Of a stretch of DNA of 64,000 nt, positions 1 through 64,000 are shown in pieces. Where the stretch lies: contig JAVMKO010000001.1 in assembly GCA_032164245.1 (NCBI GenBank), positions 81,465,892-81,529,891 of the forward strand, read 5' to 3'. Position numbers and translations under genes: made by a program. The notes under the pieces were generated by a model. It made no database searches, had not been told where the DNA came from, and was given only the letters and a program-made list of their open reading frames with translations. This DNA is from Sternotherus odoratus (Eukaryota > Chordata > Testudines > Kinosternidae). Each line of letters starts with the position of its first letter. The stretch's first letter is position 1.

Positions 1-1120
1 TTGTTCCACCAGCCTTTGCAGGAATTTCATTCTCCTCCTTCGTCACACGGTTACTGAAAAATCTGGCTTTTGCTACCAGCCGGAGTCCTCACCCCGTCTT
101 CAACAGAGCACACGGACCCTGAGTTAGTGCTAAAACTCCCCCCTTTCCTGTGATTTGCCTCTGCTGCTAACTCAAAAACAGTAACACTTCATCAACCTCA
201 GTCCAAGCTCGGCTGTCCATTGGGTTTCCCTCCAAGAGCTTCTGTCTTGGTTCCCCAGTCCTCTCTCCCCAGAAACCTACCTCCCCTCCATTATAACATG
301 CTACCGTTGCCATAACATGGCAGAAAAATCTCCACAGCTTTATGCAAGGTTCTATCCTCTGCCTCTGGGATGGATCAACACCCAAGTTATGCCACCCTCT
401 TACATGAGCATTTGGGCTAATCTGGCTGATTTTCTTTATTGGTAAGGAAAGCATTTGTAATGCTCCAGCAACCAATCTCTAACTGTGGAAAGTCACGAGA
501 TATCTGCCCTTAGATTTATCTCATTCTAATTAGTAGCTTTCCTTTTTTCATTTTAGCTGCAACACAAATTGAGCAGCTGATGTATCCTGAAATTATAAAG
601 TTGCTTGTTTTATAACTATCGTTGGTAGTATTTTTGGTCTGCTCATCATCATGGTATATTCTTTTCAAGTTTGCTTTCTAAGCTTTCTGGGGCAGAGTAT
701 TGACTTCTACCTCCAGTTGTGCTCAAACTGAAACAGAGAAGTTGATGATGGGAAAGAAACAAGAGGAACAAGAGAATGTTGCGCTAGTAAGGCCTGATAT
801 GTCCCTTCAGAACTAGAAACTAATGCCCTATGTCACTGGAGAGCAAAGATTCCTGAATTTTCACAGCTTACACAAAATTCATTTTTTAGTTTTGGTGGTT
901 TGAGCATCAGGCCTTTAAAACGTACTCAGGTTCCTCATATTAGCAGTGTTTTGCAGGTACTGAGCTGTGAATGAAGCTAGGAGATCCTAGATCTGAGAGG
1001 AGTATAATTTTCAAACACTGCACAGGCTGTATATATGTAACAAGCAAGCCACAGTAAGCTGCTTTATTGAAAGCAGCATAATGGAGCAAAGAGAAAGTGG
1101 ATGAGGCTGAGTCCAGAGAG

Positions 1121-1941
1121 TAGGGTGACCAGATGACAAGAAAAAAATATCGGGACACATGGGGGGGGAGGGGGGACGGGAGGAGGGAAGGGGAAGTAGA
1201 GAGGAGGGTGCCACAGACTTCCCCCCCACTGGACCCATGGGGGCAGAGTCTGAGGAAGCCACCGGTCAGGATGCAGGGGCCTGGCTCCAGGTGGAGGGGC
1301 GCAGGGCCCTGGTTCCGGGCGCAGCCCCACCGCGGGTTGGGGATCCAGGGCCCCAGCTGCTTACCCCAGTGAACTGTTCTCAGCTGGGCCGGGGGGGGGG
1401 GCAGCCGGCAGGTGGGTCAGGGGCTGGTTTGGGGGGCAGCGGCTGGGCGGTTTCTGTAACCACCCTCCTCACCGCCCCATCACAAGCAGCCCTCCTTCCC
1501 CCGCTCCTGCAGCATGTGAGGCAGCTCCAGAGAGCTGTCCTGGTCGCTGCCGCCTGCCCCTGACTCTCCATGCAAGGGGGGGGGGGGGGCAGTGGGCATG
1601 GGGCTGATGAGGGGCCGGACTCGGAGCCGGGTTGGGGGGGGGGCGGGGCTCTCTGCCCCTCCCCCTCTGCCGGTGCAGGCTGCAAGCAGCCCTCCTTCCC
1701 CCTCCTTGCAGCATGTGCGGGGGCAGAGAGCCTCTGCCTGGGGCAGTGAGGCTTGTGCCTGCTCCTGCCGGCAGGAGGGTGCTGCGGCCGCCCTGGAAGG
1801 AGCGGTTAGTGAGGCACGAGTCTGGCCCCAGCCTCTGAAGGTCCCTACAAAGGGCGTCCCAACTAAAGTATGATCGGGACGCGGGACAAGTCTCCGAAAA
1901 TCCAGACTGACCCGATAAAATCGGGACGTCTGGTCACCCTA
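1121..1941. mobile_element. hAT-type non-autonomous element, long form (copy 1)
   Basis: Perfect terminal inverted repeats TAGGGTGACC / GGTCACCCTA bound an 821-bp element flanked by the direct repeat CCAGAGAG (1113-1120 and 1942-1949). The 8-bp duplication is the hAT superfamily signature. Both ends share the 'gggaca...atcggga' subterminal motif with three shorter copies at 10.8, 30.2 and 44.7 kb. The interior is unusual: about 700 bp of GC-rich sequence with G runs, absent from the 120-bp copies. No transposase is visible, so it would depend on one supplied in trans. Confidence 0.85.
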
Positions 1942-1949
1942 CCAGAGAG

Positions 1950-4469
1950 AGCCCCAGGGTGTGTACAATGCTCCAGAGATGACCTCTCAGATCTGGGCTT
2001 TAGGACTAAGGTCAGGGAGGCAGCTCAGCAACCTCATCACATGTGGCAGAGAGCAGCCATCAGGTTTGGAACATGGGGAAATGAGGGGAGGCGGCGTGAG
2101 TTGAAGCAGCAGGGTGTTTGGGGCTGCAATGTACGTACAAAGCACTTTCCCAGGGGAACCACCTCTTGCCTGCTGCTCTCAGCTACTCGTGTGACAACTC
2201 CAATCAGGCTGCCTCTGGTTCCTGCCACCAACTGTACCTGGGGTCTCCCTCTTCCACAGAGGATGAGTAAACCTGTTGTGGTGAGTAACCTCTTGGGAGC
2301 ATGCAGGAAATCCATGTCTTCCTGTAGGACAGATTCTTCAAGGTTAGGTTGGAAGGATCACCACACCCTAAAAAAACCTAGGAAGGGTTGGAGTGGAAAA
2401 GGCAACTCCTGCTGGGTGTTAGAATCTGGTGTTGTGGTCTCAAGTCATCTCAGATAATATTGGTTTGGAATTCCTGCATCGGCATGTGATTTCAGAGAGA
2501 GGGAGAGATCTATGCTATCAGATCCAATTGGCTCCTATTGGACAATGGGGATTGGAAATTATTAGTCCCATCCTGCAATACATATCTGCACGCAGTTTCC
2601 AAACCAAGAGAGTGCAGGCATAATAGTAGCAGTACTCAGGTTGCACAGGCAGGAGGGAGGGGGGGAGTGATAAAAAGGTGTACATTTAAATGTTAGCTGT
2701 TACTGAGCTGGAAAGGGTTAACAAGAGCAACATGCTTAGCTATCTCAGAGAAAAGACTCTTTTTGCCTTACCTGTGCAATGGCATCAAAGTTACCATGTG
2801 CTAAGAGTCTGTTACTGTAAGTCACAGGGACAAGTGACGGTCTCAGCCAATGCAGATCAATAGTCTGTTGGCCAGCTAGGGGGGCAATAGCAATAGTACT
2901 AAATGATTTGAAGTCACATGACCCTGTGTCAACCAATTGGATTGTATTGGATAATCTAAGGGTGTAATTGTATACAATAAATATTTCATAGAGTAATATC
3001 TCCCATAGGGGGTTGTGTTAGACAAACACAGCTCAGGCCAACCTCTTAGGGCCAGTTCAGACAGTGCTTCCAAAACCTGACGCTGCAGGATGCCTCTGGG
3101 TAATTGGTTCCCTCCTTCTCCAGGGACAGGCTGAATTTCTGGTGTGAGCTTTACAGCTGATGCTCCAGAGTCCAGACCCATGTCCTGTGGAGTGCAAATG
3201 GCTTTTGCTAACCGAGCTCTCTGGTGGTCGCTAGGGCTTCCTGCAGGCTCAAGATTTCTCCCCGCTTTATTGCAGCCCTGCCTAGGCACATCACTGTTCC
3301 CTATACTCCCTTCACAAACATACACCAGTTCTCTGTAAACTTGTTCCACCCTGATGGAGCTGAGTACCCATTCCAGCTGGCATGGTACAGGAATTTCCGG
3401 CATGTTGAAGGAGGGTAATACTGTACTCTGAAGCCTGAGCTCTGCAGCTGGGAGTCCAGTCAAATGGCTTTGCAGATGGCCCCAAAGTGGCCTGAACCAG
3501 ATCCAATGCAATGCACACTGGGCAGGCTAAGCAGTACTTTCATAGTCTCTATTATACCCTCTGGCAGAACATAGCTGTTTTGTTACATATGGCAGATTAT
3601 GTAACATTTATGGATTGACTATGATTTTAAGTGTGTGTAGGATCCTAGGCTAGGATTCCATTACTGGTTCTCAGGGTTTTCCCCATTTCATGGCTAGTTT
3701 CTGTGTATTAATGATTTCATTGCATACGGTAGTTTGATTGATCTGTAGCTAATTGTGATGACAGTGTCTTTTCTTTCCGTTAAAGCGTTGTCCTGGAAGC
3801 TTGCAAGCTAGGCTTCATTCCCAGTGCAATAATCCCCGGCCATGGCTCTACACAGTGGCCATGTTCATCACACACATGTCATCAGGGAATCAAACCTCAG
3901 CGTCTTCTCCTCCAGAAACCCAGGCCATTAGCGGGGGAGATAAAAGAGCAGCTTCGCTGGCTCTGACAGGAGAAAGGGAACCTTATATTTGATGTTAATA
4001 CCAATAGGTCTTACATATCAGCCTGAATTAGGAGGTGAGTCTAAGTAAACCAAAGGCAATTTGAGTAGGTGTAATTTGTACCTTTATTCTGTCAGCATGC
4101 AATTCACATCGGAGGTGCACTTAAAACTCCCATCTGAATTTGGTCCATGTTATCCTGTAGAGGATAGTGTTGCATATGGTCAGATACACCACACGCAAGA
4201 CCCTCCCACACCTAAAAGTGTACCATGCCTAGATCAGCCGGAAGAGGAAAGTCAGACACACAATCTGAGAAGTGAGCCAGATTTGATATATTCCCCATTA
4301 TCCTGACATGATGATTCTCCAGATACATATTTTCTAGTTTAAAAGGGTCGCTTCACCAGGGGAACATTCTGTGGCTGTGATCAAACTAGGGCAGAATTTC
4401 TGCGCCTTTTTTGAAGTGAAATGTGTCAGGGTTGAATTTTGGAGTAGTTCTGAAGACAACTTCTTTAAG
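1950..4469. other. Intronic DNA, nothing recognised
   Basis: No conserved protein motif, RNA gene or clear repeat boundary was seen. Open frames here (for example 1870-2457 on + and 2876-3511 on -) have no family resemblance and are regarded as chance. Confidence 0.5.
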
Positions 4470-4754
4470 CATAGCATCATAGAAATGTAGGGCTGGAAGG
4501 GACCTCAAGAGGTCATATAGTTCAGCCCCCTGTGGTGTGGCAAGACCAACTAAACCTAGACCACCCCCCGATAGGTTTTTGTCCAGCCTGCTCTTAAAAA
4601 CCTCCTATGATGGGGATTTCACAACCTCCCTTATAGTTTTTTCCTAATATCTAACCTAAATCTTCCTTGCTGAAGATTAAGCTGATTATTTCTTGTCCTA
4701 CCTTTAGTGGCCATGGAGAACAATTGATCACTGTCTTCTTTATTACAGCCCTTA

Positions 4755-4812
4755 GCAGGGGACTGGACTAGATGACCTCTCGAGGTCCCTTCCAGTCATA
4801 TGATTCAATGAT
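4755..4812 (+). mobile_element. Short CR1 3' tail in sense orientation
   Basis: 'ggactggactagatgacc' followed by 'gaggtcccttccagtcat' and 'gattcaatgat' is the sense-strand CR1 3' terminus with its degenerate ATTCTATGAT end. It lies inside the antisense CR1, so the two copies are in opposite orientations. Confidence 0.65.
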
Positions 4813-4892
4813 ATTTGAAGACTATCCGGTCCCCCTCATGTTTCTCAAAACGAAACATACCCATTTTTTATAATCTTTCCTCCTGTGTTCCC

Positions 4893-5279
4893 CAGGGCAT
4901 ACGGGGCCATATCAGTAGTGTCTGCTGGGCCAGGGGTCAAAGGCAGTAGTCGAGACTGGTTAGCAAGCTGAGTCATAAAATGGGTACCAAGGTCAAGCTG
5001 GGCCAGGGTCAAAGGCAAGAATCAGGAGCAAGACAGGATGCAAGCCAGATTCAGCATTGTTGCTCAGAGGCTCCCTGGGGTAACTTCCTGGTTTAAATGG
5101 TTGGCATATGGTTCTGCCACTCTGGCCTCTTCTGGTGATACTTCCTTTGGTGCCTAACACTTCAGTAGTTGTTGGGTGCTGGTTCCCCAGTGGTGATGTA
5201 AAGGCATTGGTCACCCAGGACACACCCCACCCCAAGTTCTGGATGCAGAGATCTTTATTGCTCACAGGTCGAGTTTTTT
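4893..5279. mobile_element. Unclassified insertion inside CR1
   Basis: About 390 bp interrupts the antisense CR1 tail: CR1 similarity stops at 'ctcctgtgttccc' and resumes at 'cgtttttcatttttgttgc'. The insert is rich in 'gtcaaaggca' and 'gtcaagctgggccaggg' direct repeats and has 'tctttattgctc' near its right end, which could be a reverse-strand polyadenylation signal of an LTR fragment. I do not recognise the family. Confidence 0.4.
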
Positions 5280-5381
5280 AAACCGTTTTTCATTTTTGTT
5301 GCTCACCTCTGGATTCTCTATAACTTGTCCACATCTTTCTCAAAGTGTGGTGCACAAAACTGGACACAGTACCCCAGACCT

Positions 5382-5495
5382 AGGTGAAGGGTTTACTGCA
5401 GGAGTGGCTGGCGGAGATTCTGTGGCCTGCGCTGTGCAGGAGGTCAGACGAGATGATCATAATGGTCCCTTCTGACCTTAGAGTCTATGAGGCCT
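5382..5495 (+). mobile_element. CR1 3' end nested in antisense CR1
   Basis: 'gcaggaggtcagacgagat', then 'gatcataatggtcccttct' and 'gaccttagagtctatgag', is a sense CR1 3' terminus. It sits inside the older antisense CR1, giving a second nested insertion in the same element. Confidence 0.7.
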
Positions 5496-6559
5496 TGCCA
5501 GTGCTGAATAGCATAGGACAATTACCTCCAATGCCTTACATACAACACTCCTATCAATACACCCCAGAATAACATTTGCCTTTTAGCAACTACATCATAC
5601 TGTTGACTCATATTCAATTTGTGCCCCACTATAGCTTCAGCTTCTTTTCAGCAGTATTACCGCCTAGCCAGTTATTCTCTACTTAGTATCTGTGCATTTG
5701 ATTTTTTTTCCTTCCTAAGTGAAGTACTTTGCACTTGTCTTAATTTAATTTCATCTTGTTTGTTTCAGATCCGTTCTCCAATTTATCATGGTCCCTTTGA
5801 ATTCTAATCCTGCCTTCCAAAGTATTTAAAACCCCTCCCAAAGTATTTGCAACCCCTTGGTGTCGTCCGCAAATTTTATAATCTACTCTCCACCTCATTA
5901 TCCAAGTCATTAATGAAAATATTGACCAATACTGGACCCAGGAATGACCCCTGCAGGACCTCACTAGAAACATCCTCCCAGTTTGACAGCGAATCATTCA
6001 TTGATCACTACTCTCTGAGTATGGCTTTACAACCATTTGTACACCACTTTATAGTAATTTCATTTAGACCACATTTACCCAGTTTGCTGATGAGAGGGGC
6101 ATGCAGGAATGTGTCAAAAGCCTTATTAAAATCAAGATGTATCACATCTACTGCCTCCCCCCATCCATTAGGTCAGTAACCCGCATACTTGACATGTTAA
6201 CCCATCCTTCCCATTCTACCATTCAAAGAGTGGGGTTCCACCGAGATGGGTGGGATGTCAGGCTGTGGTAGCAGGCTGTGTGGGAAAAGAGAGCTGTTGT
6301 TATTGAATGTGCAAGGGGGTAAAATCCAGAAAATATGGCATCAAATATTCATGAGCATTCAGTCTAACTTTTAAACAAATTTACTTCCGTTGTGTTCACA
6401 CCCCGGTTCTGTTTGCTTTTTGTGAATATTCTAACAAACAAACTTACTGGTAGGAATTTTCACTGAGACAGAAGATTTACAGTATATATATTTACAGAGA
6501 GCTAAGGATGAATTAATGATCACAGATATTTGCTTGGGAAATCTGATATTAACAGTTAT

Positions 6560-6812
6560 GATTAGAGCGGTATGAAAATTTTCACTCAAAACCTTTTTTC
6601 TCGATGAAAAATTAGGTTTTTAAAATATTGAAAATTTTGTGGAAAATTTTCCTCAAATATTTTCAGAATGTCACTGGAAGATCAAAATGTTTCAGGAAAC
6701 GACATTTTCAGTTTTCGGTGGATGAAAATACAAAAAAAATGGTTTTCAGAATTTTTTTTCAACAAAATGTCAACATTTTCCATGTAAAAATAAACATTTT
6801 TCTGACCAGCTC
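6560..6812. repeat. AT-rich interspersed repeat with inverted ends
   Basis: The ends 'gagcggtatgaaaattttc' and 'catttttctgaccagctc' are imperfect inverted repeats. Between them the sequence is dominated by TTTTCA/TGAAAA words on both strands. This is the look of a short DNA element; superfamily not determined, and no target duplication could be read. Confidence 0.5.
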
Positions 6813-7344
6813 CAGTTCCAATTCCATTTGGCCTATGTGTCCAATCAAATCTGAACTAAATTTCAAGTCTCAAACACTTAAAGCAATACCAGCAGCAAAT
6901 GGTTTGAAAACAATTCATATGCTCAACTATCTTTGCATAAAACATTCTTAGAACAATTTCAACCAATTGAGGAGATTGCGATTCTAATTTGTAGATCATT
7001 TGAAAAAAGAAGGGAATAAGGGTTAAATATGGTGAATAAATTCCTTATGGTGGACAATTTCCCTCGTCTCTAGCTGAAAGTATCCAGAAAATTTTATTTT
7101 TTGTTGATCTTACACAAAAGTGTGTTTCTGTGTTGCTCAACATTTTAATTCCTGTAATCTCTTGTCTGGGGCATTTGATGCATCTCTATTTGGAGAACCC
7201 AGGTTGGACTCACAGAAAATACAATACAACTGTATTTAGTAATAGTATAGAGCTCTAAGGCAACCTGTAGCTCAAAACACAACAGAGAAAACAGTGCAGG
7301 AACAAAGTCACAATTTTAAATAAAAAGATAGCGATTGAGATAAG

Positions 7345-8820
7345 TTAAGCGGCATTGATTGGCAAAGCGGATGTTTTCAGAGAAGATTTGAAAAGATATG
7401 GGGAGCCAAAGAAACAGAGAGTTACAGGAAAATTATTCTGAGCCTGGGAAGCCGCAGCAGAGAAGGACCTCCTGCCACCTGTGGCAATGTTATGAGAAGG
7501 GATAGTAAGGAGACAGATGCAAGTTGGACTAGCTGAGCTATGAGCTGAAGTAAAGTCTGTAATGCAGGCTGGAACAAGTTCATGTAAGGTTTTAAAAATG
7601 AAAGAGGAGAATTTGAAACTTGACCTTGAAATGCACAGGAAGCCAGAAGATGTGTCTGAGGCTGGAGGTGGAATGGGTGGTATTGTAATGTTTTGTTGTA
7701 TGTGTGAGAAGATGGACATCATGTGAGTCTGGAGAGCTGGGATTTGGGAGGCCATAAAACTAAGTGGCAACAGCCAAGGTAAAGGAAAGAAACGGGGGGA
7801 TGAGGAGTTCAGCAGAGGGAGAGTCAAAACAGTTGCATTCATAGCAATTGTGCAGAAGCAGTGATAGGCAGATTTGGAGTCCAGGAAGAGGGAGGAGAAG
7901 GATTTACAGTCAAGGATGATGCTCAGGTTACAGATAGAGGAGGCAAAAGAGGTCTTTGTCGAGGAGGGACAAAGAAGGGATAGAGATATATTTGATTAAG
8001 AATGCCTTTGAAGAATCCAACTGAATAAAGTTGAGACAAAGCCACAAGTTTTCGTGGGCAAGAGAGACAGAAGGGGAGCAGGGAAGAGCCAGTAAAGGTG
8101 TTACAAATATTTATACTTGAGGAGTATTGACATAAAGGTGGTAGCTAAGGTTTAAGGTAGGAAGAAGATGTGAATGAGGGGACACGTTTGGTTTAGTGGA
8201 CTAAGCATGAGCAGACCTTGATTCTGTTTCCAATTATGGTACTGACTCACTATGCCCAGCCGTGGGCAAGTCACATACAGCCAAATTTTCAGAAATGCTC
8301 ACTAGTTTTGTGCAGCTTCATTGTTGGGCGCCCAACTTGAGACACCTTGCATCTGATTTGCAAGGGTGCTGGAGACCCCACTGAAGTCACACTGAAAATC
8401 AAGCCTCTCAGGTTCGGCACCCAAAAATGGAGGCAACAGAATTTGTGAACTTTCTGAAAATGCTGATCTTACTGTCCCTATGACTCAGTTTTCCCATCCA
8501 TACAATGGGGAAAATAATACTTACCCACTGTAAGACACTTTGAGCTCTGTGGATGAAAAGTACCATATAAGTGCTATGTGTAATTATTATTTTTATTCGG
8601 AAAAAAATCCATGGAGGTGGGCTCTTGGCACAGAGAAGGTGTCTCCACCATGAGAACTGTTAGACAGGTAAAAGATTATTAAGAAGCCAGAGATACCTTC
8701 ATAAGTATTGATACAGCCCAGAAGGATGGAATGGTCCATAGCCACTGTGTCAAAGGCTTCCATCATGAAGCCCAGGAGACTGTAGGGAGGCTTCATAGGA
8801 GGAGATTAAGAGATTTCAGT
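7345..8820 (-). pseudogene. L2-like LINE reverse transcriptase remnant
   Basis: On the minus strand, 8593-8796 encodes a degenerate RT palm block 'EAFDTVAMDHSILL' followed by 'FYLSNSS', the order found in L2/CR1-clade RTs. Further along, 7345-7842 encodes a C-terminal block with 'FKTLHELVPACITDF', 'RSFSAAASQAQNNFP' and 'LFKSSLKTSAL', which matches the tail of L2-like ORF2 proteins. Order and spacing fit one copy interrupted by a SINE at about 8165-8590. No frame is intact. Assignment to L2 rather than a related clade is inference. Confidence 0.55.
8165..8590 (+). mobile_element. MIR/CORE-like SINE composite
   Basis: Contains 'gtgggcaagtcacatac', 'ctcagttttcccatccat' and 'acaatggggaaaataat' in sense order, then an 'agacactttgagctctg' tail and 'taattattatttttatt'. 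The middle portion (8280-8450) resembles other 'gattttcagaaatgc' repeats in the window. Confidence 0.55.
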
Positions 8821-8877
8821 GCTATGGTCAGGGTGCACCCAGACTCAAAAGGGGCAAAGATAATATTTGTGAGCAGG

Positions 8878-10120
8878 CTGAATAAAAATGGATGACTTAA
8901 AAAAATTAATTGAAATTGTAGTTTTTTATATACATTAAATACACGTTTATTTTAAAACCATTTAAAATTAAATTTGAAATTGACAACTTATGTTAAGGCC
9001 TAAACTTATTATAAGCTATCAAAGTCATTTCACTTAAATACAAAAAAAAATTAAGTAGTATATATTTACTACCAAAATTTTAAAGGAAGTCAGACAACTG
9101 AACTGGTGGAAGTCACTAGTTAAACAGCTGGAACCAAAGTTGGTTGATATGCTAAACCAGTTTTTTGATAGAAGTAGCTTCTTCTACAGGCAGAAAGAAA
9201 GTTTTTTTTTCAATTCAGTTTATTCTACTAGTACAATTCAATCAATACTTCATTCAAAGTTAAAAAACCAACTAGAAACTGAAAAAGCAGGATAGCTTGT
9301 TTTCCTCTTCCAATCTCTGAATAAAAACTAGGTGTGGGAGGATGAGATCTACTAGTTTAATCCTGAAAGATATGTTGAACAGAAATACAGTACAGTTAAA
9401 CCTCCATTTAACAGACTAATTCGGGCGAGGGGGTGTCCGTTAAATCAAAAAGTCCGTTATTTAATAATAATTAAAAAAAGAGCTGTCGGAGCAGCAGCCC
9501 GCCCGCCACAGGGTCGGGGCGACAGCTCCGCAGCCTGCCCGTTGCCTGGACCCGGGTGGCAGCCGGGAGCCGGCAGCCAGCCCGCCAGAAATGGATCAGG
9601 AATGCATCAGACTTGCTCAGAAATTTTGTCCGTTGCATCCGAAGTCCGTTAAATCGAGGTCCGTTAAATCGAGGGTTTACTGTACTTGAAGGATATGGTG
9701 AACAGATAATATTTCCTTTGTTTAATTAATCAGTTTAAAATGCAAAAGCTGATTTGAAACACTTTTTATCCTTATACTTTCCAACACATTTAGGGTAATT
9801 TTACTTAATTTTAAAAATGCTTGGTTTGTGCATTTTAAATTGAATTTGAATTTCTATCCAAATGGAATTTGACAGAAATCACAAGTAAAAAATTAATCAT
9901 TTAGTAAATAAATGCATCAGTCACCATTTTCTAAAACATTTTAAAAAATGTAAAAATTAAGAATCTGAACAAATGTGAGTTAAGCTATATAATTGCTTAG
10001 TACAAATGAAAAACTTCATCAAAATTGATTATTTAAAGCAAGGGTTTCTGTGTTTGATTATTTAAATCATGATTAAAATCAGTGATTTAAATCACTTCAA
10101 TTTAAATCAATCCACCCGGT
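8878..10120. repeat. AT-rich element with TTTAAATCAATCC-type inverted ends
   Basis: Left end 'aaaaatggatgacttaaa' and right end 'tttaaatcaatccacc' are imperfect inverted repeats, and sequence just inside both ends is built of TTAAAT/ATTTAA words. The interior is extremely AT-rich and without coding potential. A second transposon (9393-9682) is nested inside it, so this one is older. Confidence 0.5.
9393..9682. mobile_element. Pogo/Tigger-like MITE
   Basis: Ends CAGTTAAACCTCC and GAGGGTTTACTG are inverted repeats starting with CAG, flanked on both sides by TA (9391-9392 and 9683-9684), the Tc1/mariner target dinucleotide. Repeated 'gtccgttaaatcgagg' words occur at both ends. The GC-rich middle has no open frame, so it is non-autonomous. 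Confidence 0.7.
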
Positions 10121-10807
10121 GTGTGAGAGAGAAGTCTTGAGAGGAGATTTATGTCAGAAGCTTTCAAGGGTCTTAAAGTGAGTGGGAAAAGAGATATGAG
10201 AAAGGATGAGTGGAGGAAGGTGTTGAGCCTACACAAACTATTATCAAATATTGGGTTCATTTTTCATTGGAAAAAGGAAGCAAGTTTTTCATGCTTGTCT
10301 GGAGAAAGTCCATAAGGAAAAGACAATCTGTGTGTGCTAGAAGAAAATTAATGGTATGGAAAGGGGGAGAAAAGATTACTAGGACCTTCCAAAATGAGGG
10401 AGGAGTAGAAATAAGAGTATCTCTGTAAGAGTATCTGAATAGCTTCCCAGATCTCATAGTGGACATCGAGATGGGACATGCACCATTGTTTTTCGAAGTA
10501 TTGATGAAATGCTGGCCTGTGTGATTGAGGATCTGTAGCTGGTCTGTATATAAGAAAATCTTGAAATGATGGAAATAGGGTACATTTTCATGTGGGAGAA
10601 TATAGGAAGTTGGCTAAGAGTGGAGAAAAAGACAGCACTGTGGGTAGTATCATGGATGGGGCAATGGAGAGAATGTTCATACAACCAAAGAATGGTCAGT
10701 AGAGGTGAGATCATGAGAAGAATGGGAAACAGGAAAGCAGGATTATAAAATCAAATGGTGTAGCCATGGGTATGGATGAGAAAGGGGGAACACTAGACAG
10801 CATTAGA

Positions 10808-10931
10808 TAGGGTGACCAGACAGCAAGTGTGAAAAATCGGGACAGGGGGTGGAGGGTAATAAGAGCCTATATAAGAAAAAGACCTCCAAATCGGGACTGT
10901 TGTTATAAAATCAGGACATCAGGTCACCCTA
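10808..10931 (-). mobile_element. hAT-type MITE, short form (copy 2)
   Basis: 124 bp with ends TAGGGTGACC and GGTCACCCTA, flanked by the perfect 8-bp repeat GCATTAGA (10800-10807 and 10932-10939). The interior ('aaaatcgggacagggggtgg', 'cctatataagaaaaagacc') is the reverse complement of copies 3 and 4. Confidence 0.9.
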
Positions 10932-12029
10932 GCATTAGAGAAGTCAAGGAAGTTAAACGAGACAAAGTTAAGGAGGACATCAAGATGTACAGTGAAGTCA
11001 AAGGAGAAGAGACTAATCAGGGGAGAGTCACACTTGAAGCGTCAAAAAAACACAGACCGTAAAAGACCGACAGAATTGGGGCAGTGAAGGAGGAGAGATT
11101 CAGATGTACTCCAAGAAGAAAGAAGAGAAGTTGAAAGAAGGATCCAGTCAGACTTCCAGTATCTGGGTCCATCTTGTTTCATATCCTAAGGGTTCTGATG
11201 CCTTCTTGAGAGAATGACCTCCCTCGCACAATGAGATGATTGTGCCTAGAAATACATTTCAAACATATCTGTCCGAGTCAGGCTCTTCCCCGCTTTGATC
11301 TCATGTGACTATAATCTCCATTCCTGCCTTTCCTGGAGCCACTCCTGCAGCTGACTGTCACCTTCTCTGCACCAGGGAGAGGCTTTGTAGATTCAGGCAT
11401 TAGAGCTGTAATTTTGTCTCTTTCCATATCTAAAAACAGCTGCGAGTTGTTCAGTGCTGCTTATGCATGCAGCCTGTCCAGAGCTTTCTCCCAGTGGCGG
11501 AGGGTGAGGAAGGATGAAGGGATTTCTTGTGGGGAATAGATCACCAGCTAGCTGGGTTTCTTTCTCAGCTTGGCAGTCAGCACTAGTCCCAGGCTGACGA
11601 GGGTTCCTTTGGAAGGACACAGCCCCAGTAACACTACAGATAGCATAATCTGCTCAGGAATCTGCAGTGTGGAGGACAGCCTGTGTCTGGGACAATGAGA
11701 ACCTTTCCTTGCTGCCCTTGTGGGGCGGCGCTGGGACAGCAGAGACTCCAGCACCATTTGGCGCTCCTATAGGGTGGATCTGTGACAGAGCACCAGAGCC
11801 TGGGACATTGGGAAGCCGTCACCCTCTCAATGTGGAGTTCCTGTACCTGTGACAGTGGAACCTGTACTACTGTCACTGACTGGTAAGGTGGGCCGCTCCC
11901 TGGGGCAGGGCCCTGTTGTATAAAATTAAGTCTCCTCCTGTGTTATTGATTTATTGTAATATAGGCTAGATCACACGAGCAATGCTCAGGAATAGAGACG
12001 CCCAGCGGGACTCTGGAGTATGCTTAATG

Positions 12030-12430
12030 CTCGCATGAATATATCCGACACGCTGCAGCTAAATTATCTTCTCTGCCTGCTGTTCCACTTGTGTCATCCT
12101 CTCTCCTTCAATCCCTGCACTGGCTTCTGATCTTTTCCACATCAATGTCCAACTCCTCATTTTCATCTTCAAGGCCCTGCACTGCTCTATGAGTCCCTAC
12201 AGCTCCTCTCTCCACTCCCAGCCTTTACTGTGGTAACTTACCTTGCCTCAGCCCTTCCCTGAGCCTCTTCTCCCTCCAGCCATGACTCTGCACCGTCCCC
12301 CATGCCACCCTCTCCCTCTGGATTGGCCTCCTTGTGCACCATGCTACCTCGTTCTCTTCTTTCGCACACCCCTTCAGGACTCAGGTCTTTCAGCGGGTTT
12401 TCCTATCCTATCCGCCATGCCTCTGCTCTT
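12030..12430 (+). pseudogene. L2-like LINE C-terminal fragment
   Basis: The text 'caatccctgcactggcttc', 'tgtccaactcctcatttt' and 'catcttcaaggccctgcac' matches the L2-type block that encodes 'SLHWLP...FK..KALH', in sense but with frameshifts and no usable frame. Confidence 0.45.
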
Positions 12431-15400
12431 GACAGACTTTGCTACTTCCGTGAATTTAATGTATTGTATTTTTAGAATGAGAAACAATGCCAGAAGAGAT
12501 ACACAACTCAAACCAGGTGCACACAAGATGTGAACATACAATAGCTCATCTCAAGATGCTTTTCCGTCACAACCTCTATCCGTTCCTTACACTGGCCCCC
12601 AACTCTTGGTCCCAATCCTGCTCCTCTTAAATTTAATTGGTGTTTTCCCACGGACTTTAATAGCAGCAAGATCCAAACTTCTATTTCTCATCATTTGCTG
12701 TTCTAGGACTAACTAAGGGCCCAATTCTGCAAGAGCTGAGTGCCTCATGGGAAATGCAAAACACCCTCAATTCCTACTGAGTTTCAGGTACTCAGCACCT
12801 CACAATTTGGGGTCCTAATATTGTAAGAGCCCTGTGGCAAGCTCCTGTCTTTGTACTGCCTTTAAAGTGCCATGCACACACCTTTCATTGTAGAAATGTA
12901 TAATAATGCTTCACTTTCTGATGATACAGCATTAGCATGGAAAGTCTCTCCCACTCTCCCCTCCTACTCTCCCTTTGTGTATCTGCCTCTCTCCCATTGT
13001 GAAAATTTAGCATCCTCCACAGTGCAACTCAGTTTTGCTTTGACACTTTGGACTGTATCCAGTCTCTGTTTTCTGTCTCTCTCTTCCTGAAGTGATTAAA
13101 TTTTGTGAAGTCACTAAAGAGGTCTCATGTTTGCAGGATTGAGCCCTAAAAATGTTCTTGACTAGCTTTCACTATACTCCAGCTAATTTTTAAAGTATAT
13201 ATATATAGTGTGATGCCCATCCACCACTAAAGGACCCCTCCCCTCCAACCTGAGGAGAGGTCCATAGGGCCTGGAAGACAAATGATTCTGGGGGACAACT
13301 AATGAAAGAACAGGGACAGGAGTGGGGTCAAAGGATCAGGTATTCTACCCACGGCACTCGGAGCAAAGCAACCAACGCTCTCTCTGCCCCTGCAGGAGAT
13401 CTTCCCGTGCTGGGTTTGTTACAGAGTCTCTGTGGCTTAAGCAAAGCCTCTCATTGTTGAGCTGAGGTGTTTAACTGCATGTGTTGCTGCAGACCATTAT
13501 GGCATTTCACTGAAACAGGAGGCCTTCAGTAGAGACAGGAGCCAGCCCTGAAGATTCAGTTGCATCTGTTATGGCCGGTGGGAGGAGAGGTGAACAAAGC
13601 TCAGACTGGTTTTAGTTATAGTTTGGCCAAACTTCAGATGGGGTTTTTACTAGAGACTGACCTAAGATGCCAAGTTTGGTGCTGGATTCCAACCTCCCCA
13701 AAGACAGGGCTGATTGAATGTGCAGGTTTGGTTGGAGAGGGTTTAGTTTTGGTTTTACAAAATCAGATCCAGCAGTGGTCAAGGCTTTGTTAACCACGAG
13801 GCCCCCGAGGTCCAGACTTAAGGGTGCAGTGATTCTATAAGTTCCCTTTGGAAGAAACAGTCAGACAGAGGAGCAGCAACAGCTGAGAGAGCTGAGCGAA
13901 GAAGTCCCTGAGGAGCTGCTGGCCAGCTGTGTGCTTAGCAGCCACAGCTGTGCTGGCAGGCCTAGAAGACGATGGATCAAGCCGCGTGAGGCAAACTATG
14001 CCCTAGTCTAGTGTCTCATGTAAACTTCACCCCAGTATGTGCAGCCTCATCCCCATGAGTGACACAACAGTAAGAAACCAGTGCATAGAGCAGCAAACAA
14101 CACTGTTGCGATTAGCTTTTCCGCATAAACCTCAGACCTCGCCTTCAACTCTGTCCTCCAAATCTCATTCCTTTCGGCCAGCCTTCTGTCACTGACCTTT
14201 TCTCGTAGGCACCATCCACAAACCCAAACGCTCCCACCTGAACAGCTGTAACCTTGGCAATACTGTTCCTTTCAGGAAGCATACTGGTTATTATCCTTTG
14301 GTCCTAGGCTGTGGACAAAAGCTTACTCAAGTCCAATTGCTTGTGAGCAATAGGGCTGAACCCACTGATTTCCGGAATAGTGGGTCTGTACCTGCAGTTT
14401 GTTATTCTAGAGTCTCTCCCAAGGACCGGTGTTGCATGCTGACATTAGTGTAGGGACATTCAGGAGTCCTGGGCTTGTCTGGGGTGTTAACGTAGAGTTT
14501 GGTGCTGGTCTGGTGTAGAGTTCTTGCTGAGAACTGGCCATGGAATGGAATTAGATGTGTCAGGAGTTGCTAGAGGTAACTGCAAAATGAAAGAAATCCA
14601 TCCCATTGCATTTTAAATAATGTTATTGTGCATATTCCACTCCATGTGGTCCAACTCAGGTATGCAGTGGGCACTAAGAGAGAGCCGTTTAACAAGCAAC
14701 ACTCTTGTCTCTGGGCCAGTGCACTGTGGATTAAAGTTCAACCCGAGGAGTTGTGCTCATCTGCATTGTTGCACTGTTGGCGGAGCATCCTGTGGAAGAA
14801 ATACTAAACCGAGTTCCCTTCTGGCCATCGCTGGTGAGCTGCCAAGGGGGGTGTTGAAGCTCCCAGAGAGCTTTGTGAACAGAGTAAGGAATAACCAACA
14901 TTCCCTGTCTCAGTAAACCTGGGTCTGTTCTCAGAGGGGGTGTGCGTGAGTGATCACTGAGCACATAATGGCTGCCATGTTCATCTCTGGAGTTGATGTA
15001 CCGGGGGACCTTTCTTAGCGTAGCGTGAAGGACTTTGAGTTCCCTGGGGTATGAAAAGAGCTCAAGGAATCCCAACTCTGAATCTTCCCCAAATAAAATC
15101 CAGACACAGATGTGCCGTATGGAATAGCAAAACCAGCTCCGTAGTCTCTGTGAGGAGAGCCACCTCATCTCACTCTGCTCCTCATCTGCATCCACTCCCA
15201 CGACGCCCACCCAGAAAACATTAGAGCAGCCAGGCAATCCCTAGCTGCTTTGTCCTTTTCCCCAGGACGTTAGGGCAATGAGATGAAAGGAGCCAACATC
15301 TTCGGTGGTAAGGATCATCTTGTGGGGTGGGGGTGGGGAGAGGGGGAGGAATTAGGAATTCGAATGCCCTGATGTTCCCATATTGTGTCGACCCCACCAT

Positions 15401-15927
15401 CACGCTGACAGTCCTGTGTAATCATAGATAGTGCATCCAAGATCAGTAGACACTACTGAGCAGGATTTCTTCCTATTATGGCTGGTAAGGTGGCTCAGAA
15501 GAGGACGGGCGGACTGGATTGAATGATGCTTGTATAATTGGCTTGCTCCACTCTGGATTATTTCCCATGGGCTCTAAGGTATTTTTTTAAATTATTAATA
15601 ACAAATAACTTTAATATAGCACCTTCCATCCTGAAGGACCCCAAAGCACTTTCCATCATTTATAAACTAATTACTATGGGCCAAATTCTGCTCTGGGTTA
15701 CCCCGATGTAAATGTAAAGGAACTCCACAGATGTCACTGAAGTTACACCAGAATGGTGCCAGTATAACTGAGGCCAGAATCTCTCTCTCTAGACCCAAAA
15801 GGATTTGTGAGAGAGAGAGATGCAGATGTGGGACTGATGGAGGAGATGAGCATTTTAATTTCCTTTTCCTTGTCCAATTTAAAAAACAATCAAGGATATT
15901 TCATATGAAAAGCGACAAGAATATAAT

Positions 15928-16643
15928 GTTAGGGTTGCAAATTTTTTTTAAAAAAAGTCAGGAAACACAAAAGCTAAAGCTCCCATAGAAACCTTCAGTC
16001 ACCCACAGTGACATGAAATCCTCCAAAATACTCCCTTTTATATAGAGTGGGCCCAATTTTGTCCTCCAATATACATCTACAACCCAAGATGAGTTGCACA
16101 GATAGATCTGGGAGGTGGCCAGAGTCCCTGCTATTGCTGGAGGAGACCTGGGCGGCACACAGCCCGGGACCACCCCTGGTGCTGGGGGAAAGAGTTGGTG
16201 AGCCTGGCAAGCTCCCTACCCGCTCTACATGTCCCTGCAGAAACTTGGGGAGGGGCGCCATGGGGCTCTCTGTGGGTTGCTCCCACCACAAGCGCCGGCT
16301 CCACAGCTCCCATTGAGCAGGAACCACAGCCAATGGGAGCTGCAGAGGCGGGGCCTGTGGGCAAGGGCAGCGGTCAGAGCCACCTGGCCCCTCCGCCTAG
16401 GAACTTCAGTGAGCCGGGAAGGCCTCCACCCTGAGGTAAGTGCTGCCCTGCACCCCAATCATTTACTCCTAGCCCTGAGCCCCCTCCCACACAAACTGCT
16501 GCTGCTGCGGGGCCATGGGATGCCTGGCTCAGGCAGCCCCTGAGCCAGCACCAGACGCTGCAGAAGTCATGGCGCCTTAATAATAACCATATGAGAATTT
16601 TTGCATTTCCTAACTTTTGAGGGTTGAATATTGTAACCTTAAC
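15928..16643. repeat. Possible TIR element with GC-rich core
   Basis: The left 'gttagggttgcaa' and right 'ttgtaaccttaac' are imperfect inverted repeats, with 'tcaggaaac' inside the left end and 'tttcctaac' inside the right. The GC-rich middle carries 'ccaatgggagctgcagagg', a word common in non-autonomous DNA elements of reptiles. No target duplication was found, so the boundaries are tentative. Confidence 0.35.
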
Positions 16644-16879
16644 ATGGTTACATGAATATGATTCCCTTGATTGTATTCTTATTTTTAATTTAAGAAAAAA
16701 GCATTTAATACTAACTCTTGCCCTCTAGTCTGCCATCCACATCTGCCCACCCCCGCCCCGCCCCTGACATCTGCTCCTGGAAGTCCAGCCACCAACTCAA
16801 ACTACACATGGTGGAAATAGCACTGCTTATCTTCTCCCCACACCCTACCCACTTCATTTCTCTCACTACAGATAATTAT

Positions 16880-17460
16880 ACAACCTTTCCAGTTACTAGC
16901 ATCACAGTTTTGGTGTCACATTTGATTCCCCTCCCACACATACAAAGGCTGTTGCTAAATCTTGCATGTACTTCCTCTGTAATATCTCTGAGATTCTTCA
17001 TTTACTCTACCTATACTGCTGAAACTTTTCTTCATGCATCTTTTGCCTTAACTACTGCAAGCTGCTCCCTGGCTTCCCCAACTCTCATGTTGTTTCCTTG
17101 GAGTCTATTCAACATGCTGCGGCTAAAATCATTCTCCTTACACTCCATCTAGCTATGTCACCCCACTTCTTGAATACTTGGCCTGGTTCCAGTCTCACTT
17201 TCAAAGCCTTGCATAGCTTTGCCCTTTCTTACATCTCCTCTCTAGCTGCTCATGTTTTCTCCCGTGTACCCTATATTTTCGAAACACACCTTGATGTCTG
17301 TTTCTCTTGTCTTCCCACAAACCATTCTAGGACCTTCCCTTCCATGTCTGTAAAAAGCCGAGAACATCATAAAGCTGTAGAAATAATAACTAAGCTCTCT
17401 GCTGATTTTTCTCTGCCTACCTCCACAATTGCATAGTCACAACTTTGGAATTCCATAGTG
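16880..17460 (+). pseudogene. L2-like LINE RT C-terminal remnant
   Basis: Two overlapping frames (16718-17152 and 17098-17436) carry pieces of one degraded product: 'ESIQHAAAKIILLTLHLA', 'SPHFLNTWPG', 'LTFKALHSFALSYISSL'. This is the block order of the L2-type region after the RT palm (QNAAA...HITP...LHWLP...FK.L...A..YL). The frame change near 17100 and missing motifs show a dead copy. Confidence 0.5.
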
Positions 17461-18706
17461 AAATAGCAGCAGAAAACCAGACCTACCTAACTAATATCTC
17501 TTCTCTCCTTCTTTGAAATCTAGCTCTAATTCCACTATGCCCATCACCGTTGTGTCGATGCACCATGTACAGAATGAAGGGCAACAGTCCTACATTTCTT
17601 TTGGAGAACCTACTGCTCCTTTTGGCTCTGCCCTGCTTTTTCAAATGAGATTCTTCTCCAGGCTTGATGCATTATGCTCTACTTCAGAAAAGAGTGTCAC
17701 AACCCTACACAGAGCCAAAAGTTTGTCCTGGTCTTGTGTACCATGGATTTTTCTGTTGCTTCTACCATCGTGCTGCTTGTTAACATTTTAAATCAGACTG
17801 AAGACTAACAATTGTAAAGTTCAGACATTTTCCAGTTACATTACTCTTATAGTTTAAAACCTCAGAAATGGGCGTACAGATTTTGCTCAACTTTTCTAGA
17901 CAAATACATCTGAGACAAATGACGGAAAATTTCAAGCAAAGGCGTTTTTGTTTCAGAAGGTTATGACCCTATGAAAGAGGATGTTTTTACATAAAAATTC
18001 CCATCTATATGTTAAGGAGAGGTTTTGCTACCAGGGATACTATACTTGTACATACAGAAATAACTGTAGCCAGATCTGAGGTAGAATGCATCACCTATTA
18101 ACAACTCACAGAAACCTTACTCTGTAGTTAGGAAAGGAAGTAAAGAAGAACACCATATCTAATGAATGACTGATTTTTAGGCTGGCAGAATGTTATCAGT
18201 CCAGCTGCAATGTGGCAAGGAGAATCAGGCTAATAGTTCTACCGGGAATGGGGGGCAATTAATAATCACAAATTCTATTTCTATCCTATATAGGTTTTTA
18301 TATGGCACTAACCATTGTTGTATCGGAGCCCCTTCCAGCAGGGCATTTAGCGATGTGACTAACATCTGTCACGTTTGGTTCATTCCTTCTTTCCTCCTGT
18401 CCCTGGAGGGAGAATTGTGTGTGCAGTGTATTGCCCGGTTTAGTTTTGTTTGGAATGTACACACTGCCATGTGTTTATGTTAGAGAAGGCCAGGTTGAAG
18501 ACATGCACCTTTCACTGGAAGTGGAAGGTGGTAATATTTGTGGTGGGCCTTGGTTCCTGTCGGAGCTTGTTTCTCAGTCTTGGCTCCCCACCTCCACCCC
18601 CAGCCCCACCCACAAGCTTAGTCCCCTATCCAGCTGAGCTGTCCCTTGTGATAGAAAGTTCCATTGTGCCTGAGGAGCAGAGTTGTGGAGTACGTGGGCA
18701 GCACCT

Positions 18707-19513
18707 TGTCACGGAGCGCTCGGGCGATGGTCTGGAACTGCTGCCTAGGAAGCCAGACTGGACTCCGGGTGAAGGGCCCCTTCTCCATACACAGCCTGTT
18801 TCCCAGGCTAGGAGCTTCAGGGGTACCCACTTCCACCTTCCTGGGTCTGACCTCGGAGCATTCAGCACCTTCTGCCCCTCCGTGTGCTTCTCCCAGCGAG
18901 CCCGCCTGGGCGGGGTCCTGGGGGAGCCCATGGGTTCTGCACCCCAAATCCACAGTCAAACGTGACTCTCAGCCAGCCAGCAGAATAGACGGTTTATTTG
19001 AGATGTCAGGAACACCATCCAACTCACAGCTTCTCAGTCTCAACAGGGTCCTTCAGTTAGGCCTTTCTGGGGTGTGCCAGGAGGTGAGACCCAGATTCTG
19101 GGCTCCTGCTTCTTCCCCAGGTTTATTTGATGACTTCCATCTGGTCCAACACAGACCATGCAGCCAGCGAGCGTGAGCCCTCCGCTGGATCCATCTTGGG
19201 GCTAGAGAGCGAGTTGGCTTCTCTCCCCTTCCCAGCTAGACCCAGACCCAGACTGTCCCAACCCCCTCTAGCCACTTCCTGCTCTCCTTTGTTCCTTTGT
19301 TTGGTTTCCCGGGCTTCAGGTATCACCTGACCTCCCTTCAACAGGTTCAGCTGACCTCCCTCCCCCACTTGGGGTCAGGTTACAGCTTCACCTTTGAATA
19401 CCTGCAGTGGCTCTGCTTTGCATCACCTTCACATTCCTTTCCCTTCACATAGACGTCCAGAAATGCATAGGGGAAACTGAGGCACACACACACAGTACTC
19501 CCACTTCGTCACA
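18707..19513 (-). mobile_element. Solo LTR (family A)
   Basis: 807 bp beginning TGTCACGGAG and ending CTTCGTCACA, with the 5-bp direct repeat CACCT immediately outside each end (18702-18706 and 19514-19518). 'cggtttatttgag' and 'caggtttatttgatg' give AATAAA signals on the minus strand, so the LTR is probably transcribed leftward. No internal retroviral sequence adjoins, so it is a recombination-derived solo LTR. A diverged partial relative lies at 56798-57290. Confidence 0.75.
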
Positions 19514-20379
19514 CACCTCACCTACCTTTCACCTAAAAGGTGGTACCTCCGCTAGTAGAGCAGCCCTTGGCACCAGCTGGGACATTGGTTCTCTCAGATG
19601 TTCGAGCCGCAACTGCTGAATCCCCAACGTTATGTCTTGCAGCCCAGCCCCCTCTAGCACTATGGCCAAGACCTTCCAAAATAGGACCCTAAAGTTTGGC
19701 TTTTAAATCTATCTCGAAACAGCTAAATAAGTGGCCTAATTTTCAAAAGTGCAGCACACCCAACTGCTCCCACAAAGGTCAACGAGAGCTAATGGACAGT
19801 CAGCACTTGAAAATCCAGCCACTCATTTAGGTGACTGAATATTAATTGAGGAACCGAAGCCAAGATTTTCCAAAGTGACTAGAGGATTTGAGTGCCTTAT
19901 TCTGGGCTGCCCAATTTGAAACGCCTTAAAGGGGCCTGATTTTCAGAAAGCAGCCTGCTCAGCACCTCCTGACAATCAGGGCTCTAGGACTAGGCAGTCA
20001 AAAAGGGGGGCACCGAAACTCACGAGTCCCTGTTGACAATGATGGCTAACAGACATCTCCAATTTTTGAAGGTCTCTACCGATAGGTATAAATGTGAACT
20101 CCGCACTTAGTTTCTCATGGTGCTCTCTGCTATTTTTGATCTGTGCACAGACTTTGGCTCCGAGCCTCGCTTCGCCAGCTGGTCCCAAACAGACTCAGCT
20201 CTGAGACGGGGACTTGGAACAGACAGAAATGTGTATGTCTCTCTCTCTCTCACAACATGATTTACCTACCCCTTTCACACTTTGTTTCTGGCAGCTTTCT
20301 CGTGGGTAAATATTAAATACCAGTTTCATCAGAGATCGGGATTACTAATCAAACAGGAAGTCTAAAGCTGGTTGGTTTT

Positions 20380-20600
20380 ATTTATCTAGCTTCTATGTCC
20401 TCTGCTACCATAGTATCTGAGGTTCTCACAATGGGTTTATCTTCACAACACCCTGTGAGGAAGGACAGGGCTATTATCTTCATTTTACAGATAAGGAACT
20501 GAGGCACACACAGTAAATGACTTGCCCTACATCACACAGAGCATCTATTGCAAAGCAGGGAAGTGAACCATGACTGGCACCCTAACCACTGCACCCATCC
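20380..20600 (-). mobile_element. MIR-like SINE, antisense
   Basis: 'cattttacagataaggaact' next to 'gaggcacacacag', followed by 'caaagcagggaagtgaacc', is the reverse complement of the MIR core and box region. Old and diverged. Confidence 0.5.
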
Positions 20601-22329
20601 TTCCTCTCTGGTGAAGAAAGCAGTCTCATCCGGCTCCCTTTGTACATCTCCCCAGAAGCCCTCTTCCCCAAAACCTGTGCTGAGAAGGAAATATCCTAAA
20701 GCATTCTGGGAAAGGAGGCTTTTCGTCCCTGGCTCTACCTCTGTCTGTTTGTTGCTCTCGGAAGTCTTTCCCTCTACCTCAGGCTTTCTGTCTCCAGATG
20801 TACGGTCCTGGCCACTCGAAATTCCTCCTCCCCTGTAGGAAGGGGGTATCTTTTTCCCAGGAACTCACTGTAATTCAATGGATCTCTTCCTGCAGACACA
20901 GAGGACTTTTAAACAGACATGGCCATACAAAGTGGTATGTACAGAAGTAAACGGTGTTACTAACAACTCATTGATTTCAATGGCGCTATGCTGATTTACA
21001 CCAGCTGAGCCCTGTATGTGCCCAAACTACATGCTAACTGTATAATAAGAGTAGGATATTTAAAACCATCCGGGGGGGCGGGTTTGGCTGCTCAGATCCC
21101 ATTCATTTTAATGTGAATTGGCCGTCCAAAACCCTTAGGCAGCATTGCAAATCTCAGCCTAATATACTACGTCCACCCTGCCTGTCCCAACCAGAAAATA
21201 CGGTCCCTTTGGTCCGTGTGTGTTGGGGGTGTTCTGGAGTGCGAGTCTTAGTTCTTCAGGCCACCATTTTCAGAAGCTTGAGCAGGCAGAAAGTAGCCAT
21301 TTGCGTGGCCGTGGGAACCCAGGGGCTATACCGAGCTGGTGTTTGGTTGTGCCCAAGCTTTATGAGAGCCCAGTCGCTTGAACCGTGTAAGGGGGCAGAG
21401 TGGGGAAAGGGATGGGGGCATGGTCTGGGCCAAGGAGCGTTTCCAGATGGGGCCAAGAGCAACCCAGGCCTGCTCCAGGGGCTCCAGAGTAAGTCCATCA
21501 GAAGTATGACTAGCCCAGGATGGGTGGTTTTAGGTGTTGCAGGAGCCCCTCATTGGCTGTGCCACAGCCTGTGCACCTGAAGGCAGGCGGTGCAGAGTAA
21601 AGATCCCCACTTACCTCTTAGCGACAAGACCTTGACTGGAAAAAGGGTGACAGACAGGCTATATTGACGGTGTACAGGACTCATGTGAGAAATGAAGAGG
21701 AGAGGCAGGATTGGGACAGGACCGATCGGAAATGTGTGTGGGAGGCATGGAGGGTGGTGGGGCTCACACAGCAGGGCTTCAGAAGGAGCAGGTCACTGAG
21801 GGGGTGGGGAACCGGGGGACAGCACTGAGGACAGGAGGCAGTACAGAACCGGCCCACTTAAGGCTTGCTTCTCATGAAACAACTCCGGGAAGGGAGGTGG
21901 TAGGCAAGGGAACGCCAGGCTCAGAGGAGAAGTTGCCCTTGGCCCTCTAACAGGGTCATGGGCCCATAGATGGGCACCCAAATGGCTCTTCGCACCTTCT
22001 GAAAGTGTTGGCCACTGGGTATAGAAATGGCCCCTTCACTGCTTCGCATCCCACTCCTGCCTGAGTGCAGAATGGGGAAGGTTGTTTGAACAGCACTTGG
22101 GAAGCCCGGTGACCAAGTCCCTCCTCCACCCCTCGTGTACTGGAGGCTTTGCTATCAATGCAGGTGCAGGGAAGGTCATTCTCCTGGCTCAGCAGGCCAC
22201 AGGTGCCCCATTAGAGAATCGCTGAGTGACCTTGGAGCAACGGAGGGGAGATATAGGCCTTCTCGACACCAGGCTTTTTCTGTAAGATTTCCCACCATTG
22301 CTAGTCCATCTCAGGCACCGATCTGACAC

Positions 22330-22480
22330 CCATTCCAATCGTCCTGAGCACCTCACAGTCTGTAATGAGTTGATCCTGGCAATGCCCCTGTCAGAGAGGA
22401 CAGAGCTCCGGTCCCCATTTTACGGATGGGACCTGAGGCACAGAGGGACTAAGGGTGGGATTCGCACAGGTATAGCAGCA
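22330..22480 (-). mobile_element. MIR-like SINE fragment, antisense
   Basis: Contains 'ccccattttacggatggg' followed by 'acctgaggcacagaggg', the antisense MIR core. Ends are not definable. Confidence 0.45.
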
Positions 22481-22508
22481 CCTCTGGGTCTTTGTGGCTC
22501 TCACCCCC

Positions 22509-22908
22509 AGGGTATGTCTGTACTGCATTGTAAACCCAGGTCTGGGGGACCAGACTTGTGTCATGTTTGTTTCCAAGCCCATGTTTGAGCCTCCAAACTG
22601 GATTGTAAACCTGGGCTTATAGTTGCTGTCTTCAGGTCTCGCAGCCGTGCTAATATGTCCATACTGCACTACGCAGACCTGACTCGGGTCTGTGGCTTGA
22701 GCTGTGTGTATTCACATTGCACAATGACAGGGCCTGGACCCAAGTCACAGCAGGACTGGGCTCTAATCAACCCCCCTAGCAGGGTCCTAGGACTCAGGAC
22801 CTGAGTGCTTGCTGACCCAAGTCAGACTGATTTGCGTGTGGACAGAACAGGATCTTGGTCTCAAACCTGAGTCAGAGCTGGGTTTAGTGGGCAGTGTAGA
22901 CATGCCCT
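22509..22908. repeat. TIR repeat with 'gtctacactgc' ends, copy A
   Basis: Left AGGGTATGTCTGTACTGC and right GCAGTGTAGACATGCCCT are inverted repeats about 400 bp apart. The interior repeats 'aaacccaggtctg / cctgagtcagagctggg' words in both orientations. No clear target duplication. Confidence 0.55.
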
Positions 22909-23000
22909 ACGTGTATGTCTAAACTGCAGTATATGCTCAGGGTTAGTAGAACTCGAGTTAGCAAAACCTGGGTTTGCTACTTAGGCTTGAGCATCTACAC

Positions 23001-23181
23001 CAGGGATCGGCAACCTTGGGCATGTAGCCCACCAAGGTAAGCCCCCTGGTGGGCTGGACCGGCTCGTTTACCTGCCGCATCTTCAGGTTCGGCCAATCGC
23101 AGCTCTCACTGACTGTGATTCGCCGCTCCAGGCCAATGGGGGCTGCGGGAAGTAGCGCATGCCGAAGGTTGCCGATTCCTG
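23001..23181. mobile_element. Short hAT-type element (CAGGGATCGGCAACC)
   Basis: 181 bp with inverted ends CAGGGATCGGCAACCTT and AAGGTTGCCGATTCCTG and a perfect 8-bp duplication ATCTACAC (22993-23000 and 23182-23189). The interior 'ccaatgggggctgcggg' and 'ggttcggccaatcgcagc' are typical of a non-autonomous reptilian hAT family. It inserted into a 'catctacac' TIR repeat. Confidence 0.85.
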
Positions 23182-23445
23182 ATCTACACTCATTTGCAAC
23201 CTCATGTTGGGCTTTATTGAACCCTGGGTCCCAACCTGGGGCTCCAGCCTCTACACTGCATTATGCAGAGCCCAACCACCTGTAGCCCTAAGTAGCCCAC
23301 TCTTCCTAGCCCCCCTCCCAAAATGTAGCTGCTTTAGCCCTTTGTGGTGCAGTGTGAACAAACCTGACTATCCAGAGAACTAAGAAAGTCGGCCCATGGG
23401 ATCGTTGGAATACTTTTGGTGGACTCTTGGAGCACGAGTCCAGTG

Positions 23446-23645
23446 AGGCTGCATCTACACTGCAAAGCAATAGGGAGTGAACCCCAGATTCCAGTTTGAC
23501 ACAGGCATAGCCCCTCCACCCGTGTGGGGTTCTGAGACCCTGGGTTCAAGCTCTAGGTTAGCACAGTTTGTGTGTAGATGGACGGAGGATTAGGCTTGAG
23601 CCTGAGTTCGAATCCTGGGTTTACATTGCATTATAGATGCACCCT
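23446..23645. repeat. TIR repeat with 'atctacactgc' ends, copy B
   Basis: Left 'aggctgcatctacactgca' and right 'cattgcattatagatgcaccct' are imperfect inverted repeats, related to copies A and C. Further related sequence continues to about 23805 ('attgtagtgtagacaaccc'). Confidence 0.4.
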
Positions 23646-24292
23646 AGGGACATGGCCCTCCGCAAGGGGTGAGGGTCCCACAGCCCAGGCTCCAGCCCAA
23701 ATCCGAATGTCTACATTTAAGTTTTATAGCCCCGCAGCCCAAGCCAGCCGACCCAGGCCAGCCGCAGGTGTTTTATTGTAGTGTAGACAACCCCTAAGTG
23801 ACAGGAAATTTGTAGCAGAGCAGGAAATTGAACCTGGGTCTCCTGACTCCCGGTTTGTGCCCTCACCACTGCAGAATCCTTCCTCTCATTGGGCTGGGCT
23901 CCAGCTACGTTAGCAGGTGGAGACAAAGCTCTGACAGCCAGCGGCGTTCTTACCCCTTGGCGTGTCCATATGCTCTGGGCAGGGTTAGACAGCACAGTGG
24001 TGAACACAACAGCAGCCACCTGGAGCCCTGTGTGCACCAGCGCTCCCAGCTGTGCTGCCACTGGTGGAGGTAGGCCAATGGCAGCTGCCATAGGCATGTT
24101 TCAGACCAAAGCCTGGTGCAGACACAGCATGAACAGCAGTGCCTGGAGGGGGCCTAGTGTCATCCAGCAGCGAGGGGTTGGCACCTGCTAACCCTGAGCA
24201 CACAGACTCCTTGGGCTCCCATAACTGGAAGTGGATTGTCAAAGAATAAGCACTGCCCCATGGAGGACACTGGAGTTTGCCCTGGTGGTCTG

Positions 24293-24513
24293 AGGGGATG
24301 TCTACACTGCAATTAAAAAACGATGGCTGACTCGGGCTCGTGGGCTGTTTAACTGACTCTGCAAGGCTGGAGGGTCCCAGAGCTCAGGCTGCAACTGGAG
24401 CCCGAACGTCTACACTGCAATTAAACAGCCCCTTAGCCAGAGCCCCACGACCCCGAATCAGCGGGTGTGGGCCAGCCACAGGTGTCGAACTGTAGTGTGT
24501 CGACAGACTCTCT
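24293..24513. repeat. TIR repeat with 'gtctacactgcaatt' ends, copy C
   Basis: Left 'aggggatgtctacactgc' and right 'tgtagtgtgtcgacagac' are imperfect inverted repeats. 'gtctacactgcaattaaac' recurs inside at 24409. Same family style as copies A and B within 2 kb. Confidence 0.5.
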
Positions 24514-24667
24514 AAGTGCCTGGAAGCTCTGCAGGGTACCCCAAGGAGGCCGCATGAAAACTGTCATGTACGAGATGCAGCATCATTCATAAGCAGCCTG
24601 ATTTCCACACAGGGATCACCCATGCAAAAAGACAGGAAGGAGTTATGGGGTGGGGAGGAGGGGCAGG

Positions 24668-25730
24668 CAGGGCCGGCGACAGGGGGGACTAGGGAGACAG
24701 GTGTACCGGGCCCCGGACTTAAGGGGGGGGCCCCCATGTCAGGACTCAGGAGTGCGCAGGCGGGGTGGAAACAGGGGATGCTCTGCAGAGCCCCGGCGCG
24801 CGCGCGGCCGGCCGCGTGCAAATCCCCCACCGGGCGGCCACCCCAGCGCTGTAGCCAAGCGCCTGCAGCGCACGGCAGACTCCACAGCAGGCCCGGGGAA
24901 GCGCGCCCGGCCGCCTGGTGTGCGGCACTGACGGTGGCGGAGGCGCCGAGAAGGGGAGCCGGCCTCGCCAGGGTAAGGGGGCAGGGGGCCCGGCCCCACT
25001 CGGGGGTGGCTCCGGGGGGGCCTTTGGGCGGGCGGGCTCTGTGGTGAGTTCACCCCCTGTGGGCGCTCGGGAGGTTCATTCATCGGCGTGGCTGGGCTGG
25101 GGGGCAGGCAAGGGGGTGGGGGGGGGAGGCCAGGCTGGGCAGGCGGGGAGGGGGGCAGGAGACTAGGCTGGATGGGGTGGGCGAGGTGTGGGTGCGGGAG
25201 GGAAGGAGGTTTGGTGGGGGGGAGGCTGGGCGGGTCAGGCATGGGGGGCAGGAGGCTGGGTTGGGAGGGGGGAGGAGGTTAGGTTCGGTGGGCTGGGCCG
25301 GGCCAGGCAGGGGTGGGGGAGGGAAGGCGGTTAGATGGGGGGAGGCTCGGCAGGGGTAAAGGAAGATCACCCCCAACAGCGAGGTGGACCAGGCAGGGAT
25401 GGGTGGGGAGGGGAGGAGGTTAGGCTGGGGGAGGAGATTAGGTTGGGTGGGCTGGGTCGGGGGGGGGGGGAAGGAGAATAGACTGCGGGGGGGGAGGTGG
25501 GCCAGGCAGGGGTGGTGTGCTAGAGGCCGGCCGCACACGCCGTGCGCCTCACGCCACCGCCGACCGCACCTGGTACCCCCACAACACAACACCCCCGCTA
25601 TGCCCGACCAGCAAGGCAGTCCCACGTAGGCCCGGGCGGGGCAGGGCGCAGGCTGTGCAAGACCGGCTAGGGGGAGGGGGGCCACAAACGATCAGAGTAC
25701 CGGGCCCCAAAATTTCTGTCGCCGGGCCTG
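24668..25730. mobile_element. G-rich non-autonomous hAT-type element
   Basis: Ends CAGGGCCGGCGACAG and CTGTCGCCGGGCCTG are near-perfect inverted repeats. The flanks carry a perfect 8-bp duplication GGGGCAGG (24660-24667 and 25731-25738). The 1,063-bp interior is strongly G-rich on the + strand, especially 25080-25510, which is a degenerate array of 'gggaggaggttaggctggg'-like units. Proline-rich frames on the minus strand across this stretch are composition artefacts. No transposase is present. Confidence 0.85.
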
Positions 25731-27268
25731 GGGGCAGGGAAGTGTGCCGGGAAGCATAGGACTGGGAAGCATAGGACTGGGGCTGGGGGATAGGACTGGG
25801 TTCTCTCTGGGAGACACACGCATGCGCGCGCACACACACACACTCTCTCTCTCTCCCTCCCTCCTCATTTGTTGGTGTACTGACTCTGTCTGCTTTCCCC
25901 ACCATATGTGGTGGGAGGGGGCATTCCCTGTTGAGGAGGCGGTCCCATCCCATGTGGGAAATGTGAAAGTTACGGCTGGAGGCTTTTCTGGTGCCGCCAA
26001 GTGACAGTGGACGGCCAACTGAGGTGTGCCACTGAGCATGGCCACGTTAAAGGGTTTAGAGCTGAAAGCTAACGAGAGGTGGACGGTGGGCAATTTAAGA
26101 CCAAGGGCAAGGGGTAGAGATGTAACTATATAATAACTGATTATATTGGGGACAAGATCGTCTTGGTCCCCTGCAATTCTGTGGGCAAAATTTGCCACTT
26201 GTGGTGTGTGAGGATTGCTTCTCTGGAGTTTGGGAAAACGGGAGACTGGGTCTGTAGAGTAGTCAGCCCAGCCAGGGGCCCGGCAATCAGGTTCTAGGCC
26301 AGAGGTGCTCCTCTTTCACAGACTGCTGGCCATCACAAGCAGTCAGGAGCAAGGAGAGGACAGGATGCCCCTGCCATGGCAAACATGAGCACATCACACG
26401 GAGAGAAGTAAAGGGTGAGTCAGCAGAACCTGGCCATTCACGGACTATGTCCAGCCAGCCATAAAAACACGAGGGAAGGGTTGGTGCCATACCTGGGCAA
26501 AGGCATCTCCAGGGTCAAGTGCTTTACGCGCCTTCCATGCAGGTGATGTGTGTGCAGGTAGTGGCGTGGGGAGGGAGGTACAGCAGATTTTCTTGGCCAT
26601 GGGGCATTTTTCTAGGAGAACCGTGGCTGCAGAGAAGGTACTTCCTGAATGTGGGGCTCGGTATGGTGAGAGGGGCTTAGTGGCTCCCCCTGGCAGCTCA
26701 TAGGAAGAGGTGGGGCAGAAGGGAATCAACTGCTCTGAATATGGATCAGTGAGGATCGAAAACTTTGGAGGCACCCAAACATATTTTGTTCTTGCCTCCT
26801 AATATACTCAGGTCTTAGACTCACCTCTGCTGTGTCCCAGCTCCTTAAAGGAGCTCCTTCCTTGAATTGGTTGTTAGATACTGTGGTGCCTTAAGAAATA
26901 CCAGAGATCAGCAGATCAGATAGATAGGGTCAAAGCAGGGGGATGTGATAGTGAGGAGTAGAACTATCAGTACTGCATGGACAGTTACACAGTAATGACT
27001 TGCATTAAATGCCCTAAAATCTTCTCTGTCAGAGTCTGGGCTCAGAGTAAACCCTGGGGTGGATTATTTGTGCTTAGTCTCTTCTTCAAATGTCCCAAAG
27101 TCCTGTCCAGGAGCATGAGAGAATCTTCCCAGGCCATTCCTCTAACTAGGACACCTGTAGTGTTCCTTGCATGGCCTCCTGCTGGAAAAGACTGGGGCTG
27201 GAGGACAACTAACACCACCATTCCCTCCGTGAGACAGCTAGGACCATGCCGCGGTGGCTGTAGGGACC

Positions 27269-28094
27269 TGTAACGGGTCGGGGGCTCACCACCGTGCACC
27301 TCCTGCTGGACAGTCTGGGAATTAGCTCAGTTCACAGCAGAGCGCCCTCCTCTGGTGGTATCGCATCCATTTCTTGCTCCACATTGCCCTCGGTTAGCGC
27401 CTGGACTCACGCTGCTTCTCAAGTGCGTCGTCCTCTTCAGGGCACTGCCCTCCGGCAGTACCCCCAAGTCCACACTCACCCCCTTCCGGGGGGGAGGGTT
27501 CAATAGTCCCTCAGCTGTCCAGCTGCGGTGGCCAGCCACCCCAAGTCGAACCCCTTCTGGCAGGGGTGAGGTGTAGACTGTAGAGGCCACTCCCGCAGCC
27601 AGGTGCAGTCTAAGGGGAAAAAGGCGGGGGGGGACCCAGGCCCACCCCCTACTCTGGGTCCCGGCCCAGGGACCCTTTGGCAGCAGCCATCCTGCCCTCC
27701 TTCTCTCCTCCAGTCCCTTGTACTCTCCCTGGGCCACTTCCCCTGCAGCCCCTCTGCACCGGATGGCCCCTCTCTCAAGGCCGGCAGCCTGGCAGGTAAC
27801 CAGGGCAGAGCTCCCTTCTGCTCCCCCAGGGCCTGCCCAGCACTGCGCAGTCCCTGGTGCTGCAGCTCCTCTCCCAGGAGCCAGACCTTCCCCCTTGAAG
27901 GTCCAGGAAAGACTGACTGACCCTCTCCTGGGCAGCCTTCTTATAGAGCCTAGCCAGCCCCTGATTGGCTGGCTACAAGCTTGGCCCTGATTGGCCCGCA
28001 GTAGGCCCTTTTCTTACTGGTTGACAGCCTGCGCAGCCTCTCTGGCCTACTCTTGCCCCCTCTGGCAGGAGAGTGGGGCAGCCGCCCCACTACA
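27269..28094 (-). mobile_element. Solo LTR (family B)
   Basis: 826 bp starting TGTAACGGGT and ending CCCCACTACA, flanked by the 5-bp repeat GGACC (27264-27268 and 28095-28099). Read on the minus strand it has CCAAT boxes ('ccaatcagggcc', 'ccaatcaggggctgg') followed by a TATA-like 'ctctataagaaggc', which gives the orientation. No internal sequence remains. It lies about 0.7 kb upstream of CACNG2 exon 2, in the opposite orientation. Confidence 0.75.
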
Positions 28095-28149
28095 GGACCC
28101 CACATCCTCCTGACACTCCCGGTCAGTGTTCTGGGCATTGTTAGCATTG

Positions 28150-28580
28150 TTCCTGGTAAGGCAATGAGAACAAGAACAAGGGGACATGAAATGGCAAACT
28201 CAAAACCGATAACAGGAAATACTTTTTCACACACTGTGTACATAGACTGTGGAACTCACTGCCACAGGAAGTCATTGAGCCCAGAATTTAGCACGCCTGA
28301 GAAAGGGCATGGGCGTTTTATGTGATCCTAAGAATATCCAGAGTTAGCATAGTTAATACTAACAAATTGAAGGGGTCTAAAACATGCTTCAAGGTTTCAG
28401 CCAGTCCCTGTAAGGGACCAGGATGAGAACCTAATGTGTGTTGGGGGGAGGGGGCAGATTATCCCACACCTACCTACTTTGTAGTTCTGACCCTTTCCTC
28501 TGAAGCATCTGGTACCAGCCACTGCCTGAGACAGGCTACTAAGCTAGATGGATCTTAAGTCTGACACAGCAATTCCCATG
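28150..28580 (+). mobile_element. CR1/L3-type LINE 3' end
   Basis: 'aactcactgccacaggaag', 'cctctgaagcatctggtac' and 'taagctagatggatcttaa' follow the sense order of the CR1/L3 3' untranslated end also seen at 58.6-59 kb. 5'-truncated. Confidence 0.65.
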
Positions 28581-28774
28581 TGCCTACTGGGCTGTGAAGG
28601 GTGGGAGGGGTAGGATAGGAGAGACTGCTCGAGAGCTGGATGTGAGGGTATGTGTGAGTGTGTGTGTTGCCTGCGAAGGAGGCAGGGAGGGCAGAAAGAA
28701 TGACCCAGTGGGGAGTTGTTTGCCGCGGCTGGTTTCTGATGTTCTCATTTGTTCTTTCTTCTCTTGTTTTGCAG

Positions 28775-28858
28775 GGAATTTTAAAGGTCTGTGTAAGCAA
28801 ATCGATCACTTCCCGGAGGATACAGATTATGAAGCTGACACAGCAGAATATTTCCTCC
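28775..28858 (+). CDS. CACNG2: CACNG2 coding exon 2
   Basis: Encodes part of the first extracellular loop of stargazin (TARP gamma-2), a four-pass claudin-fold protein that traffics AMPA receptors to the synapse and modulates their gating. The 84-nt exon is bounded by ttttgcag and gtaagt. It starts with two bases finishing a codon from exon 1, then encodes [22 protein letters not shown] and AEYFL, and ends after one base of an Arg codon that exon 3 completes. The sequence is near identical to what I know of vertebrate CACNG2. Assignment to gamma-2 rather than gamma-3/4/8 rests mainly on exon 4 and on the neighbouring EIF3D. Confidence 0.95.
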
Positions 28859-29784
28859 GTAAGTCTGCAGGCTCTTTCCCTTGGAACTGATGGTGGGGGC
28901 GAGCGCTGGGTGCCCTTTGCTTCCTGTAGATGACACTGTTCAGAGTCTGGTTCCCTTGAGGATTAACATGCCAGATGAGGCCAAATCTGGAAGAATTGAC
29001 TGGGGGCCTCCCTAAAACCGTCTGAATATCTGTCTCAGTGGGTCCCCTGCCTTCCACTAACGAGTCCACTCCCACCTCCACAAGACCAAATCGACCGGAT
29101 CCTGCTAGAGTCAAACTTGCACTGGCAATTAAAGGGGTTTTTAATTGAAGGTATTTAATGATGATAAAATTCTGTAACCCTTCAGCCTCACCCCCAACTC
29201 TAAATACACTAGAAAAAGATTGACAAAGAGAAGGAAGCATTTCCAAGGTGCAAAGAGAGTGTCCCGTTAGCTCGGAAAAACAAACCCGATAATAGGCTTC
29301 CAGTGAAAATGCCTCTAAAGAGAAGGGGAAAGGACAGAAGCACTGACTGTGTCACCACCTGCAATCATCTCTCAAGTGGGAGGGATTGAGTAACCCCATG
29401 GATTGAGAATAGGTGATAGAGACTTGCACATAAACTGCAGGTCACTTGTTCCATCTGATCCCCAGGCAAGGAGGTTAGAGGGTTTGGGTCTGGGTTCGCA
29501 AGCCTTTCCCTTCTGAGTCACTGAATCAAATGCATGCCAGGTCATTTGTGACCAGGAGTCATTACCCTCGGATAATTGTCAATCCACATAAAATGAGCCA
29601 TCGGTCTTATTTCTGGAGCAAATAGTCACCTCACAGTAACCGTCAAGGTGAGAGACACTCATTAGCAGCCTTGGTAGCAGTCTCAGCAGAGCAACCAAGG
29701 ATTGAATGGGTCATAAAGACTGACCTCCCTTAGATGTAGTAGCCCCTCCATGAGGGGCGGAAGGCACACTAGTGGGGAGGCTGG

Positions 29785-29786
<2 letters not shown>

Positions 29787-29838
<52 letters not shown>
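29787..29838 (+). repeat. (GT)n microsatellite
   Basis: About 26 uninterrupted GT units in CACNG2 intron 2. Likely length-polymorphic; also able to adopt Z-DNA. Confidence 0.95.
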
Positions 29839-29840
<2 letters not shown>

Positions 29841-30215
29841 ACTTGGGGGAGAGGGACACTAAAGCTTATGCCACTCCTGCTTCTGCTGTCTCTGTTGGTA
29901 GGGATTCATATATTGAATTCTTATCCTGTGAATTCTGTGATCATATCCAATTTCAAAAACTGAGTAGGTTTGTGCTGGTCTGTGCTTAGATGGGCAAGCT
30001 CTGAGGAGCTCCTGCTTCTGTCACTAGAGCTGTTGATCAGACACCTTTAGCTGACAGAACATTCCCTTAAGTGGGCTGTGGATAAGAGCCGGAGAGCGGG
30101 TGGCGCAGGGAACTGCATGGTAAGAACAGAGCCTGCTGGAGCTAACGCTTCTCTTTGGAGCACAGAAAAGACTGAAGAGCATGTACCAGGGCCACTTGCT
30201 GCACTTAGAGCGTGG

Positions 30216-30335
30216 TAGGGTGAACCAGATGTCCCGATTTTATAGGGACAGTCCTGATTTTGGGGTCTTTTTCTTATATAGGCTCCTATTACCCACCACC
30301 CTGTCCCGATTTTTCACACTTGCTGTCTGGTCACC
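30216..30335 (+). mobile_element. hAT-type MITE, short form (copy 3)
   Basis: Left end TAGGGTGAACC carries a one-base insertion. The right end has lost the last bases after GGTCACC. Target duplications GAGCGTGG (30208-30215) and GAGCATGG (30336-30343) differ by one base, so this copy is older than copies 2 and 4. Interior 'ttttatagggacagtcctg' and 'tttttcttatataggctcc' match copy 4. Confidence 0.85.
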
Positions 30336-32911
30336 GAGCATGGAGTGTCTCTGGAAGGGGCATACAAGTGGAAAGCAGAGACAGCAGAGACCAGAGCCCA
30401 ACTCAGGACATGAGGGCAGAGTTCACAACTCCCATGTACGGGGAGATAGAGCCAGCCTGGAAAACTGTGCCGTTCTGTGTGGTCTGTAAAACCTTCATTG
30501 GTGAAAAGAGACCACTTTTGTTCAGTGCAAAAGCAGAGGCTCGCTCTTCCTTTACAATGCTAATCTCCACCTCTATGTCCTGCTGTCCCTCCCTGAGCAC
30601 AGTTCCTGTTGACCTCAAGAGAGGAGATCTTTGCTCTAAAGGACTGCAAAAGAAGCAGCTTTTCATTGTGTAGGCTAAGCATCGGGGATCTCCTGGGGCT
30701 GGGGATCTCTAGGACTCGTTTGTGTTTGGAGCATGCTGGAGGCCCAGCTGCACAACAGAGTTAGGAAGATTTGGGATTCTTTCCAGATCATTTATGTGGA
30801 TGAAACAGGGAGACCGCGATAGGATTTAATCAGCAATTCTAAAATATCTGCCCACCTGCTGTGGTTTTAAACAACCCCATGGAGAAGTTTTCCCTAAAGT
30901 GTATTTCTGTTGCATTGCTTGCCAGACAGCTTGAGTCCCAGGGCTGCAAACGCGGGTGACATGCATCAGCAGAGCGACAGGCACACTGTCTTGTTGCTGT
31001 AGAGTTACCTCTGAGCACAAGTTTGCTAGTGAAGAATCGTTTGCTGGCATTGGTCTCTTCTTAGCAAACCGAGCTTTGGAGTATTTGTTTTGGGGGACGA
31101 CCCCACAGAGGGCTCCAGATCACTGTCTCCTCCAAGAGGAGATAAGTGTAGGTCAAAGGGTACGTCTACTATCCTAGACAATGTCCCCTTCAAAGCAAAT
31201 CCTCAAGATGGAATCCCTAGGAAAGAGCAGTGTTCAGTGCTGAAGCAGGATATTGGCGTTTGGTCAGACTTAATGAGGTACTTGCTGAGTCATGTCTGGT
31301 ACAAGGAGCCTCATGATGAACTAGGCCTGACTGGAGATGGCCTGACCTGGACAGGTTCTTCCCAGGGCTTCTGCCAAATTGAAGCTTGTTGAGGCTTCAC
31401 CTGAGCTGAGCCTGGTAGTGTTGGCAGGTTGTTCTGGATCTTTAAATTAGGTTGTTGCCTGGGTCAGAGTGGGACGGCAGGGAGCCTGATTAGGACGCAG
31501 TTTGGTTTTGCTGACCATTCAGATAAGGTGGCTTGGGTTCCTTGCAATCCAATGGCCAGTGTCAGGAGGAATGGGGGAACGGAATGTCAGTGTGTCTCTT
31601 TGCCACAAGACTCTGAGGCTGGATAGAAGCCGGTCCGAACACATTGCCAGCTCTCTTCCCCTTCAGACTGCAGGGTCTGCACTGGACTCTGGAACGGTCG
31701 GTACAGTAGGTTCAGTGACAGTCCCTCTCTTCCATGGTCATTTGACTCTGTGAAACTTCTGAAATGAATAAGGCAACCGAGCTGAGATTAAGGGCAGAGA
31801 ATCCTGGTTTCACCCCTTGAAGTATCCTCTGTTCCCAATTTCTCCCCAGCATGTGATTCTAAGAATCTCCACAAGGCCCCATCATACAGCGGGCATCCAC
31901 TTCACATTTGCTTACTGTCACCTGGTTCTGCACTGTTCAATCTTCCCCTACTTTCCCCAAACCATTAGCACGGTTGTTCCCATCCCAGTCCCTGAAGTAG
32001 ACCTAGGTAGGACTGGAGAATCGGCGAGAGGTTCCTCACACCCCTTTGGGTTTATAGCATGGAGGGATTGTGCTAGAGTCGGCACCAGCAAGAATTCAGT
32101 GTTTGTGCCTGATACGAGGGATAGATTCTCCCCCAGCGCCTGTGAACGGGACTGTCCCTGCTGTCTAGGGAAACCCCCTTTGTTTGCTTTATTCAGGTTC
32201 ATTCTCCCACCTTTACGCTGAAAGAAGGTTTGCTTTGGGCAGCTCTTGCACTGATGCAGGTTCTTTCTCAGCCATGTGTTTGTTTCACACTGTAGCATCT
32301 TCTTTCTGCTGGGAAGAAAGGAGAGGCCTCATAAAAATACCGATTGTACCTGCTGTGATGTATTGTGTAGCATGTGCCAGTCCACAGCACTGCTCTCTGC
32401 TGGACAGAATATGGAGGGGCGAGGGGTGCACAAACGCACACTACCACTGCTAAATAAAGTAAATGGCTAAAATAAATGAGAGCTCCTCCCGGTGTGTGTG
32501 TGTTTGCACATGCGTGTGCACTGTTCTCTGCTGGATGGAACATGCATGAGGTTGTGGAGTTGCACCTTTAGCTTGCTCTTGGGAGTCCTGTGCTTCTGGA
32601 AGATTAGATTGTGAGTTTTATTTCCCAATGCCAGTGAGGGCTGCAGTCTCTGGCTATAGCCACAGACTGTCACCCGGCCTCCGTAGCTGCTTTCCAGCTC
32701 TCTACAAATCTCTCCTTAGGAGGCGAGTTCACTTTCCAAATGATGTGCAGTTGACTGACTCTTTGGGTGAAATGTTTGGGATGCTGGCACTGCTCTTTAA
32801 AAACCAAACTGCATTGCATTATAGGTGGGAATAATAGCTGAAAGGCCCTACTTAGGCACACGGTGTGAACTAAAACAGGAGTGAGAGGTGTGTAGGGGGG
32901 TTAGGTTATGA

Positions 32912-34263
<1,352 letters not shown>

Positions 34264-34799
34264 GTCTGAGTAATATAATTGGCATCATTGTGTACATATC
34301 AGCCAACGCTGGAGACCCCTCAAAGAGCGACTCCAAGAAGAACAGTTACTCCTATGGTTGGTCCTTCTACTTTGGGGCCCTGTCCTTCATTATAGCTGAG
34401 ATGGTGGGAGTGCTGGCCGTCCACATGTTTATTGACCGGCACAAACAGCTGCGTGCCAACGCTCGTGCCACGGACTACCTCCAGTCCTCCGCCATCACCC
34501 GCATCCCCAGCTACCGCTACCGCTATCAGAGACGCAGTCGCTCCAGCTCCCGTTCCACTGAGCCTTCACACTCCAGGGATGCCTCGCCCGTTGGGATCAA
34601 AGGGTTCAATACCCTCCCATCAACGGAGATCTCGATGTATACCCTGACCAGGGACCCCCTGAAGGCTGCTACCACCCCTACCGCCACCTACAATTCCGAC
34701 AGGGATAACAGTTTCCTCCAGGTTCACAACTGTATCCAGAAAGAGAACAAGGACTCTATCCACACTAACACAGCCAACCGCCGGACCACCCCGGTATGA
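34264..34799 (+). CDS. CACNG2: CACNG2 terminal coding exon (TM3-TM4, cytoplasmic tail)
   Basis: Completes TM3 ([17 protein letters not shown]), then a loop with [13 protein letters not shown]4 ([20 protein letters not shown]) and a long cytoplasmic tail. The tail carries the Arg/Ser-rich block ([20 protein letters not shown]) that in mammals is phosphorylated by CaMKII and PKC to control membrane binding. The protein ends RRTTPV, the class I PDZ ligand that binds PSD-95-type scaffolds. The stop TGA is at 34797-34799. The 536-nt exon, with 84 and 141 nt for exons 2 and 3, leaves about 211 nt for exon 1 if the protein is the usual 323 residues. The tail and PDZ ligand identify gamma-2. Confidence 0.97.
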
Positions 34800-37700
34800 A
34801 GCCACCACCAGGAGCTGAAAATGGGGAAGGAGCAGGCGGGAGGTGGGGAGGAAATGGAAGAGGAGGAGCAGGGGCAACAGGGAGGGCAGGGGAGGGAGAA
34901 GAGAAAGCAACCCTGGGGGAAACCTTCCAAAAGCAAAAAATAAAAACAAAACATCAACAACAACAACAAGAAAAGAAACAAAAGAAAAGAAACGACAATG
35001 ACAAAAAATGTATAAAAAAATAAGAAAAAGGAAAAAAAGAAAAACTTTAAAAACCAAGAGAGATTTAAAAAAATAGAAAATAAATTTAAAAGAAAATGCA
35101 TGATTTCCCATGTACCATTATTTTAACATTTAATAAAAACAAATTTAAAAAAGGGAACCAAGAAACAACAACAACAAACAACAAAAAATTAAGTGGGAGG
35201 AAGAGGAGGAGGCAGCTCTTTGGATTTTTTCAGGTTTCATTCTTTCATTTTTTGGTTTGTTTTCTGTTCAGTTTTAACCCAACATGGACTCACAGGCTCT
35301 GGGGATGGGGGGTTTCCAGGAGGTGGTGGGGGGCAGGGGTGGATTAGCAGTGATGAGTGTATCTGTGAGAGCTCTAGGAGTTCATGATGACCCTGAAGAT
35401 CTTAGGGTTACTTGTGACCTGCTCAGACTTGCCAAGACCCTGGGATCAAAGGTGATTCATGTGTCTCTTGTGGGCCCCTGAAGGGTTAACATTGACTTTC
35501 CTGTCCTTGGGAATCCCAGGGCTTAATGCTGATTCCCTGGTCCCCAGGGCTCCCAGGGAGTTAATGGTGACCAACTGGACTCACCAGTCCCTGGGGATCC
35601 TGTGGTTAACAGCAACATTGCAAAAAAACAAAAAAAAAAAGTTTCTAAAAAATAAGTGGCAATTTTTTAATAAAACAAAACCAACTATAAATAAATGTAA
35701 ATACAGTAAGTGGATTTACTTGCAAGAAAACCAGATAGTATTTTTCTTTTCATTTTTGTTTTCTCCAGCTTTAAACTGTGAAAACGGGGGAGTTGGGGGA
35801 GGGAGGGAGGGAAATGCAAATTAGCTGGGGGGGGGGGCTTGTAAAGAGAAAACGGAAATTGAATCCCTTTAACAAAATGAAAATCACTGAGGGGCGGGAG
35901 CTCTCCCGGCTGGCAGGAGGGGAGAGGCTCCCAGCTGGCCACAGGGCTTTGTGCTAGACACACATCTCTCCCTGAGGAGAGGAAGATGCTGCTATTGGGG
36001 GGATGGGTGACAGACAGCATAAGGACTATATGCTAATAAAGAGACTAGCACTCAAACACGCACTCCCATCATGCATGCAGTGGATGCTCCCTGGGGTAGG
36101 TAGACGTGGGATGCCTACTGCTGTATATACCTTCAAATGTCAGTTTTGCCTCCTCACCAAGAGCCTGACCCCATCCCCGCTGAAACCAGTACGAGTCTGT
36201 CCATTGATCTCAATGAGCATCAGATTGGGTCCCAAGTCTTGGACAGACCTCGTCACGTATAAGGCCTGATTCCCCACTGCCTTGCCCCGGCGTAGTCGTT
36301 TACACCCAGCAGGGTGGGTGCACAGTGCTACCGGATCAGAGGTCCCCATTCACTCGCCCCAGTGGGTGTGTTTCACACTCGTTCTGCCCTGGGGCAGGGA
36401 CTAAACCAGGTGCAAGGCAGTGAGGCCCTTGAACGCCTATATACATGCTCTCCTCTTCCTGCTCATACACACGCTGGGCCTCATTCTCCTCTCCTGCTGG
36501 TTTGACCCCAGATAACTCCCCTGCTTCCAGTGCAGTTACTCCTGGTTTACAGTGGTGAGCATGAGAGGAGAATCAAGCCTACACTCATCCCACCACATCA
36601 TTGCAGACAATGGCCCACCCCTCCCTGCTTCCTTAGAGAATGTAAATCCTGCAAACCTCCTCCCTATGCCTGCAGCACCCATCCATCCCAGAAATTATCA
36701 CCCGCCCCGGGGACTCGGCCTGACATTTAGCACCAAGGCTTTGTGCTGAGGAGAATCAATGTGCCAAGGAGGTCCTAGAAACCACTTGTAATTCAGCTCC
36801 CTTTATAATGCTGCTACCAGGACTCAGCGAGGGATGGTGGGGAGAGTGGGCAAAGCAAACAGAAGGAGAGCGTTCTCAATATGCCTCTGTGTGTCACTCA
36901 GTCAGCTGCAGACCAGCCCAGGGCCAGCACAGATTGAGAGAATTCTCCACGGACGTACGGACAACAGAATCCCTTCTGTTGCATCCAGGGGCGGGTCCAG
37001 GGCTGTGGGTTTATTGAGTGGGTCGGTTGACCCTTTCAGCTGCTCAGCCCCACCCTTGACTCTGTTCCAATTCTTGCTGTTCCCGTTTGAAAGGTCATTA
37101 AGTCCCTTGGTTCAGCTCCCACTGGAGTGTAGACACTGTTCCTAAAAGGATTCCTGGCCCCAGATATTGCTGCTTTATCCTATTTTCCTTCTCAACACAG
37201 GAAAGTGGGGGGGTCCCTTCCAGGGCAGGGTTGGGGAGCAGCATGTGGGAAATTTAAGTCCAAGATTAAACGTATTCTCTCTAGGTCTTGAGGGGAAGGT
37301 CTGGCGCTGATGGAGAAGCATAGGGAAAGCTTAGATGAAACCGATCATCTAGGTGGCATGCCTCAGTCTGTACTGGGTATCTGGGATTCCTGCTGAACCT
37401 CAGTTACTTCCCAGCCTGCTATCCCCACCTGATTACCAGGCCTTTTAAAATGTAAAAGAAAAGATGAAAAATATTTTTTAAAAACCCTCCACCTCCAAGC
37501 ACTGAATTAAAATTGGTTTCTCAAACTCCAGCATAGACAGAGTATGGTGGTGTGGTTTAAATCTAAAGCTGCTTTTGGGAACTTGATGCCCACAGAATTC
37601 TTGAGAATTCACAGAGTGAAAGGAGAAGATGAGTGAGCGCCTGGGTGTGAGAGAGGGAGAGAGAAGCGGAAGGACTAGGACTGAGGGGGAAGGTTTTTCT

Positions 37701-37870
37701 AAGGATATTGCTCATGTCCAGCTCAAACCAGTTAAAGAAACCAACCTCCATTTTCTTTATTTTGTAGGGTTTTTTTCAGACTGTTAAAAAGAAAAACATT
37801 TTAAAAACAGAAAATTCAAAAAAAAAGAAAATCCTGGTACATGAAATAAAGATTTTTTTTTATAACTTGG
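34800..37870 (+). other. CACNG2: CACNG2 3' untranslated region (inferred extent)
   Basis: The first 350 bases after the stop are extremely A-rich ('aaaaataaaaacaaaac', 'catcaacaacaacaacaag') with several AATAAA words. G-rich and A-rich tracts alternate up to about 35.9 kb. The best distal polyadenylation signal is at 37845-37850. The end of the mRNA is inferred; shorter isoforms using the AATAAA at 36035-36040 are possible. No other gene seen. Confidence 0.55.
37845..37850 (+). terminator. CACNG2: Candidate CACNG2 distal poly(A) signal
   Basis: AATAAA followed within 20 bases by a long T run and 'cctcgtttatgtgac', a plausible downstream T/GT-rich element. Confidence 0.45.
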
Positions 37871-38216
37871 TCCTCGTTTATGTGACTTTATTGGGAAGTC
37901 TTGAAGAAAAGAATTCTTGGCCTGCCTTGGGAGAACAGTGACACAGAGAAGTTTGAAGGGAAGCATTGGTCCCGTTAGGAGTTCTGGCTGATGTTGCTAT
38001 TTTGTCTGGTCTTCCCACATGTTTGTGACCCAGGAAGAAAGGACAACATGGTGCCTGAGGGGGAATGGGGTTTGCCATCCTTATGTTTGAACTAAAAATG
38101 CAATTAAACTGGAGTTGTTGGCGTGTTTGTTTTCTGGAACAGCAGACATGAGGCCCGGTGCATTGCGGCTTTTTGTGCCTTCTTCTGAAGCATCCCAATG
38201 ATACGCCAGTTATCTG

Positions 38217-38495
38217 GCAGTGTTGCCAACTCTCGCAATGTTAGTAATGTATTTTAAAGCCCCAGCTCCTGGAGTTCAGGGATTACCTGAGAATCTCAGC
38301 TTTCATTTCAAAATAAAAAGTTTCTAGCCCTTGTAGCTATGGAGAAAAGTCTACAAATATAAAGCTAAGGCAGCCCCAAAAACCAGAAGGCAAATTTTAA
38401 AAAAACACCTTTTTAAAAATTTCATACAGTTCATTATTTTTGGAGTGCTTGACTCATAATCTTTGAATGCTTGAAGCTGGCAGTACTAGACTGGC
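38217..38495. repeat. Possible DNA-element repeat
   Basis: 'ggcagtgttgccaactctcg' at the left and 'gaagctggcagtactagac' at the right are weakly inverted; 'gccccagctcctggagttca' is a word seen in reptilian interspersed repeats. Boundaries uncertain. Confidence 0.35.
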
Positions 38496-39829
38496 AGAGA
38501 GGAAGTGGGGTTCTGCAAGCAGACTTAACGAATTAGGAAATAAGGCTGGGACCAGATTTCAAAGGGAGCCTCCTCAGATATACACCCTTTGTATTAATTG
38601 TCTGGGCCTGTTACATCCTGATACCTTCAAATGTCCAAAGCATGACTGGAAAATTTGGGGCAGCGATGGGGGATAGATATTTGTGGGCAATTTGGGAGGG
38701 TGTCTGTGTGAGTGGAATCAGCTGCCCTTGGCAGTCAGTGTCTATAGATAAGAAACTCCATGCTGCAGCGGAGTGAGGCAGAGGAACAAGGATGGGGTGA
38801 ACTAGCTCACCAGAAATTTAACTGAGTTACCAAGTTTTTGCCCAAAACTCAAACTCACCCCATCCCTTCTCCCTCATGTGCAGACAGAACTCAAACCGGA
38901 TCTTCAAACTTCTGTCCTAAACCCAAAGGAATCCCCAATATCATCAACATCTCCCTTCCCCTGCCACACACACACACACAATTTTGATGGGGCTAGTTAG
39001 CTGTCATTTTGTTTTCAATTTCACTTTTGCAGGCTGTTTGCTTCCTGGCTCCAGCTCTGGGAGGCACAGCAACAGTGCTAAAACCCTGCAGGGAAAGGTT
39101 GTTGTCTATAGAACATGGGCCTGGCTGGAACCAGGAAGTAGTGGAGAAGGGAAATGGCCTTACAAGAGGGCTCCGGACTTGACACAGCCGGGAGAGTAGT
39201 AGGTGCTTTGAGTGACTGAACTCCCACCAACTCTTCTGGAGCTTTGCCTGATGCTGAGTAGGGGCTGCCAGGAATGAGGTGACACACAGCTGAACTGGAA
39301 GGAAGAATCTCTGCATTCAGCAAATAGAGAGCAGCTGGATGGAAGCAAACGGTAGTGGGGAGATAGCTCCTGATTATACCAGAGCTGGAAAGAAAACCCA
39401 GTACAGGGCAGCATCCTGCCAGAGACAATAAAGAGACAGTGATGAGAAGCATGAGGAGGAGACACAGGGTTCCTGCCCCTTCCAGCACAAAAGGCAGAGT
39501 GGGGTAAAGAAAAGTCAACAGAGGGCAGATCCAGCACGTCCATCAGTTGTTGTGTGAAGCTAGGGCTAGCGCAGCCTTGGGAGGCCATGCAGATGGGGGC
39601 AAGTTTGCATCCTTGCTGTTTGCTGTTCAAGGGGTAAGGAGGTGCTGGTGGCTCGGAAGGAGCAGCAGTGAAAACCCCTCAGGTACATGAATAGCACCAG
39701 AGGGAGTGTGCATCCAGAGCCCTGCTAATATTAAACTGATGATGCTGGTTAAGAACACTTTGCATTTCTCTGGCCCCTCTCCTCTGAAGACATGAAAAAC
39801 AGTAACACCTGTGGGCGCCCAGTCTCCCT

Positions 39830-39970
39830 GTGCTGTAGTCCTCCCTATCAGAGCAGGAACCAGAGGCACAGGAGGAAAGTCACTTGCTCAAGGTCACACA
39901 GTGGGGCAGTGGCAGACCCTGCGATAGAGCCTAGCTCTCCTGTCCCCCTGTTCTAACCACTAGGCCATAC
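39830..39970 (-). mobile_element. MIR-like SINE, antisense
   Basis: 'aagtcacttgctcaaggtca', then 'cacagtggggcagtggcag' and 'ttctaaccactaggccat', is the reverse complement of the tRNA-like/core part of MIR-type SINEs. Confidence 0.5.
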
Positions 39971-42194
39971 TGTGTGGAAGAGCCAAACCAGGAGGAGCGG
40001 ATCTGAACTCCTGGCTCACGGACAGGATGGCCAGCCTGTGAACAAAGGGGAAGCCTTTCCAGGGGGTTCAGAATCCCACGGGGAGGGGGGAGCAAATGTG
40101 CTTGCAAGGAGGAGCCAAAGCAAGTGGGGACGGGGGCCGCAGATGACTGTGGAGGGAGAGGTGAGGAACAGTACTCTGGGCGGCACAGATCCTGACAGTG
40201 GCATGGGTGAGCTGTGGAGGGAAGGGTGGCAAGGCAGGCAGGTAGGGGAAATGGCAGGGAAAGTGGCAGTAAGAACAACCCCAGAGCCGGTCTAATAGGG
40301 GAGGGAGATATTAGATTTGCTCCTAGTCCTAGTCTTGGTGCTGGGGGGCAGAGGGGGCTCGTCATGGCTCCACCTAGAGGCTTAAGGATTTGAGGCTGGA
40401 TGGCAAGGACCCTGCAGAGCTCTGGTGCCCGCAATCTGGCAGCACAGGAGTTAGCATGCTGGAGTCACCGGAGATGCCACCAGAGTGACTAATTCCTGGT
40501 TTCTGCAAGGGCCTCCCCCAACCCCAATTTCCTTGTCGCAGCCCGACAAAGGAAGACAGAGACTTGATGCCACAGTACTTCTGTTTTGTAGCTGCCACAT
40601 TCTGAATTGAAGGGGGAGCTGGTAACCAACTGTCTTTGAATCTGTTGGAAAGGTCACAGCAAAAGCCATTTCTCCTCCCCGGCCCGAGTTAACAGCCTCA
40701 GCAGCTAACCCAGCACAGAGGAGACAGATTGTGACGGCTCCCAGGTCTCCTGCATTGGCAGCGCAGGGCACTAACCGCTGGCACTCCTCACCAGCCTGCT
40801 CCCATGGGACAGCAGTCTGGGCAGGAAAACCTGACTGGCTTGTGTGGCAGCATTCGCCAGAAGGCCGGCTTGGAACCTTCCACTCCAGATGGGCTAGAAT
40901 CCCACCCCTCCTCCGCCAATGGAGACGTTTTGAACTGATGTGTGGGATCAGCAGGGTTAATTCCGCTGTGCGACTGGGTCAAAGGCAGAACGGCTCTCTG
41001 GGAATGAAGGGGTTGAAGCAGCAGGTTGGCTCTCCCCGGGCTGACACTGATGGATTACAGTATGTCCTCTGTATTAATAGCACTGCAGTTCTCTCCTCTG
41101 ACTCTCGCACCCGCCTGCTGCATCTTGCACTGATCAATACTGGGGCCTTGCATTAAGATTCCTCAGCTATCTCCTCTGGTCACTTGTAAACACCCGCTCT
41201 GCCCCAGCGTTCTCTTCTCTCCTCCCTTTCGCTAGCTATCTGTTTCCCTCCCCCAATTCTCTTACACTCCTTTTCTTCCTTCCTCCACAATCTTCCTAAT
41301 TAGCATCCACTTCCCATTCCGGGGGCCAAGCTCTCCCCCAACCTGCTGCCTATAAGTCACTTGCTCCCATGAAGTACAAAGGGCATGGCTTGTCTCTCCC
41401 CAGGGAGAACCACACACGCAAAGCCCTGGTGTGATGCAGTATTGGCTGTGTTAGAGAGGATACAGCACCACAACGCCCTTCTTCCCTCCTATTGCCGCAT
41501 TGGGGTGCTGGGAGACTGAACATGACCAGGCTATAGAATGTGGCCCTTCATTCAACATTGCGTCACAGATGTTGTATCAAGCGGGAGCTCCTGTTGCCAT
41601 TACTCTAGTTTACCTGCTCTGGATTTGCCCCCAGGGCAGTGAGATCTATCCCCTCCCCCTTACTCTTTTCCTTTTAACTCTCTCGGCTTTCCCTCTGGAC
41701 AACACTCAGTCCAGGTCTGTCCCGTTCCTCTTCCCATCTTTCCTCCTCCTCACATCTGCTTCTCAACAGACACCCAACAGTCCATCAAAGTTGTCCACCT
41801 AGCTCCTTCAACATGCCCTGTCCTTTCATCCCAGCAAGGATCTGTCTGCTAGATAACTATCCTCCAGATTTCCAGGGCCTGCCTCTCCAGTGCCCTGCAG
41901 GCATTTCAGTGTAAGGTGCTACCAGGTCCAAATGGTATTCCCCTCCAACAGATGGGAATGGCAGCCCATGGCATGAAGGAGCAGTCTCCTGGAGCGTGGG
42001 AGTATGACTGAGTGCTGCTCCTCACTCAGTGCCCTGAGCAGAGGACACTGCTGGGATAGCAGAGAGACTACCCCTTGGTTCCCAGTATGAGGGACAGAGC
42101 CAGCCGATGCAGCTGTTTGGGGGAGTCAAGGCTGTCTATTCTTTAGTCAGCAATGGGAGGCAGGAGCTCGCTTCCTTCAGTGCCCTCTGCTGTC

Positions 42195-42310
42195 TCCACA
42201 GCACTCCTGGCCCCCACCAGCCCAGAGGACGAGAGGCTGGGTCTGGAGATCTAAACCTATGTCTCCCGAGTCCCACGTGGCAGGACAGGAGCATTAATCT
42301 CACATCTTAT
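42195..42310 (-). mobile_element. MIR-like SINE fragment, antisense
   Basis: 'aacctatgtctcccgagtcc' followed by 'caggagcattaatctcaca' resembles the antisense tRNA-like head of these SINEs. Short and diverged. Confidence 0.35.
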
Positions 42311-42773
42311 TCAGCTCGTGTAGGACCCTGGCAGCAGGATGGGGCCGTGGATCTGAAATGGCCTGGCAGTGCAGTGAGCTGATTGCAGGGCACCAGGACC
42401 TCATCCTTCCTCTTTCTCTTTTTCCTTCCCTTCCCTCTCGGCTGCTGCTCTTCTCCCTTTTTCGCTCCGCACTGGCGGGGTGCACAATGGGCACTGCTGC
42501 CTCCTGCAGGCTGGTATCAAAGCTCAGAGGCAGCCTGCACTGGCCCTTTGATCTACGGGTTTCAAGCTGCCAGAACAAGCCAGTGGGATGCCTCATCCCA
42601 GAGATAATTACAGACGCCTGGTGTTCCATTTCCCCTCATCCTTCCACAAGCAGCAACAATGGGCCTGCATGGAGAACGAGGGCATGAAGAAGAGCTGGAG
42701 CTCCAGAGCAGGCCAGGAGCCCATTCAGCAGAGAACAGGCTCAGAGCTGGGGGTCCTGTTACTACAAGGGGCA

Positions 42774-42774
<1 letters not shown>

Positions 42775-42816
<42 letters not shown>
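42775..42816 (+). repeat. (CA)n microsatellite
   Basis: About 21 CA units. The His-Thr and Val-Cys repeat 'proteins' crossing it are translation artefacts. Confidence 0.95.
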
Positions 42817-42817
<1 letters not shown>

Positions 42818-43344
42818 CAACAAGGCAGGTCTGCGCCTGGGTGTACTCTTCTGGGGCATAACCATCCTCCCAGTCTACTCTCCCCTCCACCTGCTTCTCC
42901 TCTGGGCTGAGACATTGTCTCCCGCCCCTCCTGGTTCCTGCCAGCCTCACCAGGCAGAGATGGCTGAGCTGCCCAGTACTGAAGAATGGGACTGGGAGGT
43001 GCCGAAGGAACCAGGGGTCTCTCCATCCCGACTGCATTGTTGCCCCATCCCTTGGCGGCTCTGGGAAGTTGCTGGCCTCTCCTTCATGGCTGTGCATGGC
43101 CAGGCCTGGGAGAAGGATGGGGTGAATTCTCCCTGACCGGAACAGCCATCATCTGAGCTAGGAACTTATAAGGCCCCCACTCACCAGAGCTGTGCAACAC
43201 TCCTGGAGCAAGAGAAGAGAAGGCGGCAATTATGCAAAGCACAAACGGGTTGGAGCAAGGTATTAATAATCGTGTCATACAAAAGTAGAGTCAGGAGTGA
43301 AATAGCCCCTGGACCAGCTCCCAGAGGGGACAATCATAGCAAGA

Positions 43345-43510
43345 AAGGATGGATCACCGAATAGGGCTCTGGATGGGGACCCACAAGACCGGCGTTCCGT
43401 TCCTGGCTCGGCCACAGACTCCTTGCGTGGTCTTGAGAGGGCCAATCTACCCTCTGCCTCAAGTCCCCATCTATAAAACAGGGATAATCCTTCCCTACTA
43501 AATCCATTCC
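43345..43510 (+). mobile_element. MIR-like SINE, sense
   Basis: 'ttcctggctcggccacagac', 'tccttgcgtggtcttgaga' and 'cccatctataaaacagggat' follow MIR sense order. Confidence 0.5.
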
Positions 43511-44747
43511 AGAGCATGATGCACTCATGCTGGGGGCGGGGGGGGAGGGGGGGAGTTACATCATTGCCAAACTGTGGAGAAAGTGATTCCTCTTTGGGAT
43601 GTGGCCTGTCCAGCAGGGGTACGTTATTCTCTGCCAGGGAGAGATCTCCCTGCCTGGGGTCTGTGGATCAGTGGTTCCCTCTTAGGACTATGGAGTGGGA
43701 TGCTTATTCTACCTAAACCCCAGAGGTGTTTTTAAGGCACAGGGGATTAAGAGTGAGAGACAGGGAAGGGCCCATTCCAGGGCCAAACGCTGTGAATTTA
43801 GTTCAGGCCTCAAGGGGTGCAGACAGGGGCAGGCTCTATATAACAATAAATAACCGAGCACTTACACTGCACTATTCATGTTCAAAGCACTTTCCAACCA
43901 TTAACTAATGAATCTGTCGTAGTAAGGAATGTTTTGGAAGGGCAGAGCTGAAAGCAAATGGCTCATGGGTGGTTGTGAGCCCATTTCCCCTGTCTCCAGG
44001 GGGAATTGAGCCTATATTGGGCTTGCTCCCTCAAAACCACCATCCCCAAGTGCTCCGCCCCCCATCACCACCACATCTTTGGGTTACTGGCACTGTGTAC
44101 TACCCTTGCCACCCTAATCAGAGTCACACTTTCCAGATGCTGCCTGCCCCCGCTGTCCCTCTCGTCATGTTGTGATGTGACCTGAGGGGTACTGGAGTGG
44201 AGGGGTGGGCACCATTAATTTAGGATGCACGTCCCCTCTCGGGCCTGTGCTGGCAGCAGATGGCCAGCTGGCAGCAATCAGCTGTGCTTTACCCTGTCTG
44301 CTGCTCACTGACTCACTTCTGTGTCAGGTATCCTGCCACTGCAGGGACCTGATCCTGCAGCCTCTCCCAGAGGGTTAATGGCGCCCAGACTGAGGGGACA
44401 GCACTGCCCTGTGGGAAATGGCTTGTGGATGCTCATGTGGATCTGGCAGTCCTCAGCTTTACTCTTCCTCTTTATTTTTCTGGCTAAGCACTGGCCTCAT
44501 CTACCCGGCTTTCCTCACCTCTTCCCGTGGTAGCTTCCATCTGCAGGCTTGGTGCAGTCCCTTCTGAGGATACATGCCTGGCCTAGCAGGGCAGGGCAGG
44601 GATAAATCTGCCTGGCTCCTTACTATGAGATCAATCAATGTACTGTAGTATCAGCTGACAGACCCAGCAGGTCTCAAGACCCACCCACCCCCGTAGCCCC
44701 AGGGAGCCAAGAGGATTGGGTCAGACCATGCATAACTCAGGAGGAGT

Positions 44748-44872
44748 TAGGGTGACCAGAAGTCCCAATTTAATAGGGACAGTCCCAATTTTGGGGTCTT
44801 TTTCTTATATAGATTCCTATTACCCCCCCATCCCCTGTCCCAATATTTCACATATGCTGTCTGGTCACCCTA
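44748..44872 (+). mobile_element. hAT-type MITE, short form (copy 4)
   Basis: 125 bp with TAGGGTGACC and GGTCACCCTA ends and perfect 8-bp flanks GGAGGAGT (44740-44747 and 44873-44880). The interior matches copy 3. Confidence 0.9.
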
Positions 44873-46859
44873 GGAGGAGTGGAGCTATGATATGCAGAGT
44901 ACTGTAATGTGAAAGGTTTGTCAGGGGAGGGGATTTCTTTTCCTCAGTTTTCGGTGCCATGGGTCATACCGGCCCTTTAACCAGAGGAACTCTGGGAACC
45001 ACTTGAATGCCTCCAGGCCGCAGGTGCTCAGTACAGTCAGGTGGGCAGAGGAATTTGAGGAAGTGAGAAGGGCTCTTGAATTGGGGTGGGGGAGGGAAGA
45101 GGACCTGGAACTATGTCACTGGGGCACCACCCCACTCAAAACCTTGAAAAAACAAAATCCATGTAAAACGAACGTGCCCTTGTTCCAGTGCTGTGCACCA
45201 TTCCCAGCTGGCCATGGGACAGGATGGCCCTTCCAACTGAAGGATTCAGATAAAGCCAGCTGCGCCAATGCGCCAAGTTATATACAGCAAGTTCTAGTAG
45301 GGGGTGCAAATGGAAGAAGCAGCAGCAGCAGTCGCCTTCCCTGAGTAGCCAGGCAGCTGCAGCTGAGAATTGAGGGTCACTTTCAATATGAGCACCCACG
45401 ACTGAGGCAAGTTAGTGTGAGTGGCTGTAGACCTGCCCCTGGGTGGTGCCTGAGTTTGCTTCTGGCTACAAAGGTCTGATGTTAATGTTAACTCTCCTCA
45501 TCCTCAGATGTCCCTCTACGTGAATGTTCCATAGCATGGTCCTGTGAGCCCGGAGCACTGTTTGTTCTCATTTCTGTGTGATCTACACTAACGGCCGTGC
45601 ATGTGGGAAACCTGGAGACTTTGATATTGAAATATTCCAGGGCATTAAACACCACTGTGCTGAGTATGTCTGATGTTAGATCACAGAGAGAGGGAACTCA
45701 TTCTTCCAGAGGTGAGCAACAAAGGCCAACCCCACAGCTATTGCTGCAGTACTTCCTAAAGCCTGTTTTGATGCTCCTTCAAGCCATGCATTTATAATCT
45801 ACTGGCCAAACACGGGGTCAGGTTGCCCTCTAGTGACTGCCTTGCTTAGCATCATAAGAGCTCCGCTACTGTTGTCGGTGAATGGGGATTCTCTTTCATC
45901 AAGAGACAGTGGACTCTGGTTTTGAAGTAGAATGATGGGTCTGGAATCTGTCCCCCGTGCTGGGGATCATGATGTCTCTGTGTCTGCAGCACGTGTTTTT
46001 CTTGCATGCTCATCAGGGCCAGCTCTGCCTTTGAAGTTGTATCCGCATGAACGGAGGTCTTTTAATCATGAGGTCAGCGCTCTCGCCAAGCCTGTGCTTT
46101 AGGGGGGAGCCCCGCTATTTCCTGACATTAGCAGAGTTGATACTAATTAACTTTTTGACAGGGATCTGTCATCCTGCTGGCAGGTCTCACTCTTAGGCCA
46201 ATGGGAGGAGCTGATATCTTTCCTGGGTACCAAAGGGTGCGTGACCCCACACTGAGCCTGCAGCTCTTTACTAATGCCCGTGCTGTACCCAGCAGTGCTG
46301 GGGTGACAGGGGAGTGTGAGTGGAGTGCAGAGCCTTCAGTGTCTAGGTCCCCAATCCCAGTGAGGCCCAGGGCCTGTAGTGCCAATGTTATACCACAGTG
46401 ACAGCTGTTATGTAAAACGAGGGTGGGGAGGCCTCAGTGCACTCTGTGCTGACTGGGTGCTGGTGGTGTGGAAAGTCCTACGGCCACTGGCACTAACTAG
46501 CCCTGGCGCTGGTAGTTTCAGGACAGAGGCTGAGGACTAAGGGGGCTGTGGAGATGAGCTCACGCCTAGGGGTAGATTCTGAGGGACATTAGCAAGGGAG
46601 ACAGTGTGTAGGAAGCTTGCTCTGTGGCCGGTCCTATCCCTTCTGTACCCATCTTGGAAATGAAGTAAGGGCATCAGGCTCCAGGGACCTGTCAAGCGGA
46701 ACCTTTCACCACCATTTTATTCTCTCATTCTTTTTTAATTCTCTAAATGTATTTATTGATTGATGTAGAGTGTTGGGCGCTGGGTCTTTTCATTCCTTAG
46801 GAGGCAGTGCCATCCAGTGGAATAAGCTCAGCATAGCAGGAAGAAGCTCCCCTTCTCCA

Positions 46860-47115
46860 ATCATTCTCATAGGAATAACAGTAACTAGTTCTTACAGCAT
46901 TTCAACGGTAGATCTCAAAGCGCTTTACCCAGGAGGGCAGTGTCATAATACCTATTTTACGGGGGGGGGGGGGAGGGAAACTGAGGCAAATAGAAGGGAT
47001 CTGTCTTTCTCAAGGACACCCAGGAGGCCTGAGGCAGAGCTGTGAATAGAACCCTGGCCTCCTGACTCCCATCCCAATATTTCACTAGCCCCCATCATGT
47101 GCCAGGTGCTTGCTA
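46860..47115 (-). mobile_element. MIR-like SINE, antisense
   Basis: 'gatctcaaagcgctttaccc', a poly-G run, 'gaaactgaggcaaatagaag', 'acacccaggaggcctgagg' and 'aaccctggcctcctgactcc' give a near full-length antisense MIR-type SINE. Confidence 0.6.
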
Positions 47116-47232
47116 CACAGCCCTGAAGAGCTTCCAATCTAAGATGACCCTTAGGTCATTCAGAGGAGAAGTAAATAACTGAAATGCAAGACATTGATTT
47201 TGTTAAAATTATTATTACAGTAGCACCTAAAG

Positions 47233-47986
47233 CAGGAGTGGGCAAACATTTTGGCCCGAGGGCCACATGGAGTTGTAAAACGGTATGGAGGGCCGGGTAA
47301 GGAAGGCTGTGCCTCCCCAAATAGCCTGGCCCCCGCCCCTATCCATACCCTACTACTTCCCTCCCACTGACTGCCCCCCTCAGAATCCCTGACCCATCCA
47401 AACCCCCGCTCCTTGTCCTCTGACTACCCCCTCCAGAGACCCGCCCCATCCCTAACCACCCCCCTGGGATCCCATCCCCTATCTAAGCCCCCCCTGCTCC
47501 TTGTCCCCTGACTGCCCCCTCTAGTGACCCCACCACCCAATCACCCCTGGGACCCCACTCCCAACCCAACTCTACCTGCTCCCTATCCCCTGACTGCTCT
47601 GACCCCATCCACACCCGTACCCCTGACAGGGCCCCCCCCCCAGGACTCCCACGCCCTATCCAACTGCTCCCTGTCCCCTGACCCGTATCCACACTCCCAC
47701 CCCAATGGCCTCCCCGAAACCCCATCCCCAGCTCCCCGTCCCCTGACTGCCCTCCCCCGTCTCCACTCCATCCAACCACCCCCTGTTCCCTAACTGCCCC
47801 CCATGACCGCTTGCCCCTTATCCAATCCTGGCCCCACTCACTGGAGCCAGTCACGTTGCTGCAACCCCGGAGCGCTAGCAGCATGGCTGCAGGGGAGGGG
47901 GGAAAGCAGGGGAGGGGCCGCGGCTTGCCTCCCCAGCCAGGAGCTCATGCAGGTGTGGCCCGCAGGCCATAGTTTGCCCATGCCTG
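47233..47986. mobile_element. hAT-type non-autonomous element (CAGGAGTGGGCAAAC)
   Basis: 754 bp with inverted ends CAGGAGTGGGCAAAC and GTTTGCCCATGCCTG. The flanks ACCTAAAG (47225-47232) and ACCTAGAG (47987-47994) are an 8-bp duplication with one mismatch. The interior is a C-rich array of 'ctgactgcccc' and 'ccccatcc' words; open frames across it are compositional. No transposase. Confidence 0.8.
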
Positions 47987-47999
47987 ACCTAGAGGCGCC

Positions 48000-48250
48000 A
48001 ACAGAGTTCAGTGCCCTCCTCATGCCAGGCATTACACAAACACAGTCGGAGTCAGTCCCTGCCTCCGACAGCTTACAACTCTAAATAGACAAGATAGACA
48101 AAGGGGAAGGGACACTGAGGCACAGAGAGGGGAAGCCACTTGCCCAGTGTCAAAATGCAGGTCAGTGGCAGAGCTGGGAATAAACCACGTTCTCCTGACT
48201 CCCAGTCCAGTGCCTGTCCACTGACTGGACCTCACTAGCTCATACGAAGG
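48000..48250 (-). mobile_element. MIR-like SINE with extended tail, antisense
   Basis: 'ccaggcattacacaaacaca', 'cctccgacagcttacaact', 'gacactgaggcacagagagg', 'aagccacttgcccagtgtc' and 'ccacgttctcctgactccc' run in antisense order, including the tail that carries 'attacacaaacacagtcgg'. Confidence 0.55.
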
Positions 48251-49769
48251 CGGGAAGACTGTATTTGCCATCAAATTGGCAAAGAACGTTTTCCAGCTAA
48301 GCCTGGCTCCCAGCTCTCCCTTCCGGCTTCTCCCAGTGGAGCTGCTCGCTGCTGGCATTCTCCCTTCCCCTCGGCAAGAGGGCTCCTCGTGGACACAATA
48401 TTATTTATTTAAGTGTGCGTTGTGCTCACTGCTGTACAAGACACAACGCAGGCAGCCTGTGAGCGCATCAGCATTGGCAATGGAGGCCAGGTGTTTACCA
48501 GGGGCACTCTGGTGAGTAATTAAAGTTTGCTGTTTGGCCAGCCGTGCAGCAGACACAGAACTGTTGTGCTTAACTTGGTGGGGGAATTGTTGGGTGGCAG
48601 GTGTATCCCAAGAAGCAGAGTCATGCACAACATCAAGCCAGCTCAGCCTCCGGGGTAGGGCTGTAGCTGCTCCAGTCCCCAGCAGATGTTGAGTTTCGGG
48701 GTTAGGGGGAGGGGTTTGTTCAGGAGACACAGCACAATCTGGGCACGGTTCAAGGCTGCTGATAAAATCCCGCTCCCCGGTTCTGCTGGTTAGAAGCTAA
48801 GTGGGATCACGTGCCTTTTCCCACCCCTGCTGTGCTCTCACAATCTCTCCCAATTGCAGTGTTCCGCAGTAGGCATCAGGGAGTTCAGGAAACCGCCCCT
48901 TTCCATCATCCCAGACAAATGTATCCCCTCCCTCTTAGAGCCCACTGACACCCCCTCTGTGCTGTCCTGCGTGGCGCTGCCTGTACGGTCCAGGGCAGCC
49001 GGTTGCCTCAACTCAGAGGCAAAGCTCAGATCTGACCTCTAGCATCAGCTGCGACCTTGGGAAGTGCTGTGCGTTAGTCCAGACGGGCTCTGTCTGGGGC
49101 TGCTGCAGTGCAAGGCTGAGAATGTGCCTCCTCTTTTCCTACTACCTCGGGGTGTGTGAGGCCTAATGGAGGACATATGTAGTCAGGCTTTGCCAGAAGA
49201 GACAAAAGCACATGGGTGACCCCTCCAAAGACAAAACTGAGCAGATGGTGCTGAAGTCTGCTCAAGAGGAGAGAAAGGACCCTGAGGCTCGGCATGCTGT
49301 AGACCCTGAGAACCACATGCATCAAAGCCTTAGTACACCCCTAGGCCCAAAGCAGCAGGCTACTCCTGCCTCTGACTGCTCAGGGTGGGGTTCTGGGCCC
49401 CATTGGCTGGTGTGGCTCTATGCACCCTCTCTCCACTTTTTCCTCACTCAGGCCAACCAGCTTTCTGCACCACCAGCTGAGGTGAGCAGGGTTAGAGTTA
49501 AATGGAGGGACACTTCCCCTCCCCCAGACAGACTCTTGAACCCATCTCTGCCTCAGCCAGTGCTACAGCAGCTGTGCTGTTCTCAGGAGCATGATGAGAC
49601 TGGGCAGCAGGGAAGGTATGCAGAAGGTGGGATGGGGTGGGGGAGAGGAGGAGGACGACACCACTGTTTCAGCCACTGGGAATACGCAGCAGTGGATAAG
49701 TGTTGCAATTAATGTTGTAGCCTGCACCTGTGTTTGTGTAATTATCCTGGTGAGAGAGCTGTACAGAAA

Positions 49770-50110
49770 GCAGGTGACAAAAAGTGGCCTTGTGGTGTAT
49801 GCACTGGCCTGGGACCTAGGAGATATGGATTCCATCTCTGGCTTTGCCACAGACTCCGTGTGTGACCTGAGGTAAATTTTATATAATCTCCCGCTTCCTC
49901 TGTTTCCAATCTTCGGCTTGGATGTTGTTCCCTTGATGCCACCCTTTGTCTGTCTCATCTATTTAAAGAGTAAGTTCTTTGTGGCGGGGTCTGTCTCGTA
50001 CCTTGTGTTTGTACAGCACCTAGCCCAATGGGAAATGGCTTTTGACTGGGGCCTTTGGGTGCTACCGTTAATACTACTGAGATTAATGCTAAGGCATAAA
50101 GGGGAAAAAA
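49770..50110 (+). mobile_element. MIR-like SINE with extended tail, sense
   Basis: 'gacctaggagatatggattcc', 'ggctttgccacagactccg', then 'cttgtgtttgtacagcacc', 'tagcccaatgggaaatgg' and 'ggtgctaccgttaatacta'. The tail 'gtacagcacctagcccaatg' is typical of an abundant reptilian SINE. It ends about 350 bp before the provirus. Confidence 0.6.
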
Positions 50111-50459
50111 TTGTGTGGTCAGTTGAATGCTTCTGTGACAGGTAGCATTTCAGTCAGGAAAGTCTGTGCCTTACACATATTGCCTGCAGCCCTATTACGT
50201 CATGCTGTGATCCCATCAGAGCTCACAAGTGAGGCAGGATCAAAACATCACTTGATGTAACTTGTGTATTGAAGAACCACAGAGCACCAGGTTGGATTTC
50301 CACAGCAAAAGGGCCAACTTCTATTAAAACAGAGAAAGCATTTCAAGGATCACATCACCAGCCTTTCCATCACTCTCCTCCCTGCTGCTGCTGCCCTCTA
50401 TACAGAGCTGGCTCCAGCGTACTTAATGAAACATACAGGCAGGCTAGAACACGAACCGT

Positions 50460-51001
50460 TGTGAGGGTTGAAGAAAGCAAATAATGATAAATGTTGATGC
50501 AGATATGTAAAGATCAAAATATAAGATCTCCATTAGGGAAAATGATAGACAGTTATAGTTATTGTTTGATGTTAATGTTTATAAGGTTATGAAAATGTTT
50601 TGAATCAATCATGTAACAATTGGTTTTGCACATTTATACGATCATTACCTCAACAAAGTAATATGCTGCTATTGCATGTTCTGTGCACAAGCAATGCAAC
50701 AATCCTGCAAAAAGGGCGCGAAATCTGTCCAATCACGCTGTTCCTACCACGTGCCTGCTCCACGTGAGTAGTCTAAATCTGCCTAGCAATATGGGATAGC
50801 CAATCATGTAACACATAAAGAAACTGCGTAGTTAACCAAGACTATAAAACTGTAAGTTAAGCGTGGTTGGTGTGGCAGTTTCTTCACGCTTTTGGGCGGC
50901 TGCCACCTCGGCCGAATAAACACGTTTTGTTTTGAGCCTCATTGGTCTCCTTGAACTTTATTACCGATCTCCCTCAATAGCCTAGCGAACATCCCGCTAC
51001 A
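50460..51001 (+). repeat. 5' LTR
   Basis: 542 bp, TGTGAGGGTT...CCCGCTACA. Promoter-like elements: CCAAT at 50729-50733 and 50800-50804, two CACGTG E-boxes at 50748-50753 and 50761-50766, and TATAAAA at 50843-50849. The poly(A) signal AATAAA is at 50915-50920, so R should start near 50870 and U5 runs to 51001. No difference from the 3' LTR was found by eye. Confidence 0.95.
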
Positions 51002-51006
51002 TCTTC

Positions 51007-51024
51007 TGGGGGCTCGTCCGGGAT
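51007..51024 (+). promoter_or_regulatory. Primer binding site, tRNA-Pro type
   Basis: TGGGGGCTCGTCCGGGAT, five bases after the LTR end, is the 18-nt site complementary to the 3' end of proline tRNA. It is the usual primer of murine-leukaemia-like retroviruses and many class I endogenous elements. The leader from here to the gag ATG at 51562 is about 540 nt and should hold the packaging signal, which I cannot delimit. Confidence 0.95.
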
Positions 51025-51456
51025 GTCGAGGGACGATCAGGAGCAGGTTCAGGGATAAGTCCATTGGGGACTTGCAGGGGTGAGTCTGCTTCGGGGACCG
51101 GCACAGAAGCGGTGCATCGAGAGGGGCCCCGTTTTGACCGGTGGCCGCTCGTGGGCCGGTTCACCGTTCAGATTGCCTTTTTGCGCCAACGGAGAGGCTT
51201 TGAAAACAACCGTGGGGAAAGGGAGGGAAACTCCAGCCAGTCTCCGGAAAGGCAAGTATAAGAGGGTCTCTGGGAGGGATCTTCTCGTTGGAGTGACTGA
51301 TTGTGTGTGTGACTAAGTGAATGGCCATTACGGTTCCTGTTGTCAGCCGTTGGAACGTCCGGTGACACAGGCTAGTGGCGATTGAGAGTAAACCTCAACC
51401 CTCCCACCAACCGACTCCCCCATCCTCTATAGTCGGTTGGGAACCCGTCTTCCCTA

Positions 51457-54024
51457 TTGTGTCTGTTTTATCTGTTCTATCTGGGTGGAGAGGTAGATAA
51501 GAAAAGTAAAGACAGCTGTAAAGTCAGGCTAGTGAGGGTGCCCCAAGACCTAGTTTGCAAAATGGGAGGAAGCGGATCCAAGGAAGACCGCAAAACACCT
51601 CTAACTTGCATGTTAGAGCATTTTGGAGAATTCAAAAAGCGTATTCCCACCGGCAGCCGCAAGGCCGGATTGTTAAAGAAATTTTGTGAAAAAGACTGGC
51701 CGGCATTTCCAATTCAGCCCACGTGGCCAGCCATAGGGACTTTGGACATGGATATTATTAGAGATATCCTCAATTTCACAGGACACCAACACCCCGATCA
51801 GTACCCTTATATATCTGCATGGTTTGATATAGTGGAGGAGAATCCATCTTGGTTACAAAGATACACCAAATGCCTAGTCCTTCGCACACGTTCACAGAGG
51901 AGACTCAGGGGAACCCCGGAGGAATCGAAACCTATCTATCCAAGCCTCCCAGACGATGAGCCACTAGCCCCACCCCCTTACATGCCGCTACCCGTAGTCC
52001 CGGCCGCCCCGCTCGAGCCTATGCCTATACCGCCAGCACCAACAGTCCCGCCGCCAAGCGTAGCAGGCATGTCCGTCTCAAATTCACCAACTGACTCCGG
52101 TCGGTTAGGTTTACAGCAACTTGAAGAAAGTGTGGTGAAACTTCAGCCACTTTTAACTCCCGAAAGAAAAACTAAGGATCATGATTCTAATCAAGATAAT
52201 AGAAAAACGCACTTAAAACCCTGTGAAACAAAAAATAGTTCTAAGAAAAGATTTGAGTTATCTGAAATTGCAAAGAAAGAAAAGGGTGGTTTTGATTCAG
52301 AAAGTGTAGAAGAAGGCCGCTCAAATACTTCAAAAAGTCCAGAAGTCATTACTTTGGTGAACAATATTTCTAATTATCATAATGATTATAGCTGCCAGAA
52401 GAGAAAGAGGATAGAGTCAGATGAAGAACTAATAAGTAATGTTCAGAAATTACAGCTATACAGCTGTCAAAGAATAATACCAATGTCTGGTAAAAATGTT
52501 TGGCATTATAAATCATGTGCTAGAACTTCTGAATGGTGTCATAAAAATCATGTGTCTGCCCTAGAAGACAAGACTTCAACTTCTGGTTTTCAAGAATGCT
52601 CATATGAAGACAATACTGAAGCTGTAAGAGAGATGGTTTTACCTCCTAACACCAGGCAATTAGATCTAAAAATGTTGGAGGCAGAAAATATCAAAGAACC
52701 AGTATGTAAAATAATAGTAAATTCCAATACTAAATATCTGATTTTTATTAGAATGCTGGAGTCTTCATCATTGGATATTCGTGGGTCTTTAACAGTCACC
52801 TGTAATAATAATCCAAAGTCACTGATGGATAATAGTCCCATTGGTTCTCAGTCTGAAGGTATTCCTGAAGCTCAGGTGACCTTAGATGTAGTAATAGAAC
52901 AAAAACCAAAATTAGGCTTCCCCGACTTGAACCAATCTTCTACACTGTATGTAGGAGTAGGAGAAGGTATTGCAGTTGGTGTCTTAACCCAGACCATCGG
53001 TAGCTGGCCGCGACCAGTAGCATACTTCTCTAAGCAACTAGATACTGTAATACAAGGATGGCCACCCTGCCTACGTGCCGTAGCTGCAGCTGCCCTTCTT
53101 GCTGAAGAGGCAAGTAAACTCACCCTAGGACAACCAATCTCCTTAAAGTGCCCACATGCTGTGGTCACCCTAATGGAACATAGGGGCCATCATTGGATGA
53201 CAAACACCAAACTCCTCAAGTATGAAAGTATATTAGTAGACAATCCTTCTGTTACCATCTCTGTCTGTTCCACCCTTAATCCTGCAACTATACTGCCAGT
53301 AGAAGAAGATCCCACAGAAAAACATAATTGTCTTCAAGTCATGGAAGAAGTCTATTCTAGCCGACCTGACCTACTGGATACACCTTTAGCCACACCTGAC
53401 TCTGTCCTTTTCACCGATGGTAGTAGTTTTATTGATCAAGGTCAACGTTTGGCAGGGTATGCCATAGTCAATGATCAAGGCACTATCTGTGAAGCAAAGG
53501 CACTTCCCCCTGGCACCTCCGCCCAGAAGGCTGAACTGGTCGCCCTCCGCCGAGCACTTGAACTAGCAACAGGGCAAAAGGTCAATGTCTACACTGACTC
53601 AAAATATGCCTTCCTAACACTCCATGCCCATGGTGCCATATACAGGGAAAGAGGACTTCTGACTTCAAACGGACAGAAAATAAAGCATGCAGACGAAATC
53701 CTAGCCCTTCTTGATGCTGTTTGGATGCCCAAACAAGTTGCTGTAATGCACTGCAAAGGACACCAACATGGTGAGGATCCTGTCGCAAAAGGAAACCGAC
53801 AGGCAGATGAAGAAGCAAGGAATGCAGCGCGTCAGCAATCTCCAGCTATTCATATCCAGCACCTCAACGTGGCTGAAATGATTCCTGCTGAAGTACACTA
53901 CACTGCACAAGAACAACTTTGGGCTGAACAGGAAAAAGGAGTAAAGCGATCAGGTTTATATGTTTTGCCAAATAATAAAATCTTCCTGCCCGCAGTGGTA
54001 GCTTGGGAATTGATTCAGGAATGA
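51457..54024 (+). CDS. Chimeric gag - foreign segment - pol open frame
   Basis: One 855-codon frame joins three unlike parts. Codons 1-35 are an in-frame leader. From the ATG at 51562 come about 180 codons of matrix-like gag. About 265 codons of unrecognised, non-retroviral sequence follow. The rest, from about residue 485, is the RT connection region ('LGFPDL'), RNase H, and the start of integrase. It ends at a TGA (54022-54024); the same frame continues as integrase beyond it. Because gag and pol are normally separated by a stop, protease and RT, this join comes from deletion and replacement rather than normal readthrough. The product would be membrane-targeted if its N-terminal Gly is myristoylated; whether it is made is unknown. 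Confidence 0.85.
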   Translation: MCLFYLFYLGGEVDKKSKDSCKVRLVRVPQDLVCKMGGSGSKEDRKTPLTCMLEHFGEFKKRIPTGSRKAGLLKKFCEKDWPAFPIQPTWPAIGTLDMDIIRDILNFTGHQHPDQYPYISAWFDIVEENPSWLQRYTKCLVLRTRSQRRLRGTPEESKPIYPSLPDDEPLAPPPYMPLPVVPAAPLEPMPIPPAPTVPPPSVAGMSVSNSPTDSGRLGLQQLEESVVKLQPLLTPERKTKDHDSNQDNRKTHLKPCETKNSSKKRFELSEIAKKEKGGFDSESVEEGRSNTSKSPEVITLVNNISNYHNDYSCQKRKRIESDEELISNVQKLQLYSCQRIIPMSGKNVWHYKSCARTSEWCHKNHVSALEDKTSTSGFQECSYEDNTEAVREMVLPPNTRQLDLKMLEAENIKEPVCKIIVNSNTKYLIFIRMLESSSLDIRGSLTVTCNNNPKSLMDNSPIGSQSEGIPEAQVTLDVVIEQKPKLGFPDLNQSSTLYVGVGEGIAVGVLTQTIGSWPRPVAYFSKQLDTVIQGWPPCLRAVAAAALLAEEASKLTLGQPISLKCPHAVVTLMEHRGHHWMTNTKLLKYESILVDNPSVTISVCSTLNPATILPVEEDPTEKHNCLQVMEEVYSSRPDLLDTPLATPDSVLFTDGSSFIDQGQRLAGYAIVNDQGTICEAKALPPGTSAQKAELVALRRALELATGQKVNVYTDSKYAFLTLHAHGAIYRERGLLTSNGQKIKHADEILALLDAVWMPKQVAVMHCKGHQHGEDPVAKGNRQADEEARNAARQQSPAIHIQHLNVAEMIPAEVHYTAQEQLWAEQEKGVKRSGLYVLPNNKIFLPAVVAWELIQE
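51562..52104 (+). pseudogene. Truncated gag: matrix and p12-like region
   Basis: Starts MGGSGSK, a myristoylation-type N-terminus (Gly2, Ser/Lys following), as in gammaretroviral matrix. Conserved-looking matrix text includes 'CEKDWPAFPIQPTWP' and 'GHQHPDQYPYISAWFD'. A proline-rich stretch follows with a PPPY late-domain motif (51970-51981) that would recruit NEDD4-type ligases. Capsid (no major homology region) and the CCHC zinc knuckle of nucleocapsid are missing. This part is GC-richer than the next segment, and the change comes close to 52105. Confidence 0.85.
52105..52905 (+). other. Captured non-retroviral (probably cellular) coding segment, in frame
   Basis: About 265 codons without stop, AT-rich, with Lys/Ser/Asn/Glu-rich text unlike any retroviral domain. 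Short landmarks: 'HLKPCETKNSSKKRFELS', 'CQKRKRIESDEELI', 'QLYSCQRIIPMSGKNVWH', 'EPVCKIIVNSNTKYLIF' and 'SSLDIRGSLTVTCNNN'. It has the look of an intrinsically disordered, nuclear-type cellular protein with a basic KRKR patch. No capsid, zinc-knuckle, protease or RT motif occurs. It replaces those regions exactly where an acutely transforming retrovirus carries a captured gene, and the open frame shows it came from spliced or single-exon sequence. I do not recognise the donor gene. Boundaries are good to about 20 bases, judged from the composition change on the left and re-entry into pol on the right. Confidence 0.7.
52906..54024 (+). pseudogene. pol part 1: RT connection, RNase H, integrase N-terminus
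   Basis: Re-enters pol after the polymerase palm, so the YxDD active site is absent. The connection region reads 'RPVAYFSKQLD' and 'GWPPCLRAVAAAALL'. RNase H keeps all four acidic catalytic positions: Asp at 53416 (TDGSS), Glu at 53533 (KAELVAL), Asp at 53596 (YTDSKYA) and Asp at 53806 (RQADEEA). A helix-C-like region and 'MHCKGHQHGEDP' are present. The frame enters the integrase N-terminal region and ends at TGA 54022-54024, one codon before the expected zinc-binding His ('HQQTHLG'). Confidence 0.9.
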
Positions 54025-55116
54025 CACCAACAGACCCATTTAGGTAGCACTAATCTGACTGAACTCCTAGACCGTGAACTGTACATAAATGGTCTACATT
54101 CACTCACCAGACGTGCTGCCCTACGTTGTCAAACCTGTGCAAAACATAATCCTCGTGTAGGACCTCTTCGACCACCTGGAGTCTAGCATATAGGATATAG
54201 TCCGATGGAATCACTAGTTGTGGACTTCACTGAAATGCCAAAGTCTGGAAAATTTAAGTACCTGCTTGTAGCGGTTTGCACATATTCCGGCTGGGTTGAG
54301 GCATGGCCTACCACTAATGAAAAGGCTGAGCAAGTTACTAAGGCCCTGCTCCGAGATGTAATCCCCCGATTTGGACTCCCATTACACATTGGAAGTGATA
54401 ATGGTCCCGCTTTTGTTCATAAAATCATCCGCTCCTTGTCAACACTTTTGGGCATCACTTGGAAACTCCACTGTGCATATTACCCACAAGCATCAGGAAA
54501 AATTAAAAGAGTAAATAGAACTCTAAAAATTATTGTGGGGAAAATCTGTCAGGAAACCGGCTTATCATGGATTGTAGCTTTGCCTATGGCATTGCGCAAA
54601 ATTCGATGCACACCTACACGATCTTCAAAGCTCTCACCCTATGAGCTAGTGTTTGGCCGACCACCGCTAGGGGTCCACCACTTGAAAGGGGATACTTACC
54701 TTCTGGGAAAGCAAGATCTTATTAGAGAAGTTCAGCTCCTAAGCAAAGTGTTAGCTCAATTATCCACCTACGTTAGTGAGCTCAAGTTCCCTTTCCCTGT
54801 CACTGCTCTGCACCCTTTCTCCCCAGGAGATACTGTATGGCTCAAGGATTGGAAAATTAATCCTTTGGGACCTAAATGGAAGGGTCCCTATATTATTCTC
54901 CTTACCACTCCCACTGCTGTTAAATTAGCCCGTGTTAAGCCTTGGATTCATTATACCCGTGTCAAGTCTGATCACACATCGCCTCCCCCTAACTGGCAAG
55001 TTTCTGTAAAGAGCTCCAACCCTCTGCAAATCGTCTTCCGCAAACCAGCCCAACCACCTGGTCAGCAAGATGCTCAACCTACCTCTTGTGAGTCAGGTGA
55101 CCAAGCACCACTCTGA
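54025..55116 (+). pseudogene. pol part 2: integrase, inactivated
   Basis: Same frame as part 1, after the TGA. 54025-54183 holds the HHCC zinc-binding region ('HQQTHLG', 'CQTCAKH'), then a second in-frame stop, TAG at 54184-54186. From 54205 the catalytic core is open: first Asp at 54223 (VVDFTE) and second Asp at 54397 (GSDNGP). At the third catalytic position, 35 residues further on (54505-54507), the usual Glu is Lys. The C-terminal domain ends with 'GPKWKGPYIILLTTP' and 'VKPWIHYTRVK'. The stop at 55114-55116 is followed by no env. As an integrase this copy is dead in three independent ways. Confidence 0.9.
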
Positions 55117-55442
55117 AAACCTGCACTACTGTATGATAATGTATTCCTTAGAAAATCTTATTCACCTGTTGCCCCAAAACGTTACTGTAATGTTTCTCAG
55201 GAAAAAGGGGCAGAGGTGGGTTTGTTTAATGTGTGTGAAGTATACTATTTTTGATATTTTTGTTTATAATAAGTTCTCCTATTCAACCTTATCTTAATGT
55301 GTTATATATTCTGTATGTCTGAAAAGTAGTTTAGATCCTGTAATCTGTTATGGTCCAACAGAATAATGTTAATGTTCAAAAATTCACCAATAACTGGTAA
55401 TAATAATGTTTAGAGTGTTGCTAGTTTGCAATAACTAGCAAC
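55117..55442 (+). other. Provirus 3' internal region without env
   Basis: About 325 bp between the end of pol and the polypurine tract. No envelope motifs (no furin site, CXXC, CKS17-like or transmembrane segment) are visible. A 75-codon frame (55070-55297) has no recognisable homology. Either env was deleted or this lineage spread without it. Confidence 0.7.
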
Positions 55443-55458
55443 AAGAAAAAGGAGGGAA
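55443..55458 (+). promoter_or_regulatory. Polypurine tract (plus-strand primer)
   Basis: AAGAAAAAGGAGGGAA abuts the TG of the 3' LTR, as required for plus-strand priming. Confidence 0.9.
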
Positions 55459-56000
55459 TGTGAGGGTTGAAGAAAGCAAATAATGATAAATGTTGATGCA
55501 GATATGTAAAGATCAAAATATAAGATCTCCATTAGGGAAAATGATAGACAGTTATAGTTATTGTTTGATGTTAATGTTTATAAGGTTATGAAAATGTTTT
55601 GAATCAATCATGTAACAATTGGTTTTGCACATTTATACGATCATTACCTCAACAAAGTAATATGCTGCTATTGCATGTTCTGTGCACAAGCAATGCAACA
55701 ATCCTGCAAAAAGGGCGCGAAATCTGTCCAATCACGCTGTTCCTACCACGTGCCTGCTCCACGTGAGTAGTCTAAATCTGCCTAGCAATATGGGATAGCC
55801 AATCATGTAACACATAAAGAAACTGCGTAGTTAACCAAGACTATAAAACTGTAAGTTAAGCGTGGTTGGTGTGGCAGTTTCTTCACGCTTTTGGGCGGCT
55901 GCCACCTCGGCCGAATAAACACGTTTTGTTTTGAGCCTCATTGGTCTCCTTGAACTTTATTACCGATCTCCCTCAATAGCCTAGCGAACATCCCGCTACA
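55459..56000 (+). repeat. 3' LTR
   Basis: 542 bp, same length as the 5' LTR and identical wherever I compared it (whole length read by eye). TATA at 55842-55848 and AATAAA at 55914-55919. It could act as a promoter facing EIF3D. CCGT follows at 56001-56004. Confidence 0.95.
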
Positions 56001-56054
56001 CCGTCTTGTGCCTCTTACATAATTATATGCTACCCCATTACCACAACACCACAG

Positions 56055-56333
56055 TTTTGGGGCTTGTCTTCACTAAAGCGGGGAGGGATCAATCTTTGGG
56101 CGATCGATTTATCGCGTCTCATCAAGATGCGATAAATCGATCGCCAGCAGCTCCCCTGTCGACTCTGGAAGTCCGGCTTTCCAAAAGGTGCAAGCTGGAG
56201 TCGACGGGGGAGCGCGCCGCCGACTGCCGCTGCCGTGAGGACGGCAGGGAAGTCGGCTGTAGATATGCGGAATTCAGCTATGTTATTCATGTATCTACAG
56301 CCGATCTCCCCCCCCTAGTGAAGCCCAGCCCTT
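56055..56333. mobile_element. MITE with internal 17-bp perfect hairpin
   Basis: Ends 'ggggcttgtcttcacta' and 'tagtgaagcccagccc' are inverted repeats. Inside, GGCGATCGATTTATCGC (56099-56115) pairs perfectly with 56129-56145 across a 13-nt loop. A second palindromic pair, GTCGACTC / GAGTCGAC, lies at about 56158 and 56192. No coding potential. It starts 55 bp after the provirus. Confidence 0.65.
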
Positions 56334-56797
56334 GATGTAGTTCTCCTCCCAATGCCCCTATGAGGCAGGGGAGTGCTATTATCCACAATGCACAGATGGG
56401 GAACTGAGACACAGAGAGGATACAGCTCACATTCTCAAATATATTTAGGCTTCTAACAGGAAGTTCCCAAATCATTTGGAGAAGTGGAGCACTGGGTAAA
56501 CAGATCAGCACATGTGGTGATAGAGTTATACCTTCTGCAAGAACAGATGAGACTTTAGATTTCCTTGGTACTGCAAGATATGTAACCACAATAACTTGGC
56601 AGCAGGAAAAACGTAGGTTATAGTGGAACCCAAGCGACATTCATCATGCACAATGGACTCTTTCAGTTCCACATTCTCTCATTTGGGTTATATTATTACT
56701 CCAGGGGGACTTCTCTGCCACTGTGTGGGCACAGAATTCATGTCCCTCACAGATTTCTTTGCTTCCCCACAGAAAAATGACTTTCTGACAGGGAAAC

Positions 56798-57290
56798 TGT
56801 CATGGAGTCCCCGGGCGATGCTCTGGCACTGCTCCCTATGAAGCCAGTAAGGGCTCTGGGGGAAGCCTCCTCTTTGTGAACAGACTGTCTCCAGGGCAAG
56901 GAGCACCTACCTGGAGCTGACCTCAGAGCATTCAGCATCCTCTTCTGCTCCATTAGCCTCCCACAGCGATCCCACACAGGTGGGTCTCCAGGGAAACCAG
57001 AGGGCCCTGCACTCCAACACCACAGTCAGACGTCACTCTCAGCCAGCCAGTAAAACCGAAGGTTTATTATAGACAACAGGAACATGATCTTAAACAGAGC
57101 TTCTAGGTACAGAGAACAGGACCCCTCAGTCAGGTCCATCTGTGCCTCCCTGCATTTCCCCAGACAGCTCCAGACTGACTCACTCCAGCCCGTCCTCCCC
57201 TTTTCCTTTGTCTCTTTCCCCGGGCCAGGAGGTCACCTGATCCCTTCGTTCTTCAACACTTTTAGCTAGCACCTTGCAGGGGGGAAGGGA
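56798..57290 (-). mobile_element. Partial LTR related to family A
   Basis: Begins TGTCATGGAG and follows the 18.7-kb LTR in order: 'gggcgatgctctggcactgc', 'gctgacctcagagcattcag', 'cactctcagccagccag', 'gaaggtttattatagac' (minus-strand AATAAA). Similarity fades near 57240-57290, so the copy is truncated or interrupted. Confidence 0.6.
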
Positions 57291-57455
57291 TCGTTGTCCA
57301 GGATGGGTTGTAGATCACTGATGATGCGTTGGAGAGGTTTTAACTGAGGACTGTAGGTGATGGCCAGTGGTGTTCTGTTGTTTCAATTCTTGGGCTTGTC
57401 TTGCAGCAGGAGGCTTCTGGGTACATGCCTGGCTCTGTTGATCTGTTTCCAAATC
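57291..57455 (-). pseudogene. Retroelement fragment, possibly Penelope-like
   Basis: The minus strand encodes 'NRARHVPRSLLLQDKPKN', a stop, then 'TPLAITYSPQLKPLQRII' and 'SDLQPILDND'. This resembles the segment between reverse transcriptase and the C-terminal nuclease in Penelope-like elements. It is a broken fragment; class is uncertain. Confidence 0.35.
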
Positions 57456-57459
57456 TGTA

Positions 57460-57620
57460 GGAAGCATCCCGCAGCTCCCATTGGCTGGGAATGACGAACT
57501 GCAGCCACTGGGAGCTGCAAGTGACCGAACCTACGGACACTCCGGTAAACAAAGCATCTTGTGGCCAGGCAGGGGCTTACCCTGCACAAGCTGCAGAACA
57601 AGTTTGGGAACCCCGACATA
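57460..57620. repeat. hAT-type repeat fragment
   Basis: 'gcagctcccattggctggga', 'gggagctgcaagtgaccg' and 'caggcaggggcttaccctg' match the interior of reptilian hAT elements of the CAGGGATCGGCAACC type in reverse order. The right end 'gtttgggaacccc' is hAT-like, but no duplication was found. Confidence 0.45.
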
Positions 57621-58970
57621 GATAAACACAATACATTGGGAAAGCATCCACATGCCTTTTGTAAAGGGAAATCATACCTCACCAATTTATTAGAATTTTT
57701 GAGGGTGTCAACAAGCATGTGGACAGGACTAATCCAGTGTATGTAGTGTACTTGGACTTTCAGAAAGCCTTTGACAAGGTCTCTCATCAAAGGCTGTTAA
57801 GCAAACTAAGCAGTTATGGGATAAAAGGGAAGGTGCTCTCATGGATCAGTAACTGGTTAAAAAGGCAGGAAACAAAAAGGGTAGGAATAAATGGTCAGTT
57901 TTCAGAAGGGAGAGAGGAGAGTCCCCCAAGGATCTGTACTGGGGCCAGTGCTGTTCAACATAACTGTAAATTATCTGAAAAAGAGGGTGAACAGAAAGGT
58001 GCCAAAATTTGAAGATGATACAAAATTACTCAAGAAAGCTAAGTTCAAAGCTGACTGCAAAGCATTACACATGGATCTCACTACACTGGGTGACTGGGCA
58101 ACAAAATGGCAGATGAAAATCAGTGGAAAGTATTAAAAAAAATACATTAAAAAACACATTAAAAAAAATAATCCCAACTATTCGTACAAAATGGGATCTA
58201 AATTACCTGTTACCATTCAAGAAAGAGATCTTGGAGTCATTGTGGATAATTGTCTGAAAATATCTGCTCATTGTGCAGTGGCAGTCAAAAGAGTTAAAGT
58301 TAGGATGCATTACAAAAGGGATAGAAAATAAAACAGAAGATACTATAATGCCACTATTTAACTCCATGATATGCCCATACTTTAAACACTGTGTGCGGTT
58401 CTGGTCACATCTGACAAGAGATATATTAAAATTGGAAAAGGTACAGAGAAGGGCAATCAAAATTATTAGAAATATGAAACAGTTTCCATATGAGGAGAGA
58501 TTTAAAAGACAGGAACTGTTCATCTGAGAAGAGACAACTAAGGTGGGAAATGATAGAGTTCTATAAAATCATTAACGATGTGGAGAAATTAAATAAGGAA
58601 GTGTTATTTACCCCTTTACAGAACACAACTACTAGAATATGAAACTAATAGGTGGCAGGTTTAAAAAAACACCATAAGTACTTCTTCACACAATGCACGG
58701 GCAACCTGTGGAAGTTATTGCCATGGGATGCTGTGAAGACCAAAAGTACAACTGGGCTCAAAAAATAATTAGATAAGTTCATGGCTATTAGCCAAGATGT
58801 TCCAGGTATCCCTAAATGTCCAACTGCTAGAAGGTGGGACTGGACTGGGGGACACTCAAAATTGCCCTGCTCATTCCCTCTGAAGCATCCAGCTTTGGCC
58901 ACTGCAGGCGCCAGGATACTGGGCTAGATGGACCATTGGTCTGACCTAGTATGGCCATTTTTACCAATAT
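57621..58970 (+). pseudogene. CR1/L3-type LINE, RT C-terminal half and 3' end
   Basis: 57719-58012 encodes the RT palm start 'YVVYLDFQKAFDKVSHQRLL', then 'SYGIKGKVLSWISNWL'. The next block, 'PQGSVLGPVLFNI', is in another frame (57891-58136), showing a frameshift near 57920. The Asp-Asp motif block appears as 'KFEDDTKL'. Later text 'FKHCVRFWSH' and 'RAIKIIRNMK' belongs to the C-terminal part. The 3' end 'gctagatggaccattggtc' + 'tgacctagtatggccattt' is the CR1/L3 terminus. Several frameshifts and stops: dead copy. Confidence 0.75.
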
Positions 58971-59509
58971 CTCCACTTTATAGATGAGAGAAACTACAAG
59001 GCCACCCATGACACACCCCAATTAACAAATTCCTGTGGCAATTCAGGTCCCAGCACTGCGGGAGTTCACTTTGAGATAAAGAACATCCCCTCTTCTTTTC
59101 TTGGGCTGAAGCTCTCTGTGTTTGCGGTCCTCCAACGGAGCCCACGTTGCAGGACAGACAAGCGGGGCGGAGAAGATTGTTTTCTGCTGAGCAATGCCCT
59201 GCAATGACACTGCCCGCGGGCAGCATGGCCTAGCTCTGAGGCACAAAGATGTGGTGGCACTACAGTTATGAGGCCTTAGCTCAGGCCCTTGCCCCCAAGA
59301 GCTTGGGGCCTAGCTTCGCCTTCCCAGAGAGCATGGACCAGAGCAGCCTCCTCCCCCTCCAGCCTCACCACATTGCAGGGCTAGCCTGGGCCGCAGGAAG
59401 GGAAGCAAGGCATTGTGGGACACTGGGGGATATACTGGGCACAGGGTAGGGCATGGCTCGGGGCATTGTAAGATGGTGATGACACGCAGTGCACTGTAGG
59501 AAACTGGGG
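58971..59509. other. Upstream flank of EIF3D promoter
   Basis: No repeat or gene was confidently identified between the LINE end and the CpG island. 'cattgtgggacactgggg' and 'cactgtaggaaactgggg' are imperfect tandem copies near 59410 and 59497. Confidence 0.5.
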
Positions 59510-60120
59510 GACTGACTGCGCGCGCGCTCTCCGCCGCTTGGAGTCAGCCTGGAGACTAGAGTGCCCGTTCTAGAGGCCTCGTAGCGCGCTCCCGGCGCTC
59601 TTTAACGTCCTACAATGACGTGTACTATTTTCCTTTACGACAGCCCGGGCGGGCGTTTGCCCTTTACGGCAACGCCGTCTTGTCCCCGAGCGGAAGAGCC
59701 CCGTCTGCTTTTACGACAGCTTGTTCGGAGGCGGGCGCGGACTGATGACGTTGTGTGAGTCTGTGCGCGCGCCGCCCAAGCCCAGTCTTTCCGGCCGCCG
59801 GCACCCCCCGGCCCCTCGTATCTGCCTCCATCGGGACCCGGCCGGGCCCCTGCAGGTGAGGGGCGCGCGCAGGGCTCCGGCCGGGACTGGCGCGCGCGGC
59901 TCGGAGTCTGCCGGGCCCGGATCCGCGCCGGGCCTGCTGGGGCCTCAGCCCGTGGGGCGGGACCGGCCCGCGCGGCCTGGGACAGAGGCCTGGGCTCCCC
60001 GCTGGGCTGCTCGTCTGGACCCCGGTTCCCGGGCTCGGCTCCCGCAGACGCAGAGCCGGGCCCTGTCGCTCCGCTGAGCCGAGTGACCCTGTGCGGTGCG
60101 GGGCTGTTGACTCGCCGCTA
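59510..60120 (+). promoter_or_regulatory. EIF3D: EIF3D CpG-island promoter
   Basis: An abrupt change to GC- and CpG-rich sequence with no TATA box, typical of a housekeeping promoter. Visible elements: TGACGT-type CRE half-sites near 59616 and 59745, and three copies of a TTTACG(A/G)CA word at 59634, 59663 and 59710. A possible start region is the C/T tract 'cccagtctttccggccgc' near 59780. Confidence 0.8.
59780..59855 (+). other. EIF3D: EIF3D exon 1 (non-coding, start approximate)
   Basis: The donor ccctgcag|gtgagg at 59855/59856 ends a likely untranslated first exon; the coding ATG lies in the next exon. The 5' end is an estimate from the pyrimidine-rich start-like tract. Intron 1 (59856-60763) holds the rest of the CpG island and nothing else recognised. 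Confidence 0.55.
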
Positions 60121-60763
60121 ACCTGCGGGACTCGCTGCTGCGGGATCTACCCCGGGCCCAACGTGTAGACCCAGATCCTTAGCTCACGCTGATCTGAGGG
60201 GCCTAAATACCCTTGAGGATCTGGGGCTTAGTGACCCAGGATTAGGTATTTCTGTGACTAAGGATAGGACGATAAATAACTCTAAAGACAGTAGATCCCC
60301 AAGTATAAAGCGATCTCCAGCTGTGAAACATCCGACAGGGAAAATAATTGTGCTATTTTGAACAGTAAAGAGAGATATTAAACCTTTTTTCTGGGGCTTT
60401 TTATATTGCCATTGGCAGAGGCAGGTTACTTGAGTATTGATCAGTTTTGTCTAACAGTTCAGTTGATAAGATTCTTACACAGGAAAGTAATTATTACATT
60501 ACATACTGACTGTGCTGTCAGAGTTCCTGAGACCTTCACCATTTCCCTGACCCCAGAAATTCTGGGCAATGACCCTAACCCTGGAAACTTTTCTATGTTT
60601 GTGGTCTTGTTAAAAATGGTGCCACTTACTCTTGTCTTTTGAATGAGCATCATTGCCCAGTCAGTGTCAGATTAAGTTTTCTAGCAGCCTCATCTTCAGT
60701 CTTGTAGGGTTCAAATGTTCTAAAAACTTGACCACCCCATTCCATTTTTTTAAAAGATTTTAG

Positions 60764-60889
60764 AAGATGGCTAAATTCATGACACCCGTGATCCAGGACA
60801 ACCCCTCAGGTTGGGGTCCATGTGCTGTTCCGGAGCAGTTCAAAGATATGCCATATCAGCCCTTCAGCAAAGGGGATCGTCTGGGAAAG
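60764..60889 (+). CDS. EIF3D: EIF3D coding exon 1 (residues 1-41)
   Basis: eIF3d is a subunit of the 13-part initiation factor eIF3. It sits at the mRNA exit side of the 40S ribosome and can bind the cap of selected mRNAs. The exon starts after ttttag. The ATG at 60767 (context AAGATGG, purine at -3 and G at +4) opens [20 protein letters not shown], the highly conserved eIF3d N-terminus. It ends ...GDRLGK before gtacct. This N-terminus contacts the rest of eIF3 (via eIF3e in mammals). Confidence 0.98.
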
Positions 60890-61326
60890 GTACCTGTGCT
60901 AATGCTGCTAAATGAATCACTGAAACAATCCGTTAATGCCCACATATTAGTTTGCTGGGCAATTCCTGTTAGCTGTTCTTGTCATGTTAGCTGTCTGAGT
61001 CCTGTACTGTTCCTTACAGTGCACTTACGCACACACACATTCCCACATACCAATGGTGCTCTGATCCTTATAGCTTCCTTATCCCCTATTGCAAGTACTG
61101 CAAGAAGTGGTATATGAACCATGACCTCTTCATAGAGTGTGTAAGCAGAGCAGGGAGTTTGAAAGAATATAGATAGTTATAAGATGATTGTAAGGTAGGC
61201 TTTGGAACATAAAGCACTGATTGTTCTCACTGAGTGGTATCTGGCTTAAGAGATTGTGGAGAGAGAGTTTAAAATGTTGGTTGACACACACTCATCAACT
61301 TTGTTTCCTGTTGTCTTTTTTATTAG

Positions 61327-61372
61327 GTTGCAGACTGGACAGGAGCCACTTATCAGGACAAAAGATACACGA
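61327..61372 (+). CDS. EIF3D: EIF3D coding exon 2 (residues 42-57)
   Basis: 46 nt between ttattag and gtaagt, encoding VADWTGATYQDKRYT plus one base of the following Asn codon. Intron 60890-61326 upstream contains nothing recognised. Confidence 0.97.
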
Positions 61373-61790
61373 GTAAGTGCTATTTTGGTGGCAGCTCTTG
61401 TCTGAGATACTTCGTATGAGGTTTCTTCAGTCATCATCCGTGCTTCCCTCCCTCCCTCATCACTGTCTTTAGTAGTGTCTATGAAACCTGTGTCCTACAG
61501 ATCTCCACAAAGTGAGAAAAGTTTCTTGAACCCAGAAGTGTGCCCTCCCCTTGAAGAGAGACACTTAGAGTTATGGGGTTGATCTTGGCTTTGAGCTTCC
61601 TTGTGAAAGGGAACTTCCCTGGGAGGATGGGGGACTCTCCCACAACAGGCTTTTCTCTTAGAACAGCCCTACCTCTGGTTTCAAGCTTGGGTGACCCGAG
61701 TGATTGGGTAGGAGTGCTAACTCTGAGCTCTTCTCATGAGGCATGGTTTGCAGACGGGCAGCAAGGTAATGTGGGTCATTGTGTCCTCAG

Positions 61791-61927
61791 ATAAGTACTC
61801 ATCGCAGTTTGGTGGGGGAAGCCAGTATGCGTATTTTCATGAGGAGGATGAGACCAGCTTCCAACTTGTGGACACAGCACGTACCCAGAAGACGGCATAC
61901 CAAAGGAATCGTATGAGATTTGCACAG
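61791..61927 (+). CDS. EIF3D: EIF3D coding exon 3 (residues 57-102)
   Basis: 137 nt between cctcag and gtatct. Completes Asn57, then [33 protein letters not shown] and [12 protein letters not shown]. Frame is kept with both neighbours. Upstream intron 61373-61790 has no feature. Confidence 0.97.
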
Positions 61928-62021
61928 GTATCTTGCACGTTTCCTGAAACCTTTCTGAAACAATGGAATTGCTGTAAGGATCTCATTTTATAACCTGAAC
62001 CCTTCTCTTCCTCATTCTCAG

Positions 62022-62107
62022 AGGAACCTTCGGCGAGACAAGGACCGCCGGAACATGCTTCAGTTCAACATGCAGACCCTGCCTAAGAGTGCTAAACAGA
62101 AGGAGAG
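62022..62107 (+). CDS. EIF3D: EIF3D coding exon 4 (residues 103-131)
   Basis: 86 nt between ttctcag and gtgagg, encoding RNLRRDKDRRNMLQFNMQTL and PKSAKQKE plus two bases of an Arg codon. The basic RRDKDRR stretch is the eIF3d RNA-binding region known from mammals. The preceding intron is only 94 bp. Confidence 0.97.
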
Positions 62108-62591
62108 GTGAGGGCCCTAAACCTGAACTCTCTCTAGTATTGGAGTCTATGATCAGGTGTCTAGGTTTGCTAACTGGCTTCTGTCAATGGAGCTATTGTA
62201 ACAAAAACTTCAGGACAAGTCTTGCAAGGCTCTGCTGTGGTTTGAAGTTCTGGTTTCATGTGATGATTGTGGAACCAATGGAGTTTTCTAAGCCAAACTC
62301 AGGAGAAGAAATTACTGTTGTAAAAGCAGGACATGCACCTTCTGAAAGCTGTAGTGCAATCTTCAAAGGCTGGGTTATCCCACTGACGTTACCATTTTTA
62401 GAGTAATTGAGAGTAGAGTTCCTAGTTCCAGTGTGTCAGCCAGCTGTGGGGTCCAGGAGTTGGGCAGATGCTCTCAGTAGCTTGGGACCTGAGAGCTCAG
62501 TGGTTTCATCAGGGACTTGGGAAGGTAGGAGTGCTGGGGACACACTGTTGGGACTATTTCTCATGAGGTTATCACGTTTCTCTATTTACAG

Positions 62592-62664
62592 AGACCGTCT
62601 ACGTCTACAAAAGAAATTTCAGAAGCAGTTTGGGGTGAGGCAGAAATGGGACCAAAAATCACAG
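62592..62664 (+). CDS. EIF3D: EIF3D coding exon 5 (residues 131-155)
   Basis: 73 nt between tttacag and gtaaag. Completes Arg131, then DRLRLQKKFQKQFGVRQKW and DQKSQ. Lys/Arg-rich, as in other vertebrates. The upstream intron (62108-62591) has no recognisable feature. Confidence 0.97.
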
Positions 62665-62810
62665 GTAAAGTAACTGATTTTAACTATAGTGTTCAGTTAC
62701 TCTCAGGCTGCTCTTATTATACAAACTTCAGTGTCCCCTGTTCCCTGTGGTAGCATTCCTCTAACCCGCTCCTCCTGCTGCTGTTCTCACACAAACCCTG
62801 ATGTGCTGTG

Positions 62811-62841
<31 letters not shown>

Positions 62842-62873
62842 GTCCATCTGCCCTTCCTCTGGCCACACAGCAG

Positions 62874-62986
62874 AAGCCTCGCGACTCCTCTGTTGAAGTT
62901 CGCAGTGACTGGGAGGTGAAGGAGGAGATGGATTTCCCTCGGCTGATGAAGATGCGCTATCTGGAGGTGTCAGAGCCACAGGATAT
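62874..62986 (+). CDS. EIF3D: EIF3D coding exon 6 (residues 156-193)
   Basis: 113 nt encoding KPRDSSVEVRSDWEVKEEMD, FPRLMKMRYLEVSEPQD and two bases of Ile193. The acceptor is a tandem cag-cag. I placed the exon start at the second AG because the vertebrate protein reads SQ-KPRD; using the first AG would add one Gln. The acceptor tract contains a (TTTC)n run (about 62818-62840). The cap-binding domain of eIF3d begins around here. Confidence 0.95.
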
Positions 62987-63198
62987 GTGAGTTCGACAGC
63001 TAGGGCCCTTGTGGGCATTTCTTTTGATGTAATCTGTGTATAGAAAGGGACGGGTACTGGCTTTTGTGATCCAGTTTTATTAAGGTTCTTTGGGGAGAGG
63101 TGCACAAAGTCAGTAGAAATACTCCTGCCAGTCTTGGCACTCTGAGATGGGGTTATTTGTGCTGGTGTCTCATGACTAGTTGCTCATTATGTCTGCAG

Positions 63199-63331
63199 AG
63201 AGTGCTGTGGCGCCTTGGAATATTATGACAAAGCCTTTGACCGCATTACCACAAGGAATGAAAAGTCCCTGCGGAGCATCAAGCGCATCTTTCACACTGT
63301 CACCACTACTGATGACCCAGTCATTCGCAAG
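63199..63331 (+). CDS. EIF3D: EIF3D coding exon 7 (residues 193-237)
   Basis: 133 nt between gtctgcag and gtataa. Completes Ile193, then [39 protein letters not shown] and PVIRK. The coding sequence totals 237 codons by here; the remaining half of the 548-residue protein lies beyond the window. Protein differences from mammals are few and conservative. Confidence 0.97.
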
Positions 63332-64000
63332 GTATAATTGTCCTTCCCACCCATCAGCTCGCAAGATACACTAATATGTATCTTATAGTATGGTATTTTT
63401 GAACCCTGCGGTTCCCAGTCTGTCCTAAGCAAAGGGGTCCAAGATGGTCCTGCTTCCATGGATGGAGCAAGAAGAGATTAACAGAAATATCCCAGGACCC
63501 ATCTCTTTAGACAGCAGAAATTTGTGATCTCCATAGCAAAGGGAATGGTATTGGCCAAGGCAGAAACTGATTAACACATGGATAGATATCAGCCAAAGGA
63601 CAGCTCTGTTGTGGAAGGGCAGATAGGCAGACCTACAGGCAAGAAGAATGAAGGAAAAGAGAAATGTCAGAGTCACAGATCTGATTCCCAAAATTTCTGG
63701 TCTTGAGAGGAAAGGATAACTCTGAGATGTTGCTGAAGTCAGAGACAGAGGATGAAGAACTTATTCTCTTCCTTACAGATGGAGGTATCTCTTCTGTTCT
63801 GTTAGAAGTTCTGTTTTTTCTCCCCAACTTGCTTGGGCATTTTCAGGGCTGGATTTTTCTGGGCAGCATTTGGCTGCCCAACTTGTTGAATGAGTTCAGG
63901 TAGGATCCAGTAGCATTTGACACGTTTGTGTCCAGATGTCATTGGTGTGTGTCAGAGTCTTGAATCAGCCCAGATACCAGAGTCTAGAGGAAAGGAATCA
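63332..64000 (+). other. EIF3D: EIF3D intron (partial) at window end
   Basis: Starts with a gt donor after the last exon seen. No further eIF3d exon (expected to begin LAKTQGNVFAT) was found before the window ends; no repeat recognised. Confidence 0.8.

What the first reader, a model, noticed from the sequence alone, without database searches (positions are those of the whole stretch)
51562..54024. Endogenous retrovirus carrying a captured, in-frame cellular-type coding segment
Seen: a matrix-like gag start with PPPY runs without a stop into about 265 codons (52105-52905) of AT-rich Lys/Ser/Asn-rich sequence, then directly into pol at the RT connection. Capsid, nucleocapsid, protease and RT polymerase are gone. 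Known: acutely transforming retroviruses have this layout, with gag fused to host cDNA and a rejoin in pol. Inference: the middle segment is a transduced host gene piece, giving a predicted membrane-targeted Gag-host-RNase H fusion. Germline-fixed examples of such a capture are rare, and the donor is unrecognised here.
Basis: partly seen in the sequence, partly recalled or inferred. Interest (0 to 1): 0.9.

Follow-up and report, generated by a model that had tools for sequence, protein, structure and literature searches.

The report
Turtle retrovirus carrying TOPAZ1 gene fragment
A recently active family of endogenous retroviruses in a turtle genome carries a stolen piece of the turtle's own germ-cell gene TOPAZ1, fused between two viral genes, and has spread it to about fifty-six places.

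Summary
The finding holds and is larger than claimed. The window carries a 5,541-bp provirus (LTRs identical, 4-bp target duplication) whose gag (matrix plus PPPY region) reads in frame into a foreign segment and on into pol. The foreign segment is 52197-52911. Its donor is TOPAZ1, a germ-cell gene: the insert matches the inside of the host's single TOPAZ1 exon 2 (89% DNA identity). Eight of 8 insert-free relatives sampled have uninterrupted gag there. The same junctions occur at 56 (5') and 54 (3') places, so one capture was followed by amplification. In 22 copies checked, LTR pairs differ by 0-0.73%, and 19 have exact target duplications. The element lacks capsid, protease, RT polymerase and env. 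I infer that relatives, also env-less in 4 of 4 examined, moved it in trans; it recombines with them. The insert's amino-acid changes fit neutrality, so I read it as an in-frame passenger or linker, not a working TOPAZ1 protein. The predicted membrane targeting fits the window copy but not its sisters: 18 of 19 lack the acceptor glycine. Germline capture by ERVs is already known (crocodilian KIT-ligand, nectin3). This is a new variant: an internal gag-host-pol fusion with a meiosis gene, in many young copies.

The parts
50456..50459 (.). Target-site duplication CCGT, 5' copy
50460..51001 (+). 5' LTR, 542 bp, with TATAAA at 50843 and AATAAA at 50915
   Evidence: 100% identical to the 3' LTR; motifs
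51007..51024 (+). Primer-binding site TGGGGGCTCGTCCGGGAT, tRNA-Pro type (type recalled)
51562..52196 (+). 5' part of gag: matrix and PPPY region (PPPY codons start at 51970); this copy's gag is of the L083 type
   Evidence: Gag_MA; relatives; motifs
52197..52911 (+). Captured host segment, inside of TOPAZ1 exon 2, sense and in frame at both ends
52912..53840 (+). pol fragment: RT connection and RNase H (RNase_H match 53401-53829)
53841..55116 (+). pol fragment: integrase region (rve, MLVIN_C); broken in this copy by in-frame stops at 54022 and 54184
55446..55458 (+). Polypurine tract
55459..56000 (+). 3' LTR, 542 bp
56001..56004 (.). Target-site duplication CCGT, 3' copy

Best explanation
In a germ cell of this turtle lineage, an RNA of an env-less gammaretrovirus-like ERV and a TOPAZ1 transcript were reverse transcribed together. 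Two template switches (gag to the inside of TOPAZ1 exon 2, and back into pol) made one chimeric genome: LTR, gag (matrix/p12), TOPAZ1, pol (RT connection, RNase H, integrase), LTR. It kept the LTRs, primer site, leader and an open frame, but lost capsid, protease and RT polymerase, so relatives supply these in trans. It amplified to about 56 places, with recent insertions, and exchanged gag and pol pieces with relatives by recombination. Shown: donor, junctions, common origin, copy number, young independent insertions, mosaic structure. Inferred: the germ-cell setting, template switching, movement in trans, and that the insert is an in-frame linker or passenger and not a working TOPAZ1 protein.
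For: Donor and exon. Insert-free gag and pol relatives fix both junctions. The host segment as query gave 58 candidates; of 40 scored, 1 is the gene and 39 match it end to end. Junctions at 56 and 54 places, 54 of 54 3' sites paired with a 5' site. LTR pairs 0-0.73% apart and 19 of 22 exact 4-bp duplications. Window copy against L010: insert 99.2-99.7%, MA 84%, IN 86%, while its gag is 97.6% identical to insert-free L083. 105 of 150 scored RNase H places lie in frames of 1,200 codons or more (counted), two of them insert-bearing. Insert changes fit neutral placement. 18 of 19 sister copies lack the N-terminal acceptor glycine.
Against: Movement in trans, expression and germ-cell origin were not observed. 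The capture lies inside one exon, so mRNA cannot be told from genomic readthrough. The frame is kept (51 of 54 copies have a junction spacing of 697 or 700; insert free of stops in 19 of 20 copies), which could mean that the protein matters, although the lack of stops alone is not significant (P 0.13 for 60 fixed changes). dN/dS of host against window copy is 0.62, below 1. RNase H and IN of the insert copies lean to constraint, which imported helper sequence may explain but does not prove.
Confidence: 0.75

Rival explanations
1. The insert works as protein: a Gag-TOPAZ1-RNase H/IN fusion is made in germ cells and competes with or redirects host TOPAZ1, helping the element.
For: In-frame at both ends; frame kept in most copies; TOPAZ1 has been proposed to act in retrotransposon silencing (PMC3206057, passages). 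Variants among 20 copies lean to amino-acid change (25 N, 6 S; P 0.046), which selection for change could also give.
Against: 42 fixed changes are 30 N and 12 S, as under random placement. 18 of 19 sister copies lack the acceptor glycine of matrix. L008's insert frame is broken although its LTRs differ by only 2 of 487.
Confidence: 0.1
2. The insert works as RNA: sequence like an essential germ-cell transcript helps expression, packaging or escape from small-RNA silencing.
For: Amino acids fit neutrality while the insert is kept in 54 of 54 paired junction sites; RNA folding slightly more stable than shuffles (z -2.0, 1 of 20 as stable).
Against: 10.7% divergence from the gene weakens camouflage; fold signal is weak; insert loss variants were not searched for.
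Confidence: 0.13
3. Two or more independent captures of TOPAZ1.
For: Two insert classes: C12 copies at 95% and others at 88-91% to the host exon; two gag backbones.
Against: 39 of 39 non-host places scored match the same 713 bases end to end; L008 shares both junctions, including an extra C near the 3' junction, and lies between host and clade.
Confidence: 0.01
4. The segment is native gag, or the host gene took it from the virus.
For: None found.
Against: 8 of 8 gag-bearing relatives lack it; the same part of TOPAZ1 is present in other turtles (65-84% identity) and birds.
Confidence: 0.01

Closest known systems
Crocodilian ERVs with captured host genes, CrocERV29 (KIT-ligand) and CrocERV31 (nectin3); Chong et al. 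2014, PMC4299795 (passages and sections 10 and 15 seen)
   Same: Host gene in a multi-copy endogenous retrovirus of a reptile; the nectin3 line was inferred to spread by retrotransposition without env; some copies closer to the donor than others.
   Different: There a whole mRNA reading frame between pol and env or in place of env, reported under purifying selection. Here an internal exon fragment between gag and pol, at the cost of capsid to RT, with no sign of amino-acid constraint.
Acutely transforming retroviruses with gag-host-pol fusions (recalled; e.g. gag-onc viruses)
   Same: In-frame gag-host fusion with rejoin in pol; defective; needs helpers.
   Different: Germline family, env-less relatives, donor not a known oncogene (recalled), no tumour context.
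Maize Bs1 retroelement (PMC13317346, passages)
   Same: LTR element that carries transduced host gene segments.
   Different: Plant element with segments of three genes; here one gene, about 56 copies and helper relatives in the same genome.
RecKoRV and other defective ERV recombinants (PMC11905727, passage)
   Same: Defective form spreading with helper relatives.
   Different: Here the foreign part is an identified host exon read in frame.

Membership tests
ERV1 / gammaretrovirus-like ERV | MLV-type matrix and integrase C-terminal domain | tested here: met
   PF01140 and PF18697 above cut-off; Gag_p30 in 2 of 2 relatives scanned
ERV1 / gammaretrovirus-like ERV | 4-bp target duplication and tRNA-Pro type primer site (features recalled) | tested here: met
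   19 of 22 exact 4-bp duplications; primer site of the window copy
ERV carrying a captured host gene | Host-derived segment shared by several ERV copies and absent from related ERVs | tested here: met
   56 and 54 junction sites; 8 of 8 relatives without it
ERV carrying a captured host gene | Donor locus in the host or its kin | tested here: met
   TOPAZ1 on C2
CrocERV29/31-like capture with a conserved whole host ORF | Complete captured ORF under purifying selection | tested here: not met
   internal fragment of exon 2; fixed changes fit neutral placement
Acutely transforming retrovirus | gag-host fusion in frame with rejoin in pol and loss of viral genes | tested here: met
Acutely transforming retrovirus | Infectious helper with env | tested here: not met
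   4 of 4 relatives examined go from integrase to LTR without env; other relatives not examined
Acutely transforming retrovirus | Captured gene transforms cells | not testable with these tools
   no assay
Non-autonomous LTR element moved in trans | Lacks RT polymerase, protease and capsid, yet has many young insertions; coding relatives exist | tested here: met
   the movement itself was not tested

The most novel reading that the evidence does not exclude
A selfish germline element has taken a piece of a host gene needed for meiosis and uses it, as RNA or protein, to pass the germ-cell defences that TOPAZ1 may belong to, at a possible cost to fertility.
Probability: 0.12. Interest if true: 0.92.

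Novelty: new variant of a known kind. Interest (0 to 1): 0.76.

Why it matters
Capture of host genes by retroviruses is mostly known from tumours; few germline cases are described. Here every piece lies in one genome: the donor exon, early-type copies (4.2% from the donor), some fifty young copies, insert-free relatives and recombinants. That makes the history of a capture readable. It shows a vertebrate ERV spreading a fragment of a gene that is expressed in the very cells in which it must jump, and makes testable whether such fragments disturb the donor gene, for instance through small RNAs.

Tried and rejected
Native gag or accessory gene: rejected. Selection on the insert protein: looked for and not found among fixed changes; variants among 20 copies lean to amino-acid change (25 N, 6 S, P 0.046; 24 N, 6 S, P 0.075 in 18 copies), while gag (P 0.046), RT connection (0.058), RNase H (<0.001) and IN (0.015) of the same copies lean to constraint. 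Lack of stops as proof of selection: too weak. A PAZ domain in the captured piece: Pfam shows none in the insert nor in Terrapene TOPAZ1 at E up to 10, though PMC3206057 places one in exon 2. Solved structures: one marginal hit, E 0.037, disregarded. Protein search with the gag part: nothing at E 0.001 among 676 candidates. Search for short TOPAZ1-like proteins: none among 146 candidates. None of the 14 proteins matches the viral parts, so no such chimera was seen in other turtles' proteins; that is weak evidence.

Rows dropped or doubtful: L026 (duplicate of L025) and the window copy were left out, and L023 out of its IN row. In one search, 2 of 8 gag pairs gave no constraint signal: L086-L089 (P 0.15), and L085-L090, which is not valid because L085's own frame is broken. 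L008 had too short a gag stretch to enter. The 22 LTR pairs were chosen for likeness to the window copy, apart from L008 and C2:156405185.

Full report
Anatomy. The window holds a provirus at 50460-56000 (5,541 bp). The two 542-bp LTRs are identical and flanked by CCGT. A tRNA-Pro type primer site lies at 51007 and a polypurine tract at 55446. From the gag ATG at 51562 a frame runs through matrix and PPPY into a foreign segment and on into RT connection and RNase H. In this copy it ends at an in-frame stop at 54022, with another at 54184, in the integrase region. No env lies between integrase and the 3' LTR.

Donor. The middle segment has no Pfam family. Searched as part of the whole frame, it finds 14 proteins: 11 named TOPAZ1 or TOPZ1, one named C3orf77 (the older human name of this gene), and two models under other names; these last three are 83-85% identical to host TOPAZ1 exon 2. 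The host genome has one such locus on C2, found by its PF14669 exons (4 of 4 matches) and filled out by tblastn with Terrapene TOPAZ1. The insert matches C2:159961982-159962694, inside an open frame of 873 codons that holds exon 2, at 88.9% over 713 bp. This exon is 80-85% identical in protein to those of other cryptodires and 69% to Pelusios, so the host is probably an early-branching cryptodire such as a softshell turtle (inference). The insert is 78% identical in protein to the host's own segment and 65-67% to other cryptodires, so the capture came from this host's lineage.

Junctions. Gag of 8 relatives agrees with the window up to 52192-52197 and runs on without the insert, into capsid in the 2 scanned. 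I call these relatives full-length only as shorthand: gag was seen in 8, pol, the 3' LTR in 4, the 5' LTR in none. Pol of 7 insert-free relatives agrees from 52911-52912. At the 5' side AATCAAGAT meets host AATAGAAAAA. At the 3' side host AAACAAAAAC, one extra C and AAGAT-like bases meet pol TTAGGCC. Little microhomology is seen. Both ends lie inside the exon, so splicing did not make them, and mRNA cannot be told from genomic readthrough.

A family from one capture. With the host segment as query there were 58 candidates; of 40 scored, one is the gene and 39 match it end to end. The junction patterns, with up to 3 mismatches, occur at 56 (5') and 54 (3') places, with 0 for the reversed controls. 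All 54 3' sites pair with a 5' site: 48 at the same spacing, 3 at +3, 2 at +1, one interrupted (3,352). The two unpaired 5' sites are the diverged C12 copies.

Young insertions. For 19 copies from the top of the match list, one more, the window copy and L008, LTR pairs differ by 0-0.73%, and 8 of 22 pairs have no mismatch. Exact 4-bp duplications flank 19 of 22. The exceptions are L015 (3 of 4 bases agree) and L025/L026, whose 3' LTR match stops 5 bases short and which are one insertion duplicated with its flanks. The sample leans to copies like the window copy.

History of the insert. L008's insert differs by 4.2% from the host and by 7.5-8.7% from the other copies, which differ by 9.6-11% from the host. 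L008 carries a frameshift in the insert. Of 18 changes shared by L008 and the others against the host, 13 are G to A, 9 of these before A; part may have happened on the host side.

Recombination. The window copy and L010 are 99.2-99.7% identical in the insert and 98.7% in the LTR part, but 84% in MA and 86% in IN. The window copy's gag is 97.6% identical to insert-free L083, while the gags of L010-L028 (19 of 19) are 83.5-87.0% identical to the 8 insert-free gags. L023 shares the window copy's IN type (97.7%). Variants per site among insert copies are fewer in the insert (0.041) than in leader, gag and pol (0.072-0.091), as expected if insert-free relatives feed variation into the rest only (inference).

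Function. The 42 changes fixed on the branch of the insert copies are 30 N and 12 S, a fraction of 0.71, equal to random placement of the same kinds of change; for all 60 fixed changes it is 0.70 against 0.72, P 0.35. Pairwise dN/dS is 0.62 for host and window copy, 0.48 for host and L008; both include host evolution. The same kind of test on gag shows constraint in 6 of 8 pairs (see dropped rows). The frame is open from the gag start region to the end of the locus in 13 of 20 copies, and the insert itself in 19 of 20, but the lack of stops is not significant by itself (P 0.13 and 0.23). Matrix of the window copy and of 8 of 8 insert-free relatives starts MGGSGS, with the glycine that myristoylation needs (motif recalled). 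Of 19 sister insert copies, 18 start MEGSGS; L018 could not be read there. So a membrane-bound fusion is plausible for the window copy and not for its sisters. 105 of 150 scored RNase H places lie in frames of 1,200 codons or more (counted; two of them carry the insert), and 4 of 4 relatives examined have no env. I therefore favour an env-less, non-autonomous element moved by relatives, with the TOPAZ1 piece as in-frame linker or passenger.

Literature. TOPAZ1 is germ-cell specific in mouse and was proposed to act in silencing of retrotransposons (PMC3206057, passages). Topaz1 knock-out male mice are sterile with meiotic arrest (PMC8281061, passages). Crocodilian ERVs captured KIT-ligand and nectin3 (PMC4299795, passages and sections 10 and 15), so germline capture is known. 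Maize Bs1 is a plant parallel (PMC13317346, passages). A search for TOPAZ1 with endogenous retrovirus gave two papers, which by title and start of abstract are about other things (listing only). The listings named no TOPAZ1-bearing retrovirus. The library is open-access only, so this is not proof that none is in print.

Noticed in passing
L008 and host segment L073:6982-7694: Of 18 insert changes shared by L008 and the other copies against the host gene, 13 are G to A, 9 of these followed by A (background 59 of 152 G): looks like editing or biased copying early after capture, or change on the host side.
   Followed up: partly
G000:C212, RNase H hits at 28004, 43205 and 58406: Three insert-free-type pol frames spaced exactly 15,201 bases apart, as in a tandem array.
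   Followed up: no
C2:169990929, C3:162090210, C4:13903631, C9:53626673, C12:8132082, C14:30483432: Six insert copies share junction variants (TAGTCAAGAT and CCAGAATTAGAC): a subtype, 96.8% identical to the window insert in L097.
   Followed up: partly
G000:C14:30483432-30486816: Insert copy whose two junctions lie 3,352 bases apart: something is inserted in it.
   Followed up: no
window 32912-34796: Two open stretches match the PMP22_Claudin family (E 0.00036, under the cut-off, and 2.9e-12): probably exons of a claudin-like or TARP gene upstream of the provirus (gene name not tested).
   Followed up: no
L064 and L065 (G000:C11, near 4.24 and 4.10 Mb): Two insert copies share their 5' flank (100% of 180 bases) and 3' flank (99%): one insertion duplicated with its surroundings.
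   Followed up: yes
L010-L028, start of gag: 18 of 19 insert copies start MEGSGS where the window copy and 8 of 8 insert-free relatives start MGGSGS.
   Followed up: partly
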